Shown here: in pieces, positions 1-64,000 of the stretch
How the letters are laid out: every line of letters starts with the position of its first letter
How positions within the stretch are numbered: position 1 is the stretch's first letter
DNA from: Rhodococcus rhodnii NBRC 100604
GTDB lineage: Bacteria > Actinomycetota > Actinomycetes > Mycobacteriales > Mycobacteriaceae
Reading direction: 5' to 3'
Assembly: GCF_001894925.1 (NCBI RefSeq)
Contig: NZ_BCXD01000008.1
Location: forward strand, 1 to 64,000
DNA: 64,000 bases
Notes under the pieces: generated by a model
The model's input: only the letters and a program-made list of their open reading frames with translations
The model's database searches: none
Told to the model about the DNA's origin: nothing
Position numbers and translations under genes: made by a program

Positions 1-1
1 C

Positions 2-646
2 GCGCTCGCCCTTCTGGTGGCGCTTCCGGGCCTCGCGTGGGGCGTCTCGGGCGCCCTGCGGCCCGTGACGTACTCACCGGAGTGGCGGACCGTTGTCGCC
101 CATGTCGACGACGGTCCCGGCGACGTCGCCGTCCTGCCTGCGGGCATGTTCCGGGTGTGGGACGGCCGCCCGTCGCTCGATCCCGCACCGCGGATGCTGC
201 CGGCCGACGTCCCGCAGACCGGCGAACTGGTGGTGTCCGGCGGCACCGTCGCCGGGGAGGGCGGGCGCGCCGGGGAGATCGAGGACGCCCTGCTCGCCGG
301 TGCCCCGGCCGGCGTCCTCGCCGATCTCGGCGTGCGGTGGGTGCTCGTCGAACACGGCACGCCGGGGCCGACGCGAACCCCGGACGAGCTGCGCGAGGCG
401 GGCTACGAGGACGTGTTCCGGGGGTCCGAGCTCACGCTCGTCCGCGTACCCGGCGACGTCACGGACACCGCGGCGAGCTCACGTGATCGTGCGATCGTCC
501 TCGCCGCGCACGGCGTGTGGCTCGTGACGGGTCTCGCCGGGGCAGCGGTCCTCGGGGCCTCGGTTCTCCGTGGCACCGTCCTGCCCAGAGCGGGACTGCA
601 CGGAGCGGTCCGGCACAGGGGCGTGCGGCCGCGGCAGCGCCGCTGA
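2..646 (+). CDS. C-terminal part of a polytopic membrane protein (5' end outside window)
   Basis: The frame is already open at base 2, so the gene begins before the window. The visible part starts inside a hydrophobic segment (ALALLVALPGLAWGV), continues as a 130-residue soluble domain, and ends with another membrane helix (AIVLAAHGVWLVTGLAGAAV) and a basic tail. This layout fits a GT-C-like or mycobacterial Rv0226c-like envelope protein, which in mycobacteria sits beside the same glycosyltransferase and methyltransferase; that link is from memory. Its last 168 bases overlap the tail of the convergent glycosyltransferase gene. The function is not determined by what is visible. Confidence 0.7.
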   Translation, partial: ALALLVALPGLAWGVSGALRPVTYSPEWRTVVAHVDDGPGDVAVLPAGMFRVWDGRPSLDPAPRMLPADVPQTGELVVSGGTVAGEGGRAGEIEDALLAGAPAGVLADLGVRWVLVEHGTPGPTRTPDELREAGYEDVFRGSELTLVRVPGDVTDTAASSRDRAIVLAAHGVWLVTGLAGAAVLGASVLRGTVLPRAGLHGAVRHRGVRPRQRR

Positions 647-1807
647 CACGAGACCCGAGACGAACCCGCGTGCCGTCGTCCGCTCCAGGACGGTGCGGAC
701 GCCCTCGGCCGTCTGCTCCCACGAGAACTCCCGCGCCCGTACCCGTGCCTTCGCGCCGAGCATCTCGCGCGACTCGCGGTCGGTGAGCAGCGACTCGAGG
801 GCAGTGGTGAGGCCCGCGACGTCGTCGGGGCCGGCGTCGAGATCACCGACGAGCACGCCGGTCACGCCGTCGACGATCGAGTCGGTGAGCCCGCGCGAAC
901 TGCGGTAGCCGATCGTCGGGACGCCGTGCTGCGCCGCCTCGACGACGGCGAGCCCCCATCCCTCTTTGCGGGACGGCATGACGTGCACCCACGAGCGTGC
1001 GAGGAGCTCGTGCTTGCGCTGCTCGTCGACGTGGCCGTGGAAGCGGACGACGTCGTCGATGCCGAGCTCGGCGGCGCGCTCGCGGAGGTTGTCCTCCCAC
1101 CAGCCGCCGCCGATGACGTCGAGCCGCAGCCCCTCGATGCGCGGGCGCAGCTCGGCGACGGCGTCGAGCGCGTCCTCGATCTGCTTGTGCGGGACGAGCC
1201 GCGAGAGAACGCTCACCGTGGGCTCGGAGCGGCGGTGCGTGGTCACGCCGTCCGGGACGGGATCGACGCCGTTGCGGACGACGGCGATGCGTTCGCGGTC
1301 GACTCCGAGATCGACGAGTTCGTCGGCCGACGGCAGTGACACCGTGAGGTACTGGCTGCTGCGATGCAGCCGCGGCGACAGCCACGACTCGACCCACCAG
1401 CCGATACGGCCGACGAGAGCGCCCGCGACGGGCCACTGCTCACGATGGCAGTGGTGCACCAGGACGGTCACCGGCGCGCCGCTGACGAGCCGCGCGAAGA
1501 AGGGAATACCGTTCTGGGTGTCGATCACGGCGTCGGGACGGATTCCGCGCAGCGGCCCGAAGCCGAGCCTGCCTGCCGCGATCGCGGCGAGCGCACGCGG
1601 ATACACGCCGAAACGGCCGCCACCACGGCTGACCCGGACACCACCGACGTACTCGCTGCGGCGCGCACCGCGGTACCGCGCGGTGCGCAGCGTCACCGCG
1701 ACACCGCGGACGGCGAGCTGCGCGCCGACCTGCTCCAGATAGCGCTCACTACCGCCACCCTGGGGATGCCCCGAGTCGCGCCAGCACAGCAGCAGAACCT
1801 CACGCAC
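479..1807 (-). CDS. GT4-family glycosyltransferase
   Basis: About 442 aa. The N-terminal half opens with a Rossmann-type strand and glycine-rich loop (LLLCWRDSGHPQGGGSERY). The C-terminal half carries the GT4 E-x7-E signature in KEGWGLAVVEAAQHGVP, followed by a conserved DGVTGVLV turn. The family transfers sugars from nucleotide donors with retention of configuration, probably to an envelope glycan or lipid here. I chose the GTG at 1807 because homology begins just after it and GGGAG lies 9 nt upstream; an ATG at 1861 would add 18 unconvincing residues. The last 55 residues are low-complexity and overlap the convergent membrane-protein gene, as if the original stop was lost. It is divergent from the methyltransferase. 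Confidence 0.85.
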   Translation of the reverse strand: MREVLLLCWRDSGHPQGGGSERYLEQVGAQLAVRGVAVTLRTARYRGARRSEYVGGVRVSRGGGRFGVYPRALAAIAAGRLGFGPLRGIRPDAVIDTQNGIPFFARLVSGAPVTVLVHHCHREQWPVAGALVGRIGWWVESWLSPRLHRSSQYLTVSLPSADELVDLGVDRERIAVVRNGVDPVPDGVTTHRRSEPTVSVLSRLVPHKQIEDALDAVAELRPRIEGLRLDVIGGGWWEDNLRERAAELGIDDVVRFHGHVDEQRKHELLARSWVHVMPSRKEGWGLAVVEAAQHGVPTIGYRSSRGLTDSIVDGVTGVLVGDLDAGPDDVAGLTTALESLLTDRESREMLGAKARVRAREFSWEQTAEGVRTVLERTTARGFVSGLVSAALPRPHAPVPDRSVQSRSGQDGATENRGPEDRCPGETRHEPHAVRGEDDRTIT

Positions 1808-1950
1808 GTACCAGAACTCCCACGGCCAGAACTCCTCAGCGGGCAACGATCGACACTTCAACAGTAGCGCTCGCCGCGATCGCGGTCAGCACCCTCGCTG
1901 TCGGTACCGAGGGCACCGCGACAACGGTGCGCTCGTTATCGTTCATCAGC

Positions 1951-2721
1951 GTGAGCGCGTCCCCCGTTACCCGCCTGTTCGCCGAGCGCGCGACCCTCAG
2001 CCGGTCGCTGCGCCTGCTCGGCTCCTTCGAGCACGAACAGACCGACCCCGACCTCTTCTACGGCGCGATCGCGCGCGACACCGCCGAACTGGTCGACGAT
2101 CTGCACCGCGCCGACACCGGCCGCGACCTCGGCGGGACCGTCGTCCTCGACGTCGGCGGCGGCCCGGGCTACTTCGCCGACGCCTTCGCCGCACGGGGTG
2201 CGCGCTACGTGCCCGTCGAACCCGACCCGTCGGAGATGCACGCCGCGGGACTGTCGGTGGGCGGGTCGATCCGCGGGTCCGGGCTGGCGCTCCCGATCCG
2301 CACGAACTCCGTCGACGTGTGCCTGTCGTCGAACGTCGCCGAGCACGTCGCCGATCCGTGGCGAATGGGCGAGGAGATGCTGCGCGTGACGCGGCCGGGC
2401 GGGCTCGTCGTGCTCTCGTACACGCTGTGGTTCGGGCCGTTCGGCGGCCACGAGACCGGGCCGTGGCACTACCTCGGCGGCGAGTACGCGGCGCGGCGGT
2501 ACCGGCGCGAGACGGGACACGAGCCGAAGAACCGGTTCGGCCGTTCGCTGTTCCCGATCAGGGGCTCGCACGGCCTGCAGTGGGCGCGCGCGACCGAAAA
2601 CGGGGAACTCCTCGCCGCGTTCCCGCGGTATCACCCACGATGGGCATGGTGGACGGTGAACATCCCGGTGGTGCGGGAAGCGCTCGTGAGCAACCTCGTG
2701 CTCGTCCTGCGGAAGCGGTGA
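1951..2721 (+). CDS. Class I SAM-dependent methyltransferase
   Basis: About 256 aa from GTG 1951 (an in-frame GTG at 1927 is the alternative; neither has a strong Shine-Dalgarno). Motif I is VVLDVGGGPGYF. The acidic motif II (VPVEPDPSEM) and the post-motif segment (NVAEHVADPWRMGEEMLRVTRPGG) are typical of Methyltransf_11 enzymes. Mycobacterial Rv0224c-type proteins share the LFAERATLSRSLRLL start, from memory. The substrate is unknown; the neighbouring glycosyltransferase and membrane protein suggest a cell-envelope glycan or lipid. The stop overlaps the start of the ROK gene (GTGA), so the two are translationally coupled. Confidence 0.85.
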   Translation: MSASPVTRLFAERATLSRSLRLLGSFEHEQTDPDLFYGAIARDTAELVDDLHRADTGRDLGGTVVLDVGGGPGYFADAFAARGARYVPVEPDPSEMHAAGLSVGGSIRGSGLALPIRTNSVDVCLSSNVAEHVADPWRMGEEMLRVTRPGGLVVLSYTLWFGPFGGHETGPWHYLGGEYAARRYRRETGHEPKNRFGRSLFPIRGSHGLQWARATENGELLAAFPRYHPRWAWWTVNIPVVREALVSNLVLVLRKR

Positions 2722-3632
2722 CGCGGCAGGGCATCGCCCTCGCTCTCGACGTCGGCGGCACCAAGATCGCGGCGGCGGAGGTCGACGTCCGAGGCCGGCT
2801 CCGGGACGGCGCTCGCGTCTCGACGCCCGCAACGGGGGTGTGGGAAGCGTGCGCAGCGCTCCTCCGCGAGGTCGGCGCCGGGCGTCCCGTCACGGCCGTC
2901 GGGATCTCGTGTGCGGGGCCCGTCGACGCCGGCACCCGGCTCGTCGCACCCGTCAACATCCCCGAGTGGTCGGTCGGCTTCCCGCTCGTCGCGCACGTCG
3001 CCGCACTGCTCCCGGGCGCCCGTGTCGCGCTCGAGATGGACGGCGCCGCGACGGCACTCGCCGAGCATCGCCTCGGCGCGGGCGCCGGCGTGGCGAATCT
3101 GCTCGCCGTCGTGGTCTCGACCGGGATCGGCGGCGGCCTGGTCGTGGGCGGTGAGCTGCTCACCGGCCGTACCGGCAATGCGGGGCACATCGGGCACACG
3201 ATCGTCCACGGAGCGGCCGACCCGTGCACGTGTGGCGGCCACGGCTGCCTCGAGACCGTCGCGAGCGGGCCGTCGAGCGTGCGCTGGGCGCGGGCACACG
3301 GCTGGCAGGGGACGACGGGGGTCGAACTCGCCCGCGACGCGGCCGCCGGCGACGGCCCGGCGCGCGACGCGCTCGTGCGCGCCGGACGCGCGCTCGGCGA
3401 AGCGTTCGCGTCGGTCGCGGCACTCGCCGACCTCGACCTCGTCGTGGTCGGCGGTGGATTCGCCCAGGCCGGCCCGCCGCTGTGGGACGCGATGACGACG
3501 ACCGTCACCGAACACGCGCAGCTGTCGTTCGTCCGCGACCTCCGCGTCGTGCCCGCGGCACTCGGTGGCGATGCGAGCCTGGCGGGTGCAGCCCTGCTCA
3601 CCCGCGAGACCCCTGAACCGCCGGACCCCTGA
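2718..3632 (+). CDS. ROK-family sugar kinase (glucokinase-like)
   Basis: 304 aa. It begins at GTG 2718, inside the stop of the methyltransferase; the longer open frame upstream is antisense/shifted sequence of that gene. The ATP phosphate-binding motif LALDVGGTKIAAAE is at the N-terminus, a second glycine-rich motif VSTGIGGGLVVGG follows, and the ROK zinc site CTCGGHGCLE is intact. It has no DNA-binding domain, so it is a kinase and not a NagC-type repressor. The probable reaction is ATP-dependent phosphorylation of glucose or another hexose in the cytosol. A strong bidirectional terminator follows directly. Confidence 0.88.
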   Translation: MTRQGIALALDVGGTKIAAAEVDVRGRLRDGARVSTPATGVWEACAALLREVGAGRPVTAVGISCAGPVDAGTRLVAPVNIPEWSVGFPLVAHVAALLPGARVALEMDGAATALAEHRLGAGAGVANLLAVVVSTGIGGGLVVGGELLTGRTGNAGHIGHTIVHGAADPCTCGGHGCLETVASGPSSVRWARAHGWQGTTGVELARDAAAGDGPARDALVRAGRALGEAFASVAALADLDLVVVGGGFAQAGPPLWDAMTTTVTEHAQLSFVRDLRVVPAALGGDASLAGAALLTRETPEPPDP

Positions 3633-3636
3633 CACA

Positions 3637-3669
3637 CCGAATCCCCCGAACGATGTTCGGGGGATTCGG
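3637..3669. terminator. Bidirectional hairpin terminator between ROK kinase and pckG
   Basis: A perfect 15-bp inverted repeat (CCGAATCCCCCGAAC / GTTCGGGGGATTCGG) with a 3-nt loop lies between the two convergent stop codons. It has no U-tract, as is common in high-GC actinobacteria. Confidence 0.85.
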
Positions 3670-3680
3670 AAGCCGGCGAC

Positions 3681-5510
3681 TCAGCCCAGGCGCTGCTTCA
3701 GCGCCTGGAACTCGTCGGAGATCGCGGACGGAACGCGGTCACCGAGGAAGGCGAGCCACTCCTCGATACCGGGAAGTTCCTTCTTCCACTCCTCGGCGTT
3801 CACGGTGAGCGCCTCGTCGACGTCCGACTTCTCGACGTCGAGACCCGCGAGGTCGAGATCCTCGGCGGTCGGGACGTAACCGATCGGGGTCGTCTGCGCA
3901 CCCGCCTTGTGCTCGACGCGGTCGATGATCCACTCGAGCACGCGCGAGTTCTCGCCGAAGCCGGGCCACAGGAAGCGGCCGTCCTCACCACGGCGGAACC
4001 AGTTGACGTAGAAGATCTTGGGCAGCTTGCCGGCGTCGGCGTTCTTGCCGAGCTCGATCCAGTGCTCGATGTACTCGCCGGCGTTGTAGCCGATGAACGG
4101 AAGCATCGCCATGGGATCGCGGCGCACGTCGCCGACCTTGCCCTCGGCCGCGGCCGTCTGCTCGGACGACAGCGTCGCACCGAGGAACGTGCCGTGCTGC
4201 CAGTCGAACGACTCCGCGACGAGCGGGACGGTCGTCTTGCGGCGGCCACCGAAGAGGATCGCCGAGATCGGTACACCCTGCGGGTCGTCCCACTCGGGGG
4301 CGAGGATCGGGCACTGCGACATCGGAGTCGTGTACCGCGAGTTGGGGTGCGCGGCCTTCTCGCCCGACTCGGGCGTCCAGTCGTTGCCCTTCCAGTCGAT
4401 GAGGTGCTCGGGCTTGCCCTCGAGGCCCTCCCACCACACGTCGCCGTCGTCGGTGAGCGCGACGTTCGTGTAGATGGAGTTGCCGGCCTCCATCGTCTTC
4501 ATCGCGTTGGGGTTCGAGCCGTGGTTCGTGCCCGGCGCGACGCCGAAGAAGCCGAACTCGGGGTTCACCGCGTACAGACGGCCGTCCTTGCCGAACCGCA
4601 TCCAGGCGATGTCGTCGCCGAGGGTCTCGGCGCGCCAGCCCGGGATGGTCGGCTGGATCATCGCGAGGTTCGTCTTGCCACAGGCAGACGGGAACGCCGC
4701 CGCGATGTAGTAGGCCTTGTCCTCGGGCGAGATGAGCTTGAGGATCAGCATGTGCTCCGCGAGCCAGCCCTCGTCGTGGGCCATGGCCGACGCGATACGC
4801 AGCGAGTAGCACTTCTTGCCGAGCAGGGCGTTGCCGCCGTAGCCCGAGCCGAAGCTCCAGATCTCACGGGTCTCGGGGAAGTGGGTGATGTACTTCGTGT
4901 CGTTGCACGGCCACGCGACGTCCTGCTGGCCGGCCTCCAGCGGGGCACCGACCGAATGCAGTGCACGGACGAACGGGCGATCGGTCCCGAGCTTCTCGAG
5001 AGCGGCCGAGCCCATGCGGGTCATGATCTTCATCGACACGACGACGTACTCGGAGTCGGTGATCTCGACGCCGAGCTTCGGGTCCTCGGCACCGAGCGGG
5101 CCCATGCAGAACGGCACGACGAACATCGTGCGGCCGCGCATGCTGCCTCGGTAGAGCTCGGTCATGATCGACTTCATCTCGGCCGGGTCCATCCAATTGT
5201 TGGTGGGCCCTGCGCCGGCTTCGGTCTCGGTACAGATGTACGTGCGGGATTCGACACGCGCGACATCGGTGGGGTCGGACGTCGCGAGGAACGAGTTCGG
5301 TTTCTTGTCCTCGTTCAGCTTCGTGAACGTCCCCGCCTCGACGAGCTGGGACGTCAGCCGATCCCATTCCTCGTTCGAACCGTCCGCCCAGACGACGCGG
5401 TCGGGCTGGGTGAGCTCAGCCACCTCGCGCACCCATGCCAGCAGTTCGCTGTGCTCGGTGGGGGGAGTGCCGTCGGTTCCGTTGAGACCGGGGATGGTCG
5501 CTGAGGTCAT
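3681..5510 (-). CDS. pckG: Phosphoenolpyruvate carboxykinase (GTP)
   Basis: 609 aa, the usual length. It converts oxaloacetate and GTP to PEP, CO2 and GDP, the entry step of gluconeogenesis in the cytosol. The P-loop [12 protein letters not shown] carries the hyper-reactive Cys, LGDDIAWM is the second metal/nucleotide motif, and NNWMDP and [10 protein letters not shown] are family signatures. The sequence matches mycobacterial PckG almost end to end. The start is ATG 5510, preceded by AGGAG with 6-nt spacing; a TTG directly before it is not needed. It is monocistronic, with a 307-bp upstream spacer that holds a possible operator. Confidence 0.97.
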
Positions 5511-5817
5511 CAAACTCTCCTGGGGTGAGCCGGAATCGCGTGCCCGATGCCACCCGCCTCGGCGGACGCCATAGGCAACCGATACCCCCTGCCGGTAGGG
5601 GTCGAGCCGGGTTCGCCGCTCGGCACTGCTGCCAGTCGGGAAACCGGGCGCCGGGTGTCCTGTTCATAGAGGTTAACCCGCGAAGTCGTCGCCGCGACAA
5701 CCGGGTGCCGTCGGATCGGTCACTGTATCGATCCGATGCATTTCTGTTAACTCCACGCGACCCGCCGCGCATTCCGCCGCCGCGCGGGGCCGGGGCGTCA
5801 CCCGAGTGGCGTGGGCC
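5511..5817. promoter_or_regulatory. pckG upstream region with candidate operator
   Basis: This 307-bp spacer lies between pckG and the DxDGDG gene, both on the minus strand, and holds no convincing gene. The clearest structure is an inverted repeat, TCGGATCG (5711-5718) and CGATCCGA (5729-5736), separated by 10 nt. Two GTTAAC hexamers lie at about 5673 and 5746. The dyad is about 200 bp upstream of the pckG start and could be a regulator site. No -10/-35 pair could be assigned. Confidence 0.35.
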
Positions 5818-6141
5818 TCACGAGTCGCCGAGCAGCCCGTCGTCGATGCGGTCCCACGTGGGGTTTCCGTCGTCGTCGACCCGGAACTCCCAGGCGTCGT
5901 ACTCCCCCGACGCGTCGAGGAAGGTGACGCGGTCCGCGTCGCCGTCGCCGTCGAGGTCGGTGGCGATCACGGTTCCGTCGCCGTCCGCACGCACGTATGT
6001 GTCGAAGATCCCGTCGCCGTCGAGGTCGTGGGTGAGGCTCGTGAGAGCGACGGACCCGGACTCGGGGCCGAACGAGCGGGCGTCGAGTTCGACGTCGAGG
6101 TCGACTCCCGACACGGACGTCGTGGGGTCTTCGGCAACCAC
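5818..6141 (-). CDS. Small acidic protein with DxDGDG calcium-loop-like repeats
   Basis: About 107 aa. The start is GTG 6141, which has AGGAG 5 nt upstream; a longer frame to 6162 lacks a ribosome site. The middle carries repeated Asp/Gly loops (DLDGDGIFDTY, RADGDGTV, DLDGDGDADR, DDDGNPTWD), resembling EF-hand or dockerin-type Ca2+ loops spaced 15-20 residues apart. There is no signal peptide, so the protein looks cytosolic unless exported by another route. I do not recognise a function. Ca2+ binding is inferred from the loops only. Confidence 0.65.
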   Translation of the reverse strand: MVAEDPTTSVSGVDLDVELDARSFGPESGSVALTSLTHDLDGDGIFDTYVRADGDGTVIATDLDGDGDADRVTFLDASGEYDAWEFRVDDDGNPTWDRIDDGLLGDS

Positions 6142-6186
6142 GGCGACTCCTCTCGAGAACACGCGATGCGCGGGCGAATTCGCAGT

Positions 6187-7599
6187 TTACGCCTCGATCG
6201 TGCCGTGCACCACGGCCGAGTGCGCCGCGATCGCGGCGTCGAGCGTCGCGAGATCGCGACGGCACGCGGCGACCTTCCCCGACCGTTCGGCGCCGGACCG
6301 CCGCAGCCGAGCGTCGAGGTCGGCCAACTCGGTGTCCAGCCGCGCCGACGACGCGCGATGCGCCGATTCGAGATGCTCGCCGAGCGCGGCCTCGACGACG
6401 AGCACCCGCGCGAGGACGAGCTGCTCCCAGTCGGCGCGCAGCTGCCCGCTCACGTCGACCACCCACGACCGGACGTGCCCGCGGTCGGCCGCCAGGCCGC
6501 GGGCACGCGAGAGGAGCAGTGCGACGACGCCGCCCAGCACGACGATCGCGAGGGCCGTCACGAGCTCGCCGCCGGGCGCAGCGAGCGGTGCGACGACCCA
6601 CCTGCCGAGGCCGAAGCCCGCGGACGCGCCGACGACGACGGTCATCGTGTCCTCGACGCCGCGATGGCGCCGCGTGGGTTCGCCCACGTCGACGCGGGCG
6701 GTGGGCGGTGACGGCGGCAGCGTCGTCCCGAACTCCGCCGCGACGGCGGCGAGCCGGTCGTCGACGAGCCGGTCCACCGTCGCCGACGCCGCGGCCGTGG
6801 TCTGCCGCCACCGGACGGGGAAGTCCGCGAGCTCACGGCGGCCGGCGCGGTCGACGACGGTGCGCGCGTCGGCCGCGAGACCGCGGGCCCGCACGCCGAC
6901 GTCGTGGAGCAGCGCGACCTTCGTCAGCTGGACGCGGCTGCGCATCGACGTCGCCTGCTCCCGGCGCGCGCCGTCACGCTCGGCGACGAGCGCACGGCGG
7001 CGTTCGCGTACGTCGGTGGCGAGATCGCCGTCCCGCAGATGGGCGAGCGTCGTCGCGACGATGGTCCGCGTGTCGGTGAAGGCGACGTCGATCGAGGGAG
7101 CGGCGCCCGTAACGGCGCCGATACGGTCCACGACGGCATCGAGCCACGCGCCGGGACCAGGGTGCGCATCGAGCGGCGAGACGGCGGGCTCGACCACACC
7201 GTGTGCCGCGAGGAGCGCCGAGTCGCGATCGGCGATCGCGCGCCAGCGCCCGTCGGGGTCGGCTCCGGGCATCACGAACACGACGGGCACGCGGTCGCGG
7301 GCCACCGCGTCGAGCAGGGCGAGTTCTTCGCGCCCGAGCACCGACGCGACGTCGAGCACGAACACGACGGCGTCCACCGGGCCGGGCAGCGCAGGATCGA
7401 ATGAGCCCGTACCGGGCCGGGCAGCATCTGACCGGCCGGCGATCTCGATGCCCGCCCGGCCGAGCGCGTCGGCAACGCCCTCGGTGCCCACGGGCCCGGC
7501 GACTCTCACCCGCACCGGTCCGCCGCCGAGTCGCCGGGCCGCACGCGGATTCCATCGAGCGAGGACCTCCCAGGCCTCGCTCACGGTGTCATCGGTCAC
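6187..7599 (-). CDS. Degenerate dynamin/GTPase-like membrane-associated protein
   Basis: About 470 aa. The GTG start at 7599 overlaps the end of the upstream gene by 11 bp, which implies translational coupling. The N-terminal third looks like a P-loop fold that has lost its nucleotide motifs: the Walker A position reads VAGPVGTEGV and the NKxD position is replaced by MPGADPDG. A long Arg/Ala-rich helical region follows. Two adjacent membrane helices (about residues 330-375) lie near the end, then a coiled-coil-like C-terminus. The architecture suggests a paired bacterial dynamin-like protein, but loss of the catalytic motifs makes GTP hydrolysis unlikely. The pair occupies the same trmB-proximal position as uncharacterised mycobacterial genes. 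Confidence 0.65.
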   Translation of the reverse strand: MTDDTVSEAWEVLARWNPRAARRLGGGPVRVRVAGPVGTEGVADALGRAGIEIAGRSDAARPGTGSFDPALPGPVDAVVFVLDVASVLGREELALLDAVARDRVPVVFVMPGADPDGRWRAIADRDSALLAAHGVVEPAVSPLDAHPGPGAWLDAVVDRIGAVTGAAPSIDVAFTDTRTIVATTLAHLRDGDLATDVRERRRALVAERDGARREQATSMRSRVQLTKVALLHDVGVRARGLAADARTVVDRAGRRELADFPVRWRQTTAAASATVDRLVDDRLAAVAAEFGTTLPPSPPTARVDVGEPTRRHRGVEDTMTVVVGASAGFGLGRWVVAPLAAPGGELVTALAIVVLGGVVALLLSRARGLAADRGHVRSWVVDVSGQLRADWEQLVLARVLVVEAALGEHLESAHRASSARLDTELADLDARLRRSGAERSGKVAACRRDLATLDAAIAAHSAVVHGTIEA

Positions 7600-8407
7600 G
7601 GACGCCCCCGTCCGGGGCCGGGTCCCAGCGCCGCAGTTCGACCGCGACGAGGGCGTCGAGCGCACGGCGGTCGCGTGCGGTGGCGGCGCGATCGCGGTGC
7701 CACGCCCAGGCGCGGGCGCGGTCGAGCGGGTCCGCGCTCTGCGGCAGTGGGAGGTGCGCGACCGTCGCGACCGCCGCCGCGGCGGCGATCTCCGCGGCGT
7801 CGTCGCCGAGCAGCCAGTCCTCGAGCACGTCGCGGGCCGCGGGTGAGCGCGCCGCGATCTCCTCGACCCGGGCGACGAGCGCGTCGCCGCGTGCCGCCAG
7901 CGCGAACTCGACCCGCTGCCGTGCGAGTGCGACGACGCCCGCACGTCCCGACGCGGTGTCGTCCGCGCCGATCGTCGTCATCGCGGCGGCGGGGATCCCG
8001 TACTCGGCCCCGGCTGCGTCTGCGGTCTGCGCTGCGTCGTACCAGGACGCAGCCAGGTCTGCCTTGGCCAGGACGAGGAGGGTGCGGGCGGGATCGAGCC
8101 GGGCGAGGGTGTCACGGTCGGCGCGCCGCACCGATCCCGCGACGACGTACACGACGACGTCGCCGCACAGATCCGGGTCCGCGGCCCCGGGGACGTCGAT
8201 CGCGGCGGAGTCTCGGACGTCCGCCTCCGGGAGCCTCGCGTCGAGCAGCGCCGCGACACCCGTGCGCCCGACACCGGCCCGGCCCGCGACCTCGACGACG
8301 GCGGGTGCGCGGAACGCGGCCACCGCCGCCGACAACTGGCTCGCAGCGGCGCCGTCGCGCTCGCCCGCGGCGGCGATCGCCCACCCCAGCACAGGTGCTT
8401 CTGCCAT
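7589..8407 (-). CDS. GTPase-like protein with altered P-loop, partner of the next gene
   Basis: 272 aa from ATG 8407, with AGGAGG 5 nt upstream. It has a P-loop-like segment VAGRAGVGRTGVAALL in which the catalytic Lys is Arg. The switch-II DxPG motif is kept as DVPG, and LAKADL stands in for NKxD. The C-terminal half is helical and Ala/Arg-rich. It is divergent from trmB. It may be a membrane-remodelling or regulatory GTPase-family protein; the Lys to Arg change may abolish or weaken hydrolysis. The function is unknown. Confidence 0.65.
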   Translation of the reverse strand: MAEAPVLGWAIAAAGERDGAAASQLSAAVAAFRAPAVVEVAGRAGVGRTGVAALLDARLPEADVRDSAAIDVPGAADPDLCGDVVVYVVAGSVRRADRDTLARLDPARTLLVLAKADLAASWYDAAQTADAAGAEYGIPAAAMTTIGADDTASGRAGVVALARQRVEFALAARGDALVARVEEIAARSPAARDVLEDWLLGDDAAEIAAAAAVATVAHLPLPQSADPLDRARAWAWHRDRAATARDRRALDALVAVELRRWDPAPDGGVRDR

Positions 8408-8579
8408 GCGTTCCTCCTCCCCGCGGGTGGGGATTCTGTCAGATTGCTGAGAATCCGGTCGCAGTGAACGCGCAGCTCGAACACAACGTCGCAGGCAGAC
8501 GGCGTGCGCGAACCTGAACTCTCGATGTGAGGTCGAGCGCTGTGTGCCGGAACCGACGCTGATACGTGACAATGGTCCG

Positions 8580-9422
8580 GTGAACCACGCAGACCACGAC
8601 ACCGTCGGTCGGGTGAGCGGCGCCGATCGGCCCGGCTCTCCGAGCGGCAACGGGCAGCGGGGACGCGACCGCGACGGACGCGGCTCGCACCTGTATCCGC
8701 GCGTCACCAGCTTCCGATCCCGGCGCGGCACACTCACCGACGCACAGCAAGGAGCGTGGGACCGGCAGTGGGAGCGGCTCGGCTCCGAGGTAGCGCCGGA
8801 GCGTCACCTCGACACCGACGCGCCGCGTCACCTCGACACCGACGCGCCGCGTCACCTCGACACCGACGCGTGGTTCGGCCGCAGCGCCCCCCTCGTCCTC
8901 GAGATCGGCAGCGGCACCGGCACCGCGACGTCCGCGATGGCGCAGGCCGAGCCCGAACTCGATCTGCTCGCCGTCGAGGTCTACCGGCCCGGCATCGCGC
9001 AGTTGCTGCAGCAGATCGAGCGCGCCGAGCTCGGCAACATCCGGATCCTGCGTGGCGACGCCGTCGTCGTCCTCGAGGAGATGCTGGCGCCGCAGAGCCT
9101 CACCGCGGTGCGCGTCTACTTCCCGGACCCGTGGCCCAAGGCCCGCCATCACAAGCGGCGGCTGCTGCAGTCGGGCACGTTCGCGCTCGTCGCGGATCGG
9201 CTGAAGCCGGGCGGCCTGCTCCACATCGCCACCGACCACGCCGAGTACGCCGAGCACATCTCGGAGACGGGCGACGCCGAACCTGCGTTGCGACGGCTCG
9301 ACTGGCACGATCCGGGAATGAAGCTTCCCGTGTCGGTGCAGCGGCCCGTCACCAAGTTCGAGAACAAGGCCCACGACGTGGGGCGGGAGATCAACGACAT
9401 GATCTGGATCAAGCCCTCATGA
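8580..9422 (+). CDS. trmB: tRNA (guanine-N7-)-methyltransferase
   Basis: About 280 aa from GTG 8580; a GTG at 8544 is possible and neither start has a good Shine-Dalgarno, so leaderless translation is plausible. It makes m7G46 in tRNA with SAM. Motif I is VLEIGSGTGTAT. The TrmB signature VRVYFPDPWPKARHHKRRL and the final catalytic-loop region are intact. The insert before motif I holds almost three copies of an eight-residue repeat, RHLDTDAP, encoded by a 24-bp tandem repeat. The stop overlaps the next gene's ATG (ATGA). Confidence 0.93.
   Translation: MNHADHDTVGRVSGADRPGSPSGNGQRGRDRDGRGSHLYPRVTSFRSRRGTLTDAQQGAWDRQWERLGSEVAPERHLDTDAPRHLDTDAPRHLDTDAWFGRSAPLVLEIGSGTGTATSAMAQAEPELDLLAVEVYRPGIAQLLQQIERAELGNIRILRGDAVVVLEEMLAPQSLTAVRVYFPDPWPKARHHKRRLLQSGTFALVADRLKPGGLLHIATDHAEYAEHISETGDAEPALRRLDWHDPGMKLPVSVQRPVTKFENKAHDVGREINDMIWIKPS
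8802..8870 (+). repeat. 24-bp in-frame tandem repeat inside trmB
   Basis: The unit begins CGTCACCTCGACACCGACGC and repeats at 8802, 8826 and 8850, the last copy partial (21 bp). Each unit encodes RHLDTDAP, so copy-number changes keep the frame. The copies are identical at nucleotide level, which points to recent slippage. Confidence 0.95.
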
Positions 9423-10105
9423 GCGTGACCGAGCACTCCGAACTCGATACCGCGCCCGCGACGACGTCGCCGCAGGCCCCCAAGCGCGTTCTGCTCGTGT
9501 GGGACGCACCGAACCTCGACATGGGGCTCGGCGCGATCCTCGGTGGCAGGCCCACCGCCGCGTACCGGCCGCGTTTCGACGCGCTCGGCCGGTGGCTGCT
9601 CTCGCGCACCGCCGAGATCTCGGCAGCGACGGGCGAGGCCCTCGAGCCCGAGGCGACCGTCTTCACCAACATCGCGTCCGGCAGCGCCGACGTCGTGCGC
9701 CCGTGGGTCGAGGCCCTGCGCAACGTCGGTTTCGCGGTCTTCGCCAAGCCGAAGATCGACGAGGACAGCGACGTCGATTCCGACATGCTCGATCACATCG
9801 CGCAGCGTCGGGTCGACGGGCTCGCGGCCGTGATGGTCGCGTCGGCCGACGGCCAGGCGTTCCGCGAACCGATCGAGGAGCTCGCCGAGACGGGGCTGCC
9901 CGTCCAGGTGCTCGGCTTCCGCGAACACGCGAGCTGGGCGGTGTCGTCGGATCTCATCGACTTCGTCGACCTCGAGGACATCCCGGGTGTCTTCCGCGAG
10001 CCGCTGCCGCGGATCAGTCTCGACAATCTGCCGGACGAGGGCGCCTGGCTGCAGCCGTTCCGTCCGCTCTCCGCCCTGCTCGTGGGCCGCAAGAGTGCCG
10101 AATAG
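9419..10105 (+). CDS. NYN-domain (PIN-like) protein
   Basis: 228 aa. It starts at ATG 9419 in a 4-bp overlap with trmB and ends 10 bp before mmpL3. The NYN nuclease fold is shown by the N-terminal acidic motif LLVWDAPNLDMGL, an internal SDMLDHI acidic site and VASADGQAF, the expected metal-ligating Asp positions. It resembles mycobacterial Rv0207c, which lies in the same trmB-NYN-mmpL3 order. A ribonuclease role is inferred from the fold; the substrate is unknown. Confidence 0.85.
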   Translation: MSVTEHSELDTAPATTSPQAPKRVLLVWDAPNLDMGLGAILGGRPTAAYRPRFDALGRWLLSRTAEISAATGEALEPEATVFTNIASGSADVVRPWVEALRNVGFAVFAKPKIDEDSDVDSDMLDHIAQRRVDGLAAVMVASADGQAFREPIEELAETGLPVQVLGFREHASWAVSSDLIDFVDLEDIPGVFREPLPRISLDNLPDEGAWLQPFRPLSALLVGRKSAE

Positions 10106-10115
10106 GAGTTGATCG

Positions 10116-12968
10116 GTGTTCGCCAGCTGGGGAAGGCTCGTCGTTCGCGGCCGTTTCACCGTCATCGGTATCATGGTCGCGGGCATGCTCGCGATGGCCG
10201 TGTACGGGCTCTCGTTGCAGGATCACCTGAGCCAGAGCGGATGGGACGACCCGGGCTCCGAGTCCGTCGCGGCCGCCAAGCTCGCGGACGGGACGTTCGG
10301 TCGCGACACGCAGGGCGACGTCATCGCGATGTATCGCGCGCCCGAGGGATCGACGGTCGAGGACCCAGCCTGGCAGGCGGAAGTGTCGGCGAGTCTCACC
10401 CGGATCGTCGAGGAGAACCCCGACCGGATCCTGCAGGCCAACGGCGGTTTCTTCGAGGTCGGTGACGCGCCGCAGTTCCCGCAGTTCGCGAGTCCCGACG
10501 GCCGGTGGGGCATCGAGTCGATCGCCATCGCCGGCGACAACGACACCGAGATCACGCAGAACTTCCGCGACGTCAAGGACGAGTTCTACGCCGACGGACT
10601 CGACGTCCAGCTGGCCGGCCTGCAGCCGGTCGCGGGCGCCCTCAACGACACGATGGCCGAGGACATCAAGCGCATGGAGATCCTCGCGATCCCGGCGGTC
10701 GGTGTGCTGCTCTTCTTCGTGTTCGGCGGTGTGGTCGCGGCCGCGTTGCCGCTGGTCATCGGTGGTCTCACCGTCATCGCCGCGAACGGCATCGTGCGGC
10801 TGTTCGCCGAGTTCACCGAGGTGAACTCGTTCGTGGTTCCCGTCGTCTCGCTCATCGGTCTCGGTCTCGCGATCGACTACGGGCTGTTCATCGTCAGTCG
10901 TTTCCGAGAAGAGCTCGCCGACGGCTACGAGGTCGATGCCGCGGTCAGACGCACCGTCATGACGGCGGGCCGCACCGTCGTCTTCTCTGCGACGATGATC
11001 GTCGCGAGCCTCGGTGGTCTGCTCATCTTCCCGCAGGGCTTCCTCAAGTCGGTCGCGTACGGCGCAATCGCGACCGTCACCCTCGCGGCCATCGCGTCGA
11101 TCACGATCCTGCCGGCGCTGCTCGCGATCATCGGGCGCCGCGTCGACGCGCTGACCTTCGAGCGGCTCCGCCAGAACAAGACCTCCGAGGAGATCGAGGC
11201 CGGCTTCTGGGGGCGCACCACCGCGTGGGTGATGCGCAATCCGCTCAAGGTGACGATCCCGATCGTCATCGGCCTGCTGCTGCTCATCACGCCGCTGACG
11301 GGTATCCGGTTCGGCGGCATAAACGAGACGTACCTGCCGCCCGGCAGCGACACCCGCGTCGCGCAGGAGACGTTCGACGAACAGTTCCCCGGGATGCGGA
11401 CGGAGCCGGTCAAGCTCGTCGTGACCGACGCGAGCAATCAGGAACTCGGCCAGATCCTCCGCGACGCGAGCGAGGCACCCGGTCTCGTCGAACGCTTCTC
11501 CCCCGAAGGCGCGGCGCAGGACGGCGTCGTCGTCCTCAAGGCCGGTCTCGAGAACCGCAACGACTCGGATTCGACGATCGAGTATCTGCGGTCGATCGAT
11601 GTCCCCGACGGCGTGCAGGTGCTCGTCGGCGGCACTCCCGCGATCGAGTACGACTCGATCCAGGCGCTGCTCGACAACCTGCCGCTCATGATCCTCATCG
11701 TCGTGGGGCTGACGACGGTGCTGATGTTCCTCACGTTCGGGTCGCTCGTGCTACCGATCAAGGCCGCGTTGATGAGTGCGCTGGGGCTCGGCGCGACACT
11801 CGGCATCCTCACGTGGATCTTCGTCGACGGCCACGGCGCCGACGCGCTGAACTTCACGCCGGGTCCGATCATGTCGCCGGTGCTCGTGCTCATCATCGCG
11901 ATCATCTACGGCCTGTCGACCGACTACGAGGTATTCCTCGTCTCCCGGATGGTGGAGGCGCGCGCGAAGGGCGCCTCCACGGCGGAGGCGGTGCGGGTCG
12001 GCACGGCCCACACCGGCCGCATCATCACCGCGGCGGCGCTCATCCTGATCGTGGTCACGGGTGCGTTCGCGTTCTCCGAACTCGTGATGATGAAGTACAT
12101 CGCGTACGGCATGATCGCGGCTCTGCTCATCGACGCCACCATCATCCGGATGGGCCTCGTGCCCGCCGTGATGAAGATGCTGGGCGACGATTGCTGGTGG
12201 GCGCCGCGCTGGATGCAGCGCATCCAGGAGCGGATCGGCCTCGCCGAACCGATTCTCGACGACGAGCTGTCGTCGAAGGACATCCCGCAGCTGACGCCCG
12301 TCGCAGCGCCGCCCGGCCCGAACGCCGCGGCCACCCCCACCGCCACGGCGCGGCGCCCCGCCGACCCGCTCACCGAGCCCATTCCGCTCGCGTCGGGCTC
12401 GGCGGCGGCACCGGACGAGCGTGTGTCGCGGGAGGCAACGGAGGCGCGGCGTTCGGCGACGGGTCGCCCGTCACGCGCTCCCGGTGACGGCGACCCGCAG
12501 GGCGGCGGTCGTCCCACCACCCCGCCGGCGCGGCCCAGCGGTCCGGCCACCGAATCGCGGCCGATCGAGAGCTGGCTCGCGGACCTGCGGTCGACGTCGC
12601 CGGGGCCGCACACCTCTCCCGGCGAGCCACGTCGTGCCCAGCCTGCGGGCGGTTCGAGTGCTCCCCGGAACGGGACTCCGAGCGGTGGCACTCAGGGCAA
12701 CGGGACACCGAGCAACGGCGTCCCGAGCACCACTTCTCAGAGCTCCGGCACTCGGAGCAGCGGGGCAGGACGGAGCGGCGCTGGATCGGAGAGCACTCGT
12801 GCCAACGGCTCCGCGAACGGCGGCTCCGGAAGCACAGGCGCACCGAGTTCGGGCGGGCGGCGCAGCGCGCCCGATCCGGACGACGTCGCCGGTCGGCACC
12901 ACGCGGACGATCCCAATGCACTGAGTGTGAGCGAACTGCTCGCACGCCAGAAGCGTCGCGATCGCTGA
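10116..12968 (+). CDS. mmpL3: MmpL3-type RND transporter (trehalose monomycolate exporter)
   Basis: 950 aa, GTG start with AGGAG 7 nt upstream. It is an inner-membrane, proton-driven transporter that moves trehalose monomycolate for outer-membrane assembly. It has two six-helix bundles plus periplasmic domains. The proton-relay Asp-Tyr pairs are present in both halves (GLAIDYGLFIVSRFRE and GLSTDYEVFLVSRM). From about residue 720 the tail is cytosolic, disordered and Ser/Gly/Asn/Pro-rich with loose repeats such as GTPSGGTQGNGTPSNG. Placement after trmB and the NYN gene matches the mycobacterial mmpL3 locus and supports orthology over other MmpLs. Confidence 0.93.
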   Translation: MFASWGRLVVRGRFTVIGIMVAGMLAMAVYGLSLQDHLSQSGWDDPGSESVAAAKLADGTFGRDTQGDVIAMYRAPEGSTVEDPAWQAEVSASLTRIVEENPDRILQANGGFFEVGDAPQFPQFASPDGRWGIESIAIAGDNDTEITQNFRDVKDEFYADGLDVQLAGLQPVAGALNDTMAEDIKRMEILAIPAVGVLLFFVFGGVVAAALPLVIGGLTVIAANGIVRLFAEFTEVNSFVVPVVSLIGLGLAIDYGLFIVSRFREELADGYEVDAAVRRTVMTAGRTVVFSATMIVASLGGLLIFPQGFLKSVAYGAIATVTLAAIASITILPALLAIIGRRVDALTFERLRQNKTSEEIEAGFWGRTTAWVMRNPLKVTIPIVIGLLLLITPLTGIRFGGINETYLPPGSDTRVAQETFDEQFPGMRTEPVKLVVTDASNQELGQILRDASEAPGLVERFSPEGAAQDGVVVLKAGLENRNDSDSTIEYLRSIDVPDGVQVLVGGTPAIEYDSIQALLDNLPLMILIVVGLTTVLMFLTFGSLVLPIKAALMSALGLGATLGILTWIFVDGHGADALNFTPGPIMSPVLVLIIAIIYGLSTDYEVFLVSRMVEARAKGASTAEAVRVGTAHTGRIITAAALILIVVTGAFAFSELVMMKYIAYGMIAALLIDATIIRMGLVPAVMKMLGDDCWWAPRWMQRIQERIGLAEPILDDELSSKDIPQLTPVAAPPGPNAAATPTATARRPADPLTEPIPLASGSAAAPDERVSREATEARRSATGRPSRAPGDGDPQGGGRPTTPPARPSGPATESRPIESWLADLRSTSPGPHTSPGEPRRAQPAGGSSAPRNGTPSGGTQGNGTPSNGVPSTTSQSSGTRSSGAGRSGAGSESTRANGSANGGSGSTGAPSSGGRRSAPDPDDVAGRHHADDPNALSVSELLARQKRRDR

Positions 12969-13095
12969 CGCCGTCGTCGCACGGTGTCTCGCCGGCCACA
13001 TGTGACGACGTAGCTGCCCTGCTGCCTTCGGCGCGGCGCTACCCTCACCGCGAACCGGCACCGACTCCGGTGAGCGGTGGAGGAGGCGACGCACG

Positions 13096-14175
13096 ATGCG
13101 GACACGGCGAATCGGAATCGGGGTCGTGGTCGTCGCGACCGCGTCGGTGATCGCGACGACGAGTGGGCTGGCGACTGCCGAACCCGCACCGCCCGGTGTC
13201 GCCCCGTCGATCGAGGTGTTTCTCGCCGACGGCACCCCCGCCGACGGCGGGACTGTTCGGGTCGGCGACACGATCACGGTCCGCGGCCACGGTTTCGACC
13301 CGGAGGCGAACCGTGACGGCCTCCCGTTGCCCGTGCCGCCGGGGGTTCCGCACGGCGTCTTCGTGACGTACGGGGCGTTCGCGCCGCAGTGGCGTCCGTC
13401 GGAGGGCGCACCTTCGTCCGCTCGGGTGGAGCAGCGTTCCAACACGGTGTGGGTGATGGACGAGGATGCGCTGAACGCCGTGCCCAGCGCACCGTTCGAT
13501 TTCCGCAGGACGATCGGGCAGCAATGGGTGCCGTTCGGCGACGACGGAACGTTCACGGCGACGATCGAGGTCGCGGAGATCGACGGTGCGGCCGAGGACG
13601 CCCGGTACGGGGTCTACTCGTATGCCGGCGCGGGTGCCGTCAATGCTGCCGAAGAGCATTTCGTCCCTGTCGATTTCGATCCCTCTCCGGGCCCGAACAC
13701 GCCGCAGCCTCCTGCGGCGGATCTCACGTGGGCGTTCGCCCCGGGTTTCGCCGATCTCGTGAAGGGCGAGTTGCAGGGCGGCCTCGCCGTGTCGGACGGC
13801 GCATCGCTCACCGACGACGGACGGCTGACGTTCGAGCTCGCCTCATCCGACATCGACGGCGAGACGGGGCTCGGCATCGCCAGGTACGCTGGAACTGCCG
13901 TGGCGTACACCAAGTTCCACCTCGCCGAGATCGCGATCGTCGACCCGTGGATCGAGTTCACCCGGGAGGGGACGTTCCTGTCGGCGGAGACGTCGACGAC
14001 GAGCCAGAACGGAACCGACGCGACGGCACGCTCGCGTCTCGCGCGACTCGACGCGGCACCGGATGCGGCCGGCGGCGAGCGCACCGACGTCCCGGCCCGG
14101 TTCGAGCACCTGTCCCCGCAGATCCTCGCGCCGTATCTGCTCGGATCGGCTGCGCCGGTGAGCTTCCGGTACTGA
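13096..14175 (+). CDS. Secreted HtaA-domain-like protein
   Basis: 359 aa with AGGAGG upstream of ATG 13096. A Sec signal peptide (GIGVVVVATASVIATTSGLATA) is followed by an Ig-like N-terminal region (about residues 35-200). The second half resembles the HtaA heme-binding domain (DLTWAFAPGFADLVKG start; WIEF...GTFLSAE end). No sortase signal or C-terminal membrane helix is visible. HtaA proteins capture heme in corynebacteria. No heme permease genes lie nearby, so heme binding here is a family inference. It runs convergently into the DUF222 gene. Confidence 0.6.
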   Translation: MRTRRIGIGVVVVATASVIATTSGLATAEPAPPGVAPSIEVFLADGTPADGGTVRVGDTITVRGHGFDPEANRDGLPLPVPPGVPHGVFVTYGAFAPQWRPSEGAPSSARVEQRSNTVWVMDEDALNAVPSAPFDFRRTIGQQWVPFGDDGTFTATIEVAEIDGAAEDARYGVYSYAGAGAVNAAEEHFVPVDFDPSPGPNTPQPPAADLTWAFAPGFADLVKGELQGGLAVSDGASLTDDGRLTFELASSDIDGETGLGIARYAGTAVAYTKFHLAEIAIVDPWIEFTREGTFLSAETSTTSQNGTDATARSRLARLDAAPDAAGGERTDVPARFEHLSPQILAPYLLGSAAPVSFRY

Positions 14176-14191
14176 GCACAGCAGCGGTGCG

Positions 14192-15454
14192 TCACGCTCC
14201 CGCCGCCCAGAAGGTGGGCGAATCGGGTTCGGTGTCGTAGACGGTGCCGTCGGGCATGGTCCAGCGCAGCAGCCCGTCGCCGAGTTGCTGTACGGCCATG
14301 CGGCCCTGGGTTTTCCAGCGATGATGCCGTCGGCAGAGGCAGGCGAGGTTCGCTTCCTCGGTCCTGCCACCCTGGTCGGGGTGTTCGTGGTCGAACGGCG
14401 TCGTGTGGTCGATGTCGCACGACGCTGCCGGGACTGCGCACTGCGGGAAGCGGCACACCCCGTCACGTGCGCGGATGCGGTCCGCGAGGGCACGCGGGAT
14501 GCGGTAGCGCAGGCCCGCGATGTCCGGAGCCGCCTCGACCGGGTCGACGGCGCTGACATGGATGCGCTGGGTCGCGGAGTGCGCGACCGCCTCACGCACG
14601 GTCTCTGGATCGAGCGGACCGACACCGGGCAGGAATCCAGCAGTCATGCCCCCAGCACTCACCGATCCGTCGCTCACGACGATCTGCACCAACGGCCCCC
14701 GCTTGCCCGCGGCAGGAATGGCGGTCGCGCAGTCATTGCGCCCGCACCCACACGTGAGCCGCCCGCTCCCATCGGCAAGCGCTACGAGTGCGTCCGCGTG
14801 CCGCTGCGGCATCGACCGCTCGTCACCCGCGCAGACGTCGCCGATCGCCATTTCCTTCAGCCGATTCCAGATCATGGCCGCATCCAGTGACGGCAGCTCG
14901 CCCGACAGGAACGCCATCCCGTCGTCGCACTGCTTCACCGAGATGTACCGCTCCCCCTTCGCCCGCGCCGACCGTTCCGCGAACCCGTCACGGTCGTACC
15001 GCGCCACCAAACGACGGAGCCGCCCGCTCAAGCGTGCAGGCGGTAGCCGGTCGATCGGCCCGCGAGCGAACAACGCAGCTTCCACGATCCGGGCCTTCTC
15101 GTCGGACAGGTTCTGCAGCAGGTTGTGGATCGTGCGGACCTGCGCCAGATCCAACTCACCCACCGAGAACGCGGTATTGGTGAGTCGCAGCCGGGTGTCG
15201 AGGTCCTCGCACAGCGTGATCGCGAACCACACCCGACCCTCGCTCATCCCCAACGCGAGAGCAACCTCGTTCGCCGCCGACTCACCCGGAATACCCACGG
15301 GACCGTTCGCTTCCGCCGCCACCCGCGCCGCATGGAACCCGCCGATCGCCCGAATCTGCCGATACTCCGCACACGCAAGCATGCGTTTGGACTCGACCAG
15401 TCCCGATACCTCTACCAGCTCGTTTCCCGAGCCGCCCCCACCCGAATCGAACAT
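14192..15454 (-). CDS. DUF222 / HNH endonuclease domain protein
   Basis: About 420 aa from ATG 15454; the frame extends to 15484 but MFDS is the usual family start. The N-terminal DUF222 region (about 1-270) is followed by an HNH nuclease core: CRFPQCAVPAASCDIDHTTPFDHE, then NLACLCRRHHRWK. The catalytic His of the DIDH motif and the zinc Cys pairs are present. These REP13E12-like proteins are multicopy in mycobacteria and relatives, and their mobility and role are unresolved. No inverted repeats or target duplications are apparent at its ends. Confidence 0.85.
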   Translation of the reverse strand: MFDSGGGGSGNELVEVSGLVESKRMLACAEYRQIRAIGGFHAARVAAEANGPVGIPGESAANEVALALGMSEGRVWFAITLCEDLDTRLRLTNTAFSVGELDLAQVRTIHNLLQNLSDEKARIVEAALFARGPIDRLPPARLSGRLRRLVARYDRDGFAERSARAKGERYISVKQCDDGMAFLSGELPSLDAAMIWNRLKEMAIGDVCAGDERSMPQRHADALVALADGSGRLTCGCGRNDCATAIPAAGKRGPLVQIVVSDGSVSAGGMTAGFLPGVGPLDPETVREAVAHSATQRIHVSAVDPVEAAPDIAGLRYRIPRALADRIRARDGVCRFPQCAVPAASCDIDHTTPFDHEHPDQGGRTEEANLACLCRRHHRWKTQGRMAVQQLGDGLLRWTMPDGTVYDTEPDSPTFWAAGA

Positions 15455-15514
15455 AGATACGACACTACAACCACCCACCGACACACTTCGTGCGTCGCGA
15501 GCGCCGACCGGGAA

Positions 15515-16192
15515 TCAGGTGCCGAGCATGCGGCGCATCCGCGCACCGAACGGGTACTTCACGGTGAGCGAGCCGAACGAGATCTTGCCGGTGACGATGA
15601 CGTGGAGCGGACCGTACGGCGGGCCGGCCTCGACGCGGTTGGTGATGCTCGATCCGGTCGGTTCGACGCCGTTGGTGTCGGCGGTGGCCTCGGGCGGAAG
15701 CGTCAGCGCGATCGAGCTGCACACGTCACGGACGTGGATGCGCACGACCTGCGTGCTCATGACGGCACGTGTGAGGTCGAGCGTGATGCTCGAGAACTTG
15801 GTGTCCAGGGTGAAGGCGGCCGGCACCGACCAGCGGCCGCTGCGGGAGATGGTGGACATCCGGCCCCGGATCGTTCCGCTGTCGCCTGTCGGCTGCGGGT
15901 GGTGCTGCGCACGATGCTGCAGGTGCTGCTGGGGATGCTGCTGCTGGGGCATCGATCCCGGCAGTGCGGTGATGGGCACCTGCTGCTGGGCGAGGTATTC
16001 GGGCGAGAGGGCGATGCCGGGGAGGTCGACGAGCACGGAGTTCAGCTCCGCGCGGGTCTTGGCGGCGAGGGCGGTGTCCATGCGCTCGGTGAACTCGCCG
16101 AGCGACAGCATCCCCTGACCGACGGCCTTCTGGAGCAGGTTGCCCACGTGCTGGCGTTCGGCGTCCGATACCCGTAGTTCCCGTGCGTCCAC
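15515..16192 (-). CDS. DUF1707 (SHOCT-like) protein with LiaF-like C-terminal domain
   Basis: 225 aa. The N-terminal DUF1707 domain (about 1-60: MDARELRVSDAERQHV...GEFTERMDTALAAKTRAEL) is joined by a Gln/His-rich linker (about 68-100) to a beta-rich C-terminal domain of the cell-wall-active antibiotic response (LiaF/DUF2154) type. No membrane helix is evident. In related bacteria such proteins are often linked to envelope stress, but nothing in this sequence shows that directly. Confidence 0.75.
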   Translation of the reverse strand: MDARELRVSDAERQHVGNLLQKAVGQGMLSLGEFTERMDTALAAKTRAELNSVLVDLPGIALSPEYLAQQQVPITALPGSMPQQQHPQQHLQHRAQHHPQPTGDSGTIRGRMSTISRSGRWSVPAAFTLDTKFSSITLDLTRAVMSTQVVRIHVRDVCSSIALTLPPEATADTNGVEPTGSSITNRVEAGPPYGPLHVIVTGKISFGSLTVKYPFGARMRRMLGT

Positions 16193-16205
16193 GTGAACAG
16201 ACTAG

Positions 16206-17306
16206 TCAGCCCTCGGGCTCGTCGGCAGCCGCTGGCGCATCGTCGGCGGCAGCCGGTGCGTCACCGGCGTCGGCGGGCTCGTCAGGATCGCGCGCTTCCT
16301 CGGCCCGCAGCGACGCGATCGAGGCGTTGAGCAGGGACACGAGCGGCACTGCGAGCAGGCCGCCGATGATGCCGTGCACGACGATGCCCGTCGTGATCGA
16401 GAGGACGACGGCGAGCGGATGCAGCTGCACGGCGCGGCCGAGGAGCAGCGGCTGCAGCACGTGCCCTTCGAGCTGGACGATCGCGACGATCGCGACCAGC
16501 ACGATCGCGGCGGCGAGCGGGCCGTTCGAGACGAGGGCGACGATCACGGCAAGCCCGCCCGCGACGAACGCGCCGACGAGCGGGACGAACGCGAGGGCGT
16601 CGATCGCGGCGACCGCGGTCGTTCCGCGCATCCACCCGGTGAGCGACGCGAATCCGGCGACGCCCGCCGCGCGCGCCTTCTCTCGATGCGCCTCGGGAAC
16701 GATCTTGGTGACGTAGTGCCACACCTGCGCGCCGCCGTAGAGGAAGAAGATGGTCACGAACACGGTGAGCGCGACTCCCGCGAGCACGTCGCCGAGGGCC
16801 GTGGCCGTCGACAGCGCGCCCGAGGTGATCTGCGACTGGTGTTCCTGCAGCTGGTGCACGAGGGTGTCGCCGGCGGAGTGGACCTGGTCCTCGGTGAAGG
16901 GAAGCCGGCCCGAGCGAAGACGATCCTGCAGGTCGGAGACGGTCTGTTCGGCGTCCGCGACGAGCCGCGGGAAGCCTGCGACGAACTGTTCGACGACGAA
17001 CGTGACGATGGCGCCGAGGACGGCGAGACCCGCGAGCAGGGTGAGGACGACGGCGATCGCCCTCGGCATGCCGATGCGGTGCAGCCGCCCGACCAGGGGC
17101 GACAGGAATGCCGACGCCAGCAGAGCGAGGGCGACGGGGATGACGACGGCGTCGAATCGCAGTGCGAGCCACCCGACGAGCGCGATTCCGGCGGCGACGA
17201 TCAGCAGTCGCCACGTCCACGCCGCCCACACGCGGACCACCGGGTGGACTGTCGATGCCGGCCAGTCCGTCGCGCGATCGGGCCCGCCGGACGGGTTCGG
17301 CCTCAC
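16206..17306 (-). CDS. AI-2E family (PerM-type) membrane permease
   Basis: 366 aa from GTG 17306. It has eight predicted membrane helices. The N-terminal pair (LLIVAAGIALVGWLAL, VVIPVALALLASAFLSPLV) precedes a helical extracytoplasmic loop. The conserved C-terminal block GHVLQPLLLGRAVQLHPLAVVLSITTG is the family signature. The tail is acidic and Ala/Asp/Glu-rich with repeats of AADDAPAA. Family members export small molecules or act as Na+/H+ antiporters; the substrate here is unknown. Divergent from the cyclase gene. Confidence 0.85.
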   Translation of the reverse strand: MRPNPSGGPDRATDWPASTVHPVVRVWAAWTWRLLIVAAGIALVGWLALRFDAVVIPVALALLASAFLSPLVGRLHRIGMPRAIAVVLTLLAGLAVLGAIVTFVVEQFVAGFPRLVADAEQTVSDLQDRLRSGRLPFTEDQVHSAGDTLVHQLQEHQSQITSGALSTATALGDVLAGVALTVFVTIFFLYGGAQVWHYVTKIVPEAHREKARAAGVAGFASLTGWMRGTTAVAAIDALAFVPLVGAFVAGGLAVIVALVSNGPLAAAIVLVAIVAIVQLEGHVLQPLLLGRAVQLHPLAVVLSITTGIVVHGIIGGLLAVPLVSLLNASIASLRAEEARDPDEPADAGDAPAAADDAPAAADEPEG

Positions 17307-17416
17307 GTCCGGAGAGTATCGACAGCGGCGACGGCCCGGAGTGAATTCGGGTACGCGCGCACCGAATCCTCGTACGCGCGGGAGTGAGCGGGAGCATCTC
17401 CGGATAGATTTGTGGC

Positions 17417-18940
17417 GTGCAGAGGTCGTACAGAGCGATTGCGGTGACGCTCCGTAGTCGATGGCCGCTGTATCTGGGGTCCATGCTGGGGGCCAATCTC
17501 GTCGGCGCCGTGATGGTGTTCGCGTTCGTCCGGTACGGCCTTCCGATCCCCGAGTCGCTCGCGATCGTCTCCGATCAGTGGCGCAACACCGCGGTGTTCG
17601 GCGGGTATCTCGTGTTCGCGGCCGTCGTGAGCCTGTCGGCGGCGGCGCTGATGCTGCGGTCGGTGATTCGCTGGCAGTTGCGCGGCGGTGCGCCTCGGCG
17701 CAGCGAGCAGATGTCGGCGCTGCACGCTCCGTTGCGGCAGGCGATCGTCCACCTGGTGTTGTGGATCGGCGGCGGCATCATCTTCACGCTGCTCACGATC
17801 CAGGAGATGCCCGAGCTCGCGGTCGCGATCACGGTGACGGTCGCCCTCGCCGCGACGACGGTGTTCGGCTTCACCTACATGCTGGGCGAACGGATTCTGC
17901 GGCCGCTCGCGGCGCAGGCGCTCAGCGAGGGCGAGTTCGATCGGACGATGGCGCCGGGCGTCGGCACGCGGATGGGCATGACGTGGGGGCTCGGGACGCT
18001 GACGCCCGCGATCGGCATCATCCTGCTGTGCGTCACGCAGCTCACGACGGATCTCGCCTTCTCGCCCGACGCGCTCGCGTGGTCGATTCTGCTGCTCGCG
18101 CTCATCACGATCGGTGACGCGCTGCTGCTCTCGACGCTCACGGCGAGCCAGATCTCGGATCCGATCAAGCAGTTGCGCCGCGCGATCGAGCGCGTGCAGC
18201 GAGGCGCGACGGACGTGCGCGTCGAGGTGTTCGACGGCAGCGAGATCGGCCGGCTGCAGGTCGGGTTCAACCGGATGATGCGCGAGTCGGACGAGCGGCG
18301 GTTGCTGCGCGAGCTGTTCGGCCAGCACGTGGGTGAGGACGTCGCGCGCCGCGCGATCAAGTTCGGCACCGAACTCGGCGGCGAGACGCGCTTCGTCGCG
18401 GTGCTGTTCGTCGACATGGTGGGGTCGACGGGTGCGGCGGCGGAACGCCCGCCGGGCGAGGTCGTGGGGATGCTCAACGAGTTCTTCCGCGTCGTGGTGG
18501 ACGTCGTCGATCGGCACAACGGGTTCGTCAACAAGTTCATGGGCGACGCCGCGCTCGCGATCTTCGGTGCGCCCCTCGATCGTCCCGACGCGCCGACGGC
18601 GGCGCTCGCGGCGGCCCGCGAGTTGCGGTTCGCGCTCGACGACATCGTGGGTCTCGACATCGGGATCGGCGTGTCGGCCGGGCTCGCCGTCGCGGGCAAC
18701 ATCGGCGCGGCCGAGCGGTTCGAGTACACGGTCATCGGTGATCCGGTGAACGAGGCCTCGCGGCTGACGGAGCTCGCGAAGCTGCAGCCCAGCCGCGTGC
18801 TCGCGTCGACGAGCGCGCTGTACTTCGCCGACGAGGACGAGCAGCGGCACTGGGCGCTGGGGGATCGCGTCAAGCTGCGGGGGCGTCGCCGCGACACGCA
18901 TCTGGCGTTCCCCGTCGAGTTCCCTCGGCACGAGAGCTGA
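17417..18940 (+). CDS. Membrane-bound class III adenylate cyclase with HAMP domain
   Basis: 507 aa from GTG 17417. Six membrane helices (about residues 15-255) are followed by HAMP (ASQISDPIKQLRRAIERVQRGATDV...) and a class III cyclase domain (about 320-490). The metal Asp residues are in FVDMVGST and MGDAALAIFG, the substrate Lys is in NKFMGDA, and the adenine-specifying Asp is in VIGDPVNEASRL. It is therefore expected to make cAMP from ATP at the membrane, like mycobacterial Rv3645 (recalled). It is the last normal-GC gene before the lower-GC YcaO island. Confidence 0.9.
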   Translation: MQRSYRAIAVTLRSRWPLYLGSMLGANLVGAVMVFAFVRYGLPIPESLAIVSDQWRNTAVFGGYLVFAAVVSLSAAALMLRSVIRWQLRGGAPRRSEQMSALHAPLRQAIVHLVLWIGGGIIFTLLTIQEMPELAVAITVTVALAATTVFGFTYMLGERILRPLAAQALSEGEFDRTMAPGVGTRMGMTWGLGTLTPAIGIILLCVTQLTTDLAFSPDALAWSILLLALITIGDALLLSTLTASQISDPIKQLRRAIERVQRGATDVRVEVFDGSEIGRLQVGFNRMMRESDERRLLRELFGQHVGEDVARRAIKFGTELGGETRFVAVLFVDMVGSTGAAAERPPGEVVGMLNEFFRVVVDVVDRHNGFVNKFMGDAALAIFGAPLDRPDAPTAALAAARELRFALDDIVGLDIGIGVSAGLAVAGNIGAAERFEYTVIGDPVNEASRLTELAKLQPSRVLASTSALYFADEDEQRHWALGDRVKLRGRRRDTHLAFPVEFPRHES

Positions 18941-19086
18941 CCGAGCCCTCCCCACGCTATGCCAGTGCAAATCTCACAGGATGGCAAACCCGCCACTAGA
19001 ATCTGTCGATTTAGCTCGTACGAGCCCAGGGAGCAAGCGAATTGCCGGCTCGTCCATCGCTGAGATAGAAGAATCGAAGCTAGAAC

Positions 19087-20346
19087 TTATAGCCGAGATA
19101 TCGTTTTTCGCGACGGAACCACTAGGTGTCCATCCCGGATTAAAAGGAACCGCTCAACTCCAGGAATAAAAACATTCACGATTGCGAGGTCTTGCGATTC
19201 GAACCGGACCGAATAATAAGACTTCAAACCTCCATCCAGTAGCGCACTCGCCGCAGCCGCGACTTGCTCGACAGTATCAATGAAATAGCCGATACTATCG
19301 GGGAACTCCCGCGAACGCACATTCTCAATTCGACTATCCAAATCGAATTCACTTGCGCTTCGCAACTTCGAACCGGGCTCGCCAACACTCTTCTTTGAGT
19401 ACTCTAAGCCTTTCCGGGCGATAGACCCACTTTCAATCGCAAACTTTGATTGCGCTATTTCCGAAAGCGCGCGTTCAACTGCGTGTTCGTGAGAGATCGA
19501 TGAACCAGCCCCTCTCAATCGGTCATCAAGTAGCCTCACTCCAGGCGCATACGCAATATATGTCGGATAGTCTACCGACCCGACACAACGGATGACGTGG
19601 ATTCGAGACCCAATCACTGATTCCGATTGAATCCATTTCCCCCTCAGCGATTCCGGCACGGATTCACGATCGACCGAATTAATGGGTTGCGGCTTTGAAC
19701 TCAGGAACTGATCGGCAATGAATTCTGATACGAGATGTCGCTCAATCTGCTCATTAAGAGCATGCAGCAGTGCATCTTCGACTGTCACGCCCGCCGCCCA
19801 CCCTGTACTGGTGCAGTAGCGCGCGATGGGCCTGTAGTCGAAGCTGTCCCCAAGGCTCTGCCGAGCGTCTGCTGACTCAACAAATGAGGGGCTACTCAAA
19901 CCCAAGGGAACGTCGATTGGGCCTCGGTAATCCGCGGCCGGGGCGACAGCCCGATACTCGGCGCAAGCCATCAATCCCTCGGGGGCTTCACCGACAATAT
20001 CCGCCAGGAGATCGCCGGCGAGGGCCTCTTTGGCGACTCTACTAGAGCTGGCCAACTTAACAGTCTCCGCGGGAACGGAACACGATCGAGACACGTAATG
20101 CTCTAACGCCTCGAAAACTGCCCCGACTCGAGCAGATGCTGAGGATCCCTTTCCCATACCGAAAGCAATTCGCTCTCTGGAATTTGGGTATGCGCCCGAT
20201 GCGAAAAGGTCACATCGCCACGCCGCCGTGTCCTCGCAGATTCCGATACGCTCCACAACTGAAGTAAGCCCGAATTCTTCCACCGCACGGCGTGCGCTAG
20301 CTGCAGCGCAATCCAAACAGTGTGTTCGCTCGCCGAATCTACGCAA
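19087..20346 (-). CDS. YcaO-domain protein, candidate RiPP-modifying enzyme
   Basis: 419 aa from TTG 20346, with AGGAG about 8 nt upstream and an in-frame stop (TAG) just before it. YcaO enzymes use ATP to activate peptide amides and form azolines, thioamides or amidines. Family motifs are present: IAFGMGKGSS followed by FEALEHY (about 58-84), STGWAAGVTVEDALLHALNEQIERH (about 180-204), and ISHEHAVERALSEIAQSK (about 284-301). There is a CxxC at residues 10-13. The C-terminus is not the PxPxP end of classic azoline synthetases. No E1-like, TfuA, dehydrogenase or transporter gene adjoins it. It is second in a two-gene unit behind a 33-codon peptide gene and a hairpin. Confidence 0.85.
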   Translation of the reverse strand: MRRFGERTHCLDCAAASARRAVEEFGLTSVVERIGICEDTAAWRCDLFASGAYPNSRERIAFGMGKGSSASARVGAVFEALEHYVSRSCSVPAETVKLASSSRVAKEALAGDLLADIVGEAPEGLMACAEYRAVAPAADYRGPIDVPLGLSSPSFVESADARQSLGDSFDYRPIARYCTSTGWAAGVTVEDALLHALNEQIERHLVSEFIADQFLSSKPQPINSVDRESVPESLRGKWIQSESVIGSRIHVIRCVGSVDYPTYIAYAPGVRLLDDRLRGAGSSISHEHAVERALSEIAQSKFAIESGSIARKGLEYSKKSVGEPGSKLRSASEFDLDSRIENVRSREFPDSIGYFIDTVEQVAAAASALLDGGLKSYYSVRFESQDLAIVNVFIPGVERFLLIRDGHLVVPSRKTISRL

Positions 20347-20371
20347 GGCAACAATCTCCTAGATTTATGGA

Positions 20372-20402
20372 GCATCCCCGCAGCTCTAGGCTGCGGGGAT
20401 GC
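20372..20402 (-). terminator. Strong hairpin between peptide gene and YcaO gene
   Basis: Perfect 13-bp arms GCATCCCCGCAGC / GCTGCGGGGATGC enclose a 5-nt loop, starting 6 nt after the peptide gene stop and ending before the YcaO ribosome site. There is no U-tract. In RiPP operons a hairpin here usually acts as a partial terminator or RNA stabiliser, giving excess precursor over enzyme. Confidence 0.8.
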
Positions 20403-20408
20403 TATCGC

Positions 20409-20510
20409 TCAGAGCTGGTCGATCAGACTCATGATCTCTACCTCCACCTGAGCGAGATTCTGATCGGGGTCAGCGACCAGAAACCAATCTCCGAGAAAGA
20501 TGCCTGCCAT
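20409..20510 (-). CDS. 33-residue putative RiPP precursor peptide
   Basis: A short gene of 33 codons. The ATG at 20510 has a perfect AGGAGG 6 nt upstream, better than most genes in the window. The peptide begins MAGIFLGDWFLVADP, has an acidic amphipathic middle and ends EIMSLIDQL. The N-terminal half is hydrophobic and aromatic; the C-terminal half is rich in Asp/Glu/Leu/Ile, like a recognition helix. It has no Cys or Thr and a single Ser, so classic thiazole chemistry is impossible. The YcaO may instead form thioamides, an amidine or a macrocycle. An N-terminal core with a C-terminal follower (as in bottromycin) or a conventional leader are both open. Confidence 0.6.
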   Translation of the reverse strand: MAGIFLGDWFLVADPDQNLAQVEVEIMSLIDQL

Positions 20511-21147
20511 AACCTACCTCCTGATTCTCGACGGAGACCAATCTCCGTCCCACCTTACGGGCGGGCAAAATCGGCCAGTTGCCGCTCGTGCGAGCGGCCT
20601 GACCACGACTTGTTCGGGTGTGCACAGACATGGGTGCGGGCTACCGACCGCTGCGCCTGGCCGACTACTCCAGAACCCCAGATTCCGTTTGGTGGGTCCT
20701 GGGCGCCGCAGACCAGAACGATCAATCTCAAGAGCTTGCGTCCACAGCCTCCCCTTGGGCTGGCCCTCCTCGAGATTCGACGCCACCTGACTCGGAATGG
20801 ATGCAGCGTTGAATAACCGGTGTTACATGCGGATTTTGCATCCTCACATCCCAAAACCACACTCCTCCGACGCTAGCAATCCACCGCCAAGGACGCAAGC
20901 GTCAATGGGGTTCGATATCTTGCAGTTCGCGATAGAATTTCCGGTAGGCAAACAAGTGGAGAACCATTTGAATTATGGGTTATTCCTTCATCCATCTCGT
21001 TCTTTTTCTACCCCCAACCGTCGCAGTTAAGGACAGTTGAGGAAACATGAATTCGCTATCACCAAATTTGAGAGATTCTCGTAACTGGCGTCGATGTCAC
21101 GGCTTGCGGTTCGGCTCCTGCGCCGAGCGCGCGGTGCCGTAGCGCAC
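20511..21147. promoter_or_regulatory. Long non-coding region upstream of the peptide gene
   Basis: This 637-bp stretch has only unconvincing open frames on both strands. Next to the peptide gene's ribosome site is a hairpin, GACGGAGA / TCTCCGTC (20530-20549, 4-nt loop). Its loop side repeats 11 bp (ACCAATCTCCG) of the peptide gene exactly 54 bp away. A second perfect palindrome, GCCGCTCG TG CGAGCGGC, lies at 20581-20598. A -10-like TAAGGT occurs on the minus strand near 20553. The stretch 20820-21060 is AT-rich and looks like decayed or foreign DNA. Confidence 0.45.
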
Positions 21148-21300
21148 CTACGACTCGCGGCGGTAGAGGACGCCGAGCCAGACGAGCGCGGCCACGATCG
21201 CGGCGCCGCCGCTGACCATCGCACCGACGGCGAGGAGCATCGTGCCGACCGCGGCGAGCAGCGCGATGACACAGACGGACACCGCCAGGCGTGTGCGCAT
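21148..21300 (-). CDS. Small two-helix membrane protein
   Basis: 50 aa from ATG 21300, with AGGAGG 7 nt upstream; the longer frame to 21549 is antisense to the next gene. Two hydrophobic helices (LAVSVCVIALLAAVGTMLL and GGAAIVAALVWLGVLY) are joined by a short turn, with a basic end (YRRES). No family was recognised. It is divergent from the UPF0104 gene. Confidence 0.6.
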   Translation of the reverse strand: MRTRLAVSVCVIALLAAVGTMLLAVGAMVSGGAAIVAALVWLGVLYRRES

Positions 21301-21387
21301 CGCCGCTCCTCCTGCTCCGACAACGTGCCGACTGGATGGTAGCCGCGCCGTCGCTGCCGGGCGAGGCTCGTTCGTTACGCTGGCCCG

Positions 21388-22524
21388 GTGGCACCGCCTC
21401 GTTCGACCTCGCCTGCGTCCGACTCGTCTCGGCCGCGCAGGTGGCTTCGAATCACTGCGGCGCTGGTTCTGCTCGGCATTCTGACGGCCGAGGCGGTCTA
21501 TCTGTGGCCGACACTCCACGAGTCGTGGCGGGCACTCACCGAGATCCACTGGGGGTGGGTGGGCGCGGCGGTCGTGGCGCAGTTCGTCTCGCTCGGTGCG
21601 TACGGCCTGTTGCAGCAGCGGCTGCTCGGTGCCGGGGGCGTCGTGGTCGGGCGGAGGAGGTCGACGTCGGTGATTCTCGCCGGTACGGCGATGACGCTGA
21701 CGCTTCCGGCGGGGCAGGTCTTCTCGACGGCGTTCACGTACAAGCAGACGCGGCGGTGGGGTGCGACACCCGTGGTCGCGTCGTGGCAGCTCGCGATGTC
21801 AGGGGTCATGGCGGCGGCGAGCCTCGCAGCGATCGGCGCGGTGGGTGCACTCGCGTTCGGGACGCGGATCAGCCCCGTCGCGCTGGTCCTGACGCTCGTC
21901 GCGGCTATCGCGCTGTTCTCGGCCCTGCGGTACATCTCGCGGAATCCGGAGTCGATGCGCACGATCGGCGAGGCCGTGCTCGCGCGCTGGAATCGGCTGC
22001 GATCGAATCCGCCGGGGACGGGATCGGAGACGTGGGGCGCCGTTCTCGAGCAGCTCGACGCCGTCGAGTTGCGACGGCGCGACGGCGCGGCGGCGTTCGG
22101 CTGGTCGGCCGTCAATCGGGTCGCCGATCTCGCGTGTCTGGGGTTCGCGTGCTGGGCGGTGGGTGCGGAGCCGTCGTTCGCCGGGCTGCTCATCGCGTTC
22201 ACCGCGGCGAAGGCCGTCGGGAGCATTCCGCTCGCACCGGGCGGGCTGGGATTCGTCGACGGCGCGCTCATCGCGGCACTGACGGCGGCGGGCCCGACTG
22301 CGTCGGGCGCGCTGGCGGCCGTCTTCGTGTATCGCATCGTGAGTTTCGTGCTCATCGCGCTCGTGGGATGGCTCGTGTTCGCGGTGCTGTTCCGCTCGCC
22401 GCACGTCGGTGATTCCGAGTTGGCCGACGATCATCTCGATCGCGAGTACGGGCAGGGTCCGTCGCCGTTTCCGCGGCGTCGTCGCAGCGGGGTCGCTCCG
22501 GATCCCGATCCGGACCCGGTCTGA
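21388..22524 (+). CDS. UPF0104 / lysylphosphatidylglycerol-synthase TM-domain flippase-like protein
   Basis: 378 aa from GTG 21388. It has eight hydrophobic helices and the UPF0104 pattern, including LILAGTAMTLTLPAGQVFSTAF-like and AAKAVGSIPLAPGGLGFVDGAL segments; the PxxPGGxGxxE region is modified to PLAPGGLGFVD. It is an integral membrane protein related to the flippase half of MprF and lacks the soluble synthase domain. Lipid or polyprenol-linked glycan flipping is the family's suspected role. The C-terminus is polar with Arg and Pro. Confidence 0.8.
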   Translation: MAPPRSTSPASDSSRPRRWLRITAALVLLGILTAEAVYLWPTLHESWRALTEIHWGWVGAAVVAQFVSLGAYGLLQQRLLGAGGVVVGRRRSTSVILAGTAMTLTLPAGQVFSTAFTYKQTRRWGATPVVASWQLAMSGVMAAASLAAIGAVGALAFGTRISPVALVLTLVAAIALFSALRYISRNPESMRTIGEAVLARWNRLRSNPPGTGSETWGAVLEQLDAVELRRRDGAAAFGWSAVNRVADLACLGFACWAVGAEPSFAGLLIAFTAAKAVGSIPLAPGGLGFVDGALIAALTAAGPTASGALAAVFVYRIVSFVLIALVGWLVFAVLFRSPHVGDSELADDHLDREYGQGPSPFPRRRRSGVAPDPDPDPV

Positions 22525-22545
22525 CGCCACCGCCGAGCCCCTTCG

Positions 22546-22561
22546 TGTGATCCATCTCACC
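22546..22561. promoter_or_regulatory. CRP/GlxR-like dyad upstream of yceI
   Basis: TGTGATCCATCTCACC matches the CRP/GlxR consensus TGTGA-N6-TCACA at 9 of 10 positions and lies 104 bp upstream of the YceI start. A cAMP-responsive regulator could act here. Single matches occur by chance, so this is tentative. Confidence 0.4.
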
Positions 22562-22664
22562 GCCACTGTCGGGACTATCCGGACCGCGGTCCTGTTGTAA
22601 TGGCTCGGAGGTTCACAATTCAATCAGTTACCGAACCTTCCCCCTACTTGCCGAGGAGCGACCG

Positions 22665-23219
22665 ATGACCACTGCAGTCACCACCCTTCCGAACCTGACC
22701 GCCGGCACCTGGGCGATCGACCCCGTCCACTCCGCTGTCGCGTTCTCCGTGCGCCACCTCGTGGTGAGCAAGGTGCGGGGCACCTTCGACCAGTTCTCGG
22801 GCGCGATCACCGTCGCCGAGGACGGCACGCCGACCGTCACCGCCGAGATCGCCGTCGACTCGATCGACACCAAGAACGAGCAGCGCGACGGGCACATCAA
22901 GTCGGCCGACTTCTTCGACAGCGAGCAGTTCCCGACCGCGACGTTCACGTCGACCGGCCTGCGCAGCGACGGCGACGACTACATCCTCGTCGGCGATTTC
23001 ACGCTGCACGGCGTCACCAAGTCGGTCGAGCTCGAGCTCGAGTACAACGGCGTGAACCCGGGCATGGGCCAGGGCACGGTCGCGGGTTTCGAGGCGAAGA
23101 CCGTCCTCAACCGCAAGGACTTCGGCATCAGCATCGAGATGCCGCTCGAAGGCGGCGGAGCCGTCGTCGGCGACAAGATCACCATCACCCTCGAGATCGA
23201 GGCAGTTCTGCAGTCCTGA
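22665..23219 (+). CDS. YceI family protein
   Basis: 184 aa from ATG 22665 with GAGGAG upstream. YceI proteins are lipocalin-like barrels that bind polyisoprenoid or amphiphilic molecules. The signature is present: AGTWAIDPVHSAVAFSVRHL at the N-terminus, then HIKSADFFDSEQFPTATFTST and GDFTLHGVTKSVELELEY. No signal peptide is seen, so it is probably cytosolic as in most actinobacteria. A strong terminator follows. Confidence 0.93.
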   Translation: MTTAVTTLPNLTAGTWAIDPVHSAVAFSVRHLVVSKVRGTFDQFSGAITVAEDGTPTVTAEIAVDSIDTKNEQRDGHIKSADFFDSEQFPTATFTSTGLRSDGDDYILVGDFTLHGVTKSVELELEYNGVNPGMGQGTVAGFEAKTVLNRKDFGISIEMPLEGGGAVVGDKITITLEIEAVLQS

Positions 23220-23274
23220 GTCTCCCCTCGACAGTCCCCTCGAGAAGGAGAAGCGCGAACTCCGATTCGCGCGC

Positions 23275-23305
23275 GAAGGGCACGGCCGCGCGGGCCGTGC
23301 CCTTC
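23275..23305 (+). terminator. Hairpin terminator after yceI
   Basis: Perfect 13-bp arms GAAGGGCACGGCC / GGCCGTGCCCTTC with a 5-nt loop, 55 bp after the yceI stop and before the DUF3054 gene. Confidence 0.8.
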
Positions 23306-23369
23306 CGTGTGCGCGGGGTCTCACGGGCCGCGAATCGCGGCGCGGCGGCGCGGTTCTACGCTGAAGTCC

Positions 23370-23762
23370 GTGACTATTTCCCGGACGCCGCGCGCGGTGA
23401 CTCTCGCGCTCGTCGCCGACGTGATCCTGGTGATCGTGTTCGCCGCGGTCGGCCGCCGCAGCCACGGTGAGGCCAACGCGCTCGCCGGACTCGCGACGAC
23501 GGCATGGCCCTTTCTGCTCGGTCTGCTCGTCGGCTGGATCGCCGTGATCGCGCTCTACCGCGACAAGTTCGATCCGCTCCTCGTTCTCCCCACCGGCGTC
23601 ATCGTGTGGCTGTCGACGCTCGTCGTCGGCATGCTCGCGCGCGTCGTCTCGGGCCAGGGGACCGCGCTGAGCTTCGTGCTCGTCGCCGGCACCGTCCTCG
23701 CGGTCTTCCTGATCGGGTGGCGCGCGATCGCGGGCGTCGTCCGGCGGCGCGCCACAGCCTGA
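23370..23762 (+). CDS. DUF3054 membrane protein
   Basis: 130 aa from GTG 23370; upstream codons in frame cover the terminator and are not coding. Four hydrophobic helices and the DUF3054 pattern (DVILVIVFAAVGRRSHGEANALAGLATTAWPFL with a conserved Arg-Arg-Ser-His) are visible. The gene lies 62 bp before the peptide transporter on the same strand. Function unknown. Confidence 0.75.
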   Translation: MTISRTPRAVTLALVADVILVIVFAAVGRRSHGEANALAGLATTAWPFLLGLLVGWIAVIALYRDKFDPLLVLPTGVIVWLSTLVVGMLARVVSGQGTALSFVLVAGTVLAVFLIGWRAIAGVVRRRATA

Positions 23763-23824
23763 CCGGGGGCGTCCGACCTGCCGGATTCACCACGACCGCC
23801 GCGTCGTGGTGGGACAGTTCTTGC

Positions 23825-25276
23825 ATGGCGACTCCACCGACACGCCAGCGCGGATTCTTCGGGCAACCGTTCGCTCTCGCGCACCTGTTCGGTGTCGAGA
23901 TGTGGGAGCGGTTCTCCTTCTACGGGATGCAAGGCATCCTGATCTACTACCTGTACTACTCGGCGGGTGACGGCGGCCTCGGCATCAGCGAAGCCGCGGC
24001 GACCAGCATCGTCGGCGCGTACGGCGGCACCGTCTATCTGTCGACGATTCTCGGCGGCTGGATCTCCGATCGGCTGCTCGGCTCCGAGCGCACCCTGTTC
24101 TACTCCGCCGTCATGGTCATGGCGGGGCACATCGCGCTGTCGGTGATCCCCGGTCTCGCGGGCGTCGGTGTCGGTCTCGTCCTCATCGCGTTCGGCAGCG
24201 GCGGCGTCAAGGCAACAGCGACGTCGCTGGTCGGCGACCTCTATTCCGCCGACGACGTGCGCCGCGACGCGGGCTTCTCGATCTTCTACATGGGCATCAA
24301 CGTCGGTGCGCTCATCGGCCCGCTGCTCACCGGCTGGCTGCAGAGCGAGGTCGGCTTCCACGCGGGCTTCGCGCTCGCCGCGTTCGGTATGGCGATCGGA
24401 CTCGTCCAGTACGCGTTCGGACGCCGCGAGCTGAGCGAGACCGGCAAGCATCCGCCGAATCCACTTCCCGCCGAGGGGCGTCGACGGGCCGTCGTGATCG
24501 GTGTCGTGGTGATCGTGCTGATCGCGATCGCGTCGCTCACCGGCCTGGTGACGACGACGAACATGTCGAGCATCGTCGTGACGCTCACCGTGATCGCGGC
24601 GATCGGGCTGTTCGCGCTCATGCTGGCGAGCCGCAGCATCACCGACGTCGAACGCAGCCGGGTGTACGCGTTCATCCCGATGTTCGTGGCGAGCGCCGCG
24701 TTCTGGTCGCTGTTCCAGCAGCAGTTCACGACGGTCGCGGTGTACTCCGATCAGCGGCTGAACCGGAACCTCTTCGGCTGGGAGTTCCCGCCGACGTGGG
24801 TGCAGTCGATCAATCCCGTCTTCATCATCCTGTTGGCCGGCGTGTTCGCGACGGTGTGGACGAAGCTCGGCTCACGGCAGCCGTCGTCGCCGATCAAGTT
24901 CGCGTGCGGCACGATCGTGATGGGGCTGGCGTTCCTCGCCTTCATCCCGATGTCGGGGGGCGGGCCGAACAGCGCGCCGCTGCTGGGTCTGATCGGGATC
25001 CTGCTGCTGTTCACGGTGGCCGAGCTGTTCCTCTCCCCCGTCGGCCTGTCGCTCTCGACGAAGCTCGCGCCGAGGGTCTTCCACACGCAGATGGTGGCGC
25101 TGTTCTATCTGTCGGTCGCGCTCGGGACGTCGCTCGCCGGCACGCTCGCGAAGTACTACGACACCGAGAACGAGGTGCCGTACTTCCTCGTCGTCGGGAT
25201 CGCGTCGATCGCGATCGGTGTCGCGGTGGCGCTCGGGTCGCGCAAGATCGGCGAGCTCATGCGCGGCGTGCACTGA
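23825..25276 (+). CDS. POT/PTR-family proton-dependent peptide transporter
   Basis: 483 aa from ATG 23825. It imports di- and tripeptides with protons across the inner membrane. The proton-coupling ExxER motif is in helix 1 (EMWERFSFYGMQ). The PTR signature region FGSGGVKATATSLVGDLY and the family FYMGINVGALIGP block follow. About 13-14 helices fit the hydropathy. It resembles DtpT/YjdL-like proteins. It is convergent with the PBP-like gene, with 15 bp between stops. Confidence 0.92.
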   Translation: MATPPTRQRGFFGQPFALAHLFGVEMWERFSFYGMQGILIYYLYYSAGDGGLGISEAAATSIVGAYGGTVYLSTILGGWISDRLLGSERTLFYSAVMVMAGHIALSVIPGLAGVGVGLVLIAFGSGGVKATATSLVGDLYSADDVRRDAGFSIFYMGINVGALIGPLLTGWLQSEVGFHAGFALAAFGMAIGLVQYAFGRRELSETGKHPPNPLPAEGRRRAVVIGVVVIVLIAIASLTGLVTTTNMSSIVVTLTVIAAIGLFALMLASRSITDVERSRVYAFIPMFVASAAFWSLFQQQFTTVAVYSDQRLNRNLFGWEFPPTWVQSINPVFIILLAGVFATVWTKLGSRQPSSPIKFACGTIVMGLAFLAFIPMSGGGPNSAPLLGLIGILLLFTVAELFLSPVGLSLSTKLAPRVFHTQMVALFYLSVALGTSLAGTLAKYYDTENEVPYFLVVGIASIAIGVAVALGSRKIGELMRGVH

Positions 25277-25291
25277 GACGTCGCGCAGCGG

Positions 25292-26971
25292 CTACGCGGG
25301 CGGTGCGTCGAGTTCCTGCAGGAAGCGGTTCGCGACCTGCATCGCGCGGTCGCCAGAGTCGGCGTCGCCGACGAACACCGCGAACGCGAGGTCGCCGCGT
25401 GAACCGTAGAACCAGCGGTCGTCGTCGTGGCTGCCCGCGGTGCCGATGAGGTCGGGGTAGCGCGCCAGCAGGTTCGCGGGCCCGGTCGCGACGTCGGCGC
25501 GCATCCGGCCGCGGATGCCGTCGAGGATCTCGGGCGGCAGCGACGTGAGGTCGGCGTCGGTGATCGGCGGCTGGTCCTGCACGATCTTCGGCAGCGCGGG
25601 TGCGCCACGCGCGATCGACGACGCGAGGACCGCCATGCCCAGCGGCGTCACCGCCGGGACGTCGCGGGAGCCCATCGCCTGGTCCATCTTCGACTGCGCC
25701 GACGTCAGCACCGCCGTCTGCTGCTCGAGGCCCTGCACCTCGAAGTCGATGCCGAGGCCGAGGGAGCGCGCCGTCTCCTCGAACTGTTCGCTCGACAGAT
25801 CCGCCGGGGACACGCCAGCCTGGCGCGCCGCGGCGTCACGTACGACGTCGAGCCCGCTGCCCGCGGGGTAGAGCCCCGTGAACGCGATCGGCCCCTGCTC
25901 GTACGCCTGGTTGTTCTGTGCGGTCGCGAGGACGGCGCCGGTCGACGGCTGCATCGCGACGACGACGGTCGGCGTCCCGGCGATCACTGCCGCTTCGGTC
26001 GCGGCGAGCTGGATGCGGGGGTCGAGCGTCGCGGGGACGTCGGGCCCGGGCGGGCCCTGGAAGCCTGCCGCGATCTGCGGGCCGCCCTCGCCTTCGCTGA
26101 GCACGGCCCAACCGGCGCTCGCGTCGCGATTCGCCTGCCACACGTTGCGGAGCGGGTCGAGCAGCGGCGTCGAGATGCGCCGGTCGGCCGTGATGAGCGT
26201 CGGCGTCCGGTCGACGACGACGCCGGGGATCGCGAACTTCTCCGGCCCCATGTACTCGTAGTCCTGGTCGCGCAGCCGCACCGCGACGACGGACTCGCCG
26301 GGCTTCTCGGCGAGGTCCGCGAGCATCGACTCGGACGTGATCAGCGGCGCGACGGGCTCGAGGACCTGCGCGAGGCGCCTGGTCGTGTCGGCGGCGTCGG
26401 GCATCTGCGACGGATCGAGCCGGACGGTGTTGATGGTCTGCTCGTTCGCGAGGACACCGCCACCGGCGTCGAGCACGCGTGGCGCGGCGGCGTCGGTGCG
26501 GGTGTACCGGACGGTGCGGCCGTTCTCGACGGCGGTGCCCATGATCTGCGGCTCCCACGAGATGCGCCAGCCGACCGAGAGCTTGCGCAGGCTCGCCTGG
26601 ACGGGGTACTCCCAGTCGCGGCCCTCGCCGAAGTTCCAGCGCGCGTTCATCGTGAAGAAGCCCGATTCGGGGCCGAGTTCCATGAGCTGCTGGACGTCGA
26701 AGTCGGCTTCCTTCGGGTCGAGGCCGTCGAACATCTGCCCGATGACCTCGCGCGCCGCAGCGGGATACGACGTCTGTTCCGCCGCCGTATCCACATCGTG
26801 ATCGCTCAGCGCCCCGACGAACGTGTCGACGACGGATTGCGGCGTCGACTGTTCGTCCTCCCCCGCAACACACGACGCCACCGAGACCGTGAGGGCGGCA
26901 GCGGTTGCGAGAGCGATCGCGAACGTGGCGCGACGACGCGCTCGTGACCGTCCTCTGCTCATGGTCTCCAT
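25292..26971 (-). CDS. Catalytically degenerate penicillin-binding lipoprotein (pseudo-PBP)
   Basis: 559 aa (start at 26971, or ATG 26962; no clear ribosome site). A signal with lipobox-like VSVASC is followed by an NTF2-like MecA_N domain (about 45-160), a dimerisation region and a transpeptidase fold. It is a paralogue of the next gene, but every catalytic motif is lost. SxxK is SGLD in YPAGSGLDVV, the segment carrying SxN is deleted (about 40 residues shorter), and KTGT is GTAG. The open frame is intact, so it is maintained as a protein. It may act as a scaffold or regulator of the active twin, or bind peptidoglycan without catalysis. Confidence 0.85.
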   Translation of the reverse strand: METMSRGRSRARRRATFAIALATAAALTVSVASCVAGEDEQSTPQSVVDTFVGALSDHDVDTAAEQTSYPAAAREVIGQMFDGLDPKEADFDVQQLMELGPESGFFTMNARWNFGEGRDWEYPVQASLRKLSVGWRISWEPQIMGTAVENGRTVRYTRTDAAAPRVLDAGGGVLANEQTINTVRLDPSQMPDAADTTRRLAQVLEPVAPLITSESMLADLAEKPGESVVAVRLRDQDYEYMGPEKFAIPGVVVDRTPTLITADRRISTPLLDPLRNVWQANRDASAGWAVLSEGEGGPQIAAGFQGPPGPDVPATLDPRIQLAATEAAVIAGTPTVVVAMQPSTGAVLATAQNNQAYEQGPIAFTGLYPAGSGLDVVRDAAARQAGVSPADLSSEQFEETARSLGLGIDFEVQGLEQQTAVLTSAQSKMDQAMGSRDVPAVTPLGMAVLASSIARGAPALPKIVQDQPPITDADLTSLPPEILDGIRGRMRADVATGPANLLARYPDLIGTAGSHDDDRWFYGSRGDLAFAVFVGDADSGDRAMQVANRFLQELDAPPA

Positions 26972-27065
26972 CTTGCTACCGATTTGGGCCAGTCAGGACC
27001 ATGTTCCCCTACGAGGTGGTCACGGTTTCGATACGGGTTGAGTTCGGCCCGCGGGGACTGGCCGT

Positions 27066-28847
27066 TCACTCCAGGAACGAGCCCGCGATCTGCAGGGCAG
27101 GGGCGGAGCTGTCGCCGTCCGCGACGAAGACGGCGAACGCGAGATCGCCGCGGATGCCGACGAACCAGCCGTGGGCGGAACCCGTGCCGTCCTCGGCGGT
27201 TCCGGTCTTGCCCAGCAGATCCGGATAGCGCGCGAGCGACGACGCCGTGCCGTTCGCGACGGTCTCGCGCATCATCTCACGGACGTCGGCGAGCACGGCC
27301 GGGTCGAGTGGCGCCGGTGTCTGGTCGGCGGTGCCCTGTTCGCCCGCGAGGATCGACGGCGCGGGCGGTGTGCCGTTCGCGATCGCGGCGGCGACGAGCG
27401 CCATACCGAACGGCGACGCCGTGACCGCGCCCTGGCCGATCGCCGTCTCGACGCGTGCCGCGGGGGTGTCGGCGGGCGGCACCGATCCCGTCACCGTCGT
27501 GAGGGCCGGGGTGGTGTAGTCGATGCCGAGGCCCAGCGAGAGCGCGGTCTGCTGGAGCCGGTCGGGCTCCATGCCCACCGCGAGCCTGCCCATCGTCGTG
27601 TTGCACGACTGCGCGAAGGCCGTGTGCAGCGGGACGGCACCGAGGTCGAAGTTGTCGTCGTTGGGAATCTGCCTGCCCTCGATGTTCTCGGTTCCCGGGC
27701 ACGGCAGCACGGTGTCGGGCGTCACCTCGCCGCTGCCGAGGGCCGCCGCCGTCGTGACGGTCTTGAACGTCGAGCCCGGTGGGTACAGCCCGGTCAGCGC
27801 GATCGGCCCGAGCGCGGCGGCGGGGTCGTTCTGGGCCATCGCGACGATCTCGCCGGTCGACGGCCGGATCGCGACGAGTGCCGCCTGCCGTCCCTCCGCG
27901 GCGACCGACTGTTGCGCGGCCTGCTGCCGGCCGAGGTCGAGCGTCGTCCGGAGCGCCGGGACGTCGCGGCCCTCCTCGCCGGCGATCGTCGTCGCCGTGC
28001 CGTCCTGGGCGACGGACTGCACGGCCCAGCCCGCGGCCTCGTCGGCGCGCCGCTGCCATTCGTCGGTGATCCCTCCGAACAGCGGCGACGACAGATCCTT
28101 GTCGTCCGTGAGCAGCCGCGCCTGCGGGACGAGGACGATGCCCGAGAGCGGAGCGAGGCGGTCGCGGATCGGCGCGAGATCGCTCTCGCGCAGCGCGACG
28201 GCCGTGGCGGGCGCCCCCTGCGCGTCGGCGAGCGAACCGGCCAGCGACTCCGGTGTGATCGTGGGGACCACAGTCGAGAGGATCCCGGCCAGCGAGCCCA
28301 GGTCGGTGGTCTGGTCGTACTGCACGAGCGTGACGGTCTGCTGCGACATGAGGGCGCGGCCGTCCTCGGTGAGGACGGGGGCGGGAGTGCCGCTCGTCGG
28401 CGTGTAGCGCAGCGTCGTGGTGTCCGAGGCGCCGGGCGCGAGAACGGCCGGATCCCAGTCGATCCGCCAGCCTTCCGGCGTGTCGGTCGCGCGGGCGTTC
28501 GTCGTGTACTCCCACAGCCGTTCGCCACCCGCGGGTGCCGAACCGAAGTTCCAGGCGGCGTCGAGGTCGAAGGTCGCGCCGTCGTCGGTCTCGGCGACGT
28601 TCGCGGGCGAGTACACGCCCGACGTCCCGAGACCCGCGAACAGTGCGGAGATGGTCTCGGTCGCCGCGGCGGGGTCGGTCGTCAGCCCCGCGGCCGCGGC
28701 GGCGTCGTCGCGGACCAGCGCGTCGGCGAACTGCTCCGCGAGTTGTTCGGGACCGCTGTCACCTCCGCATGCGGTGAGCAGGGCTGCGGCGATCGCACCG
28801 GTGAGCGTCCCGGCGAGGACTCTGGATGTGCGCACGCGCCCGATCAT
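27066..28847 (-). CDS. Class B penicillin-binding lipoprotein (D,D-transpeptidase)
   Basis: 593 aa from ATG 28847 (GTG 28835 possible). The lipobox LLTAC is followed by an MecA_N/NTF2-like domain, a PBP dimer region and a transpeptidase domain. All three active-site motifs are intact: SxxK in YPPGSTFKTV, SxN in AQSCNTT, and KTG in LGKTGTAED. It crosslinks peptidoglycan at the outer face of the membrane and resembles mycobacterial Rv2864c. It lies upstream of its degenerate paralogue on the same strand, with 95 bp between them. Confidence 0.93.
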   Translation of the reverse strand: MIGRVRTSRVLAGTLTGAIAAALLTACGGDSGPEQLAEQFADALVRDDAAAAAGLTTDPAAATETISALFAGLGTSGVYSPANVAETDDGATFDLDAAWNFGSAPAGGERLWEYTTNARATDTPEGWRIDWDPAVLAPGASDTTTLRYTPTSGTPAPVLTEDGRALMSQQTVTLVQYDQTTDLGSLAGILSTVVPTITPESLAGSLADAQGAPATAVALRESDLAPIRDRLAPLSGIVLVPQARLLTDDKDLSSPLFGGITDEWQRRADEAAGWAVQSVAQDGTATTIAGEEGRDVPALRTTLDLGRQQAAQQSVAAEGRQAALVAIRPSTGEIVAMAQNDPAAALGPIALTGLYPPGSTFKTVTTAAALGSGEVTPDTVLPCPGTENIEGRQIPNDDNFDLGAVPLHTAFAQSCNTTMGRLAVGMEPDRLQQTALSLGLGIDYTTPALTTVTGSVPPADTPAARVETAIGQGAVTASPFGMALVAAAIANGTPPAPSILAGEQGTADQTPAPLDPAVLADVREMMRETVANGTASSLARYPDLLGKTGTAEDGTGSAHGWFVGIRGDLAFAVFVADGDSSAPALQIAGSFLE

Positions 28848-29088
28848 GCCTTGCCGCACCGACGTTCGGGGGCGAGTGAGCAGATCGGGTGGATATCCCG
28901 TTGCAGCCGCCCGAGGCGTCACGTAGCCTGGAGCGGCAGTTGCCCCCGATGTCAGGAGTCCGGAGTTGCTCGCTCGGAAGTGACCCACCGCCGCCGCGCA
29001 CAGTCGTGGCGACGACCGTCTCGCAGTCGCCACACCTCGTATCACTCGATGTGCAGCAGCGACGCGAACACCACTTCCCGGAGGCTCC

Positions 29089-30672
29089 ATGTCCACCCCC
29101 GCCGTCGCACTGTCCGACCTCACCTTCACCACCACCGAGGGCGACCCCGTCCTCTCGGGCGTCGACGCGACGTTCACGACGGGGAGCACCGGCGTCGTGG
29201 GGCTCAACGGATCCGGCAAAAGCACCCTGCTGCAGATGATCTCGGGAGACCTCGCACCCACCCGCGGGTCCGTGTCGATCACGGGCCGTGTGGGAGTGCT
29301 GCGTCAGGACATCACGACCGACCCGTCGCTCCGCGTTTCCGAGGTGCTCGGCATCGCCGCCGTCCGCAGCGCACTGACGCGGATCGAGGCGGGCAGTACC
29401 GACCCGGCCGACTTCGGGGCGGTCGACGACCTCTGGGACGTCGACGAGCGGGCGCTGTCGGTACTCCATCGGCTCGGCCTCGCGAAACTCGTTCCCACTG
29501 TGGCGGAACTGGACCGCACCGTCGGGACGCTCTCGGGTGGCGAGACGGTGCTGCTGGGACTGTCGGCACTGCTGCTCGATCGGCCCGACGTGCTCCTTCT
29601 CGACGAACCGACGAACAATCTCGACGACGCCGCGCGGGCGCGACTCGAGTCCGCGATCGCCGATCACCCCGGTGCCGTGATCGTGGCGAGCCACGACCGC
29701 GCGCTGCTCGACCGGATGGACGCGATCGCCGAGGTGCGCGATCACGGCGTCCGGATGTTCGGTGGCAACTTCTCGCACTACGAGGAGGTCGTCGCCGACG
29801 AGCAACGCGCGGCCCGGAGTGCGGTGCGCGACGCGCGCTCCGACGTCGCGCGGCAGAAGCGGGATCTCGACAACGCCCGGACGACCATCGCGCATCGGGA
29901 ACGCTACGGCCGCAGGATGTCCGAGAACAAGCGTGAACCCAAGATCATCATGGGCGCCCGCAAACGTGCCGCCCAGGTCTCGGCGGGCAAGTTGCGCGGC
30001 GAGCACGAGGAGAACCTCGAGGACGCCCGGGCGGCACTCGACACCGCACAGGGCGCCGTTCGCGACGACGGCCATATCCGAATCGATCTGCCGGACACCG
30101 TGGTTCACGCATCGCAGCGCGTCGTCGAGGTCGAGGACGAGACACTGCGGACCGGCCAGACCGTGTCGCTCACGCTCGTCGGTCCCGAGCGCATGACACT
30201 CTCGGGGCACAACGGCGTCGGCAAGACGACGCTGCTCGACCTGCTCGCGCAGCGCTCGACGGTGCCGTGCCGGTCGCTGCATCAGCGGCTCGACGTGTTC
30301 GACGAGGAACTCACGCTCCTCGAGAACGTCGCGAAGGCGAATCCGCACACGACACCGCAGCAGCTTCGGGCGCGGCTCGCGCGCTTCCTGTTCCCGGGGC
30401 GACGCAGCGAGACTCCGGTGCGGGTGCTCTCGGGCGGCGAACGGTTGCGGGCTGCGCTCGCGACGGTGCTGCTCGCCGATCCGCCTCCGGGCCTGCTGCT
30501 CCTCGACGAGCCGACGAACAACCTCGATCTCGCGAGCGTCGGGCATCTCGTGGAGGCGCTGCGCGGGTACCGTGGCGCGGTGGTCGTCGTGAGTCACGAC
30601 GAGCGATTCCTGGACGATCTGGAGCCCACCCGGCGGCTCGAACTGACCGATGAGGAGCTGGTGACGCTGTGA
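29089..30672 (+). CDS. ABC-F family ATPase
   Basis: 527 aa with GGAGG 4 nt before ATG 29089. It has two ABC domains and no membrane segment. Walker A sites are GLNGSGKSTL and GHNGVGKTTL, signatures are LSGGETVLL and LSGGERLRA, and both Walker B motifs read LLLDEPTNNLD. The interdomain linker (about 240-330) is charged. ABC-F proteins act on the ribosome, either in translation or by displacing antibiotics. The divergent linker and the pairing with a hydrolase fit an antibiotic-protection type better than housekeeping EttA, but that is inference. Overlaps the hydrolase start (GTGA). Confidence 0.88.
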   Translation: MSTPAVALSDLTFTTTEGDPVLSGVDATFTTGSTGVVGLNGSGKSTLLQMISGDLAPTRGSVSITGRVGVLRQDITTDPSLRVSEVLGIAAVRSALTRIEAGSTDPADFGAVDDLWDVDERALSVLHRLGLAKLVPTVAELDRTVGTLSGGETVLLGLSALLLDRPDVLLLDEPTNNLDDAARARLESAIADHPGAVIVASHDRALLDRMDAIAEVRDHGVRMFGGNFSHYEEVVADEQRAARSAVRDARSDVARQKRDLDNARTTIAHRERYGRRMSENKREPKIIMGARKRAAQVSAGKLRGEHEENLEDARAALDTAQGAVRDDGHIRIDLPDTVVHASQRVVEVEDETLRTGQTVSLTLVGPERMTLSGHNGVGKTTLLDLLAQRSTVPCRSLHQRLDVFDEELTLLENVAKANPHTTPQQLRARLARFLFPGRRSETPVRVLSGGERLRAALATVLLADPPPGLLLLDEPTNNLDLASVGHLVEALRGYRGAVVVVSHDERFLDDLEPTRRLELTDEELVTL

Positions 30673-31478
30673 GCGACGATCGCGGTGTCGTGCCCAGTCC
30701 CGTCGACGGTGTCGAGATCGCCTACGAGGCATCGGGTTCGGGCGATCCGCTCGTGCTGCTGCACGGGTCGGCGCTCTCGCGCGCGATCTGGCGCGGACTC
30801 GGCTACGTGCGGGCGCTCCGTGACACGCACCGCGTGGTTCTCGTCGATCTGCGCGGGCACGGCCGCAGCGGCAAACCGACTGCGCCCGAGGCGTATGCGA
30901 TGGGAACGGTCACCGCGGACGTCGCCGCGGTGCTCGACGCGCTCGACATCGCACGAGCGGACGTGTTCGGTTATTCGTTCGGCGGAAGGACGGCACTGTC
31001 GCTCGCTACCGAGCATCCTGATCGGGTGCGGCGGCTCGTCCTCGGCGGCGCGAGCAGTGCCGCGCAGGCAGGCTCGTTCGATCGGCTGTTCTTCAGCGGC
31101 TGTGTCGACGTCCTCGAACGCAGCGGCGTCGAGGGGTTTCTCGACGGCTGGGAGGAGCGGCGCGGCAGCGAGGTCGACGCCGCGACCGCCGCTGCGTTCC
31201 GTGCGAACGACGCCGCCGCACTCGCCGCGTACATGCGGCGGATGGACGTCGAACCGGGTATCGCCGACGACGCCCTCGCCCGGGTGACGGCGCCGACCCT
31301 CGTTCTCGTCGGATCCCGCGACCACGAGCGGATTTCCGACGCCGAGCACCCGGCCGCGACGATCCCGGATGCCCGGCTGACCGTCGTGGACGGCGCAGAT
31401 CACGGGACGATGCTCGCCCACCGCGACGAAGTGCTGGACGCGGTGGCTCCGTTCCTCGGTGACCCGATCAGCTCGTGA
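30669..31478 (+). CDS. Alpha/beta hydrolase
   Basis: 269 aa from GTG 30669, coupled to the ABC-F gene by a 4-bp overlap. The oxyanion loop is LLHGSALSRAIW, the nucleophile elbow is GYSFGG, and the catalytic His is in DGADHGTML; the Asp is likely in VGSRDHERI. VDLRGHGRSGKP is the usual strand-4 motif. The substrate is unknown. Its last 11 bp overlap the convergent esterase gene. Confidence 0.85.
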   Translation: MSDDRGVVPSPVDGVEIAYEASGSGDPLVLLHGSALSRAIWRGLGYVRALRDTHRVVLVDLRGHGRSGKPTAPEAYAMGTVTADVAAVLDALDIARADVFGYSFGGRTALSLATEHPDRVRRLVLGGASSAAQAGSFDRLFFSGCVDVLERSGVEGFLDGWEERRGSEVDAATAAAFRANDAAALAAYMRRMDVEPGIADDALARVTAPTLVLVGSRDHERISDAEHPAATIPDARLTVVDGADHGTMLAHRDEVLDAVAPFLGDPISS

Positions 31479-32769
31479 TGCCGAGCCTGGTCGCGAGCCA
31501 CGGCAATGCATCTCGCAGCCCTGCAGCCCACACCTCGAAGCTGTGGCCGCCCGGCGTCGTGACGAACTGCACGTCCATGCCCGCCCCGCGAGCGGCCTGA
31601 TACAGCGTCTGCAGCCCGGGCGCGTAGGTCGCATCGTCGGCGCCGACGACGAACATTCCCGCCGAGTCCGGATACGTGCGGTGAGCGAGCAGGTCCTGCG
31701 GGTTCACCGCCGCGAACGCCGCCGCGTCGCCACCGAAGGCGGCGTCGAGCGTGCGCTGCCGGTCGCCGAGAGTCGGTTCGAGTTGGCCCGAGAGGTCGAG
31801 GAAGGTCGGGTACACGTCGGGGTGGTTCGTCGTCATCTGCAGCGAACACGTTCCGCCGTAGGAGAGTCCACCGATCGCCCACTGCCGGCGGTCGTGCGAC
31901 GCCTGGAGGTTCGCGTCCACCCACGCGGGGACGTCCGTCGCGAGGTACGTCGCGACGTTGCCGAGCGGCGAGTCGACGCAGAGCGGGTTGCCGAACTGAG
32001 TTCCCGTCGCGTCGGCGACGACGACGATCGGCGCGAGACCGCCGTGCGCCGCGGCGAAAGCGTCCATCGTCGTGGGGAGTTCACCGCCCGTGAGCCAGTC
32101 CTCGGGGCTGCCGGGCTGGCCTGCGAGCATCACGAGGACGGGCAGGATCGGCCTCGGGTCGGCGAAGTAGGCAGGCGGAAAGTAGATCTGGGCCGGCCGC
32201 GCACCGAATCCCGATGTCACGCCGGGGATCGGTGTCTGGACGACCAGCCCACCGTCGCGGAGGTTCGGCGGCGGCGACCAGTGGGCGTCCAGCGGCGTGT
32301 CGGCGATCGTCTGCGACGCCGGGCTCGTGGCGTCGGTGATGCTGCCGCGGGCGAAGGGATCGACACCGAACAGCGACCCGATCGTCGGGTACGCGTAGAA
32401 AACGCGGTTGATCTGGTTTCCGGCGAAGGCGACGACGGCGAGCGCCGCGAGGAGGGCGGCGAGCCACGAGCGCACGCGACCGCGCACGAGGGCACGCGGC
32501 ACGATCAGCAGGCACGCACCGATCGCGCTCCCGCCCCACACGTAGACGATCGGCTCGATGGGATCCGGGAACGGTCGCAGCACCTTCTCGACGAGCACCC
32601 ACACCGCCGCGGTAACGGCGACCGCGACGAGCAGCGTGATCGGGAGGGCGCGCCACCGGAACCACCGCGCCCGTCCCGCGAGCAGCCACACGGCGCTCGC
32701 GACGGCCACCGCCGCGAGCACCCACGGCACCCCGCCGTCCAGCAGATCGACCTCGGTGAGCCATCGCAC
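31468..32769 (-). CDS. Membrane-anchored esterase (antigen 85 / esterase-D fold)
   Basis: 433 aa from GTG 32769. Four N-terminal membrane helices (about residues 15-125) anchor an extracytoplasmic esterase-D domain. The nucleophile is in GGLSYGGTCS, an Asp is in VVGADDATY and the His is in PGGHSFEVW, which together form a catalytic triad. The same layout is seen in mycobacterial and corynebacterial mycolyltransferase-related or cell-wall esterases. The acyl substrate is not shown by the sequence. Confidence 0.82.
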   Translation of the reverse strand: MRWLTEVDLLDGGVPWVLAAVAVASAVWLLAGRARWFRWRALPITLLVAVAVTAAVWVLVEKVLRPFPDPIEPIVYVWGGSAIGACLLIVPRALVRGRVRSWLAALLAALAVVAFAGNQINRVFYAYPTIGSLFGVDPFARGSITDATSPASQTIADTPLDAHWSPPPNLRDGGLVVQTPIPGVTSGFGARPAQIYFPPAYFADPRPILPVLVMLAGQPGSPEDWLTGGELPTTMDAFAAAHGGLAPIVVVADATGTQFGNPLCVDSPLGNVATYLATDVPAWVDANLQASHDRRQWAIGGLSYGGTCSLQMTTNHPDVYPTFLDLSGQLEPTLGDRQRTLDAAFGGDAAAFAAVNPQDLLAHRTYPDSAGMFVVGADDATYAPGLQTLYQAARGAGMDVQFVTTPGGHSFEVWAAGLRDALPWLATRLGITS

Positions 32770-32841
32770 CCGGCCAGCGTACGACTGCGCGCGACGTCCG
32801 GCCCCGCGGTCCGGGCGTGTCGTGGCCGGTACGCTCGGGGG

Positions 32842-33435
32842 GTGACGTTCATCAAGGTCTGCGGGCTGCGCGATGCCGCTGCGGTCGACGCCGCGGTGGC
32901 CGCGGGAGCAGACGCCGTCGGTTTCGTGTTCGCGCCGCGCAGCGTGCGCGCCGTGGCGGCCGCGGAGGCCGCCGCTCTCGTGGATCTGCTGCCCGCGACG
33001 GTCGAGGCGATCGGGGTGTTCCAGGACGCGAGCGCCGAGGACGTCGTCCGGACGGTGCGGGCGGCCGGGATCGGGACGGCGCAAGTGCACGGCGCGTGGT
33101 CGTCCGCCGACACCGAGTACGTGCGCGGCGCCGGAGTGCGCGTCGTCCGCGCCGTCGTCGCGGGATCGCACGACGACGACACGGGCGCCGAGCGGCTGCT
33201 CGTGGACGGCGCCGTCGCGGGCGCCGGCCGCACCTGGGACTGGTCGGGAGCGCTGCCGGCCACAGAACGCTGGATTCTCGCGGGTGGCCTCGATCCGGAC
33301 AACGTCGAGGTTGCCCTGCGCGTCACCGGAGCGTGGGGAGTCGACGTGTCGAGCGGTGTCGAGTCGTCCCGCGGCGTCAAGGACGTCTCCCTCATCGCGC
33401 GGTTCGTCGCCGCGGCCCGGAGTGCAGCTGCCTGA
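32842..33435 (+). CDS. trpF: Phosphoribosylanthranilate isomerase
   Basis: 197 aa from GTG 32842, the usual length. It catalyses the Amadori rearrangement of N-(5'-phosphoribosyl)anthranilate in tryptophan synthesis. The beta-1 catalytic Cys is in FIKVCGLRD, the phosphate sites are in GFVFAPRSVR and LAGGLDPDNV, and the catalytic Asp is in LLVDG; GVDVSSGVESSRGVKD is the C-terminal signature. No other trp gene is nearby. Most Mycobacteriales use PriA for this step, so a stand-alone TrpF is notable. Confidence 0.92.
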   Translation: MTFIKVCGLRDAAAVDAAVAAGADAVGFVFAPRSVRAVAAAEAAALVDLLPATVEAIGVFQDASAEDVVRTVRAAGIGTAQVHGAWSSADTEYVRGAGVRVVRAVVAGSHDDDTGAERLLVDGAVAGAGRTWDWSGALPATERWILAGGLDPDNVEVALRVTGAWGVDVSSGVESSRGVKDVSLIARFVAAARSAAA

Positions 33436-33487
33436 GCGTGCGGACGTAGCTCACCGAAATCGGCGCGCGCGTGCCATAGTTCCGCGC

Positions 33488-33934
33488 ATGAAATCTGGAA
33501 TACCCGCTGTGACGCCGTGGTTCGTCTCCGTGTTCCGTGCCGTGATCGGCTTTCTGCTGCTGTGCCACGGGACGTCGACGCTGTTCGCGTGGCCCGTCGC
33601 ACCGTGGAACGGAGCGGCGACGCCGTTCACCGAGTGGCCCGGCGGCTGGGCCGGATCGATCGAGCTCGTCGCGGGAGTGCTGTTGATTCTCGGACTGTTC
33701 ACGCGGAGCGCGGCTTTCGTCGCGTCGGGCACATTGGCCGTCGCGTACTTCTGGAAGCATCAGCCCGACGGCGCGCTTCCCATCGGGAACGAGGGCGAAT
33801 CGGCCGTGCTGTTTTGCTGGGCACTGCTCGCGCTCGTGTTCCTGGGGCCGGGACGAGTCGCGCTCGACCGGCTGATCGGGCGCTCGGCTCCGGAGCGCGA
33901 GCCGTCACCGCGGATCACCGAATCGGTGTCGTAG
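33488..33934 (+). CDS. DoxX family membrane protein
   Basis: 148 aa from ATG 33488. Four helices, with the DoxX features RAVIGFLLLCHGTSTLF and ELVAGVLLILGLFTRSAAF and a conserved FWKHQPDGALPIGNEGE loop. It is an integral membrane protein related to MauE/thiosulfate:quinone oxidoreductase subunits. The exact role is unknown. It is convergent with the following hydrolase, with 7 bp between stops. Confidence 0.88.
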   Translation: MKSGIPAVTPWFVSVFRAVIGFLLLCHGTSTLFAWPVAPWNGAATPFTEWPGGWAGSIELVAGVLLILGLFTRSAAFVASGTLAVAYFWKHQPDGALPIGNEGESAVLFCWALLALVFLGPGRVALDRLIGRSAPEREPSPRITESVS

Positions 33935-33941
33935 CCGCGAA

Positions 33942-34829
33942 TCAGTCTGACGGCGAATCGTTCTCACGAGTGGCCGCCCACGCCGCGAGAACGACGCGCA
34001 CCGCGGCGACGAGGGCGAGTGGCCGGTCGATCATGACGTGATGGCCCGCATCGGGGATCTCGGCGACGATCGCCGACTCACCGAAGCGGGCCGTCATGTC
34101 GGCCATCTGATCGTCGGTGACGATGCCGTGCTCGGCGCGCAGATATGCAGTCCGACAGCGTGGGTCGTCGGCGCCGAGGTGCTCGTTGCCCGAGCGGGTC
34201 ATGAGCGCGGGATCGAACTTCCACGACCAGCCGCCCGGCACCTCGCGCATCGACTCCCGCGCGATGTGGTCGCGGACTTCCGGCACCGCGGCGTCCTGCG
34301 GTGGCACGAAACGGAAGTGCGCGAGCGCGTCGTCACGCGTCGGGTAGACCTTGATGGGACCGAACGCGCGCTTCGCCCGTGCTGCCTCCTCTTCGGGGGT
34401 CCGCTCGACGATCGGCGAGTCGATCATCGCGATGCCCGCGAGGTGCTCGCCGAACAGGCGTGCGGCCACCCACGCGATCATCCCGCCCATGCTGTGCCCG
34501 ACGACTGTCGGGCGTCCCGCGATGCCCGCGGGGCCCGCGACCTCGAGCACCTCGCGCGCCCACGTCTCGAGCCCGTACTGCTCGCGCCGGTCGCTGTCGC
34601 CGTGCCCGGTGAGATCGAGCGCGACGACCCGGTGCGGATCGCCGTGAATCGCCGTCCGCGTGAGGAGCGGACCGATGTGATCCCACCAGCGCGCATTCGC
34701 CGCGCCGCCGTGGACCAGGACGAGGCCGGGCGTGCCGACCGGCCCCCACGCCCGGTAGCGGACGGTGGCGCCGTCGACGTCCACCGCTCCCGTGTCGACG
34801 GGCGCGGCGAGGGCGTCGGTGATCCACAT
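33942..34829 (-). CDS. Alpha/beta hydrolase
   Basis: 295 aa from ATG 34829; the frame extends upstream into the permease gene without coding support. The oxyanion motif is LVHGGAANARWWDH, the nucleophile elbow is GHSMGGMI, and the C-terminal His is in PDAGHHVMIDRP. It follows the ABC-2 permease by 25 bp on the same strand and may be cotranscribed with the exporter. Substrate unknown. Confidence 0.88.
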   Translation of the reverse strand: MWITDALAAPVDTGAVDVDGATVRYRAWGPVGTPGLVLVHGGAANARWWDHIGPLLTRTAIHGDPHRVVALDLTGHGDSDRREQYGLETWAREVLEVAGPAGIAGRPTVVGHSMGGMIAWVAARLFGEHLAGIAMIDSPIVERTPEEEAARAKRAFGPIKVYPTRDDALAHFRFVPPQDAAVPEVRDHIARESMREVPGGWSWKFDPALMTRSGNEHLGADDPRCRTAYLRAEHGIVTDDQMADMTARFGESAIVAEIPDAGHHVMIDRPLALVAAVRVVLAAWAATRENDSPSD

Positions 34830-34854
34830 GGCAGCCACGATAGGCGCTGCGCGC

Positions 34855-35631
34855 CTACCACCGGAAGACGCGTGCTCCCACGGCCAGCCCGCCGAGTGCC
34901 CAGGCTGCGAGGGCCAGCAGCCCTGCGACGTTCGGCGAGTCGCCCAGCCACACCGCCTCGAGTGCCGAGGTCGCGGCACCGAACGGCAGATACTCGCCGA
35001 CACGCGCGATGGGCTCCGGCAACGATGCGACCCCGCCGAACATGCCGCCCGTCGCGCCGATCGCGAAGAAGGTCACGAGCCCGATCGCGACGGACGAGTT
35101 CGGAGTGGGCGCGACGGCGGCGACGATCGCGCCGAGCCCGTACATGGCTGCCGCCGCGAGCACGAGGACGCCGGCCGCGAGCCATGCGGATCTCGGGAGC
35201 TGCGCTCCGAAGCCGAACACCGCGACCACCCAGGCGATCGCGAGACCGACGATCGTCTGTGCCGCGCTCACCGTCACCTGCGCGACGAGGATCGAGGACG
35301 GCCGCAGTGGTGTCGCCGAGAGCCGTTTCAGCACACCGGACCTGCGGTAGGCGGCGAGGAAGCTCGGCATGTTGATCACGCCGATCGTGCCCATGACGAC
35401 CGCGAACACGATGGGCACGACGTACACGTCGAACGGCGTGAGACCACCCGCACCGGGCAGTTCCTCGCCCGACGCGGCCGCGCCGTTCATCACGAGGATG
35501 AGGACCGGCATCGTCAGCGGAAGCACGAGTCCCGCGGTGTCGCGGGCGACCATTCTCGCCTCCGCGCGCACGAGGGTCGCCAGCGCACGCAGCCCGGGTC
35601 GCCACGGCGCCGTCGTCGTCACGGTGCTCAT
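34855..35631 (-). CDS. ABC-2 type exporter permease
   Basis: 258 aa from ATG 35631, overlapping the ATPase stop by 4 bp. Six membrane helices of the ABC-2 family are visible, with the re-entrant signature GVLKRLSATPLRPSSIL after helix 2. With the ATPase it forms a drug- or peptide-type exporter in the inner membrane. Confidence 0.88.
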   Translation of the reverse strand: MSTVTTTAPWRPGLRALATLVRAEARMVARDTAGLVLPLTMPVLILVMNGAAASGEELPGAGGLTPFDVYVVPIVFAVVMGTIGVINMPSFLAAYRRSGVLKRLSATPLRPSSILVAQVTVSAAQTIVGLAIAWVVAVFGFGAQLPRSAWLAAGVLVLAAAAMYGLGAIVAAVAPTPNSSVAIGLVTFFAIGATGGMFGGVASLPEPIARVGEYLPFGAATSALEAVWLGDSPNVAGLLALAAWALGGLAVGARVFRW

Positions 35632-36422
35632 CGCTGCTCCTGCCCTTCCGTCGAGTCGGTCCGACGCTCGCCGCTCAGGGCGACGAACGCGTCGTCGAGA
35701 GTGGCACGGCGCGAATGCAGTTCCCCTCCCGCACCGCGGAACTCGATCTCCTCACCGATCCCCGCCCGGGCGATCACCTCGTCGACCGTCCCCTGCTCCC
35801 GGACCCGCCCGTGTTCCAGCAGAACGAGCCTGTCGCAGAGCGTCTCGACCTCTTCCATGAGGTGGCTGACGAGCAGGACCGCGACGCCGTCGTCGCGAAG
35901 CCCTCGCACGGTCCCCCAGATCATCCGGCGCGCAGCGGGATCGAGCCCGGTCGAGAGCTCGTCGAGCAGGACGACCCGCGGACGCCCCACGAGCGCGACG
36001 GCGATCGAGAGCCGCTGCATCTGCCCGCCGGAGAGGTTCTCGAATCGGGTGCCCGCGACGTCGGTCAGGCCCAGGGTGCCGAGCAGGTCGTCGACGGGCA
36101 CGGGATCGGGATAGAAGCGCGAGTACAGGTGCAGCAACTCGCGCGCGGTGAGCGAGTAGTGGAACGCCGCGTTCTGGAGCTGGACGCCGAGCACTGTACG
36201 CACCCGTCCCCGCTCGGCGACGGGATCGAGGCCCGTCACCCGGACCTGGCCGCTGTCCGCGGTGCGCAACCCGGCGATCGTCTCGACGGTCGTCGTCTTG
36301 CCTGCGCCGTTGCCGCCGAGCAGTCCGACGATCTCGCCGGCGCCGACGGTGAGCGACACCGAGTCGACGGCGATACGACTGCCGTACCGCTTCGTCATCT
36401 CGCGTACGTCGATCGCATGCAT
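35628..36422 (-). CDS. ABC transporter ATPase subunit
   Basis: 264 aa from ATG 36422 (AAGG 7 nt upstream). Walker A is GGNGAGKTTT, Q-loop VLGVQLQ, signature LSGGQMQ, Walker B VVLLDELSTGLD and H-loop LVSHLMEE. The Glu-Leu in place of Glu-Pro in Walker B is common in the DrrA/CcmA group. It is divergent from a two-component system, which probably controls it. Confidence 0.92.
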   Translation of the reverse strand: MHAIDVREMTKRYGSRIAVDSVSLTVGAGEIVGLLGGNGAGKTTTVETIAGLRTADSGQVRVTGLDPVAERGRVRTVLGVQLQNAAFHYSLTARELLHLYSRFYPDPVPVDDLLGTLGLTDVAGTRFENLSGGQMQRLSIAVALVGRPRVVLLDELSTGLDPAARRMIWGTVRGLRDDGVAVLLVSHLMEEVETLCDRLVLLEHGRVREQGTVDEVIARAGIGEEIEFRGAGGELHSRRATLDDAFVALSGERRTDSTEGQEQR

Positions 36423-36576
36423 CACAGTGCCTTTCGCTGCGGTGAGTGGGGTGGATCGATTTCGCCTTCCGACGCTACGAATCGCGCGGGCGTCGCGCCT
36501 GTGCCGATCGTCGCGTGCTCACACCGTGACTTTCGGCAGGGACGCGGACCGCGGCGCACCGGCTAGATTGGATGCC

Positions 36577-37689
36577 ATGCTTCGCCGGCACCCCGAGACC
36601 ATCGGTGGGGCGGCGCTGCTCGTCGTGTGCCTCGTCTCGGGCGTTCCGGTGCTCGCGGGTGGTGTCGACCTCGCGATCCCGCTCGCCGTATGGGCGATCC
36701 TGTTCGGGTGTTACGTAGCTGCGCTCGCGACGACGGCGATCACGAGCGAGTCCGAGCGCCGGATGCTCCCCACGGCCGCTCTCGCCGTGAGCGTGGGAAC
36801 GGTGGCGACGCTCGTGCTCACCGCTCCCGGCGCCGGATGGCTGCCGATCCTGCTCGTGTTCACCGCGGCGCTCGCGGTGTACGTCGTCCCGCCCGGGGTG
36901 TGCTGGCTCCTCGTCGCGGCCAACACGGGCGTCATCGCCGTCGCCTCGATGACGCACGGCGCACGCGCCACCGACGCCGCTCTCGGCGCCGCCATCTATC
37001 TGCTGTTGCAGGTCGGCGTCGTCGCATCGGTGATCGCCGACCGGCGTCGCGAGCAGGCCAACGCCGATCTCGCGGTCGCGAACACCGAACTCGCCGCGAC
37101 GGCCGCCGTCCTCGCGGAAACGAGCCGCGAGCAGCAGCGGCTCGAGATCGCCCGTGATCTGCACGACGCCCTCGGCCACCAGCTCACGGCGCTCGCCCTC
37201 GAACTCGAGGTCGCGTCGCACAAGGCGACCGAACCCGCCGCCGAGCATGTCGCGCGGGCGCGCGTCCTCGCACGGGAGTTGCTCGCCGACGTACGCGCGA
37301 GCGTGAGCGAACTGCGCGACCGCCCCACCGATCTCGCCGCCGCGCTCGACACGATCGCCCAGGCAGTGCCGCACCCCGTCGTCACGGTGACGGTCGCGCC
37401 CGACGTCGAGACCGACACCCGCACGACGGCGACCCTCGTCCGCGTCGCGCAGGAGGTCGTGACGAACGCGATCCGGCACTCGGGCGCGCGGCGGGTCGAC
37501 ATCGACGTGCGCACGGTGGACGGCCGGACGGTGCTCGACGCCTCGGACGACGGCCACGGCGCCCGTGCGCTGCGGGAGGGCAACGGGCTCACCGGGATTC
37601 GCGAGCGGATCGAGGGAACCGGAGGCACGGTGACCTTCGTTCCGCACGACGAGGAGCGCGGCTTCCGGGTCCGTGCGGTGACACGATGA
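36577..37689 (+). CDS. Sensor histidine kinase (DesK/NarX type)
   Basis: 370 aa from ATG 36577. Five or six helices fill residues 8-150, then a coiled coil. The HisKA_3 phosphoacceptor is LEIARDLHDALGHQLTALAL, and the HATPase_c domain carries EVVTNAIRHSGARR and GNGLTGIRERI. It has no large extracellular sensor, so it probably detects a membrane or transport-linked signal. It overlaps its response regulator by 4 bp. Confidence 0.92.
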   Translation: MLRRHPETIGGAALLVVCLVSGVPVLAGGVDLAIPLAVWAILFGCYVAALATTAITSESERRMLPTAALAVSVGTVATLVLTAPGAGWLPILLVFTAALAVYVVPPGVCWLLVAANTGVIAVASMTHGARATDAALGAAIYLLLQVGVVASVIADRRREQANADLAVANTELAATAAVLAETSREQQRLEIARDLHDALGHQLTALALELEVASHKATEPAAEHVARARVLARELLADVRASVSELRDRPTDLAAALDTIAQAVPHPVVTVTVAPDVETDTRTTATLVRVAQEVVTNAIRHSGARRVDIDVRTVDGRTVLDASDDGHGARALREGNGLTGIRERIEGTGGTVTFVPHDEERGFRVRAVTR

Positions 37690-38339
37690 CGACGGCCGGC
37701 GCCGTCACCGTTCTGCTGGTGGACGACCAGACACTGGTGCGGCAGGGGCTGCGGAATCTGCTCGCGCTGAACGACATCGGGGTTCTCGGCGAGGCGGCCG
37801 ACGGCCGCGAGGCGGCCGACTTCCTCGCCGGGACGGAGCGCCCGGACGTCGTGCTGCTCGATCTCCGGATGCCCGGCTACGACGGCCTGTGGCTGCTCGA
37901 CCGGCTGCGGGAGCGCGGCGACACCGTCCCGGTTCTCGTGCTCACGACGTTCGACGACGACGAACTCGTCCTCGCCGCGCTGCGTTCCGGGGCGCGCGGG
38001 TATCTGCTGAAGGACGTGACCCTCGATCAGCTCACCGGTGCCGTCCACACGCTCGCGGCGGGCGGCACGCACATCCAGCCCGCCGTGACGCACGGTCTGC
38101 TCCAGCGCGTCGACCGCGCGCCGGAGCCCGACGACGGCACCGTCGTCGAATCGCTCACGGATCGCGAACGCGACGTCCTGCGGCTCGTGGCACGCGGGTT
38201 CGGCAACCGCGAGATCGCGCGGGCGTTGTTCCTCGCGGAGGGCACCGTCAAGAACCACGTGTCGGCGATCCTGGTCAAGCTCGGGGCGCGCGACCGCACG
38301 AGTGCCGTCCTGCGCGCCCTCCGTCACGGCGTTCTGTAG
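37686..38339 (+). CDS. NarL/LuxR-family response regulator
   Basis: 217 aa. The receiver domain has the acidic pair DDQ, the phosphoacceptor Asp in VVLLDLRMPGYDG, and Lys in LLKDV. The LuxR helix-turn-helix is LTDRERDVLRLVARGFGNREIA followed by TVKNHVSAILVKLGA. It is cognate to the overlapping kinase. The adjacent ABC exporter operon is the likely target, by analogy with LiaR-type systems. A dispersed palindromic repeat lies right after its stop. Confidence 0.93.
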   Translation: MTTAGAVTVLLVDDQTLVRQGLRNLLALNDIGVLGEAADGREAADFLAGTERPDVVLLDLRMPGYDGLWLLDRLRERGDTVPVLVLTTFDDDELVLAALRSGARGYLLKDVTLDQLTGAVHTLAAGGTHIQPAVTHGLLQRVDRAPEPDDGTVVESLTDRERDVLRLVARGFGNREIARALFLAEGTVKNHVSAILVKLGARDRTSAVLRALRHGVL

Positions 38340-38394
38340 GCGGCAAGCCGCTCGTGCGTGACTTTCCGGTCCAGGGGCCGGAAACTCACGCACG
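38340..38394. repeat. Dispersed intergenic palindromic repeat, copy A
   Basis: A small stem GCGGC-AA-GCCGC (38340-38351) is followed by 17-bp arms CGTGCGTGACTTTCCGG (38353-38369) and CCGGAAACTCACGCACG (38378-38394) with one C/C mismatch and an 8-nt loop. It lies between convergent genes and probably acts as a bidirectional terminator. The right arm supplies the last codons and stop of the convergent hydrolase gene. Confidence 0.8.
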
Positions 38395-39030
38395 TGCGCG
38401 GAGCGCCCCCAGCACTGCGTCGACGGCAGGGGTGACGACGGCGAACTTCGTCGGCGAGAGATCGTGTCGCGCTCCCTCGATCTCGACGAGCGTCACCGGC
38501 GCCGGGATCATCGCGGCGGCGTCCTCGATCTCGGGCGTCGTCGCGAAGGTGTCCTTCGAGCCGTGGACGATCACCGTCGGCACGGTGATGTCGGGCAGAT
38601 GCGCCGTCTTCATCCGATCCGCGCGGCCGGGCGCGTGCAGCGGATACGACGTGAGGACGAGGGCGTCGGCGAGTTCGGGACGCTCGGCGACGATCATCGA
38701 CGTCTGCCGCCCGCCGTACGACTGCCCACCGGCGACGACGGGCAGCCCCGGCACCATCTCGCGCACCACGCCGATCGCCTCGGCGATGCCGACCCGGTCC
38801 TCGCCCGCGCGGGACGGATTGGGCGGGCCCTTCGGCTTGCGCTGCCGATACGGCATGTCGTACCGCAGCACGAGCAGTCCCGCATCGGCGAACCCGCGTG
38901 CCAGCGACACGACGAGGTCGCTCTCGCTGCTGCCGCCCGCGCCGTGGGTGAGCGCGAGCCCGGCCACGATCTCGCCCTCGGGTTCGTGGAGGAATCCCCG
39001 CACGTCGCCACGGTGCAGCATCTCGCTCAT
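38386..39030 (-). CDS. Alpha/beta hydrolase (dienelactone hydrolase/KAN-like)
   Basis: About 214 aa from ATG 39030 (a GTG at 39039 is possible). The oxyanion region is LTHGAGGSSESD, the nucleophile elbow is GGQSYGGRQ, an Asp is in VHGSKDTF, and the His is in IEGARHDLSP. The family holds small serine hydrolases of unknown substrate. The final residues (RARA) and stop are encoded by the palindromic repeat. Confidence 0.85.
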   Translation of the reverse strand: MSEMLHRGDVRGFLHEPEGEIVAGLALTHGAGGSSESDLVVSLARGFADAGLLVLRYDMPYRQRKPKGPPNPSRAGEDRVGIAEAIGVVREMVPGLPVVAGGQSYGGRQTSMIVAERPELADALVLTSYPLHAPGRADRMKTAHLPDITVPTVIVHGSKDTFATTPEIEDAAAMIPAPVTLVEIEGARHDLSPTKFAVVTPAVDAVLGALRARA

Positions 39031-39116
39031 GCGGTTCACGCTACCCGCACGCCCGCCGCGGTCCGGCGCATCACACGCCTACCCTGGACAGCGGACACGC
39101 CCCGATCGGAGTACTC

Positions 39117-39881
39117 ATGAGTTCGCCCACGCCCACCGTCGGCGTCCACCGCGCCGGCGACCGCCTCAGGACGACGATCGACTGGCTCGATTCGCGTCAC
39201 TCGTTCGCGTTCGGGCACCACTACGACCCCGGCAACACCCATCACGGGCTGCTGCTCGTCAACAACGACGACATCGTGCGTCCCGGTCAGGGCTTCGACA
39301 CCCATCCGCACCGCGACATGGAGATCGTGACGTGGGTGCTGCGCGGCTCGCTCGTCCACCAGGATTCGATGGGCAATGCGGGCGTCATCCATCCCGGTCT
39401 CGCGCAGCGCATGAGCGCCGGGACGGGCATCCTGCACTCCGAGAAGAACGATTCGTGGCGGCACGGCATCGGCGACGTCCACGACGAGCCGGTGCGCTTC
39501 GTCCAGATGTGGGTGGTTCCCGACGACGCCGGGGCGACACCCGGGTACGAACAGCTCGAGATCGAGAACGACCTGGCGGCGAGCGGGTTCGTGACCCTCG
39601 CGTCGGGCATGCCCGCGCACCGCGATCACTCGGCGATCCGCATCAACAACAGCCACGCGTCGCTGCACGTCGCACGGCTCGCACCGGGACGCGTCGTGCA
39701 CGTGCCGACGGCGCCGTACGTCCATGTCTTCGTGACGCAGGGCGACGCCGAGCTCGAGGGCGTCGGGCCGCTGCACGAGGGCGACGCCGTCCGGCTCACC
39801 GCGTCGGGTGGGCAGCGGCTGTCGTCCGCGACCGCTGCTGAAGTACTCGTCTGGGAGATGCACGCGCGGCTCGGCGGCTGA
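39117..39881 (+). CDS. Pirin family protein
   Basis: 254 aa from ATG 39117. Bicupin fold with the N-terminal metal-site His residues in DTHPHRDMEIVTWVL and the later GTGILHSEKND motif. It is close to YhaK/quercetinase-like pirins. Enzymatic or redox-sensing roles are known in the family, but which applies here is not visible. Convergent with the MHS transporter. Confidence 0.9.
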   Translation: MSSPTPTVGVHRAGDRLRTTIDWLDSRHSFAFGHHYDPGNTHHGLLLVNNDDIVRPGQGFDTHPHRDMEIVTWVLRGSLVHQDSMGNAGVIHPGLAQRMSAGTGILHSEKNDSWRHGIGDVHDEPVRFVQMWVVPDDAGATPGYEQLEIENDLAASGFVTLASGMPAHRDHSAIRINNSHASLHVARLAPGRVVHVPTAPYVHVFVTQGDAELEGVGPLHEGDAVRLTASGGQRLSSATAAEVLVWEMHARLGG

Positions 39882-39924
39882 CGCCTTCGCGACCGGCGAC
39901 GTGCACCCCCGCACCGTCCGATGA

Positions 39925-41322
39925 TCACGAACGCCGCTCCGCGACAGCGGGATCAGCCGTCTCGACCGCGCCGGAGGACACCGTCTCCTGCTCCTCCCAG
40001 TCGAGTGCGCGCCCGGTGGCCTCGCGCGTGACGACCAGCGCGAGGACGCTCACGAGCGCCGTTCCACCGGCGATGAGGCTCAGCGGAACGCTGGACCCGC
40101 CGAACCCGGCGACGAGGCTGCTGGCGACGAGCGGCGTGAAGCCCGCGCCGATGAGCGACGCGAACTGGTACGAGATGGAGACGCCGCTGTAGCGGATCTT
40201 CGTCGGGAACAGCTCCGAGAGAAGCGGCGTCAGCGGCGCGTACATCGCGTTCTGCAGCATCTGCGCGATCATGAGGCCCGCGAGCAGGCCGACGGTCGTG
40301 CCCAGCCCGACGAGGTGATACAGCGGGAACGCGAACGCGATCGTCCCGACGGCGCCGAACATCATGACTCGGCGCCGGCCCAGCCGGTCGGACAGTGCCG
40401 CGAAGAGCGGGATGAACACGATCGACACGGCGACGACCGCGATCAGCGTGTTCATGACCTGCGACGTCTCGTAGCCGATGCTCGTCGCGTACGCGATGAT
40501 GTGCGAGCTGGTCAGTGCCGTGAGCGCGAACGGGCCGACGCCCGCGGCGATCGCGAGCAGCACCCGGCCGGGGCGCGCGAGCACCTCGAGGACGGGGACG
40601 CGGCGCTCCTCGTGCCGCTCGGCGGCCTCCGCGAAGATCGGGCTCTCGACGACCTGCAGTCGCACGTACAGGCCGATGAGCAGCAGAACGGCGCTGAGCA
40701 GGAACGGGATTCGCCAGCCCCACGTCAGCATCGCGTCCGGGGCGTACGACGTCAGTAGCGCGACGACACCCGTCGACAACAAGAAGCCGAACGGCGTACC
40801 CAGCTGCATGATGCCGGCCCACCGGCCGCGGCTGCGCGCGTCGGCGTGCTCGACGACCATGAGCGCGGCGCCGCCCCACTCGCCGCCGACGGCGATGCCC
40901 TGGATGACACGCAGCGTCACGAGCAGGATCGGGGCGAGCATCCCCACCGTCTCGTAGGTCGGCAGCAGGCCGATGAGCGTGCTCGCGATGCCCATCGTCG
41001 TCATCGTCACGATGAGCATCGACTTGCGACCGACCCGGTCGCCGAAGTGACCGAACAGGATTCCGCCGAGCGGGCGCGCAACGTAGCCCGCCGCGAGCGT
41101 CCCGAATGCCGCGATCGTGCCGAGCGCGGGGTTCGACGACGGGAAGAAGATGTGCCCGAACACGATGGCCGCCATCGTGCCGTACAGCAGGAAGTCGTAG
41201 TACTCGATCGTCGTCCCGAGCAGGCTCGACAGCGCGACGCGGCGCAGCGCTCGACGCTCCTCGGGCGTCCGCGGTGGCTCCTGATTCTCCGGTGTCTCGG
41301 GTGATGACGGCTCGATCGTCAT
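39925..41322 (-). CDS. MFS transporter, metabolite:H+ symporter (MHS) family
   Basis: 465 aa from ATG 41322. Twelve helices. The MHS signature is GTTIEYYDFLLYG at helix 1, motif A is GHFGDRVGRKSML, and RVIQGIAVGGEWGGA is the helix 4 block. Relatives carry dicarboxylates, shikimate, proline or betaine. The substrate is not clear from sequence. Divergent from the M13 peptidase gene. Confidence 0.9.
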   Translation of the reverse strand: MTIEPSSPETPENQEPPRTPEERRALRRVALSSLLGTTIEYYDFLLYGTMAAIVFGHIFFPSSNPALGTIAAFGTLAAGYVARPLGGILFGHFGDRVGRKSMLIVTMTTMGIASTLIGLLPTYETVGMLAPILLVTLRVIQGIAVGGEWGGAALMVVEHADARSRGRWAGIMQLGTPFGFLLSTGVVALLTSYAPDAMLTWGWRIPFLLSAVLLLIGLYVRLQVVESPIFAEAAERHEERRVPVLEVLARPGRVLLAIAAGVGPFALTALTSSHIIAYATSIGYETSQVMNTLIAVVAVSIVFIPLFAALSDRLGRRRVMMFGAVGTIAFAFPLYHLVGLGTTVGLLAGLMIAQMLQNAMYAPLTPLLSELFPTKIRYSGVSISYQFASLIGAGFTPLVASSLVAGFGGSSVPLSLIAGGTALVSVLALVVTREATGRALDWEEQETVSSGAVETADPAVAERRS

Positions 41323-41446
41323 GGGCAGTTCCTCTCACGTGGGACGTGGTGATCGCAGAACTTCGGCGAACGCCACCGTGGCACCGTGTGACAGCGAGCA
41401 CATCTTCCGTGTCCGCTGATCGGGAACGCGGTGTAAGGATGGAGGG

Positions 41447-43399
41447 ATGACCGCTGCCGCGAAATCCGGAATCGACCTCACCCACATCGACGCGGATGCG
41501 CGTCCGCAGGACGATCTGTTCGAGCACGTCAACGGTGCGTGGCTCGCCGATCACGCGATACCCGCCGACCGCGCCGTCGACGGCGCCTTCCGCACCCTCT
41601 ACGACCAGGCGGAGAAGGACGTGCGGACGATCATCACCGACGCCGCCGCGGGCGATCCCCCGCCCGGCTCGATCACCCGCAAGATCGGTGACCTGTACTC
41701 GAGCTTCATGAACGCCGACGCCGTCGAGGCCGCCGGCCTCGAACCGATCCGCGGCGAACTCGACGCCGTCGCGAACGCCGCCGACCACGACGAACTCGCC
41801 GGAGTGCTCGGCTCGCTGGCGCGGACCGGCGTCACGGGCGCCGTCGCCTTCTACGTCGACACCGACGCGAAGGACTCGTCGCGCTATCTCGTGCACTTCA
41901 CGCAGTCGGGGCTCGGCCTTCCCGACGAGGCGTACTACCGCGAGGACGACTACGCCGAGATCCGCGAGAAGTACACGCGCCACATCGCGGCGATGTTCTC
42001 GCTCGCCGAACTGTCCTTCGACGCGGACACCGTCGTCGACCTCGAACGTGAACTGGCGAAAGATCATTGGGACGTCGTCAAGCGCCGCGACGCCGATCTG
42101 TCCTACAACCTCGTCGAGTACGACGAACTGCCGGACGGCTTCTCGTGGGACCGCTGGATCGCGGGCGCAGGTGCGCGGCGGTCGCAGTTCGAGGAGATCG
42201 TCGTGCGGCAGCCGAGCTTCGTGCAGGGGTTCACCGAACTCTGGACGGAGCGCGATCTCGACGACTGGAAGGCATGGGCGAGCTGGCACATCCTGCACAC
42301 CCGCGCGCCCTACCTCACCGCCGCGATCGTCGACGAGAACTTCGCGTTCTACGGGCGCACACTCAGCGGCACCGAGGAGAACCGCGACCGCTGGAAGCGC
42401 GCGGTGTCGCTCGTCGAACTGCTGCTCGGTGAGGCCGTCGGCAAGCTCTACGTCGAGAAGCACTTCTCGCCCGTCGCGAAAGAGCGGATGCAGACGCTCG
42501 TCGCGAATCTCATCGAGGCGTACCGGCGCAGCATCACCGATCTCGAGTGGATGACCCCGCAGACGCGGCAGCGGGCCCTCGAGAAGCTGGGCAAGTTCAC
42601 GCCGAAAATCGGGTACCCCGACGAGTGGCGCGACTACTCGGCCGTCGAGATCGCGGCCGACGACCTCGTCGGCAACTACCGCAGCGGCTACGCGGCCGAG
42701 TTCGACCGCGATCTCGGCAAGCTCGGCGGACCGGTCGATCGCGGCGAGTGGTTCATGACGCCGCAGACCGTCAACGCCTACTACAACCCGGGCATGAACG
42801 AGATCGTCTTTCCCGCAGCGATTCTGCAGCCGCCGTTCTTCGATCCCGACGCCGACGACGCCGCGAACTACGGCGGGATCGGCGCCGTCATCGGCCACGA
42901 GATCGGCCACGGCTTCGACGATCAGGGCGCGAAGTACGACGGCGACGGCAATCTCGAGAACTGGTGGACGGATTCGGATCGCGACGAGTTCGGCAAGCGG
43001 ACGACGGCACTGATCGCGCAGTACGACGACTTCGAGCCGAAGGCGCTGCCGGGCCATCACGTCAACGGCGAGTTCACGATCGGCGAGAACATCGGCGACC
43101 TGGGCGGGCTGTCGATCGCGGTGTCCGCCTACGAGATCGCGACCGAGGGCACCGAGCCGCCCGAGATCGACGGCCTCAGCGGCCTGCAGCGCGTGTTCTT
43201 CGGCTGGGCACAGGTGTGGCGGACGAAGGCCCGCGACGAGGAGGCGATCCGCCGGCTCGCGATCGACCCGCACTCACCGCCGGAGTTCCGCTGCAACGGC
43301 GTCGTCCGCAACCTCGACAGCTTCCACGAGGCGTTCGAGGTCCGCGAGGGCGATGCCCTGTACCTCGATCCCGCGCAGCGAGTACGGATCTGGAGCTAG
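41447..43399 (+). CDS. M13 family zinc metallopeptidase (neprilysin/PepO-like)
   Basis: 650 aa from ATG 41447. Zinc ligands are in VIGHEIGHGFDDQGAKYD (HEIGH, about residue 485) and ENIGDLGG (about residue 547). The family motif NAYYNPGMNEIVFPAAILQPPFF is present, and the C-terminus ends with the canonical aromatic/IWS region. There is no signal peptide, as in mycobacterial Zmp1. It cleaves peptides up to about 40 residues. A palindromic repeat follows. Confidence 0.94.
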   Translation: MTAAAKSGIDLTHIDADARPQDDLFEHVNGAWLADHAIPADRAVDGAFRTLYDQAEKDVRTIITDAAAGDPPPGSITRKIGDLYSSFMNADAVEAAGLEPIRGELDAVANAADHDELAGVLGSLARTGVTGAVAFYVDTDAKDSSRYLVHFTQSGLGLPDEAYYREDDYAEIREKYTRHIAAMFSLAELSFDADTVVDLERELAKDHWDVVKRRDADLSYNLVEYDELPDGFSWDRWIAGAGARRSQFEEIVVRQPSFVQGFTELWTERDLDDWKAWASWHILHTRAPYLTAAIVDENFAFYGRTLSGTEENRDRWKRAVSLVELLLGEAVGKLYVEKHFSPVAKERMQTLVANLIEAYRRSITDLEWMTPQTRQRALEKLGKFTPKIGYPDEWRDYSAVEIAADDLVGNYRSGYAAEFDRDLGKLGGPVDRGEWFMTPQTVNAYYNPGMNEIVFPAAILQPPFFDPDADDAANYGGIGAVIGHEIGHGFDDQGAKYDGDGNLENWWTDSDRDEFGKRTTALIAQYDDFEPKALPGHHVNGEFTIGENIGDLGGLSIAVSAYEIATEGTEPPEIDGLSGLQRVFFGWAQVWRTKARDEEAIRRLAIDPHSPPEFRCNGVVRNLDSFHEAFEVREGDALYLDPAQRVRIWS

Positions 43400-43400
43400 T

Positions 43401-43434
43401 AGGCGCTGCGCGCTCGTGAGTGACTTTCCACCCT

Positions 43435-43459
<25 letters not shown>
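43401..43459. repeat. Dispersed intergenic palindromic repeat, copy B
   Basis: Arms GCTCGTGAGTGA (43412-43423) and TCACTCACGAGC (43448-43459) plus an inner TTT/AAA pair after one C/C mismatch, with a longer loop than the other copies. It lies between the convergent stops of the peptidase and the ABC ATPase and encodes the last residues (LVSEFSV) and stop of the ATPase. Confidence 0.75.
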
Positions 43460-44516
<1,057 letters not shown>

Positions 44517-44520
<4 letters not shown>

Positions 44521-45836
44521 CTCGGCAGCCTCGGCGCGATCTGCTGATCGATGATCTGCTGCAGCCGGTCACCCGCGCCGGAGAGAGCAGTACGAACGTC
44601 GGTGTCGCGCAGTGCGATCTCCTCGAGACCGGTTCCCAGGATCTGGTCGCCGCCGGGGACGAACACCCGGACGTAGTCCTGCGAGCGCGTGTGCGCGAGC
44701 TGGTCGACGGCGGTGCGCGCGTTGGGGTTCCCGTCGAGGAATGCCTTCATCGACGGATCCTCGGTGGCCGACTTGCGGACGGGCATGTAGCCGATGTTCT
44801 GCGAGAAGTAGGCCGTGTTCTCGCCGTTGGTGACGAAGTCGACGAACGTCAGTGCGTTGCGCTTGCGTTCGTCGGAGATGTTCGACGGAATCGCGAGTCC
44901 CGCACCGCCCGTGGGGCATCCGGGAGCACCCGACGGCGACGCGGGCAGGAAGGCGGTACCGAAGTCGAAGGCCGCGTTCGCCGTGATGCCCGACAGGTCG
45001 CCCGTCGACGCGATCGTCGACCCGAGGATCCCGGCGGCGAACTCGTTCGCGATGTCGTTGGAGATCGCCGCGTGCTTCGTGGTGTGGATCATCTCGCGCA
45101 GGTAGTTGCCGGCGGCGAGCGTCGCGTCGTCGGTGAGCGTGATCCGCCACTCGTCGGAGTACGCCCCGCCGAACGTCCAGACCGGCCCCTCGAACGTCCA
45201 GCTCAGATAATCGGCGGCATTGCCCCATCCGTGCGCGAGCTTGCCGTCGCCGACGACCCGCGCGATCTCGGGTGCCCACTCGTCGAACTCCTGCCACGTC
45301 TTCGGCCCGCGGTCGGGCAGCGACGCCTGCTGCCAGACCTCGCGGTTGTAGTAGAACAGCGGCGTCGAGCGCGCGTACGGCAGCGCGTAGTGCCTGCCGT
45401 CGAACAGGTAGTCCGCGAGCAGCGAGTCGACGTAGTCCGACGAGTCGACGCCGACCTCACCGAAGAGATCGTCGAGCGGTGTGATCGCCCCGGTGAGTGC
45501 GTAGTTGAACCACCACACGTCCGAGAGCACGACGACGTCCGGAAGATCGCCGCCCGAGAGTGCCGCGTTGAACTTCTGCGCCACCTCCTCGTAGTTCTTG
45601 CCGCCGTCGACGAGGTTCACCGTCAACCCCGGATGCGCGGCCTGGAACCGCGCGATGAGTTCCTTCTCCGCGTCGATCGACTTGCCGGGGTGGTTCGACC
45701 ACCACGTGATCGTCGACGCGTCGCCGCCCGACCCGGACGGTGCACTGCTACCGGTACCGGCGCATGCGGCGAGCGCCGCGCTCGCGGCCGTCATCCCCGC
45801 CAGACCCAGGAACCCGCGCCTGCTCAGCGTTGCCAT
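44517..45836 (-). CDS. ugpB: Extracellular solute-binding lipoprotein (UgpB-like)
   Basis: 439 aa from ATG 45836. The N-terminus has a twin-arginine motif (SRRGFLG) and a lipobox (LAAC), so it is a Tat-exported lipoprotein. The body is a family 1 solute-binding fold (STITWWSNHPGKS start; YYNREVWQQA sugar-binding loop). The gene order A-E-B-C matches ugp operons for sn-glycerol-3-phosphate or glycerophosphodiesters, though other sugars are possible. Confidence 0.88.
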
Positions 45837-45857
45837 GAGTTCTCTCGCTTCTTCTCG

Positions 45858-46766
45858 TTATCCCTTGACCGCACCGGTCGTGAGGCCCTTGATCATGTGA
45901 CGTTGGAGCAGGAGGAAGACGACGAGGATCGGCACCATGGTCAGGACGGTGCCCGCCATGACCGGCCCCCAGTCGGTGAGTCCTTCGTTGTTCTGCAGCC
46001 GGGTGAGTCCCACCGGCAGCGGCGCGACGCTCGCGTCGTCCGCCATGAGGAACGGCCACAGGTACTCGTTCCACTCGTTGACGATCGTGATGATCGCGAA
46101 CGCCACCATCGTCGGAATAGACAGCGGCAGAACGACCCGGAACAGCAGCCGTGCATGTCCTGCGCCGTCCATCCGGGCCGCTTCGATGATCTCGGCCGGA
46201 AGCGACAGGAAGTGATTGCGCATGAGGAACGTCCCGAAGGCGACTCCGGCGAGCGGCACGATGATGCCGAGAAACGTCCCGCGCCAGCCCCATCCCGCGA
46301 CGAGTGCGTAGTTCGAGATGACCGTGACCTGGTTCGGCACCATGAGCGCGCTGATCACCAGGAGGAACAGCAGGTTCTTCCCCGGAAAACGGAGGAAGAC
46401 CAAGCCGTACGCACTGAGCACCCCAAGCGTGAACTTCACGACGGCCAGCACCGACGTGATGACCACCGAGTTCCGGAAGAACGTCCAGTACGGCACCAGT
46501 GTCGTTGCATCGGAGTAGTTCTCGGGACGCCACCGGGACGGAAACCAGATCGCCGGTTGCGTGTAGATGTCCGGGCGTTCCTTGAGCGACGTGACGACGA
46601 TCCAGTACAGCGGGAGCGCCACCACGACGAGTGCCAGCAGCATCGCCGCGTAGGCCGCGATCCTCACGAGACGCTCGCGGCGGTTCACCGAACCGGGCTC
46701 CTCGGGCAGCGCCGGCCGCGACGTCGCCGGCGCCTCGTCACGTTCCAGATCGACCGTCGCCATCAC
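45858..46766 (-). CDS. ugpE: Sugar/glycerol-phosphate ABC permease (UgpE/MalG-like)
   Basis: 302 aa, overlapping the upstream permease by 4 bp. Six helices after a polar N-terminus. The EAA loop EIIEAARMDGAGHARLLFRVVLPLSIP contacts the ATPase. Confidence 0.9.
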   Translation of the reverse strand: MMATVDLERDEAPATSRPALPEEPGSVNRRERLVRIAAYAAMLLALVVVALPLYWIVVTSLKERPDIYTQPAIWFPSRWRPENYSDATTLVPYWTFFRNSVVITSVLAVVKFTLGVLSAYGLVFLRFPGKNLLFLLVISALMVPNQVTVISNYALVAGWGWRGTFLGIIVPLAGVAFGTFLMRNHFLSLPAEIIEAARMDGAGHARLLFRVVLPLSIPTMVAFAIITIVNEWNEYLWPFLMADDASVAPLPVGLTRLQNNEGLTDWGPVMAGTVLTMVPILVVFLLLQRHMIKGLTTGAVKG

Positions 46767-47671
46767 CGGTCACCTCGATCCATGATGCGCACCTGATAGA
46801 CGGTGATCGCGAGCAGCACGAGGAACAGGATCGTAGCGACGGTCGCGCCGTATCCGGCACGGAAGTTGACGAAGGATTCCTGATAGACCTGGAAGATCAT
46901 CGTCGTCGTCCCGGTACCGAGCGGACCGCCCCGCGTCATGACGTTGATGATGTCGAAGACCTGCAGCGACGCGAGCATCACCGTGATCGACAGGAAGAAC
47001 GTCGTCGGACGCAGTTGCGGCAGCGTCACGTTGCGCAATCGCGACCACGCACTCGCACCGTCGATCTCGGCCGCCTCGTGGAGATCGGCCCGAAGACCCT
47101 GCAGGGCAGCGAGATAGATGACGAACGTGTATCCGATGTTCTTCCACAGGTACGCGACGGTGACCATCGCCATCGCCCAGGCGGGTTCCTGGTAGAAGTT
47201 CGGCACCGGCAGGCCGATTCGGTGCAGCAGATCCTGCACGAGACCGAAGCTCGGGTCGAAGACGAACTGGAAGGCGACGCCGACCGCCGCTCCCGAGAGC
47301 ACGAACGGCGCGAAGAGGGCCGAGCGGACGAGGTTGCGGCCGCGCAGTCGGCGATCGAGCAGCCTCGCGAGGGCGAGACCGACGATCATCGAGCCGACGA
47401 CGGCGACCACCGTGAAGGCGACGGTGTTGCCGACGATCTGCCACGTGTCCGAGCGGGTGAACCACTCGCGGTAGTTCGCGAGCCCGACGAACCGCGCCTG
47501 CGCTTCGGCGAGATTCCAGTCGAAGAACGACAGGCGAATGTTGTCGATCAGCGGTCGGTACGTGAAGACCGCCAGGAGGGCGAGATTCGGCGCGAGCAGC
47601 GCCGCGAAGAGAACGCGGTCACGCCACGGCCGGCCACCGACCGCGAGGACTCGTTCCGAGGCAGCTTTCAC
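46763..47671 (-). CDS. ugpA: Sugar/glycerol-phosphate ABC permease (UgpA/MalF-like)
   Basis: 302 aa from GTG 47671, the first gene of the four-gene importer operon. Six helices. The EAA loop is LHEAAEIDGASAWSRLRNVTLPQLRP. No operator was identified in the 118-bp spacer, which mainly holds the palindromic repeat. Confidence 0.9.
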   Translation of the reverse strand: MKAASERVLAVGGRPWRDRVLFAALLAPNLALLAVFTYRPLIDNIRLSFFDWNLAEAQARFVGLANYREWFTRSDTWQIVGNTVAFTVVAVVGSMIVGLALARLLDRRLRGRNLVRSALFAPFVLSGAAVGVAFQFVFDPSFGLVQDLLHRIGLPVPNFYQEPAWAMAMVTVAYLWKNIGYTFVIYLAALQGLRADLHEAAEIDGASAWSRLRNVTLPQLRPTTFFLSITVMLASLQVFDIINVMTRGGPLGTGTTTMIFQVYQESFVNFRAGYGATVATILFLVLLAITVYQVRIMDRGDR

Positions 47672-47720
47672 ACGCCGGAGTGTGTCCGGCCTTCTCCAAC
47701 TCCCGATGAACGGCTCGTAG

Positions 47721-47781
47721 GGGGCAAGCCGCTCGTGAGTGAATTACCGGTGTGGGGGCCGGACAGTCACGCACGAGCGGC
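47721..47781. repeat. Dispersed intergenic palindromic repeat, copy C
   Basis: GGGGCAAGCC precedes the left arm GCCGCTCGTGAGTGAATTACCGG (about 47729-47750) and right arm CCGGACAGTCACGCACGAGCGGC (47759-47781), with a few mismatches. It lies downstream of the L,D-transpeptidase gene and upstream of ugpA, and probably terminates the former. Confidence 0.8.
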
Positions 47782-47789
47782 TCCGCCGC

Positions 47790-48725
47790 CTACCTGTTCC
47801 AGTCGCCGAGGCCGTCCCAGCCGGGAAGAGTTCCACCGTCGGTGTTGCTCACGATCACGGCATCGCCCTTGCGGAACGTGTCGTAGAACCACTTCGCGTC
47901 CTCGTTGCTCACATTGAGGCAGCCGTGGCTGACGTTGGTGACGCCCTGCTGCGCGACCGACCACGGTGCGCCGTGAACGAAGATGCCGCTGTACGACATC
48001 CGCGTCGCGTACTCGACGTACGTGCGGTAACCCTCGGGCGAGTCGACCGGGACACCGTAGGTCGACGAGTCCATGTACATGTCGCGGTGCTTCTCACCGA
48101 TGATGTACGTGCCGTTGGGGGTTTCGTGGCCCGGCTTGCCCATCGACGTCGGCATCGTCTTCACGACCTCACCGCCGACGCTGACGGTGATCTGCTTCGT
48201 GTCGTCGTCGGCGTACGCGATCACCGACTCGCCGATCCGGAACGTCGACGTCGCGTCACCCGCGCGCACCGTCACCGACGTGTGGGCCGGCCAGAACTCG
48301 AACGGCTTCCAGCGGACCTGGCTGTCGCTGATCCAGTAGAACTCACCGTCGACGGCGGGCTCGGCCGTCACGCGGATCGCGCGCCCGGCGACGGCGCGAT
48401 CGGCCACCGGCGCGTCGAACCGGACGACGACGGGCTGTGCGACACCGACGGTCTCACCCGCGGACGGGTTGATCGACGGCGTCGCGAAGTTCGCGGGCCC
48501 GATCTCGGGCTCGGGCGGGACGAACGGCGGCAACAGCTGCGGCAGCTCCGGCGGCGGCGGAAGCGCAGGCAATGCCGGCAACGGAATGTCCGGGCCACCG
48601 GGAAACAGCGGCACGGCGTTCGCGGGCGCGGCGACGACGGAGAACGACACGAGCGCGCCGACGGCGACCGCCGCGAGACGAGGAGCACGCCGAACTGCAC
48701 GCCCCCCACGGGTCCGGATCTTCAT
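47790..48725 (-). CDS. L,D-transpeptidase (YkuD) with Ig-like domain
   Basis: 311 aa from ATG 48725 (GTG 48734 lacks a spaced ribosome site). A signal peptide ends at APANA. A Pro-rich stretch (about 45-75) and an Ig-like domain precede the YkuD catalytic domain. The active-site motif is HGAPWSVAQQGVTNVSHGCLN with catalytic Cys. It forms 3-3 peptidoglycan crosslinks outside the membrane, as in mycobacterial Ldt enzymes. It is secreted and not lipidated, since no lipobox Cys is present. Confidence 0.93.
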   Translation of the reverse strand: MKIRTRGGRAVRRAPRLAAVAVGALVSFSVVAAPANAVPLFPGGPDIPLPALPALPPPPELPQLLPPFVPPEPEIGPANFATPSINPSAGETVGVAQPVVVRFDAPVADRAVAGRAIRVTAEPAVDGEFYWISDSQVRWKPFEFWPAHTSVTVRAGDATSTFRIGESVIAYADDDTKQITVSVGGEVVKTMPTSMGKPGHETPNGTYIIGEKHRDMYMDSSTYGVPVDSPEGYRTYVEYATRMSYSGIFVHGAPWSVAQQGVTNVSHGCLNVSNEDAKWFYDTFRKGDAVIVSNTDGGTLPGWDGLGDWNR

Positions 48726-48847
48726 GTGTTCCACGCTCCACTCGGCAGGTCGCGTGCCCCCTACTGCTCACGCGAGACGGAGATGTCCGAATCACAGTAG
48801 GCCACACCGCTAACGGCGAGCTACACGAGGGCCGCCTTCTCCGAGCG

Positions 48848-49363
48848 TCAGGGCCACACGAACGACGCATCGCCCAGCGTCAGGCACGACCCGCCCGCCA
48901 CGAACGTCACCGCGAGCGCGGCACCACCGGAGCACACGACGCCGTCCTCGCCGAGGGCAGCGCTCGCACCCGGCCCCGCGACCACGATCCCGCCGACGCC
49001 TCCCGGCGCCGAGGCGAGCGCGACGGAACCCGGCCCGAGCGACACCGAGAACACCGCTCCGTCGGCGGCTTCGGCCCCGGCGACGCCGCCCGCGGCACCG
49101 AACGCACCGGCCACCGCGCCACCCCGGGCCGTCGCGACCGACACCGCACGCTCGGACACCGCGCCCGCGACGCTCGTCGCGTCGGCACCCGCTCGGCACG
49201 CTTCGGCGGGCGCGAGCTGCGTCGTGTCGGTTCCCGGACCGGCGGGGCACAGCACCGCTGCCTGGGCCGGGGCCGCGGGCAGCGCGCTGCCGGCACCTGC
49301 GACGACCGCCACCGCGGCCGCTGCCACAGCACCACCGCGCACTCCGCTGTTCCACGTGACCAT
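48848..49363 (-). CDS. Secreted Ala/Gly/Val-rich protein of unknown function
   Basis: About 171 aa from ATG 49363, with GGAGG 10 nt upstream. A signal peptide (AVAAAAVAVVAGAGSALPAAPAQA) precedes a low-complexity beta-rich body with four Cys (AVLCP, EACRAG, VVCSGG, GSCLTL), probably forming disulfides. No family was recognised with confidence. It ends FVWP. Confidence 0.6.
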   Translation of the reverse strand: MVTWNSGVRGGAVAAAAVAVVAGAGSALPAAPAQAAVLCPAGPGTDTTQLAPAEACRAGADATSVAGAVSERAVSVATARGGAVAGAFGAAGGVAGAEAADGAVFSVSLGPGSVALASAPGGVGGIVVAGPGASAALGEDGVVCSGGAALAVTFVAGGSCLTLGDASFVWP

Positions 49364-49418
49364 CCGAAATCCACCTCCGGCGTCCGAGAATACGGTCCCG
49401 GGAGCGCTCCGGCCGGAT

Positions 49419-50447
49419 TCACCGAGGCCGGTCGGCGTCCCGGCTCGGCTGGACGCGCTTCGGCTCACCCGGCATCTTGGGATGATTCGGCGGATACGGC
49501 AGGTCACCGAGGCCGTCGGCGGCGTCGCGCTCCACCATCTCGAACAGCGGTGCGATGTCGGCCACGTGCTCGTCCATCGCCTCCATCGGATCGCCGCGCT
49601 CGGCGAGCAGGCCGGGCACCGTCGCGATCGTGAACTCGTCGGGCTCGGCGGTGGCGATTTCGTCCCAGGTCAGCGGCGTGGAGACGGTCGCGATCGGCGT
49701 CGCCCGCACCGAGTACGCCGCCGCGATCGTCTTGTCCCGGTTGTTCTGGTTGTAGTCGAGGAAGATGCGCTGCCCGCGCTCCTCCTTCCACCACGCCGTC
49801 GTCGCGCGGTCGTCGCTGCGCCGCACGATCTCCCGCGCGAGCGCGATCCCGGCGCGCCGCACCTCGAGGAACTCCCACTGCGGCGCGATCCGCAGGTAGA
49901 CGTGCAACCCACGCCCGCCGGAGGTCTTGGGGAAGCCGACCATGCCGAGTTCGTCGAGCAGCGGCTTCACGACGCCCAGCGCGAGATCGCGGGCGTCGGC
50001 GAAGTCGGTCCCCGGCTGCGGGTCGAGGTCGAGCCGCAACTCGTCGGGCCGGTCGACGTCGGGGCATCGGCACGTCCACGGGTGGAAGGTGATCGTGCCC
50101 AGGTTCGCGGCCCACACGAGATCCGCGGCGCGGACGGGACGCAGCACGTCGGCGGTGCGGCCCGAAGGGAACCTCACGGTGGCGGTCTCGACGTGATCGG
50201 GATGCCGCGCGGGGATCCGCTTCTGGTACACCTCCTCGCCCTCGACGCCGTCGGGGAAACGCTGCAGGTGGGTCGGCCGGTCCCGCACCGCCCGCAGCAG
50301 CGCACCGTTCGTCGCGACGGTGCGGTAGTACTCGACCACGGTGCGTTTCGATCCGCCGTCGCCGAGCGCCGGGAAGTACACCTTGTCGGGGCTCGACAGC
50401 CGCACCGGAGTGCCGTCGACGTCCAGTTCCTCCGCCGGGCTCGCCAT
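49419..50447 (-). CDS. LigD-type polymerase (primase-polymerase domain) protein
   Basis: 342 aa from ATG 50447, with GGGAGG 6 nt upstream. Stand-alone polymerase domain of the LigD/AEP group. Metal-binding DLD is in LRLDLDPQPG, SGGRGLHVYL is the conserved nucleotide site, and HPWTCRCPDVDRPDEL precedes it. It pairs with the adjacent ligase, as in mycobacterial PolD1-LigC (Rv3730c-Rv3731, recalled). Such proteins fill short gaps with ribo- or deoxyribonucleotides in repair. Confidence 0.92.
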   Translation of the reverse strand: MASPAEELDVDGTPVRLSSPDKVYFPALGDGGSKRTVVEYYRTVATNGALLRAVRDRPTHLQRFPDGVEGEEVYQKRIPARHPDHVETATVRFPSGRTADVLRPVRAADLVWAANLGTITFHPWTCRCPDVDRPDELRLDLDPQPGTDFADARDLALGVVKPLLDELGMVGFPKTSGGRGLHVYLRIAPQWEFLEVRRAGIALAREIVRRSDDRATTAWWKEERGQRIFLDYNQNNRDKTIAAAYSVRATPIATVSTPLTWDEIATAEPDEFTIATVPGLLAERGDPMEAMDEHVADIAPLFEMVERDAADGLGDLPYPPNHPKMPGEPKRVQPSRDADRPR

Positions 50448-50463
50448 CAGTGACCTCCCGACA

Positions 50464-51510
50464 TCAGTGACCACCGGCGAGAACGTCGGCGAGGTCGTAG
50501 CGCACGGGGACCTCCAGTTGCTCGTACGTGCACTCGCGTGGATCGCGATCGGGTCGCCAGCGCACGAACCGTGCGACGTGCCGGAACCGCCACCCCTCCA
50601 TCTGGTCGTACGCGACCTCGAGCACGCGCTCCGGGCGCAGCGGAATCCAGCTGTGATCGGCCCCCGAACGCCACCGCGTCGGCTGCCCCTCCCGTGGCGC
50701 GCCGTCGCCCTCGCGCAGCGGCGCGATCTCCTCCTCGAGTTCGAGGCGCCGCTTGTCGCTGAACGCCGACGCACCGCCCACCATCGCGAGTTCGCCCGCG
50801 TCGGTGTACAGCCCGAGCAGCAGCGACCCGACACCACGTCCGCTCTTGTGCATGCGGTAGCCCATCAGCACGACGTCCGCCGTCCGAGAGTGCTTGAGCT
50901 TGAGCATCTCCCGCTTGTTCGGAACGTACGTGCCCGCCAGCTTCTTCGCGACGACGCCGTCGAGCCCCGCCCCCTCGAACGCCGCGAACCACCGCTGCGC
51001 CGTCGCGGCGTCGCGCGTCGCCGTCGTGACGTGGCAGACCGGGCCGTCGCCGACCGTGTCCAGCAGCCGCGCTCGCCGATCCGCGAACGGTGCGGACATC
51101 AGGTCGTCGTCGCCCGCGGCGAGCAGATCGAAGCCGACGAACTGTGCGGGCGTCGCCTCCGCGAGCATCTCGACGCGGCTCGCCGCGGGATGGATCCGCT
51201 CGGACAGCCGATCCCACGAGAGCCGGGTGCGGCCGTCCACCTCCCACGGCACGACGATCTCGCCGTCGACGACGCACCGCGCCGGCAACTCGTCGCGCAC
51301 GGCCGCGACGAGTTCGGGGAAGTAGCGCGCGAGATCCTTGCCACCGCGCGAGCCGATCACGACGTCGTCTCCGTCGCGAAACACGATCGCGCGGAAGCCG
51401 TCCCACTTCGGCTCGTACGACCATTCGTCGCCCGGCTCCGGCTGCGCGGGCACGGCGGCAGCGGCCTTCGCCAGCATCGGGGCGACGGGCGGCATCACCG
51501 GAAGGTCCAC
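50464..51510 (-). CDS. ligC: ATP-dependent DNA ligase (LigC-like)
   Basis: 348 aa. I start at GTG 51510 because LigC proteins begin with LPVMPPVxPMLAK. An ATG at 51495 is the alternative. Adenylation motif I is YEPKWDGFRA (Lys nucleophile), motif III VVDGEIVVPW, motif IV GLDGVVAKK, motif V LKLKHSRTADVV. The OB-fold C-terminus follows. It seals nicks after the upstream-coupled polymerase gene's product fills gaps; the genes are 16 bp apart. A 7-codon reading frame with GGAGG overlaps its start. Confidence 0.92.
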   Translation of the reverse strand: MDLPVMPPVAPMLAKAAAAVPAQPEPGDEWSYEPKWDGFRAIVFRDGDDVVIGSRGGKDLARYFPELVAAVRDELPARCVVDGEIVVPWEVDGRTRLSWDRLSERIHPAASRVEMLAEATPAQFVGFDLLAAGDDDLMSAPFADRRARLLDTVGDGPVCHVTTATRDAATAQRWFAAFEGAGLDGVVAKKLAGTYVPNKREMLKLKHSRTADVVLMGYRMHKSGRGVGSLLLGLYTDAGELAMVGGASAFSDKRRLELEEEIAPLREGDGAPREGQPTRWRSGADHSWIPLRPERVLEVAYDQMEGWRFRHVARFVRWRPDRDPRECTYEQLEVPVRYDLADVLAGGH

Positions 51511-51563
51511 TCGCCCATAGTGGCACCTCCGCGCGGATGCGGCGCCGGAAAAGCCGAACGGAC

Positions 51564-52286
51564 CTACCGCGGCTCCACGAACGGCTCGAGCGCGTCGAGG
51601 ACGCGCCCCAGGCCGAAATGCCATGCGCGATCGGCATCGTGGGGCGCGTTCATCTCCGCACCCGCTGCGGCGCCGACCCGCTGCGCGAGCGGGAACTCGT
51701 CGCCCACATAGTGCGCGAGCCGCTCGCTCGACTCGGCCCACACGCTCGCCATGTCGGGCGCTCCGGGATCGGGGACACGGGCGCGTGCCGCCGCACGCAC
51801 GTAGTCGAGGACGAAGGTGAGCGCCGCATCGCGGTCGACGTCGCCCAGCCCGGTGCCGTCGAACGCGTGCAGATCGTGGTCGTATTTCGCGATCGTCCCC
51901 GGCCCGAGCGCCGTCCGCTGATCGGTGACGTCGAGCAGCCACGGGTGCGCGAGCAGCATCGTCATGTCGTCGCCGGCGACGGCCGCTACGCGTTCGCGCC
52001 ACCGCGTCGACGGCCACGGCGACCGCTCCTGCCCACCGTGCACGGCGTCGGCCATGAGCACGAGCAGGTCGGCATGCGAGCCGACGTGCGTGTAGACGGA
52101 CATCGTCGTGACCCCGACGTCCGCCGCGAGCCTGCGCACGCTGACGGCGGCGAGCCCACCCGTGTCGGCGAGCGCGATCGCGGCGTCGACGACGTCCGTC
52201 GTCGTCACCTTCGCCCGCGGGCCGCGGGACGGCCCCGGTGCGGCCGGGTGCTCCCGCCACAGCAGATCGACCAGATCACGCGCCAT
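51564..52286 (-). CDS. TetR/AcrR-family repressor
   Basis: 240 aa from ATG 52286, with a run of GGAGGAGG 9 nt upstream. The N-terminal helix-turn-helix (VTTTDVVDAAIALADTGGLAAVSVRRLAADVGVTTMSVYTHV) is classic TetR, preceded by an extra 25 residues. The C-terminal ligand domain is of the TetR_C type. It is divergent from the VOC gene, with a perfect 21-bp palindrome between them that is very likely its operator. Confidence 0.9.
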   Translation of the reverse strand: MARDLVDLLWREHPAAPGPSRGPRAKVTTTDVVDAAIALADTGGLAAVSVRRLAADVGVTTMSVYTHVGSHADLLVLMADAVHGGQERSPWPSTRWRERVAAVAGDDMTMLLAHPWLLDVTDQRTALGPGTIAKYDHDLHAFDGTGLGDVDRDAALTFVLDYVRAAARARVPDPGAPDMASVWAESSERLAHYVGDEFPLAQRVGAAAGAEMNAPHDADRAWHFGLGRVLDALEPFVEPR

Positions 52287-52310
52287 CGACGACCCCTCCT
52301 CCTCCACTGA

Positions 52311-52331
52311 ACTATGTACACTGTACATAGT
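52311..52331. promoter_or_regulatory. Perfect 21-bp palindromic operator between TetR and VOC genes
   Basis: ACTATGTACA-C-TGTACATAGT has 10-bp perfect arms around one base, midway between the divergent starts (25 bp from the TetR ATG, 28 bp from the VOC start). Binding by the TetR protein would block both promoters. Confidence 0.85.
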
Positions 52332-52358
52332 CAGCCTCGCACGATCCCAGGAGCCCCG

Positions 52359-52745
52359 TTGAAGATCCTCGACACCGCCCTCTCGCTCAACGTCGACGAC
52401 GTCGCCGCCTCGGCCGACTTCGCGCAGCGCCACTTCGGTTTCACCGAGGCGATGGCCGCCGACGGCTTCGTCTCCCTCGCCCACCCCGACGGCGCCCCGA
52501 ACATCGTGTTCCTGCGCACCGGGCTCGAGAGCTTCGAGCCGAAATCCATTGCCGGACCGGCGGGGACGGGCATGCTCGTCGCGTTCGTCGTCGACGACCT
52601 CGACACCGAGTACGCGCGTATCGCCGCCGCCGGCGCGCGCGTCGTCACCGAACCCGAGACCGAACCGTGGGGCGAGCGCTACTGCCAGTTCGCCGACCCC
52701 AACGGCATCGTGTGGCAGCTCGTCGAGTGGGTGAGCGAGCCCTGA
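52359..52745 (+). CDS. VOC (glyoxalase/bleomycin-resistance-like) protein
   Basis: 128 aa from TTG 52359, with AGGAG 5 nt upstream. The frame runs upstream through the operator but is not likely translated. Fold markers: SLNVDDVAASADFAQRHFGF, FVVDDLDTEYARIAAAGA and GERYCQFADPNGIVWQLVEW. The protein may bind or detoxify a small molecule sensed by the divergent TetR protein. The ligand is unknown. Confidence 0.85.
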   Translation: MKILDTALSLNVDDVAASADFAQRHFGFTEAMAADGFVSLAHPDGAPNIVFLRTGLESFEPKSIAGPAGTGMLVAFVVDDLDTEYARIAAAGARVVTEPETEPWGERYCQFADPNGIVWQLVEWVSEP

Positions 52746-52785
52746 GCCGCCCGGCCCCGAACGGCGCTGTGCTTGACTGGAGAAC

Positions 52786-53463
52786 GTGACCGAGCGGGCC
52801 GAGGACAGCACCGATTTTCGCGTGCACGTCGTGCGGCAGGCGATCGAACTGTTCTCCGAACACGGCTACGAATCGACCACGGTCGATCAGATCGCCGCGG
52901 CCGCCGGCGTCTCGCGGCGCACCTTCTTCCGGCAGTTCCGGTCGAAGGAGGATGTGATCTTCGCCGATCACGAGGCGCTGCTCGCCGACATCGAGGCATA
53001 TCTGCACACGAGCGTGCACGCCGATCCCTGGGCCGCGGTGTGCGATGCCGCCGAGATGGTCTTCGCCCACTTCCGCGACGGCCGCGATCTGTCGCTCCGG
53101 CGCTATCGCGTCGTCCAGAAAGCACCCGCGCTCCGCGAGCGCGAACTCGTCACGGGCTACCGCTACGAGCGGCTGTTCACCGACTACCTGCGCTCGGCAC
53201 TGCCGGGTGAGCCGGTGCTGCACGTCGTCGGATTCGCGGCCGCCGTCACGGCGTGCCACAACCATCTGCTGCGCGCGATGATTCGCGGGGATGCCAGCGC
53301 GACCGCCCCCGCGCTGCACGACGCCCTCGTCGAACTGCGGCACACCTACCGCGTCGCACCTCGTCCCGAAGGCCACGACGACGAGATCGTCGTGGTCCGG
53401 TTCCCCGCCGGCACCGCCCCGGACGACGTCGCCGCGGCCGTGCGCGGAAGCTGGGGCCGGTGA
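52786..53463 (+). CDS. TetR-family regulator
   Basis: 225 aa from GTG 52786. The helix-turn-helix is AIELFSEHGYESTTVDQIAAAAGVSRRTFFRQF. It lies just upstream of the acyl-CoA dehydrogenase gene, whose spacer holds two matching dyads. It probably controls fadE25-fadB2 in response to an acyl-CoA or fatty acid, an inference from context. Confidence 0.9.
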   Translation: MTERAEDSTDFRVHVVRQAIELFSEHGYESTTVDQIAAAAGVSRRTFFRQFRSKEDVIFADHEALLADIEAYLHTSVHADPWAAVCDAAEMVFAHFRDGRDLSLRRYRVVQKAPALRERELVTGYRYERLFTDYLRSALPGEPVLHVVGFAAAVTACHNHLLRAMIRGDASATAPALHDALVELRHTYRVAPRPEGHDDEIVVVRFPAGTAPDDVAAAVRGSWGR

Positions 53464-53494
53464 CCTGGCGCATCACCACTCGTTCTCCTTGACT

Positions 53495-53507
53495 GGCACT
53501 GAGTGCC
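53495..53507. promoter_or_regulatory. Dyad operator 1 upstream of fadE25
   Basis: GGCACTGAGTGCC is a perfect 6-bp dyad around one base. It is preceded by a -35-like TTGACT (53489-53494) that abuts it, so binding would block a promoter reading toward fadE25. Confidence 0.65.
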
Positions 53508-53572
53508 CTGGTTGACTGGATGGAGTGGGTGTGGATTCGTCCAGCCCTGAGCATCGGCCCGCCGCAGCACCT

Positions 53573-53585
53573 GGCACCGAGTGCC
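53573..53585. promoter_or_regulatory. Dyad operator 2 upstream of fadE25
   Basis: GGCACCGAGTGCC differs from dyad 1 by one base and lies 78 bp downstream of it, 81 bp before the fadE25 start. Two near-identical dyads in one spacer support a real regulator site, most simply for the upstream TetR protein. Confidence 0.65.
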
Positions 53586-53666
53586 ACGTTCCGCCGCCAA
53601 CCGGCAGCCACGACGACCGATCCCGACAAACCCGATCGATCACGACACCGAGGAGTGCGATCCCCC

Positions 53667-54830
53667 ATGGCCGGTAACCCGGACTTCGATCTGTTCAAGC
53701 TCGGCGAGGAGCACGACGAGCTCCGCGCCGCGATCCGTGCGCTCGCCGAGAAGGAGATCGCGCCCTACGCGAAGGACGTCGACGAGAACTCCCGCTTCCC
53801 CGAGGAGGCCCTCACGGCGCTCGTGAACTCGGGCTTCAACGCCGTCCACGTCCCGGAGCAGTACGACGGCCAGGGCGCCGACTCCGTCGCGACGTGCATC
53901 GTCATCGAAGAGGTCGCGCGCGTGTGCGGCTCGTCGTCGCTCATCCCCGCCGTCAACAAGCTCGGCACGATGGGCCTGATCCTCAACGGCTCCGAAGAGC
54001 TCAAGCAGCAGGTGCTGCCGACGCTCGCGTCGGGCGAGGCGATGGCGTCCTACGCGCTGTCCGAGCGCGAGGCCGGCTCCGACGCCGCGTCGATGCGCAC
54101 GCGCGCCAAGAAGGACGGCGACGACTGGATCCTCAACGGCTCCAAGTGCTGGATCACCAACGGCGGCAAGTCGACCTGGTACACCGTCATGGCCGTCACC
54201 GACGCCGACAAGGGCGCCAGCGGCATCTCGTCGTTCATCGTCCACAAGGACGACCCCGGCTTCGTCGTCGGACCGCTCGAGCACAAGCTCGGCATCAAGG
54301 GTTCGCCGACCGCCGAGCTCTACTTCGAGAACTGCCGCATCCCCGGCGATCGCATCATCGGCGCCGAGGGCACGGGCTTCAAGACGGCGCTCGAGACGCT
54401 CGACCACACCCGTCCGACGATCGGCGCGCAGGCCGTCGGCCTCGCCCAGGGCGCACTCGACGCCGCGATCGAGTACACCAAGGACCGCAAGCAGTTCGGC
54501 CAGTCGATCAGCAAGTTCCAGGGCGTGCAGTTCATGATCGCCGACATGGCGATGAAGGTCGAGGCCGCGCGCCTCATGGTCTACACCTCGGCGGCACGCG
54601 CCGAGCGCGGCGAGAAGAACCTCGGGTTCATCTCGTCGGCGGCGAAGTGCTTCGCGTCCGACGTCGCGATGGAGGTCACGACGGACGCCGTCCAGCTGTT
54701 CGGCGGCGCGGGCTACACCACCGACTTCCCCGTCGAGCGCATGATGCGGGACGCCAAGATCACGCAGATCTACGAGGGCACCAACCAGATTCAGCGCGTC
54801 GTCATGTCGCGCGCCCTCCTCGGCAAGTAA
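53667..54830 (+). CDS. fadE25: Acyl-CoA dehydrogenase (FadE25-like)
   Basis: 387 aa from ATG 53667. It oxidises acyl-CoA to enoyl-CoA with FAD. Signature motifs are SYALSEREAGSDAASM, WITNGGKSTWYTV, QAVGLAQGALDAAIEYTKDRKQFG, and the catalytic Glu region IYEGTNQIQRVVMSR. It is very close to mycobacterial FadE25 over its full length (from memory). Downstream is fadB2, on the same strand. Confidence 0.93.
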   Translation: MAGNPDFDLFKLGEEHDELRAAIRALAEKEIAPYAKDVDENSRFPEEALTALVNSGFNAVHVPEQYDGQGADSVATCIVIEEVARVCGSSSLIPAVNKLGTMGLILNGSEELKQQVLPTLASGEAMASYALSEREAGSDAASMRTRAKKDGDDWILNGSKCWITNGGKSTWYTVMAVTDADKGASGISSFIVHKDDPGFVVGPLEHKLGIKGSPTAELYFENCRIPGDRIIGAEGTGFKTALETLDHTRPTIGAQAVGLAQGALDAAIEYTKDRKQFGQSISKFQGVQFMIADMAMKVEAARLMVYTSAARAERGEKNLGFISSAAKCFASDVAMEVTTDAVQLFGGAGYTTDFPVERMMRDAKITQIYEGTNQIQRVVMSRALLGK

Positions 54831-54838
54831 GTCCAGAC

Positions 54839-54857
54839 GTAGGCAGCAAGCTGCTCG
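54839..54857. repeat. Half-copy of the dispersed repeat in the fadE25-fadB2 spacer
   Basis: GTAGGCAGCAAGCTGCTCG matches the left flank of copy A (GTAGGCGGCAAGCCGCTCG) with two compensatory changes that keep the GCRGC-AA-GCYGC stem. The long second palindrome is missing. Confidence 0.6.
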
Positions 54858-54874
54858 AAGGAGCCAGTACCGAA

Positions 54875-55723
54875 ATGCAGAGGGTAGGAATCGTCGGCGG
54901 CGGCACCATGGGTGCCGGTATCGCCGAAGTGTGCGCCAAGGCCGGCAGCGAGGTGCTCGTCCTCGAGACGAAGCAGGAGTTCGCCGACGCCGCGACCGCG
55001 CGCGTCGAGAAGTCGATCGCCCGCGGCGTCAAGGCGGGCAAGCTCTCGCAGGAGGACGCAGACGCGGCGCTCGCCCGGATCGAGGTGACCCTCGACATCG
55101 AGCGTTTCGCCGACCGCGACCTCGTCGTCGAGGCGGCACCCGAGGTCGAGTCGATCAAGACCGACATCTTCGCGCGGCTCGACGAGGTCGTGCAGCCGTC
55201 GGGCATCCTCGCGACCAACACGTCGTCGATCCCCGTCATCAAGATGGCGCAGGCGACGAAGCGCCCGGGCAAGGTCGTGGGCGTCCACTTCTTCAACCCC
55301 GTCCCCGTCATGCCGCTCGTCGAGGTGATCTCGGCGCTCACGACCGAGCCCGAGTCCGCCGACGCGGTGTTCGACTACGTGAAGAACACCCTCGGCAAGA
55401 CGGCCGTCCGTGCGGGCGATCGCGCGGGCTTCATCGTCAACGCCCTGCTCATCCCGTACCTCACGTCGGCCGTCCGCATGCTCGAGTCGGGCTACGCGAC
55501 GAAGGAGGACATCGACGCCGCGATGAAGGGCGGTGCCGGATACCCGATGGGCCCGCTCACGCTCATCGACACCGTCGGCCTCGACATCACGCTCAACGCG
55601 GCGCAGTCGCTGTACGACGAGTTCGCCGAACCGCACTACGCACCGCCGGCGCTGCTGCGCCGCATGGTCGACGCGGGACGCCTCGGCCGCAAGGCCGGCA
55701 AGGGCTTCTACGACTACAGCTAG
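54875..55723 (+). CDS. fadB2: 3-hydroxybutyryl-CoA dehydrogenase
   Basis: 282 aa from ATG 54875. It reduces acetoacetyl-CoA or oxidises 3-hydroxyacyl-CoA with NAD(P)H. The Rossmann motif is VGIVGGGTMGAGIAEV. The catalytic residues are in VGVHFFNPVPVMPLVEVI (His, with Glu) and the Asn/Ser in TNTSSIPV. The C-terminal domain ends GRLGRKAGKGFYDY. It works with FadE25 in acyl-CoA oxidation. Confidence 0.94.
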   Translation: MQRVGIVGGGTMGAGIAEVCAKAGSEVLVLETKQEFADAATARVEKSIARGVKAGKLSQEDADAALARIEVTLDIERFADRDLVVEAAPEVESIKTDIFARLDEVVQPSGILATNTSSIPVIKMAQATKRPGKVVGVHFFNPVPVMPLVEVISALTTEPESADAVFDYVKNTLGKTAVRAGDRAGFIVNALLIPYLTSAVRMLESGYATKEDIDAAMKGGAGYPMGPLTLIDTVGLDITLNAAQSLYDEFAEPHYAPPALLRRMVDAGRLGRKAGKGFYDYS

Positions 55724-55735
55724 ATCCCGCTCGTG

Positions 55736-55768
55736 AGACCCCGGTGGCGCACCGCGTCGCCGGGGTCT
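55736..55768 (+). terminator. Terminator after fadB2
   Basis: AGACCCCGG / CCGGGGTCT (9 bp) with a GC-rich loop, 12 bp after the fadB2 stop and before the convergent methyltransferase end. Confidence 0.75.
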
Positions 55769-55775
55769 TCGTGCG

Positions 55776-56558
55776 TCACTCCTTGACGCCGTACCCATGT
55801 ACGAGATCGCGGTCGAGCTCACCTGCCCGAAGTCGAGCCGCCGGCTGACCTCCTCGAACGGCAACCGGCCCCGCGCCGCCCGCGCCATGTCCACGACGCG
55901 CAACGGGTTCTTCGAACGCGGCCCCCAACCCCACGATCTCGCGGCTGCGGATGCCGTGCGCATGCATGAGCGTCGTGAGCTCCCCGGGCCGGATGCACAT
56001 CGACCAGTCGTGGATCGGGGTGTCGAACATCCTGGTCAGCCGCCATTCCTGCATGATCTTGATCGCGACGACCCAGCTCACCGCGGTGCGGTTGATCGTG
56101 TCGAACACGTACAGCCCGCCCGGGCGCAGCACCCGCGCGGTCTCGCTCAGCACGGCATCGACGTCGTCGACGTGTTCGAGGACGTCGCAGCAGTACACGA
56201 GATCCGCGCTCGCGTCCTCGACCGGCAGCGCCTCCCCCGACCCGACGCGATAGTCGATCTCGAGGCCGGCACCCGCGGCATGATCGCGGGCCGCCGCGAG
56301 CGCCACCTCCGACGGATCGACGCCCACGACGCCGAGCCCCAGCTCCGCGAACCGTTCCGCGAGAAAACCCCCACCGCACCCGACGTCGACGGCGCTGCGA
56401 CCCGTGGCGTCGTCACCCCACCACTGCGCGAGGACCGACGCGAAATAGTCGAAGCGGCCGGTCCCGAGGCTGCCGTGCAGAAAACTCAGCGGGTTGCCGG
56501 AATCCCACCACGTGTGCCCCTTGCGGTTGTACACGTCGTTGTCGATGCCCACGAGCAT
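55776..56558 (-). CDS. UbiG-like SAM methyltransferase with compensated internal frameshift
   Basis: About 260 aa from ATG 56558 (GTG 56552 fits the ribosome site GGAAGGGG better). It has the family start IDNDVYNRKGHTWWD, motif I AVDVGCGGGFLAERF, and LVYCCDVLEHVDDVDAVL. After REIVGLG the frame departs from the family: the expected GPRSKNPLRVVDMARAARG continues in another frame. The familiar ending is regained as GYGVKE just before the stop. About 42 residues between 55797 and 55922 are therefore read out of frame. The likely role is an O-methyltransferase of quinone or envelope metabolism, though this C-terminal helical region may be damaged. Confidence 0.75.
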   Translation of the reverse strand: MLVGIDNDVYNRKGHTWWDSGNPLSFLHGSLGTGRFDYFASVLAQWWGDDATGRSAVDVGCGGGFLAERFAELGLGVVGVDPSEVALAAARDHAAGAGLEIDYRVGSGEALPVEDASADLVYCCDVLEHVDDVDAVLSETARVLRPGGLYVFDTINRTAVSWVVAIKIMQEWRLTRMFDTPIHDWSMCIRPGELTTLMHAHGIRSREIVGLGAAFEEPVARRGHGAGGAGPVAVRGGQPAARLRAGELDRDLVHGYGVKE

Positions 56559-56647
56559 CCCCTTCCGCGGCCCGTCGTCCCCGTTCCCCGTGCGCGCTCG
56601 CGCCGGAACCGGCCCGCCCGCGCGACCGCCGAGCGCACCATGAGGGC

Positions 56648-58111
56648 ATGACCACCCCCACCATCGCACTGAAATCCACTCGGGGCAGATGGATCGTGGC
56701 GGCGACGGTCCTGGGCTCGTCGCTGGCGATGCTCGACGGCACGATCGTCAACGTCGCACTCCCGCACATCGGGTCGTCGCTCGACGCCCAGATGTCGGGC
56801 CTGCAGTGGGTGCTCAGCGGCTACACCCTCTCGCTCGCATCGCTCATCCTGCTCGCGGGCTCGCTGGGCGACCGGCTCGGCCGGCGGCGGATGTTCGTGA
56901 TCGGCACCGTGTGGTTCGCCGTCGCGTCCGTGCTGTGCGCGCTCGCACCGACGATCGCGATGCTCATCGTCGCGCGGATCCTGCAGGGCATCGGTGCCGC
57001 GCTGCTCACGCCCGGCAGTCTCGCGATCATCAACGCGTCGATCGACGAGAACGACCGAGGCGCCGCGATCGGGCTGTGGTCGGGACTCGGCGGTGTCGCG
57101 AGCGCGATCGGCCCGCTCATCGGCGGCTGGCTCGTCGAAGCCGTCGGGTGGCGCGCCGTGTTCCTGCTCAACCTGCCGCTCGCCGTCGCGGTGGTGTGGG
57201 TCGCGCTGCGTCACGTCCCCGAGAGCAACGACCCCGACGCCCCCGCGAAGATGGACTACGTCGGATCGGCGCTCGCGATCGCGGGCCTCGGACTGCTCAC
57301 CTACGGGCTCATCGAACTGCAACCGCTCGCCGCGATCGCCGGTCTCGTCGCGATGGTGTTCTTCGTCGTCGTCGAGCGCCGCTCGCCGCACGCGCTCGTC
57401 CCGCCGTCGCTGTTCCGCTCCCGCGTGTTCACGGCGGCGAACATCGTGACGCTCGCGGTGTACGCCGCGCTGGGTGGCGTCTTCTTCCTGCTGCTCATGC
57501 AGCTGCAGATCGTCGCGGGATACTCGCCGATCGCCGCGGGCGCCGCGACGATCCCGGTCACGCTGCTCATGCTCGTGCTGTCGGCGCGGGCCGGACGGTG
57601 GGCGCAGCAGCACGGCCCGCACCTGCTCATGACGATCGGGCCCGCGATCGCGGCACTCGGTCTGCTGCTCATGCTGCGGATCGGCCCGGACGCGTCGTAC
57701 GTCGTCGACGTCCTGCCCGGCGTCGTCCTGTTCGGTCTCGGCCTGTCGGCGCTCGTCGCCCCGCTCACGGCCGCCGTGCTGGGCTCGGTGCCCGTCGTGC
57801 AGTCCGGTATCGCATCGGGCGTGAACAACGCGATCGCCCGCACCGCCCAACTGCTCGCGGTCGCCGCGCTGCCGCCGCTGGCGGGGCTGAGCGGGATCGG
57901 AGTCGGCCAGCCGGAGGAGTTCTCGTCGGGCTTCCGTATCGCGATGCTCATCTGCGTCGGCCTGCTGGTGACGGGCGCCGTCGTGGCCGCGGTGCTGATC
58001 CGCAATCCGTCGTCACCGCCGCCGGCCAGTGCCGTGACGACGGCGCCGCGGTGCGACGTCACGGGCCCCGCGATCGCGCCGGCCCCGGCCGCCCGCGACG
58101 GCGGCACCTAG
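56648..58111 (+). CDS. DHA2-type MFS drug exporter (EmrB/QacA family)
   Basis: 487 aa, 14 predicted helices. Motif D1 is LAMLDGTIVNVALP, motif A GSLGDRLGRRRMF, motif B RILQGIGAALLTPGSLA, and motif C GLGGVASAIGPLIGGWL. It exports drugs or other hydrophobic compounds with proton exchange. Divergent from the methyltransferase; no adjacent regulator. Confidence 0.92.
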   Translation: MTTPTIALKSTRGRWIVAATVLGSSLAMLDGTIVNVALPHIGSSLDAQMSGLQWVLSGYTLSLASLILLAGSLGDRLGRRRMFVIGTVWFAVASVLCALAPTIAMLIVARILQGIGAALLTPGSLAIINASIDENDRGAAIGLWSGLGGVASAIGPLIGGWLVEAVGWRAVFLLNLPLAVAVVWVALRHVPESNDPDAPAKMDYVGSALAIAGLGLLTYGLIELQPLAAIAGLVAMVFFVVVERRSPHALVPPSLFRSRVFTAANIVTLAVYAALGGVFFLLLMQLQIVAGYSPIAAGAATIPVTLLMLVLSARAGRWAQQHGPHLLMTIGPAIAALGLLLMLRIGPDASYVVDVLPGVVLFGLGLSALVAPLTAAVLGSVPVVQSGIASGVNNAIARTAQLLAVAALPPLAGLSGIGVGQPEEFSSGFRIAMLICVGLLVTGAVVAAVLIRNPSSPPPASAVTTAPRCDVTGPAIAPAPAARDGGT

Positions 58112-58121
58112 AATCGCGGCC

Positions 58122-58508
58122 GTGGCTACCGCAGGACCGACCGGCACCGAATCGGTGCGGGTCGACAGCTGGATCTGGGCCGTGCGGCTGCTGAAGACCC
58201 GTTCGGCGGCAGCAGCCGCGTGCCGTGGGGGCCACGTCCGGGTGGGCGACACCGCCGCGAAACCCTCGACGCACGTCGCGCCCGGCGACGTCGTGCGGGT
58301 GAGGACGGCCGACACCGAGCGGCTCGTCACGGTCACGAGGACCATCACCAAACGCGTCGGCGCCCCCGTCGCGGTGACCTGCTACATCGACCACACGCCC
58401 GCGCCGCCGCCCCGCGAGTCGCGGCCCGCGGTCCCGGTGCGCGATCGCGGCACCGGCCGCCCCACCAAACGCGAACGGCGCGACCTGCACCGGCTGCGCG
58501 GTTACTGA
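58122..58508 (+). CDS. S4-domain RNA-binding protein (HslR-like)
   Basis: 128 aa from GTG 58122. The S4 domain is VRVDSWIWAVRLLKTRSAAAAACRGGHVRVGDTAAKPSTHVAPGDVVRV. HslR-type proteins bind stalled large ribosomal subunits. The C-terminal tail is basic. It lies 10 bp after the MFS gene but is probably an independent housekeeping function. Confidence 0.85.
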   Translation: MATAGPTGTESVRVDSWIWAVRLLKTRSAAAAACRGGHVRVGDTAAKPSTHVAPGDVVRVRTADTERLVTVTRTITKRVGAPVAVTCYIDHTPAPPPRESRPAVPVRDRGTGRPTKRERRDLHRLRGY

Positions 58509-58609
58509 CCGCGGTGGCCGGTGCCGGTCGCGCCGTGACGCTTCCGACATCTTCTCGTGTGGAGACACTCCGTGATGTGCCCCTGGTGCTCGGGCGAACC
58601 CGAACGTCG

Positions 58610-59551
58610 TCAGTGCGGGAGCAGGACGCTCAGTCCGCGCTGGAAGCTCGCGATGCGCTCGATGAGCCCGTGCGTGCCGCCGTTGACGAGGCGCGAGACC
58701 GACTCGATGTTCGAGCCGTCGGCCGTCGCGTTGAGGTTGCGCGACTGCCAGTACCACGCGGCGGTCTCGAACGCGTGCTCAGTCGAGGCCATCAGCTCGG
58801 GATGCGCGACGAAGTCGATGCCCGTGTAGTCGCTGACCTGCTGGTAGTTGTGGCGACCCGTCACCTGGATCGCGCCGCGACCCTTGTACCGCTGACCGTC
58901 GCCTGCCTGCGTGTTGCCGAGGTCCGCGCGTCCCTCGTACGCGGCGCCCGAGGCGTACTCCTCGAAGGTACGGAACGAGTCCGACTCGACGACCAGCTGC
59001 GAGATGAACGCCGCGATCCGGAAGGGGTTGTCGATCTGTGCCTTCGCGAGCGCGCGGTTGAGCGGCTCGATGTAGGCGACCGCGTTCTCGTGCGGGATGA
59101 ACGGCACGATCGCGGTGAGCTGCTCGACGGTGAGCAGCTGCGGAGCGGGTGCCGGAGCCGGAGCCGGCTCGGCGGCGGGCGCCGGGGCGGGCTGCGGAAC
59201 GGCAGCGGCCTCGGGGGCAGGGCTCGCCTGCGGTGCGGCAGCGACCTGCTCGGCCGGTGCCGCACCCTCTGCTGCGGGCGCATCGCTCGTCGTGGTGGCG
59301 CCCTCGGCGTCCACGGGGAGGTCCAGCGACGACAGCATCGCAGCGGCCTCCTCGGGCGACGGGTTGGCGTAGGAGGGCAGATCCGCGTGGGCCGGCGGGG
59401 AGTCGACACCGACGACGAGATTGCCCACGGACAGTCCGGCGACGGCAAGAGCCGTCACGCCCAGGTAACGTGCCTTGGTGGGCATCCGCCGCACCCAGTG
59501 GCGCGCGCCGGCGGCGGTGCGCTGCAGCGGCGACGCGGCGTCGGAGGACAT
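58610..59551 (-). CDS. Secreted glycoside hydrolase family 19-like enzyme
   Basis: 313 aa from ATG 59551 with GAGG 5 nt upstream. A signal-anchor or signal peptide (YLGVTALAVAGLSVGNLVVG) is followed by an Ala/Pro/Glu-rich linker (about 65-130) and a GH19 catalytic domain. The general-acid Glu is in QLVVESDSFRTFEE, and YKGRGAIQVTGRHNYQQ is the conserved substrate cleft. The domain is of the short, endolysin-like type, so peptidoglycan may be the target as well as chitin. A c-di-AMP riboswitch was looked for upstream and not found. Confidence 0.88.
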   Translation of the reverse strand: MSSDAASPLQRTAAGARHWVRRMPTKARYLGVTALAVAGLSVGNLVVGVDSPPAHADLPSYANPSPEEAAAMLSSLDLPVDAEGATTTSDAPAAEGAAPAEQVAAAPQASPAPEAAAVPQPAPAPAAEPAPAPAPAPQLLTVEQLTAIVPFIPHENAVAYIEPLNRALAKAQIDNPFRIAAFISQLVVESDSFRTFEEYASGAAYEGRADLGNTQAGDGQRYKGRGAIQVTGRHNYQQVSDYTGIDFVAHPELMASTEHAFETAAWYWQSRNLNATADGSNIESVSRLVNGGTHGLIERIASFQRGLSVLLPH

Positions 59552-59867
59552 GGTGGCCTCGTCACGGCCGGTAACGCTGTAGTCAGGGTGTTGCACGAGT
59601 TTCTCCAAGATCGGCCACCACGTGTGGCCTCGGTCGAGACAGATGCACCGTCGAAGTTCGATCTCGGAACGGGTCCGATACTCGAGCGTCACCCGGTGAT
59701 CACGGGAAGGTCTCAACCAGGTAACAGCCGATCACCCGCAATCTTCAAGCAATCGTGGATGACGTCACATACGGATGTATTGAGTAACTGATGTCACTTT
59801 CATCCCTGGGATTCGTAAACATTTCCGCAGCACATCTCGGCTGCCGTTACCTTTTCGTTGCCTGGCG
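59552..59867. promoter_or_regulatory. Upstream region of the GH19 gene
   Basis: This 316-bp spacer holds no gene. It contains a TGACGTCA palindrome (59759-59766) and the near-palindrome CCCGGTGATCACGGG (59692-59706). The GH19 promoter must lie here, but no -10/-35 pair was assigned. Confidence 0.4.
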
Positions 59868-61136
59868 TCAGCGCCGACGACGTTCGCGTACAGCGTGCCG
59901 AAGTGGCCGAACGGTGACCCCGAGTTCGCGACGAGTTCGCCGGCGGAAGACGAGCACACCGACGGCCGCGACAGCCCAGATCACGTACTGGACACACCAC
60001 GCGACGCGGAAGGCCTCGAACGTGTAACCGCCCATCGCGTCGAGGATCATGCCCATCGACTGCAGGACCAGTAGCGTCGCGAAGAATCCACCGCTGTTGA
60101 CCAGGCCCTGAGCGGTTCCCATGCTCGTCGTCGGGACGAGCATCCGGGCGAAGTCGAACCCGATCATCGAGCCCGGCCCGCCCACCGAGATCACGACGAC
60201 CAGCGCGGCCAGCAACCACGCCGGCGCAGGCCCGGGCAACGCGAGGACGATCGTCCACATCACGGCGCTCGCGGCCATCACGGTGAGCACCATCAGCGAA
60301 CGCCGCATCGGATAACGGCCGCTGAGCACACCGACGACCGCTCCGGACGCGATCGCGACGACGACCGACAGCGTCAGCATCAGGCCCGCCTGCGACGGCG
60401 TGAGCCCCTGCGCCGTCGTCAGATACGGGACGCCCCACAGCAACGAGAAGGCCGTGATCGAGAACTGCGTCCCCATATGGGTGAAGAACCCGAGCCGTGC
60501 GGCGTGATTCGAGAACACCGCCCTGACCTGCCTCGCGACGTCGCGCACCCCCGCGGGGGCGGCGACGACCTCGTTGCCGGGTGGCGAATCGCGGATCACG
60601 GCGAGCGACAGCACGAACGCGAGCACCCCGAGCGCAGCGGCGGCGCCGAAGGCCGTCGGCCACCCGGCGCTCGTGAGCAGAGCGGTGAACGGGATGGCCG
60701 ACAGCACCTGCCCCAGTTGCCCGGTGATGCCCGTCAGCTGCGACACGAGCGGCACCCGGCGCGGCGCGAACCACTGCGGCACGAGCCGCAGGACGGAGAT
60801 GAAGGTGAAGGCGTCGCCCGCGCCGACGACGATGCGTGCGGCGATCGCGAGCGGTAACGACTCGGTGACGGCGAGGACCGTCTGCGCGATCGCCATCATG
60901 AGCGCGCCGATCGCGATCATCGTGCGCGACCCGAACCGGTCGAGCAGAACACCCGCCGGGATCTGCATTCCCGCGTACACGACGACCTGCAGCACGACGA
61001 AGCTCGACAGCACGCCGGGCCCGATCGCGAACCGTTCGGACGCCTCGATCCCCGCGACGCCGAACGTCGTGCGGTGCAGCACGGCGATCACGTACGCGAA
61101 GATTCCCGCGCCCCACACCCACCACACACGTTTCAT
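59868..61136 (-). CDS. MFS transporter
   Basis: 422 aa from ATG 61136. Twelve helices. Motif A is PAGVLLDRFGSRTMIAIG, and the N-terminus GAGIFAYVIAVLHRTTFGVAG is typical of a subgroup that sits beside ilvD in mycobacteria (Rv0191-like, from memory). The substrate is unknown. Confidence 0.85.
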   Translation of the reverse strand: MKRVWWVWGAGIFAYVIAVLHRTTFGVAGIEASERFAIGPGVLSSFVVLQVVVYAGMQIPAGVLLDRFGSRTMIAIGALMMAIAQTVLAVTESLPLAIAARIVVGAGDAFTFISVLRLVPQWFAPRRVPLVSQLTGITGQLGQVLSAIPFTALLTSAGWPTAFGAAAALGVLAFVLSLAVIRDSPPGNEVVAAPAGVRDVARQVRAVFSNHAARLGFFTHMGTQFSITAFSLLWGVPYLTTAQGLTPSQAGLMLTLSVVVAIASGAVVGVLSGRYPMRRSLMVLTVMAASAVMWTIVLALPGPAPAWLLAALVVVISVGGPGSMIGFDFARMLVPTTSMGTAQGLVNSGGFFATLLVLQSMGMILDAMGGYTFEAFRVAWCVQYVIWAVAAVGVLVFRRRTRRELGVTVRPLRHAVRERRRR

Positions 61137-61179
61137 CGTGGGATGAATCTACGCCTCGGAACGCGGTCGCCGTCCTACC

Positions 61180-61749
61180 GTGGACCCCGTGGGATACGAC
61201 TGGATCTCTCTGCAGACTCTCGCGCGCGACGAGTTCACCCGTCGCCTGGACGCCGTCACCGACTGGAACGCCCCCACCCCCGACACGGACTGGACCGTCC
61301 TCGACCTCGCCGTGCACGTCACGACCGAACAGCAGTGGGTTCCGCCGCTGCTGGCCGGACGGACCGTCGCCCGTGCCCGCCGCGAGATCGCTCCGCTGCA
61401 CGGCGACCTCAGCCGCGAATGGGAACGGTATGCGAGCGCCGCGACCGACGCATGGGCCACGACCCCGCCAGAGAATCCCGTGCATCTGTCCTTCGGCACG
61501 GTCACCGCGGAGTTCTACCTGCGCCAGCAGACGAGCGACATCACCGTGCACGCGTGGGACCTCGCCCGCGCGATCGGCGGCGACACCACACTCGACCCCG
61601 TCCTCGCCGCCGCCGTGTGGGAGGACCTGCGCGATCAGGCGGACGCACTCGCCGCGAGCGGCCTGTTCGCACCGCCGGTCCCCGTCCCCGACGACGCCCC
61701 GGTCCAGGACCGGCTGCTCGCCCTGACGGGCCGCGACCCGAGCCAATGA
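61180..61749 (+). CDS. TIGR03086/MDMPI-type DinB-like protein
   Basis: 189 aa from GTG 61180 (GTG 61189 is also possible; no ribosome site, so leaderless). Features of the mycothiol-dependent maleylpyruvate isomerase group are an early LAVHVTTEQQW and a later TSDITVHAWDLARAIGGDT with the metal-binding His. It may be a mycothiol-using transferase. It lies 37 bp upstream of ilvD. Confidence 0.78.
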   Translation: MDPVGYDWISLQTLARDEFTRRLDAVTDWNAPTPDTDWTVLDLAVHVTTEQQWVPPLLAGRTVARARREIAPLHGDLSREWERYASAATDAWATTPPENPVHLSFGTVTAEFYLRQQTSDITVHAWDLARAIGGDTTLDPVLAAAVWEDLRDQADALAASGLFAPPVPVPDDAPVQDRLLALTGRDPSQ

Positions 61750-61786
61750 CCAGCAGGGTGCGCGCAGGCTTCCTACGCTCTAGTGC

Positions 61787-63487
61787 ATGAGCGAGCGAAC
61801 AGCGGACATGAAACCACGCAGCCGCGACGTCACCGACGGCCTCGAGCGCGCCGCCGCACGCGGCATGCTGCGTGCCGTCGGGATGGGCGACGACGACTGG
61901 GCCAAGCCGCAGATCGGTGTCGCGTCGTCGTGGAACGAGATCACTCCGTGCAACCTCTCGCTCGACCGGCTCGCCGGCGCGGTCAAGGACGGCGTGCACG
62001 CCGCCTCCGGCTATCCGCTCGAGTTCGGGACGATCTCGGTCTCCGACGGCATCTCGATGGGCCACGAGGGGATGCACTTCTCGCTCGTCTCCCGCGAGGT
62101 GATCGCCGACAGCGTCGAGACGGTGATGCAGGCCGAGCGGCTCGACGGCTCGGTGCTGCTCGCCGGGTGCGACAAGTCGCTGCCCGGCATGCTCATGGCC
62201 GCCGCCCGGCTCGACCTCGCGTCGGTCTTCCTCTACGCGGGCTCGACGCTGCCGGGCACCGCGAAGCTCACGGACGGGAGCGAGCGTCAGGTCACGATCA
62301 TCGACGCCTTCGAGGCGGTCGGTGCATGTGCGCGCGGGCTGATGAGCCGCGAGGACGTCGACATCATCGAACGCAACATCTGTCCCGCCGAGGGCGCATG
62401 CGGCGGGATGTACACGGCGAACACGATGGCGAGTGCCGCCGAAGCGCTCGGCATGTCGCTGCCCGGCAGCGCCGCACCCCCCGCGAGCGACTACCGGCGT
62501 GACGGGTTCGCGCGGCGCAGCGGCGAGGCCGTCGTCGAACTGCTCCGGCAGGGAATCACGGCCCGCGACATCCTCACGATGCACGCCTTCGAGAACGCGA
62601 TCGCCGTCGTGATGGCGTTCGGCGGCTCCACCAACGCCGTCCTGCACCTGCTCGCGATCGCGCACGAAGCCGACGTCGACCTCACCCTCGACGACTTCCG
62701 CCGCATCGGCGCTCGCGTCCCCCACCTCGCGGACGTCAAGCCGTTCGGCGCCCACGTCATGACCGACGTCGACCGCATCGGCGGCGTCCCCGTCGTCATG
62801 AAGGCACTGCTCGACGCGGGCCTGCTGCACGGCGACGCCCTCACCGTCACGGGCCGCACGATGGCCGAGAACCTCGAATCGCTCTCCCCGCCCGATCCCG
62901 ACGGCAAGGTGCTGCGCGCGCTCACGTCGCCGATCCACCCGACGGGCGGCATCACGATCCTGAAGGGCTCACTCGCGCCGGGCGGTGCCGTCGTGAAGTC
63001 GGCGGGATTCGACGACGACGTGTTCGAGGGGACGGCGCGCGTCTTCGATCGCGAGCGCGCCGCGATGGACGCGCTCGAGGACGGCACGATCACGGGTGGC
63101 GACGTCGTCGTGATCCGGTACGAGGGGCCCAAGGGCGGTCCGGGGATGCGCGAGATGCTCGCGATCACCGGGGCGATCAAGGGGGCCGGGCTCGGCAAGG
63201 ACGTCCTGCTGCTCACCGACGGCCGCTTCTCGGGCGGCACGACGGGTCTGTGTGTCGGTCACGTCGCTCCCGAGGCGGTCGACGGCGGGCCGATCGCGTT
63301 CGTGCGCGACGGCGATCGCATCCGGCTCGACGTCGGCAGCGGAACGCTCGATCTCCTCGTCGAAGATCACGAGCTGGCGCAGCGGCGCCACGGGTGGGAG
63401 CCCCTACCGGCTCGCTACACCCGTGGCGTGCTCGCGAAGTACACCAAGCTCGTCGGCTCGGCGTCCGAGGGCGCCGTGTGCGACTAG
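61787..63487 (+). CDS. ilvD: Dihydroxy-acid dehydratase
   Basis: 566 aa from ATG 61787. It converts dihydroxy-isovalerate and dihydroxy-methylvalerate to the keto acids of valine, leucine and isoleucine synthesis. Fe-S cysteines are in [20 protein letters not shown] and [13 protein letters not shown], and the C-terminal [17 protein letters not shown] is intact. The pattern fits the [2Fe-2S] class. Full length. Confidence 0.96.
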
Positions 63488-63500
63488 ACCGTCGGCCGAA

Positions 63501-64000
63501 CTAGATCGGGCGGAAGCCCGATCCCGGACCACCGCTCGCGTCGATCGCATCCATGACGAGGTTCATGTTCGTTCCCACCTCGGGACCGATGCACGGCACC
63601 AGCAGGTAGGCGTTGACCATCGCGACGAGCGTCGTCCCGACGACCAGTGGGGCCCCCGAATCGCCCTCGATCACGCACGCCTGCGTCCACGTCTCCTGGG
63701 TCTGCAGGACGTCGCCCCACACGACTCCGCACGTGTTGCCCGTCGTCCGGCCTTCCTTGCAGCCGATCTGCGGGAACTGAGCGGGATCGCCGACCTGGGT
63801 GATCGTGACGTTGCCGACGCGGTTCACGGGCGCGACCTTCGCGCGGTCGAACTCGATCACGGCGTAGTCGAGGGTGTTGTCGACGGCGACGAAGCGCCCG
63901 ACGACACCCGAGTCCATCTTGTACTCGGGCGCGACGGTCGATCCGACGTCGCCGCAGTGTCCGGCGGTGAGCCCGACGAGCCGGCCCGCGGAGTCGTTGC
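63501..64000 (-). CDS. Chymotrypsin-like serine protease (5' end outside window)
   Basis: The frame continues to the window edge. The visible part contains the catalytic triad: His in LTAGHCGDVG (near 63955), Asp in NTLDYAVIEFD, and Ser in VIEGDSGAPLVV. Three more Cys (IGCKEG, NTCGV, VPCIG) may form disulfides. The start and signal peptide are not in the window; secretion is expected for this family. The ATG at 63917 is internal. Confidence 0.85.
   Translation of the reverse strand, partial: NDSAGRLVGLTAGHCGDVGSTVAPEYKMDSGVVGRFVAVDNTLDYAVIEFDRAKVAPVNRVGNVTITQVGDPAQFPQIGCKEGRTTGNTCGVVWGDVLQTQETWTQACVIEGDSGAPLVVGTTLVAMVNAYLLVPCIGPEVGTNMNLVMDAIDASGGPGSGFRPI

Follow-up and report, generated by a model that had tools for sequence, protein, structure and literature searches.

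The 64,000-nucleotide stretch of Rhodococcus rhodnii DNA analysed here (the window) carries a small peptide gene followed by a stand-alone YcaO gene, and sequence comparisons suggest, with somewhat better than even confidence, that the two make up a minimal RiPP pair of the bottromycin type, gained by horizontal transfer. The downstream YcaO would act on the 33-residue peptide, and the most likely reaction, by analogy with bottromycin, is the formation of an amidine by the N-terminal amine of the peptide. The features of the region are the following:

17417-18940, HAMP/adenylate-cyclase gene, flanking
18941-21365, insertion of about 2.4 kb with approximate ends, placed by gene spacing in ten congeneric genomes
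19087-20346, minus strand, gene for a stand-alone YcaO enzyme of 419 aa from a BtmF-like clade, placed by Pfam, alignment, motifs and trees
20371-20403, minus strand, perfect 14-bp hairpin with a 5-nt loop between the peptide and YcaO genes, supported by folding and shuffles
20409-20510, minus strand, putative precursor peptide gene of 33 codons, an ORF with AGGAGG 6 nt 5′ of its ATG
20511-21090, minus strand, upstream region of about 0.58 kb with no convincing gene, presumably holding the promoter
20517-20522, minus strand, Shine-Dalgarno AGGAGG of the peptide gene, from the sequence and a Shine-Dalgarno (SD) scan
21388-22524, LPG-synthase-TM gene, flanking

The enzyme belongs to the YcaO superfamily, as it matches Pfam PF02624 over the full domain (E = 1.4e-25, profile positions 1-325 of 325) and keeps the conserved residues of the GKG (G65-G67), ExxEH (E79/E82), NExxER (E199/E202/R203) and ExxQ (E296/Q299) motifs. 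Its reading frame is full length with no internal stops, and its TTG start is preceded by AGGAG, in agreement with the separate ribosome site that an earlier note on this DNA had given it. The C-terminus, ...LVVPSRKTISRL (VVPSRKTISRL), has no PxPxP. PADLOC returned nothing for the protein, and no match was found in the viral contigs and phage records that were searched for the YcaO. Among solved structures, the best match of the window-family profile was MJ1094 (6pe3) at 72.9 bits, and structure prediction with two sequences gave a pLDDT of 37, too low for use.

The affiliation of the enzyme was examined with an alignment and profile (A1) of the window YcaO and six relatives, which was run over the fetched loci. 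A search with NF033414, the bottromycin precursor model, found no bottromycin clusters in the phylum sample and one among 296 genomes from another genus of the class (L044). In this cluster the precursor MGPVVVFDCMTADFLNDDPNNAELSALEMEELESWGAWDGEATS (BtmD) is followed by two YcaO genes; the first was assigned as BtmE (thiazoline) and the second as BtmF from the gene order and functions given in PMC5103208, without an annotated record. BtmF is the macroamidine synthase of bottromycin (PMC5103208), and the bottromycin YcaOs work without partner proteins (PMC7136475). The window-family profile matched BtmF over its full length with 183.6 bits, against 28 bits for BtmE, about 83 bits or less for TfuA-associated, TfuA-fused and other YcaOs, and 13.5 bits for the streptamidine-like YcaO of the same genome. 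Comparison by hhalign gave E values of 1.3e-34 for BtmF and 7.9e-10 for BtmE. BtmF is only about 25% identical to the window YcaO, which counts against the bottromycin-type reading. In a maximum-likelihood tree, from whose rows ItfB was absent, the window YcaO grouped with those of L001, L006, L007, Vibrio, Pantoea, Mycobacteroides and L045 and with BtmF, apart from all others (support 100/99), and a second tree with BtmE and more rows gave the same split. The branching order inside this clade is poorly supported, and the window forms a long branch. Judged by its sequence, the window YcaO belongs to the BtmF-type clade and is not of the azoline, TfuA or streptamidine type.

With the stand-alone macroamidine synthase BtmF in the same clade, the evidence favours an amidine over other products. 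The earlier note had proposed a new backbone modification such as a thioamide or amidine; the amidine is plausible, and no wholly new modification need be invoked. A thioamide- or azoline-forming system is very improbable. The NCBIfam matches of the YcaO include the McrA-glycine thioamidation and SagD models, but these matches are weak and far below the curated cut-offs. TfuA-associated thioamidating YcaOs resemble the window enzyme in having the YcaO fold and no E1 partner, whereas a thioamide is unlikely here because the genome lacks TfuA (PF07812 was absent from the whole genome and matched in a control genome) and the trees put the enzyme outside the TfuA-type group. Azolines are likewise unlikely: the E1-like or Ocin-ThiF partner of an azoline TOMM cyclodehydratase is absent from the insert, the enzyme does not end in PxPxP, and in place of a Cys/Ser/Thr-rich core the peptide offers one Ser and no Cys or Thr. 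The earlier note had read the lack of PxPxP and of Cys and Thr correctly.

The putative precursor gene is, as described before, a short minus-strand gene with a perfect Shine-Dalgarno sequence, and it is presumably translated. Its product, MAGIFLGDWFLVADPDQNLAQVEVEIMSLIDQL, starts Met-Ala and has no Cys, no Thr and one Ser, which lies in the C-terminal half; the first 27 residues contain no azoline site or other heterocyclisable residue, none occurring before position 28. Searches of the peptide against Pfam and NCBIfam gave no match, and NF033414 did not match it either, while the BtmD control scored 105.9 bits. Similarity to the peptides of relatives and to BtmD is below significance (BtmD, p about 0.12), so that the identification as a precursor rests on position, size, Shine-Dalgarno and start. 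When the 454 nt 5′ of the YcaO gene were shuffled by dinucleotides, an AGGAGG-preceded ATG ORF of 25-90 codons appeared in 1.2% of the shuffles, and the 33-codon ORF is therefore unlikely, yet possible, as a chance product. In the upstream region no sigma-70-like site was found on the minus strand; part of this region has the lowest GC (47%), and no RNA family there was convincing.

The hairpin has its arms at 20371-20384 and 20390-20403. The earlier note had correctly placed a perfect hairpin after the peptide stop, with 13 bp and a distance of 6 nt where 14 bp and 5 nt were measured. The folding of this region is 3.7 sd more favourable than that of its shuffles, and just 0.04% of dinucleotide shuffles of the same 454 nt contained a stem as long as 11 bp, which puts the hairpin well outside what chance would give. 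A U-tract is lacking, and the hairpin is absent from the terminator-scan list. L006, L010 and the bottromycin cluster (L044) have hairpins in the corresponding position. The structure is perhaps an attenuator or a protector of the mRNA 3′ end, and it may set the ratio of precursor to enzyme.

A homologous YcaO lies directly 3′ of a small ORF in eight related loci. These ORFs are preceded by a Shine-Dalgarno sequence, have 38-60 codons and all start Met-Gly:

L001, Actinomadura, upstream ORF MGNRVDFKRCESLDSRRQTLTEAERERLEEL..
L006, Streptomyces plasmid, upstream ORF MGTGDLKLLCTAATG..
L007, Nonomuraea, upstream ORF MGNVVDYVSVASLDRWSQHLTEAELARLEELTAGDGEE
L008, L009 and L086, Vibrio plasmids, upstream ORFs MG(N/K)KRSEIN..
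L010, Pantoea plasmid, upstream ORF MGYLNSGISNSN..
L011, Mycobacteroides plasmid, upstream ORF MGITRTERVV..

The window has the same arrangement, with Ala as the small residue after Met. The records of L006, L009, L010 and L011 give these ORFs as genes; in L001, L007, L008 and L086 the ORFs were chosen by us, so that the count of Gly-2 in six of six independent lineages, to which the window adds Ala-2, is indicative. As a background, 7.6% of the 79 other ORFs in the loci that have 25-90 codons and a preceding SD carry Gly-2. BtmD of L044 also starts MG, with the BtmE gene between BtmD and BtmF. Two observations count against the preferred reading: the window peptide starts MA where the others start MG, and the clade includes L045, in which no MG-type ORF was found. 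The YcaOs of the relatives are 23-34% identical to that of the window by alignment, with L011 more distant; genome G620 (L047) has the same YcaO score and MG peptide as L011. The peptides are clearly related only within L001/L007 and within L008/L009 (with L086), and BtmD and L007 are marginally similar (p 0.012). The 'GxFLGDW-like' N-terminal pattern that the earlier note had named as a test is not conserved in the relatives, whose common feature is the Met-Gly start, the sequences being otherwise diverse. Its suggestion of a link between peptide and enzyme fared better, since a small SD-preceded gene stands directly upstream in each close YcaO relative checked and the clade contains BtmF.

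These pairs also bear on a different explanation, in which the YcaO acts on a host protein or a distant precursor and the 33-codon ORF is either a product of chance or a regulatory leader whose hairpin controls the YcaO gene. The shuffle frequency, the lack of significant likeness to any relative's peptide and the strong hairpin after the ORF, as in leader-peptide arrangements, would fit such an explanation. However, a small ORF occupies this position in each close relative, in four cases as an annotated gene, and the explanation leaves this recurrence unaccounted for; an enzyme from an established precursor-YcaO pathway belongs to the same clade, and the hairpin lacks a U-tract and has counterparts in precursor-YcaO loci, including the bottromycin cluster. 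We consider this explanation improbable.

Several relatives differ from the window in having extra neighbour genes, namely a dehydrogenase, methyltransferase, ABC or MFS transporter, or NACHT gene. An ABC transporter gene adjoins the pair in L008, L009 and L086, and a methyltransferase gene in L010. On the Streptomyces plasmid a SagB-type dehydrogenase gene (L006:10442-11914) follows the BtmF-like YcaO and MG peptide genes, which might add an oxidation. In Actinomadura (L001:9279-11459) and Nonomuraea (L007:10292-12475) the YcaO gene is followed by one for a NACHT/STAND ATPase, and the pair may lie in a conflict-type island in these two; the Nonomuraea locus also has genes for a trypsin-like protease and a subtilisin-like protein nearby. 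On the Mycobacteroides chelonae plasmid (L011:9112-10101), a protein with HEALH (HExxH) and no Pfam match is encoded after the YcaO.

In ten congeneric genomes about 35-90 bp separate the two flanking genes, both of them ordinary chromosomal genes; in the window the distance is about 2.4 kb, which indicates that the cassette is an insertion. The right junction lies near 21365, where the window resumes its match to relatives (CGTTCGTTACGCTGG). The peptide gene, YcaO gene and spacer have a GC content of 53-57% (YcaO about 54%) against about 69-72% in the flanks, so the low GC reported earlier holds, and GC3 is 0.53 in the YcaO gene against 0.93 in the adjacent cyclase gene. GC returns to a host-like level over the final 0.3 kb of the insert (21091-21365). 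A 50-codon ORF within it (21148-21300, minus strand), also of host-like GC, would encode a small membrane protein, of which two congeneric genomes have weak relatives at other places; the ORF may be part of the insert and has no obvious link to the pair. The host-like GC and this ORF at the insert end suggest that the insert may have two parts. No convincing terminal repeats were seen at the insertion ends, and Rfam gave no match on the insert. A search of 27 congeneric genomes yielded no relative of the window YcaO. Searches of the phylum returned the window itself only, among the best four to six candidates scored per genome, and are weak because so few were scored. The pair lies in an insertion whose GC3 is foreign, which speaks for the horizontal acquisition in the preferred reading.

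No E1-like, TfuA, dehydrogenase, protease or exporter gene was recognised in the insert, as the earlier note had said of the surroundings of the pair. With two recognisable genes only, the insert could be seen as what is left of a larger bottromycin-like cluster that arrived by horizontal transfer and is decaying or no longer functional, and tailoring or export genes do adjoin the pair in L006, L010, L008, L009 and L086. Such decay is nevertheless highly doubtful: the YcaO gene runs to full length without a stop in its frame, its motifs are intact, no traces of further biosynthetic genes were seen in the insert, and the L001 pair likewise has no obvious tailoring or export gene directly next to it.

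If the two genes form a bottromycin-type pair, the proposed pathway would begin with removal of the initiator Met by the host methionine aminopeptidase, exposing the N-terminal amine. Gly and Ala at position 2 both allow Met removal, and Ala-2 would thus permit it here, leaving a proposed N-terminal core of AGIFLGDW.. The YcaO would bind the acidic C-terminal half of the peptide as a follower and act without a partner, using ATP to activate a backbone amide near the N-terminus. Attack of the N-terminal amine on the activated amide would give a (macro)amidine with loss of water (-18.011 Da), which would take the computed [M+H]+ of the untagged, Met-less peptide from 3559.80 to 3541.79. If residue 1 closes onto residue 4, as in bottromycin, the ring would comprise A1-G2-I3-F4. 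Release and export might be left to host functions, which is a guess, and the product would probably serve as a secreted or signalling peptide. An amidine is the likeliest outcome because a stand-alone BtmF-type enzyme with intact motifs is combined with a peptide that has no early heterocyclisable residue and a small exposed N-terminus. Cyclisation of bottromycin is contingent on Met removal, with attack of Gly1 on the Val4-Val5 amide as a plausible route, and is aided by the amidohydrolase BtmI (PMC5103208). The insert has no BtmI-type amidohydrolase gene, which counts against the pathway proposed here.

Amidines of another kind were also considered. Streptamidine was the first candidate family and was dropped after comparison with PMC8442711. 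Like the ami system, the window has an amidine-forming YcaO, by predicted chemistry, and a short Cys-poor precursor. The streptamidine precursor consists of a leader, an HLSATH core and a follower, and its cluster needs AmiB, AmiC, AmiE and Fec-like transporters (PMC8442711), whereas the insert has no AmiA-type precursor, AmiB, AmiC, AmiD-type YcaO, AmiE or Fec-like transporter and the window enzyme is a distant relative. The same genome has a separate streptamidine-like cluster (L092, G000:C37) with the peptide MIDNAETEAVYTIEDTDQLAHLSASHSNALVENPFD (HLSASH, ALV) at 7154-7264, a second YcaO (frame 8440-10335), an AmiB-like ORF and a Fec-type permease. The pair could still be a RiPP system whose YcaO makes another amide-derived group, either a six-membered N-terminal amidine by streptamidine or klebsazolicin chemistry or, like ItfB, an internal backbone amidine derived from free ammonia. 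Small-ring amidines have been reported from YcaOs (PMC8442711), as has NH4Cl as the source of nitrogen in a backbone amidine (PMC11002830), and the opening 27 positions of the peptide are free of heterocyclisable residues. We regard this possibility as unlikely, although not negligible: the enzyme groups with BtmF, apart from the streptamidine-like YcaO of its own genome, and the common Met-Gly/Ala start suggests that the N-terminus is what reacts, while leaving the ring size free.

The proposed N-terminal macroamidine pair is like the bottromycin system in several ways: its YcaO stands alone, has no E1 partner and comes from the same clade; its small upstream precursor gene starts with Met and a small residue; the acidic C-terminal half of its peptide could serve as a follower; and a hairpin lies downstream of the precursor gene. 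In contrast to that system, it has one YcaO and no BtmE, a peptide without Cys at core position 8, and no radical-SAM methyltransferases, P450, amidohydrolase, aminopeptidase or exporter, and its precursor is not recognised by NF033414. The unmatched model, the single YcaO and the lack of tailoring genes indicate that the product is not bottromycin.

In the open-access literature, with supplements and most subscription papers outside the search, no description of a two-gene BtmF-type system was found. Within the literature covered, macroamidines were limited to bottromycin, the product of a multi-gene pathway, and no function was reported for most stand-alone YcaOs. Since the insert carries little beyond the genes for a peptide and a BtmF-branch enzyme, it may be among the smallest sets of genes from which a ring-closed (amidine) peptide is made. 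More tentatively, and with rather less than even confidence, stand-alone BtmF-type YcaOs and their MG/MA peptides could constitute a widespread, uncharacterised RiPP class in Actinomycetota and Gammaproteobacteria in which the core is the N-terminus of the precursor, with the window as the simplest form, where two genes suffice for a Cys-free macrocyclic amidine without tailoring enzymes. A two-gene system would make it convenient to learn whether closing a macroamidine on a simple peptide takes nothing beyond a BtmF-type enzyme, and the Met-Gly/Ala start that the peptides have in common provides a rule for finding more such precursors.

What the first reader, a model, noticed from the sequence alone, without database searches (positions are those of the whole stretch)
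20409..20510. Unannotated peptide with aromatic N-terminus and acidic C-terminal helix
The peptide begins MAGIFLGDWFLVADP and ends EIMSLIDQL. The split between a hydrophobic, Gly/Trp/Phe-rich front and an acidic amphipathic back resembles precursors with an N-terminal core and C-terminal follower, as in bottromycin, as much as a leader-core layout. No Cys and no Thr narrows the possible chemistry to backbone amides, Ser, Asp/Glu or Trp. Gene callers usually miss such a short gene.
Basis: partly seen in the sequence, partly recalled or inferred. Interest (0 to 1): 0.75.

Follow-up and report, generated by a model that had tools for sequence, protein, structure and literature searches.

The report
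Minimal bottromycin-like peptide and YcaO pair
An unannotated 33-residue peptide gene sits directly upstream of a YcaO enzyme gene on a small foreign DNA insert, and comparison with dozens of other bacteria indicates that it is the substrate of a two-gene natural-product system laid out like the antibiotic bottromycin, with the product at the front of the peptide and the enzyme's docking helix at the back.

Summary
The peptide is real at the stated coordinates, on the MINUS strand: MAGIFLGDWFLVADPDQNLAQVEVEIMSLIDQL. AGGAGG lies 6 nt before its ATG. A perfect 14-bp hairpin follows, then a standalone YcaO gene (19087-20346, minus). Both genes lie on a ~2.1-kb, 54.5%-GC insert in a ~70%-GC genome; congeners have the flanks joined.

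Of 80 named loci with a related YcaO, 74 have a candidate short ORF just upstream (71 chosen mechanically, a few wrongly; 3 read by eye). Residue 2 is Gly/Ala in 62/71 (background 16%). A variable front is followed by a C-terminal L[ST]xxE helix (39/48; shuffles at most 9). These YcaOs resemble BtmF, the bottromycin macroamidine enzyme, not BtmE. A precursor profile built without bottromycin recognises the bottromycin precursor.

Most likely Met is removed, YcaO binds the C-terminal helix and activates a core amide, and the N-terminal amine closes an amidine; that chemistry is inferred. The window peptide is a divergent member: its own profile score is weak (2.2 bits) and no close homologue permits its own dN/dS. 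It is not a bottromycin: no Cys, one YcaO, no tailoring genes on the insert.

The parts
20409..20510 (-). Precursor peptide gene, 33 aa plus stop, MAGIFLGDWFLVADPDQNLAQVEVEIMSLIDQL
   Evidence: sole occurrence in the genome
20469..20507 (-). Proposed N-terminal core, residues 2-14 (AGIFLGDWFLVAD); the border is a guess
   Evidence: position of the variable front in relatives; inference
20412..20468 (-). Proposed C-terminal follower, residues 15-33, with L19-x3-E23 in the register of the family L[ST]xxE motif
   Evidence: weak, 2.2 bits; helix 19-32 in a single-sequence model
20517..20522 (-). Ribosome-binding site AGGAGG, 6 nt before the ATG
20371..20403 (-). Perfect 14-bp hairpin (5-nt loop) between peptide stop and YcaO start; no T-run, so a stabilising or processing element rather than a clear terminator
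   Evidence: (z = -4.7)
19087..20346 (-). Standalone BtmF-type YcaO, 419 aa, TTG start with its own AGGAG (20356-20360); 54% GC
   Evidence: Pfam PF02624 90.8 bits; family profile 333 bits; model pLDDT 93.5 with whole-length YcaO fold
18955..21085 (.). Low-GC (54.5%) inserted stretch holding only the peptide and YcaO genes; borders approximate. In congener G025 the flanks (window 18920 and 21369) are 20 bp apart

Best explanation
The peptide is the precursor of a two-gene RiPP with bottromycin architecture, modified by one standalone BtmF-type YcaO. Inferred course: (1) the peptide is made in excess of the enzyme, the intervening hairpin stabilising or partly ending the message; (2) methionine aminopeptidase removes Met because residue 2 is Ala, exposing the N-terminal amine; (3) YcaO binds the C-terminal helix as a follower; (4) with ATP it activates a backbone amide in the Cys/Ser/Thr-free front and the N-terminal amine attacks it, giving an N-terminal (macro)amidine; (5) a host protease removes the follower. 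Shown here: gene, ribosome site, hairpin, insert, family-wide precursor layout, BtmF-type enzyme. Inferred: steps 1-5, ring size and any bioactivity.
For: Ribosome site and position. Residue 2 Gly/Ala in 62 of 71 mechanically chosen upstream ORFs of related YcaOs, background 16% of 731. L[ST]xxE in 39 of 48 Met-Gly relatives, shuffles at most 9; Asp-hydrophobic in residues 3-12 in 26 of 48, shuffles at most 21. Purifying selection on Nonomuraea relatives: median dN/dS 0.22, differences by codon position 189/234/539. YcaO family profile built without window and BtmF: window 333, BtmF 251, BtmE 54, E. coli YcaO 30 bits. BtmF and BtmI are required for the amidine macrocycle and not for the thiazoline, and cyclisation requires removal of the initiator Met (PMC5103208). 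Precursor profile built without bottromycin scores the bottromycin precursor 10.5 bits, 0 of 1000 shuffles. No Cys/Ser/Thr in the front, so no azoline there; no TfuA in the genome.
Against: The peptide's own match to the family profile is weak (2.2 bits, 2.4% of shuffles). No close homologue, so no test of selection on this peptide. Bottromycin macrocyclisation also needs the amidohydrolase BtmI (PMC5103208), and no such gene is on the insert. No transporter or protease gene on the insert. Amidine chemistry is not shown for any two-gene member. The YcaO is a long, weakly placed branch in the quick tree.
Confidence: 0.55

Rival explanations
1. It is a YcaO-modified precursor with an N-terminal core, but the chemistry is not an N-terminal amidine: a backbone amidine from ammonia, a ring through the recurring Asp (D8-W9 here), a thioamide, or YcaO-driven cleavage.
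For: Asp followed by a hydrophobic residue recurs in the front. ItfB makes a backbone amidine with ammonia (PMC11002830). Solved standalone YcaOs nearest in fold are the methanogen enzymes, and one YcaO structure is titled as an ATP-dependent peptidase (7u58).
Against: Gly/Ala at residue 2 is the strongest constraint, which fits a need for a free N-terminus; sequence is closest to the macroamidine enzyme BtmF; no TfuA in the genome.
Confidence: 0.33
2. The ORF is a regulatory leader peptide: its translation and the following hairpin control expression of YcaO, and it is not a substrate.
For: Short ORF, hairpin, then gene is the shape of an attenuator.
Against: The protein sequence, not codon runs, is conserved in relatives (dN/dS 0.22), with a conserved C-terminal motif; the hairpin sequences differ between relatives; some loci have two tandem copies; in bottromycin the peptide in this position is the substrate (PMC5103208).
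Confidence: 0.06
3. The ORF is a chance reading frame and the true substrate lies elsewhere.
For: Weak profile score; no homologue of its own.
Against: Full AGGAGG plus ATG in the expected place (about 0.005 expected); same position and Ala2 as in relatives; no better candidate was seen on the insert.
Confidence: 0.05

Closest known systems
Bottromycin pathway of Streptomyces scabiei (precursor BtmD, macroamidine YcaO BtmF)
   Same: Met-Gly/Ala start, N-terminal core, C-terminal acidic follower helix, standalone YcaO without partner; YcaO alignable over its whole length (26% identity over 432 aa, E 7e-22)
   Different: Window has one YcaO instead of two, no Cys8, no Pro2, and none of the methyltransferase, P450, amidohydrolase or M17 peptidase genes on the insert
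Unnamed two-gene loci found here (e.g. Nonomuraea MGNVVDYV..., Kutzneria MGFLKDLYG..., Pseudomonas MGYMASWNANK...)
   Same: Gene order, ribosome site, peptide size, small residue 2, BtmF-type YcaO, often a hairpin between the genes
   Different: Window peptide starts Met-Ala, is shorter, has LAQVE instead of L[ST]xxE, and its YcaO is at most 35% identical to any of them
Streptamidine family (PMC8442711; related work on spyrimidone cited in PMC12670281)
   Same: YcaO acting on a precursor not rich in Ser/Thr/Cys; amidine with the N-terminal amine
   Different: There the core is internal (HLSATH), and an AmiB (RRE/E1-like), hydrolase and dehydrogenase are required; none is on this insert
Klebsazolicin and other linear azol(in)e peptides
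   Same: YcaO-dependent N-terminal amidine in klebsazolicin (PMC7136475)
   Different: Leader peptide, Cys/Ser/Thr-rich core and E1-like partner; none here

Membership tests
Bottromycin family | BtmF-type standalone YcaO | tested here: met
   Profile built without window and BtmF: window 333, BtmF 251, BtmE 54 bits
Bottromycin family | Second, thiazoline-forming YcaO (BtmE type) and a Cys at core position 8 | tested here: not met
   No Cys in the peptide; the genome's other YcaO is on another contig and unrelated to this type
Bottromycin family | Radical SAM methyltransferases, P450, amidohydrolase and M17 peptidase in the cluster | tested here: not met
   The insert holds only the two genes and the flanks are shared with congeners that lack it; distant genes were not searched
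Bottromycin family | C-terminal follower of BtmD type | tested here: inconclusive
   BtmD itself scores 10.5 bits with the family profile, the window peptide only 2.2 (2.4% of shuffles)
Two-gene N-core / BtmF-type YcaO family (defined here) | Short ribosome-site ORF just upstream of the YcaO with Gly/Ala (small) residue 2 | tested here: met
Two-gene N-core / BtmF-type YcaO family (defined here) | C-terminal L[ST]xxE helix | tested here: inconclusive
   LAQVE in register; 2.2 bits, rank 12 of 959
Streptamidine family | Partner RRE/E1-like protein, hydrolase and dehydrogenase in the cluster | tested here: not met
   None on the insert
Thioamidated RiPPs (thioamitides) | TfuA partner | tested here: not met
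   No TfuA in the genome
Azol(in)e RiPPs (LAP/TOMM) | Cys/Ser/Thr in the core | tested here: not met
   Only S28, inside the predicted helix
Any RiPP | Peptide is translated and modified by the enzyme | not testable with these tools
   Needs expression and mass spectrometry

The most novel reading that the evidence does not exclude
Bottromycin is one heavily decorated branch of a widespread, mobile family of two-gene YcaO RiPPs, in which a single BtmF-type enzyme guided by a C-terminal helix closes an N-terminal amidine on front sequences that need no Cys, Ser or Thr; the window holds one of its smallest and most divergent members.
Probability: 0.45. Interest if true: 0.75.

Novelty: new variant of a known kind. 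Interest (0 to 1): 0.6.

Why it matters
Most standalone YcaOs have no known substrate. The pattern 'Met-Gly/Ala, variable front, L[ST]xxE tail, next to a BtmF-type YcaO' gives a simple searchable definition of likely substrates for one large group of them and predicts a reaction that can be tested with only two genes. If the enzyme closes N-terminal (macro)amidines on fronts lacking Cys/Ser/Thr, it would be a very small, portable peptide-cyclisation system, and bottromycin would be explained as an elaboration of it.

Tried and rejected
Close homologues of the peptide: none beyond itself in its genome, none in plasmids. Close homologues of the YcaO: none at E 1e-10 in 27 congeners or 200 other family genomes, none at E 1e-25 in a phylum sample of 396. 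Phage and viral collections: none, so no sign that it is phage-borne. Rfam on the insert: none. tRNA attachment site: no tRNA in the window. Intrinsic terminator: the hairpin has no T-run and is not called as one. First precursor profile, which still contained a wrong automatic choice (L021), ranked the window peptide 33 of 959; after correction 12 of 959, still weak. YcaO tree: only the quick tree finished and WINDOW, BtmF, BtmE and E. coli YcaO are long branches, so no clade claim is made from it. A gene shared by all loci besides peptide and YcaO: none found. Nocardiopsis Met-Ala-Cys peptides do not match the follower profile better than shuffles, so they may be a separate subfamily. Prior description of this family: none found in the open-access library; subscription papers were not held, including in vitro bottromycin work and the 2025 peptide-nucleobase paper.

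Full report
Observation. The stated interval encodes the stated peptide, on the minus strand. A full AGGAGG lies 6 nt before its ATG; only two of 959 possible 24-70-aa frames in the window have that combination. The stop is followed by a perfect 14-bp hairpin (fold z = -4.7) and then by a YcaO gene with its own ribosome site.

Context. Peptide and YcaO lie on a ~2.1-kb stretch of 54.5% GC in a window of about 70% GC. In congeners the conserved DNA on the two sides is adjacent: in G025 the counterparts of window 18920 and 21369 are 20 bp apart. The YcaO has no counterpart at E 1e-10 in 27 congeners or 200 other genomes of the family. It looks like a self-contained acquisition of two genes. The genome has no TfuA and one other YcaO of a different type on another contig.

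Relatives. A YcaO alignment brought in 80 named loci, mostly Actinomycetota, with Pseudomonadota and single loci from other phyla. Choosing the upstream ORF mechanically (best ribosome site, then nearest) gave 71 candidates: residue 2 was Gly in 48 and Ala in 14, against 16% Gly+Ala among 731 other ribosome-site ORFs of the same loci. Three loci without an automatic choice show the peptide on inspection (L026, L052, L078). A few automatic choices are wrong (L021 for example), which weakens rather than creates the signal. Many loci are related by descent, so the binomial probability overstates the number of independent cases. In 48 Met-Gly peptides below about 70% similarity, L[ST]xxE occurs in 39 (shuffles at most 9) and Asp followed by a hydrophobic residue within residues 3-12 in 26 (shuffles at most 21). 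In ten Nonomuraea-type peptides the median pairwise dN/dS is 0.22, and differences fall 189/234/539 on codon positions 1/2/3. L010 and L071 carry two tandem copies whose fronts differ while the tails agree; L060 also has two, but with less clear a split. Stems of at least 10 bp, of unrelated sequence, sit between peptide and YcaO in 13 of 30 relatives examined; no shuffled control was run for these.

Link to bottromycin. One retrieved locus is the bottromycin cluster of S. scabiei, whose precursor reads MGPVVVFDCMTADFLNDDPNNAELSALEMEELESWGAWDGEATS. The family YcaO profile, built without window and BtmF, scores window 333, BtmF 251, BtmE 54, E. coli YcaO 30 and the genome's other YcaO 21 bits. 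Mutants lacking BtmF, or the amidohydrolase BtmI, have the thiazoline but not the amidine macrocycle, and cyclisation requires removal of the initiator Met (PMC5103208). A precursor profile built without the bottromycin precursor gives it 10.5 bits, reached by none of 1000 shuffles. Enzyme type and precursor layout are thus shared with bottromycin.

The window peptide itself. It fits by position, ribosome site, Ala2, the acid-aromatic D8-W9 and the register L19-x3-E23, but its profile score is only 2.2 bits (2.4% of shuffles; rank 12 of 959). Its YcaO is at most 35% identical to any relative and is a long, weakly placed branch. Membership rests on gene context and enzyme type more than on peptide sequence.

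Mechanism. Shown: coding context, insert, family-wide layout, enzyme type with the family-invariant residues in place and a full-length YcaO fold (pLDDT 93.5; best solved match 6peu, Z 33.8). Inferred: removal of Met by the host aminopeptidase (Ala at residue 2 is permissive; established knowledge), follower binding, ATP-dependent activation of a front amide, attack by the N-terminal amine, host removal of the follower. Composition excludes azolines in the front. Thioamide formation is less likely without TfuA. Use of ammonia, as in ItfB (PMC11002830), or of the recurring Asp is not excluded. No BtmI-like gene is on the insert, which is the main objection to a bottromycin-sized ring.

Novelty. 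The layout is that of bottromycin, so this is not a new kind of system. What I could not find described in the open literature is the breadth of the two-gene form, its motif definition and this minimal mobile example. Earlier surveys of standalone YcaOs (PMC8442711) report peptide networks in supplementary files that could not be read here, and these may already contain such peptides without comment.

Noticed in passing
L024:7265-9472, L029:6950-9154, L032:7248-9479 and about a dozen others (downstream of YcaO): In Streptosporangiales a ~700-aa NACHT-type NTPase gene directly follows the YcaO on the same strand, often within 10-90 bp. A peptide-YcaO-NACHT unit might have a role in immunity or signalling; untested.
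   Followed up: partly
L067, L072, L074-L077, L079, L080, L083, L087, L089, L094, L095: Nocardiopsis loci have 31-36-aa Met-Ala-Cys-Ala peptides (e.g. MACAGYEWTAPLESADEIAPAVEELDEETAE) upstream of the YcaO; they do not fit the L[ST]xxE follower and may be a separate subfamily.
   Followed up: no
L096:1711-1869, L098:5656-5814, L100 ~5800-5950, L102:5689-5814: Vibrio plasmids and two Firmicutes share a different start, MG[NKS][KA]R[ST]EI, in the peptide upstream of a distant YcaO; in Vibrio the YcaO is followed immediately by an ABC transporter gene.
   Followed up: no
window 21148-21300, minus strand: A 50-aa hydrophobic ORF (MRTRLAVSVCVIALLAAVG...) with a full AGGAGG site, in a high-GC segment next to the insert; no clear match at this site in eight congeners.
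   Followed up: partly
L125 (genome contig C37, 9151-10200): The genome's second YcaO is of a different type (21 bits with this family's profile) and probably belongs to another RiPP cluster.
   Followed up: no
window 20774-20789 and 21438-21453: A 16-nt inverted repeat, 94% complementary, spans the right edge of the insert; it may be chance.
   Followed up: no
L003:7725-10914 (Streptomyces plasmid): Here the peptide-YcaO pair is followed by a SagB-type dehydrogenase gene, suggesting that some members add an oxidation step.
   Followed up: no
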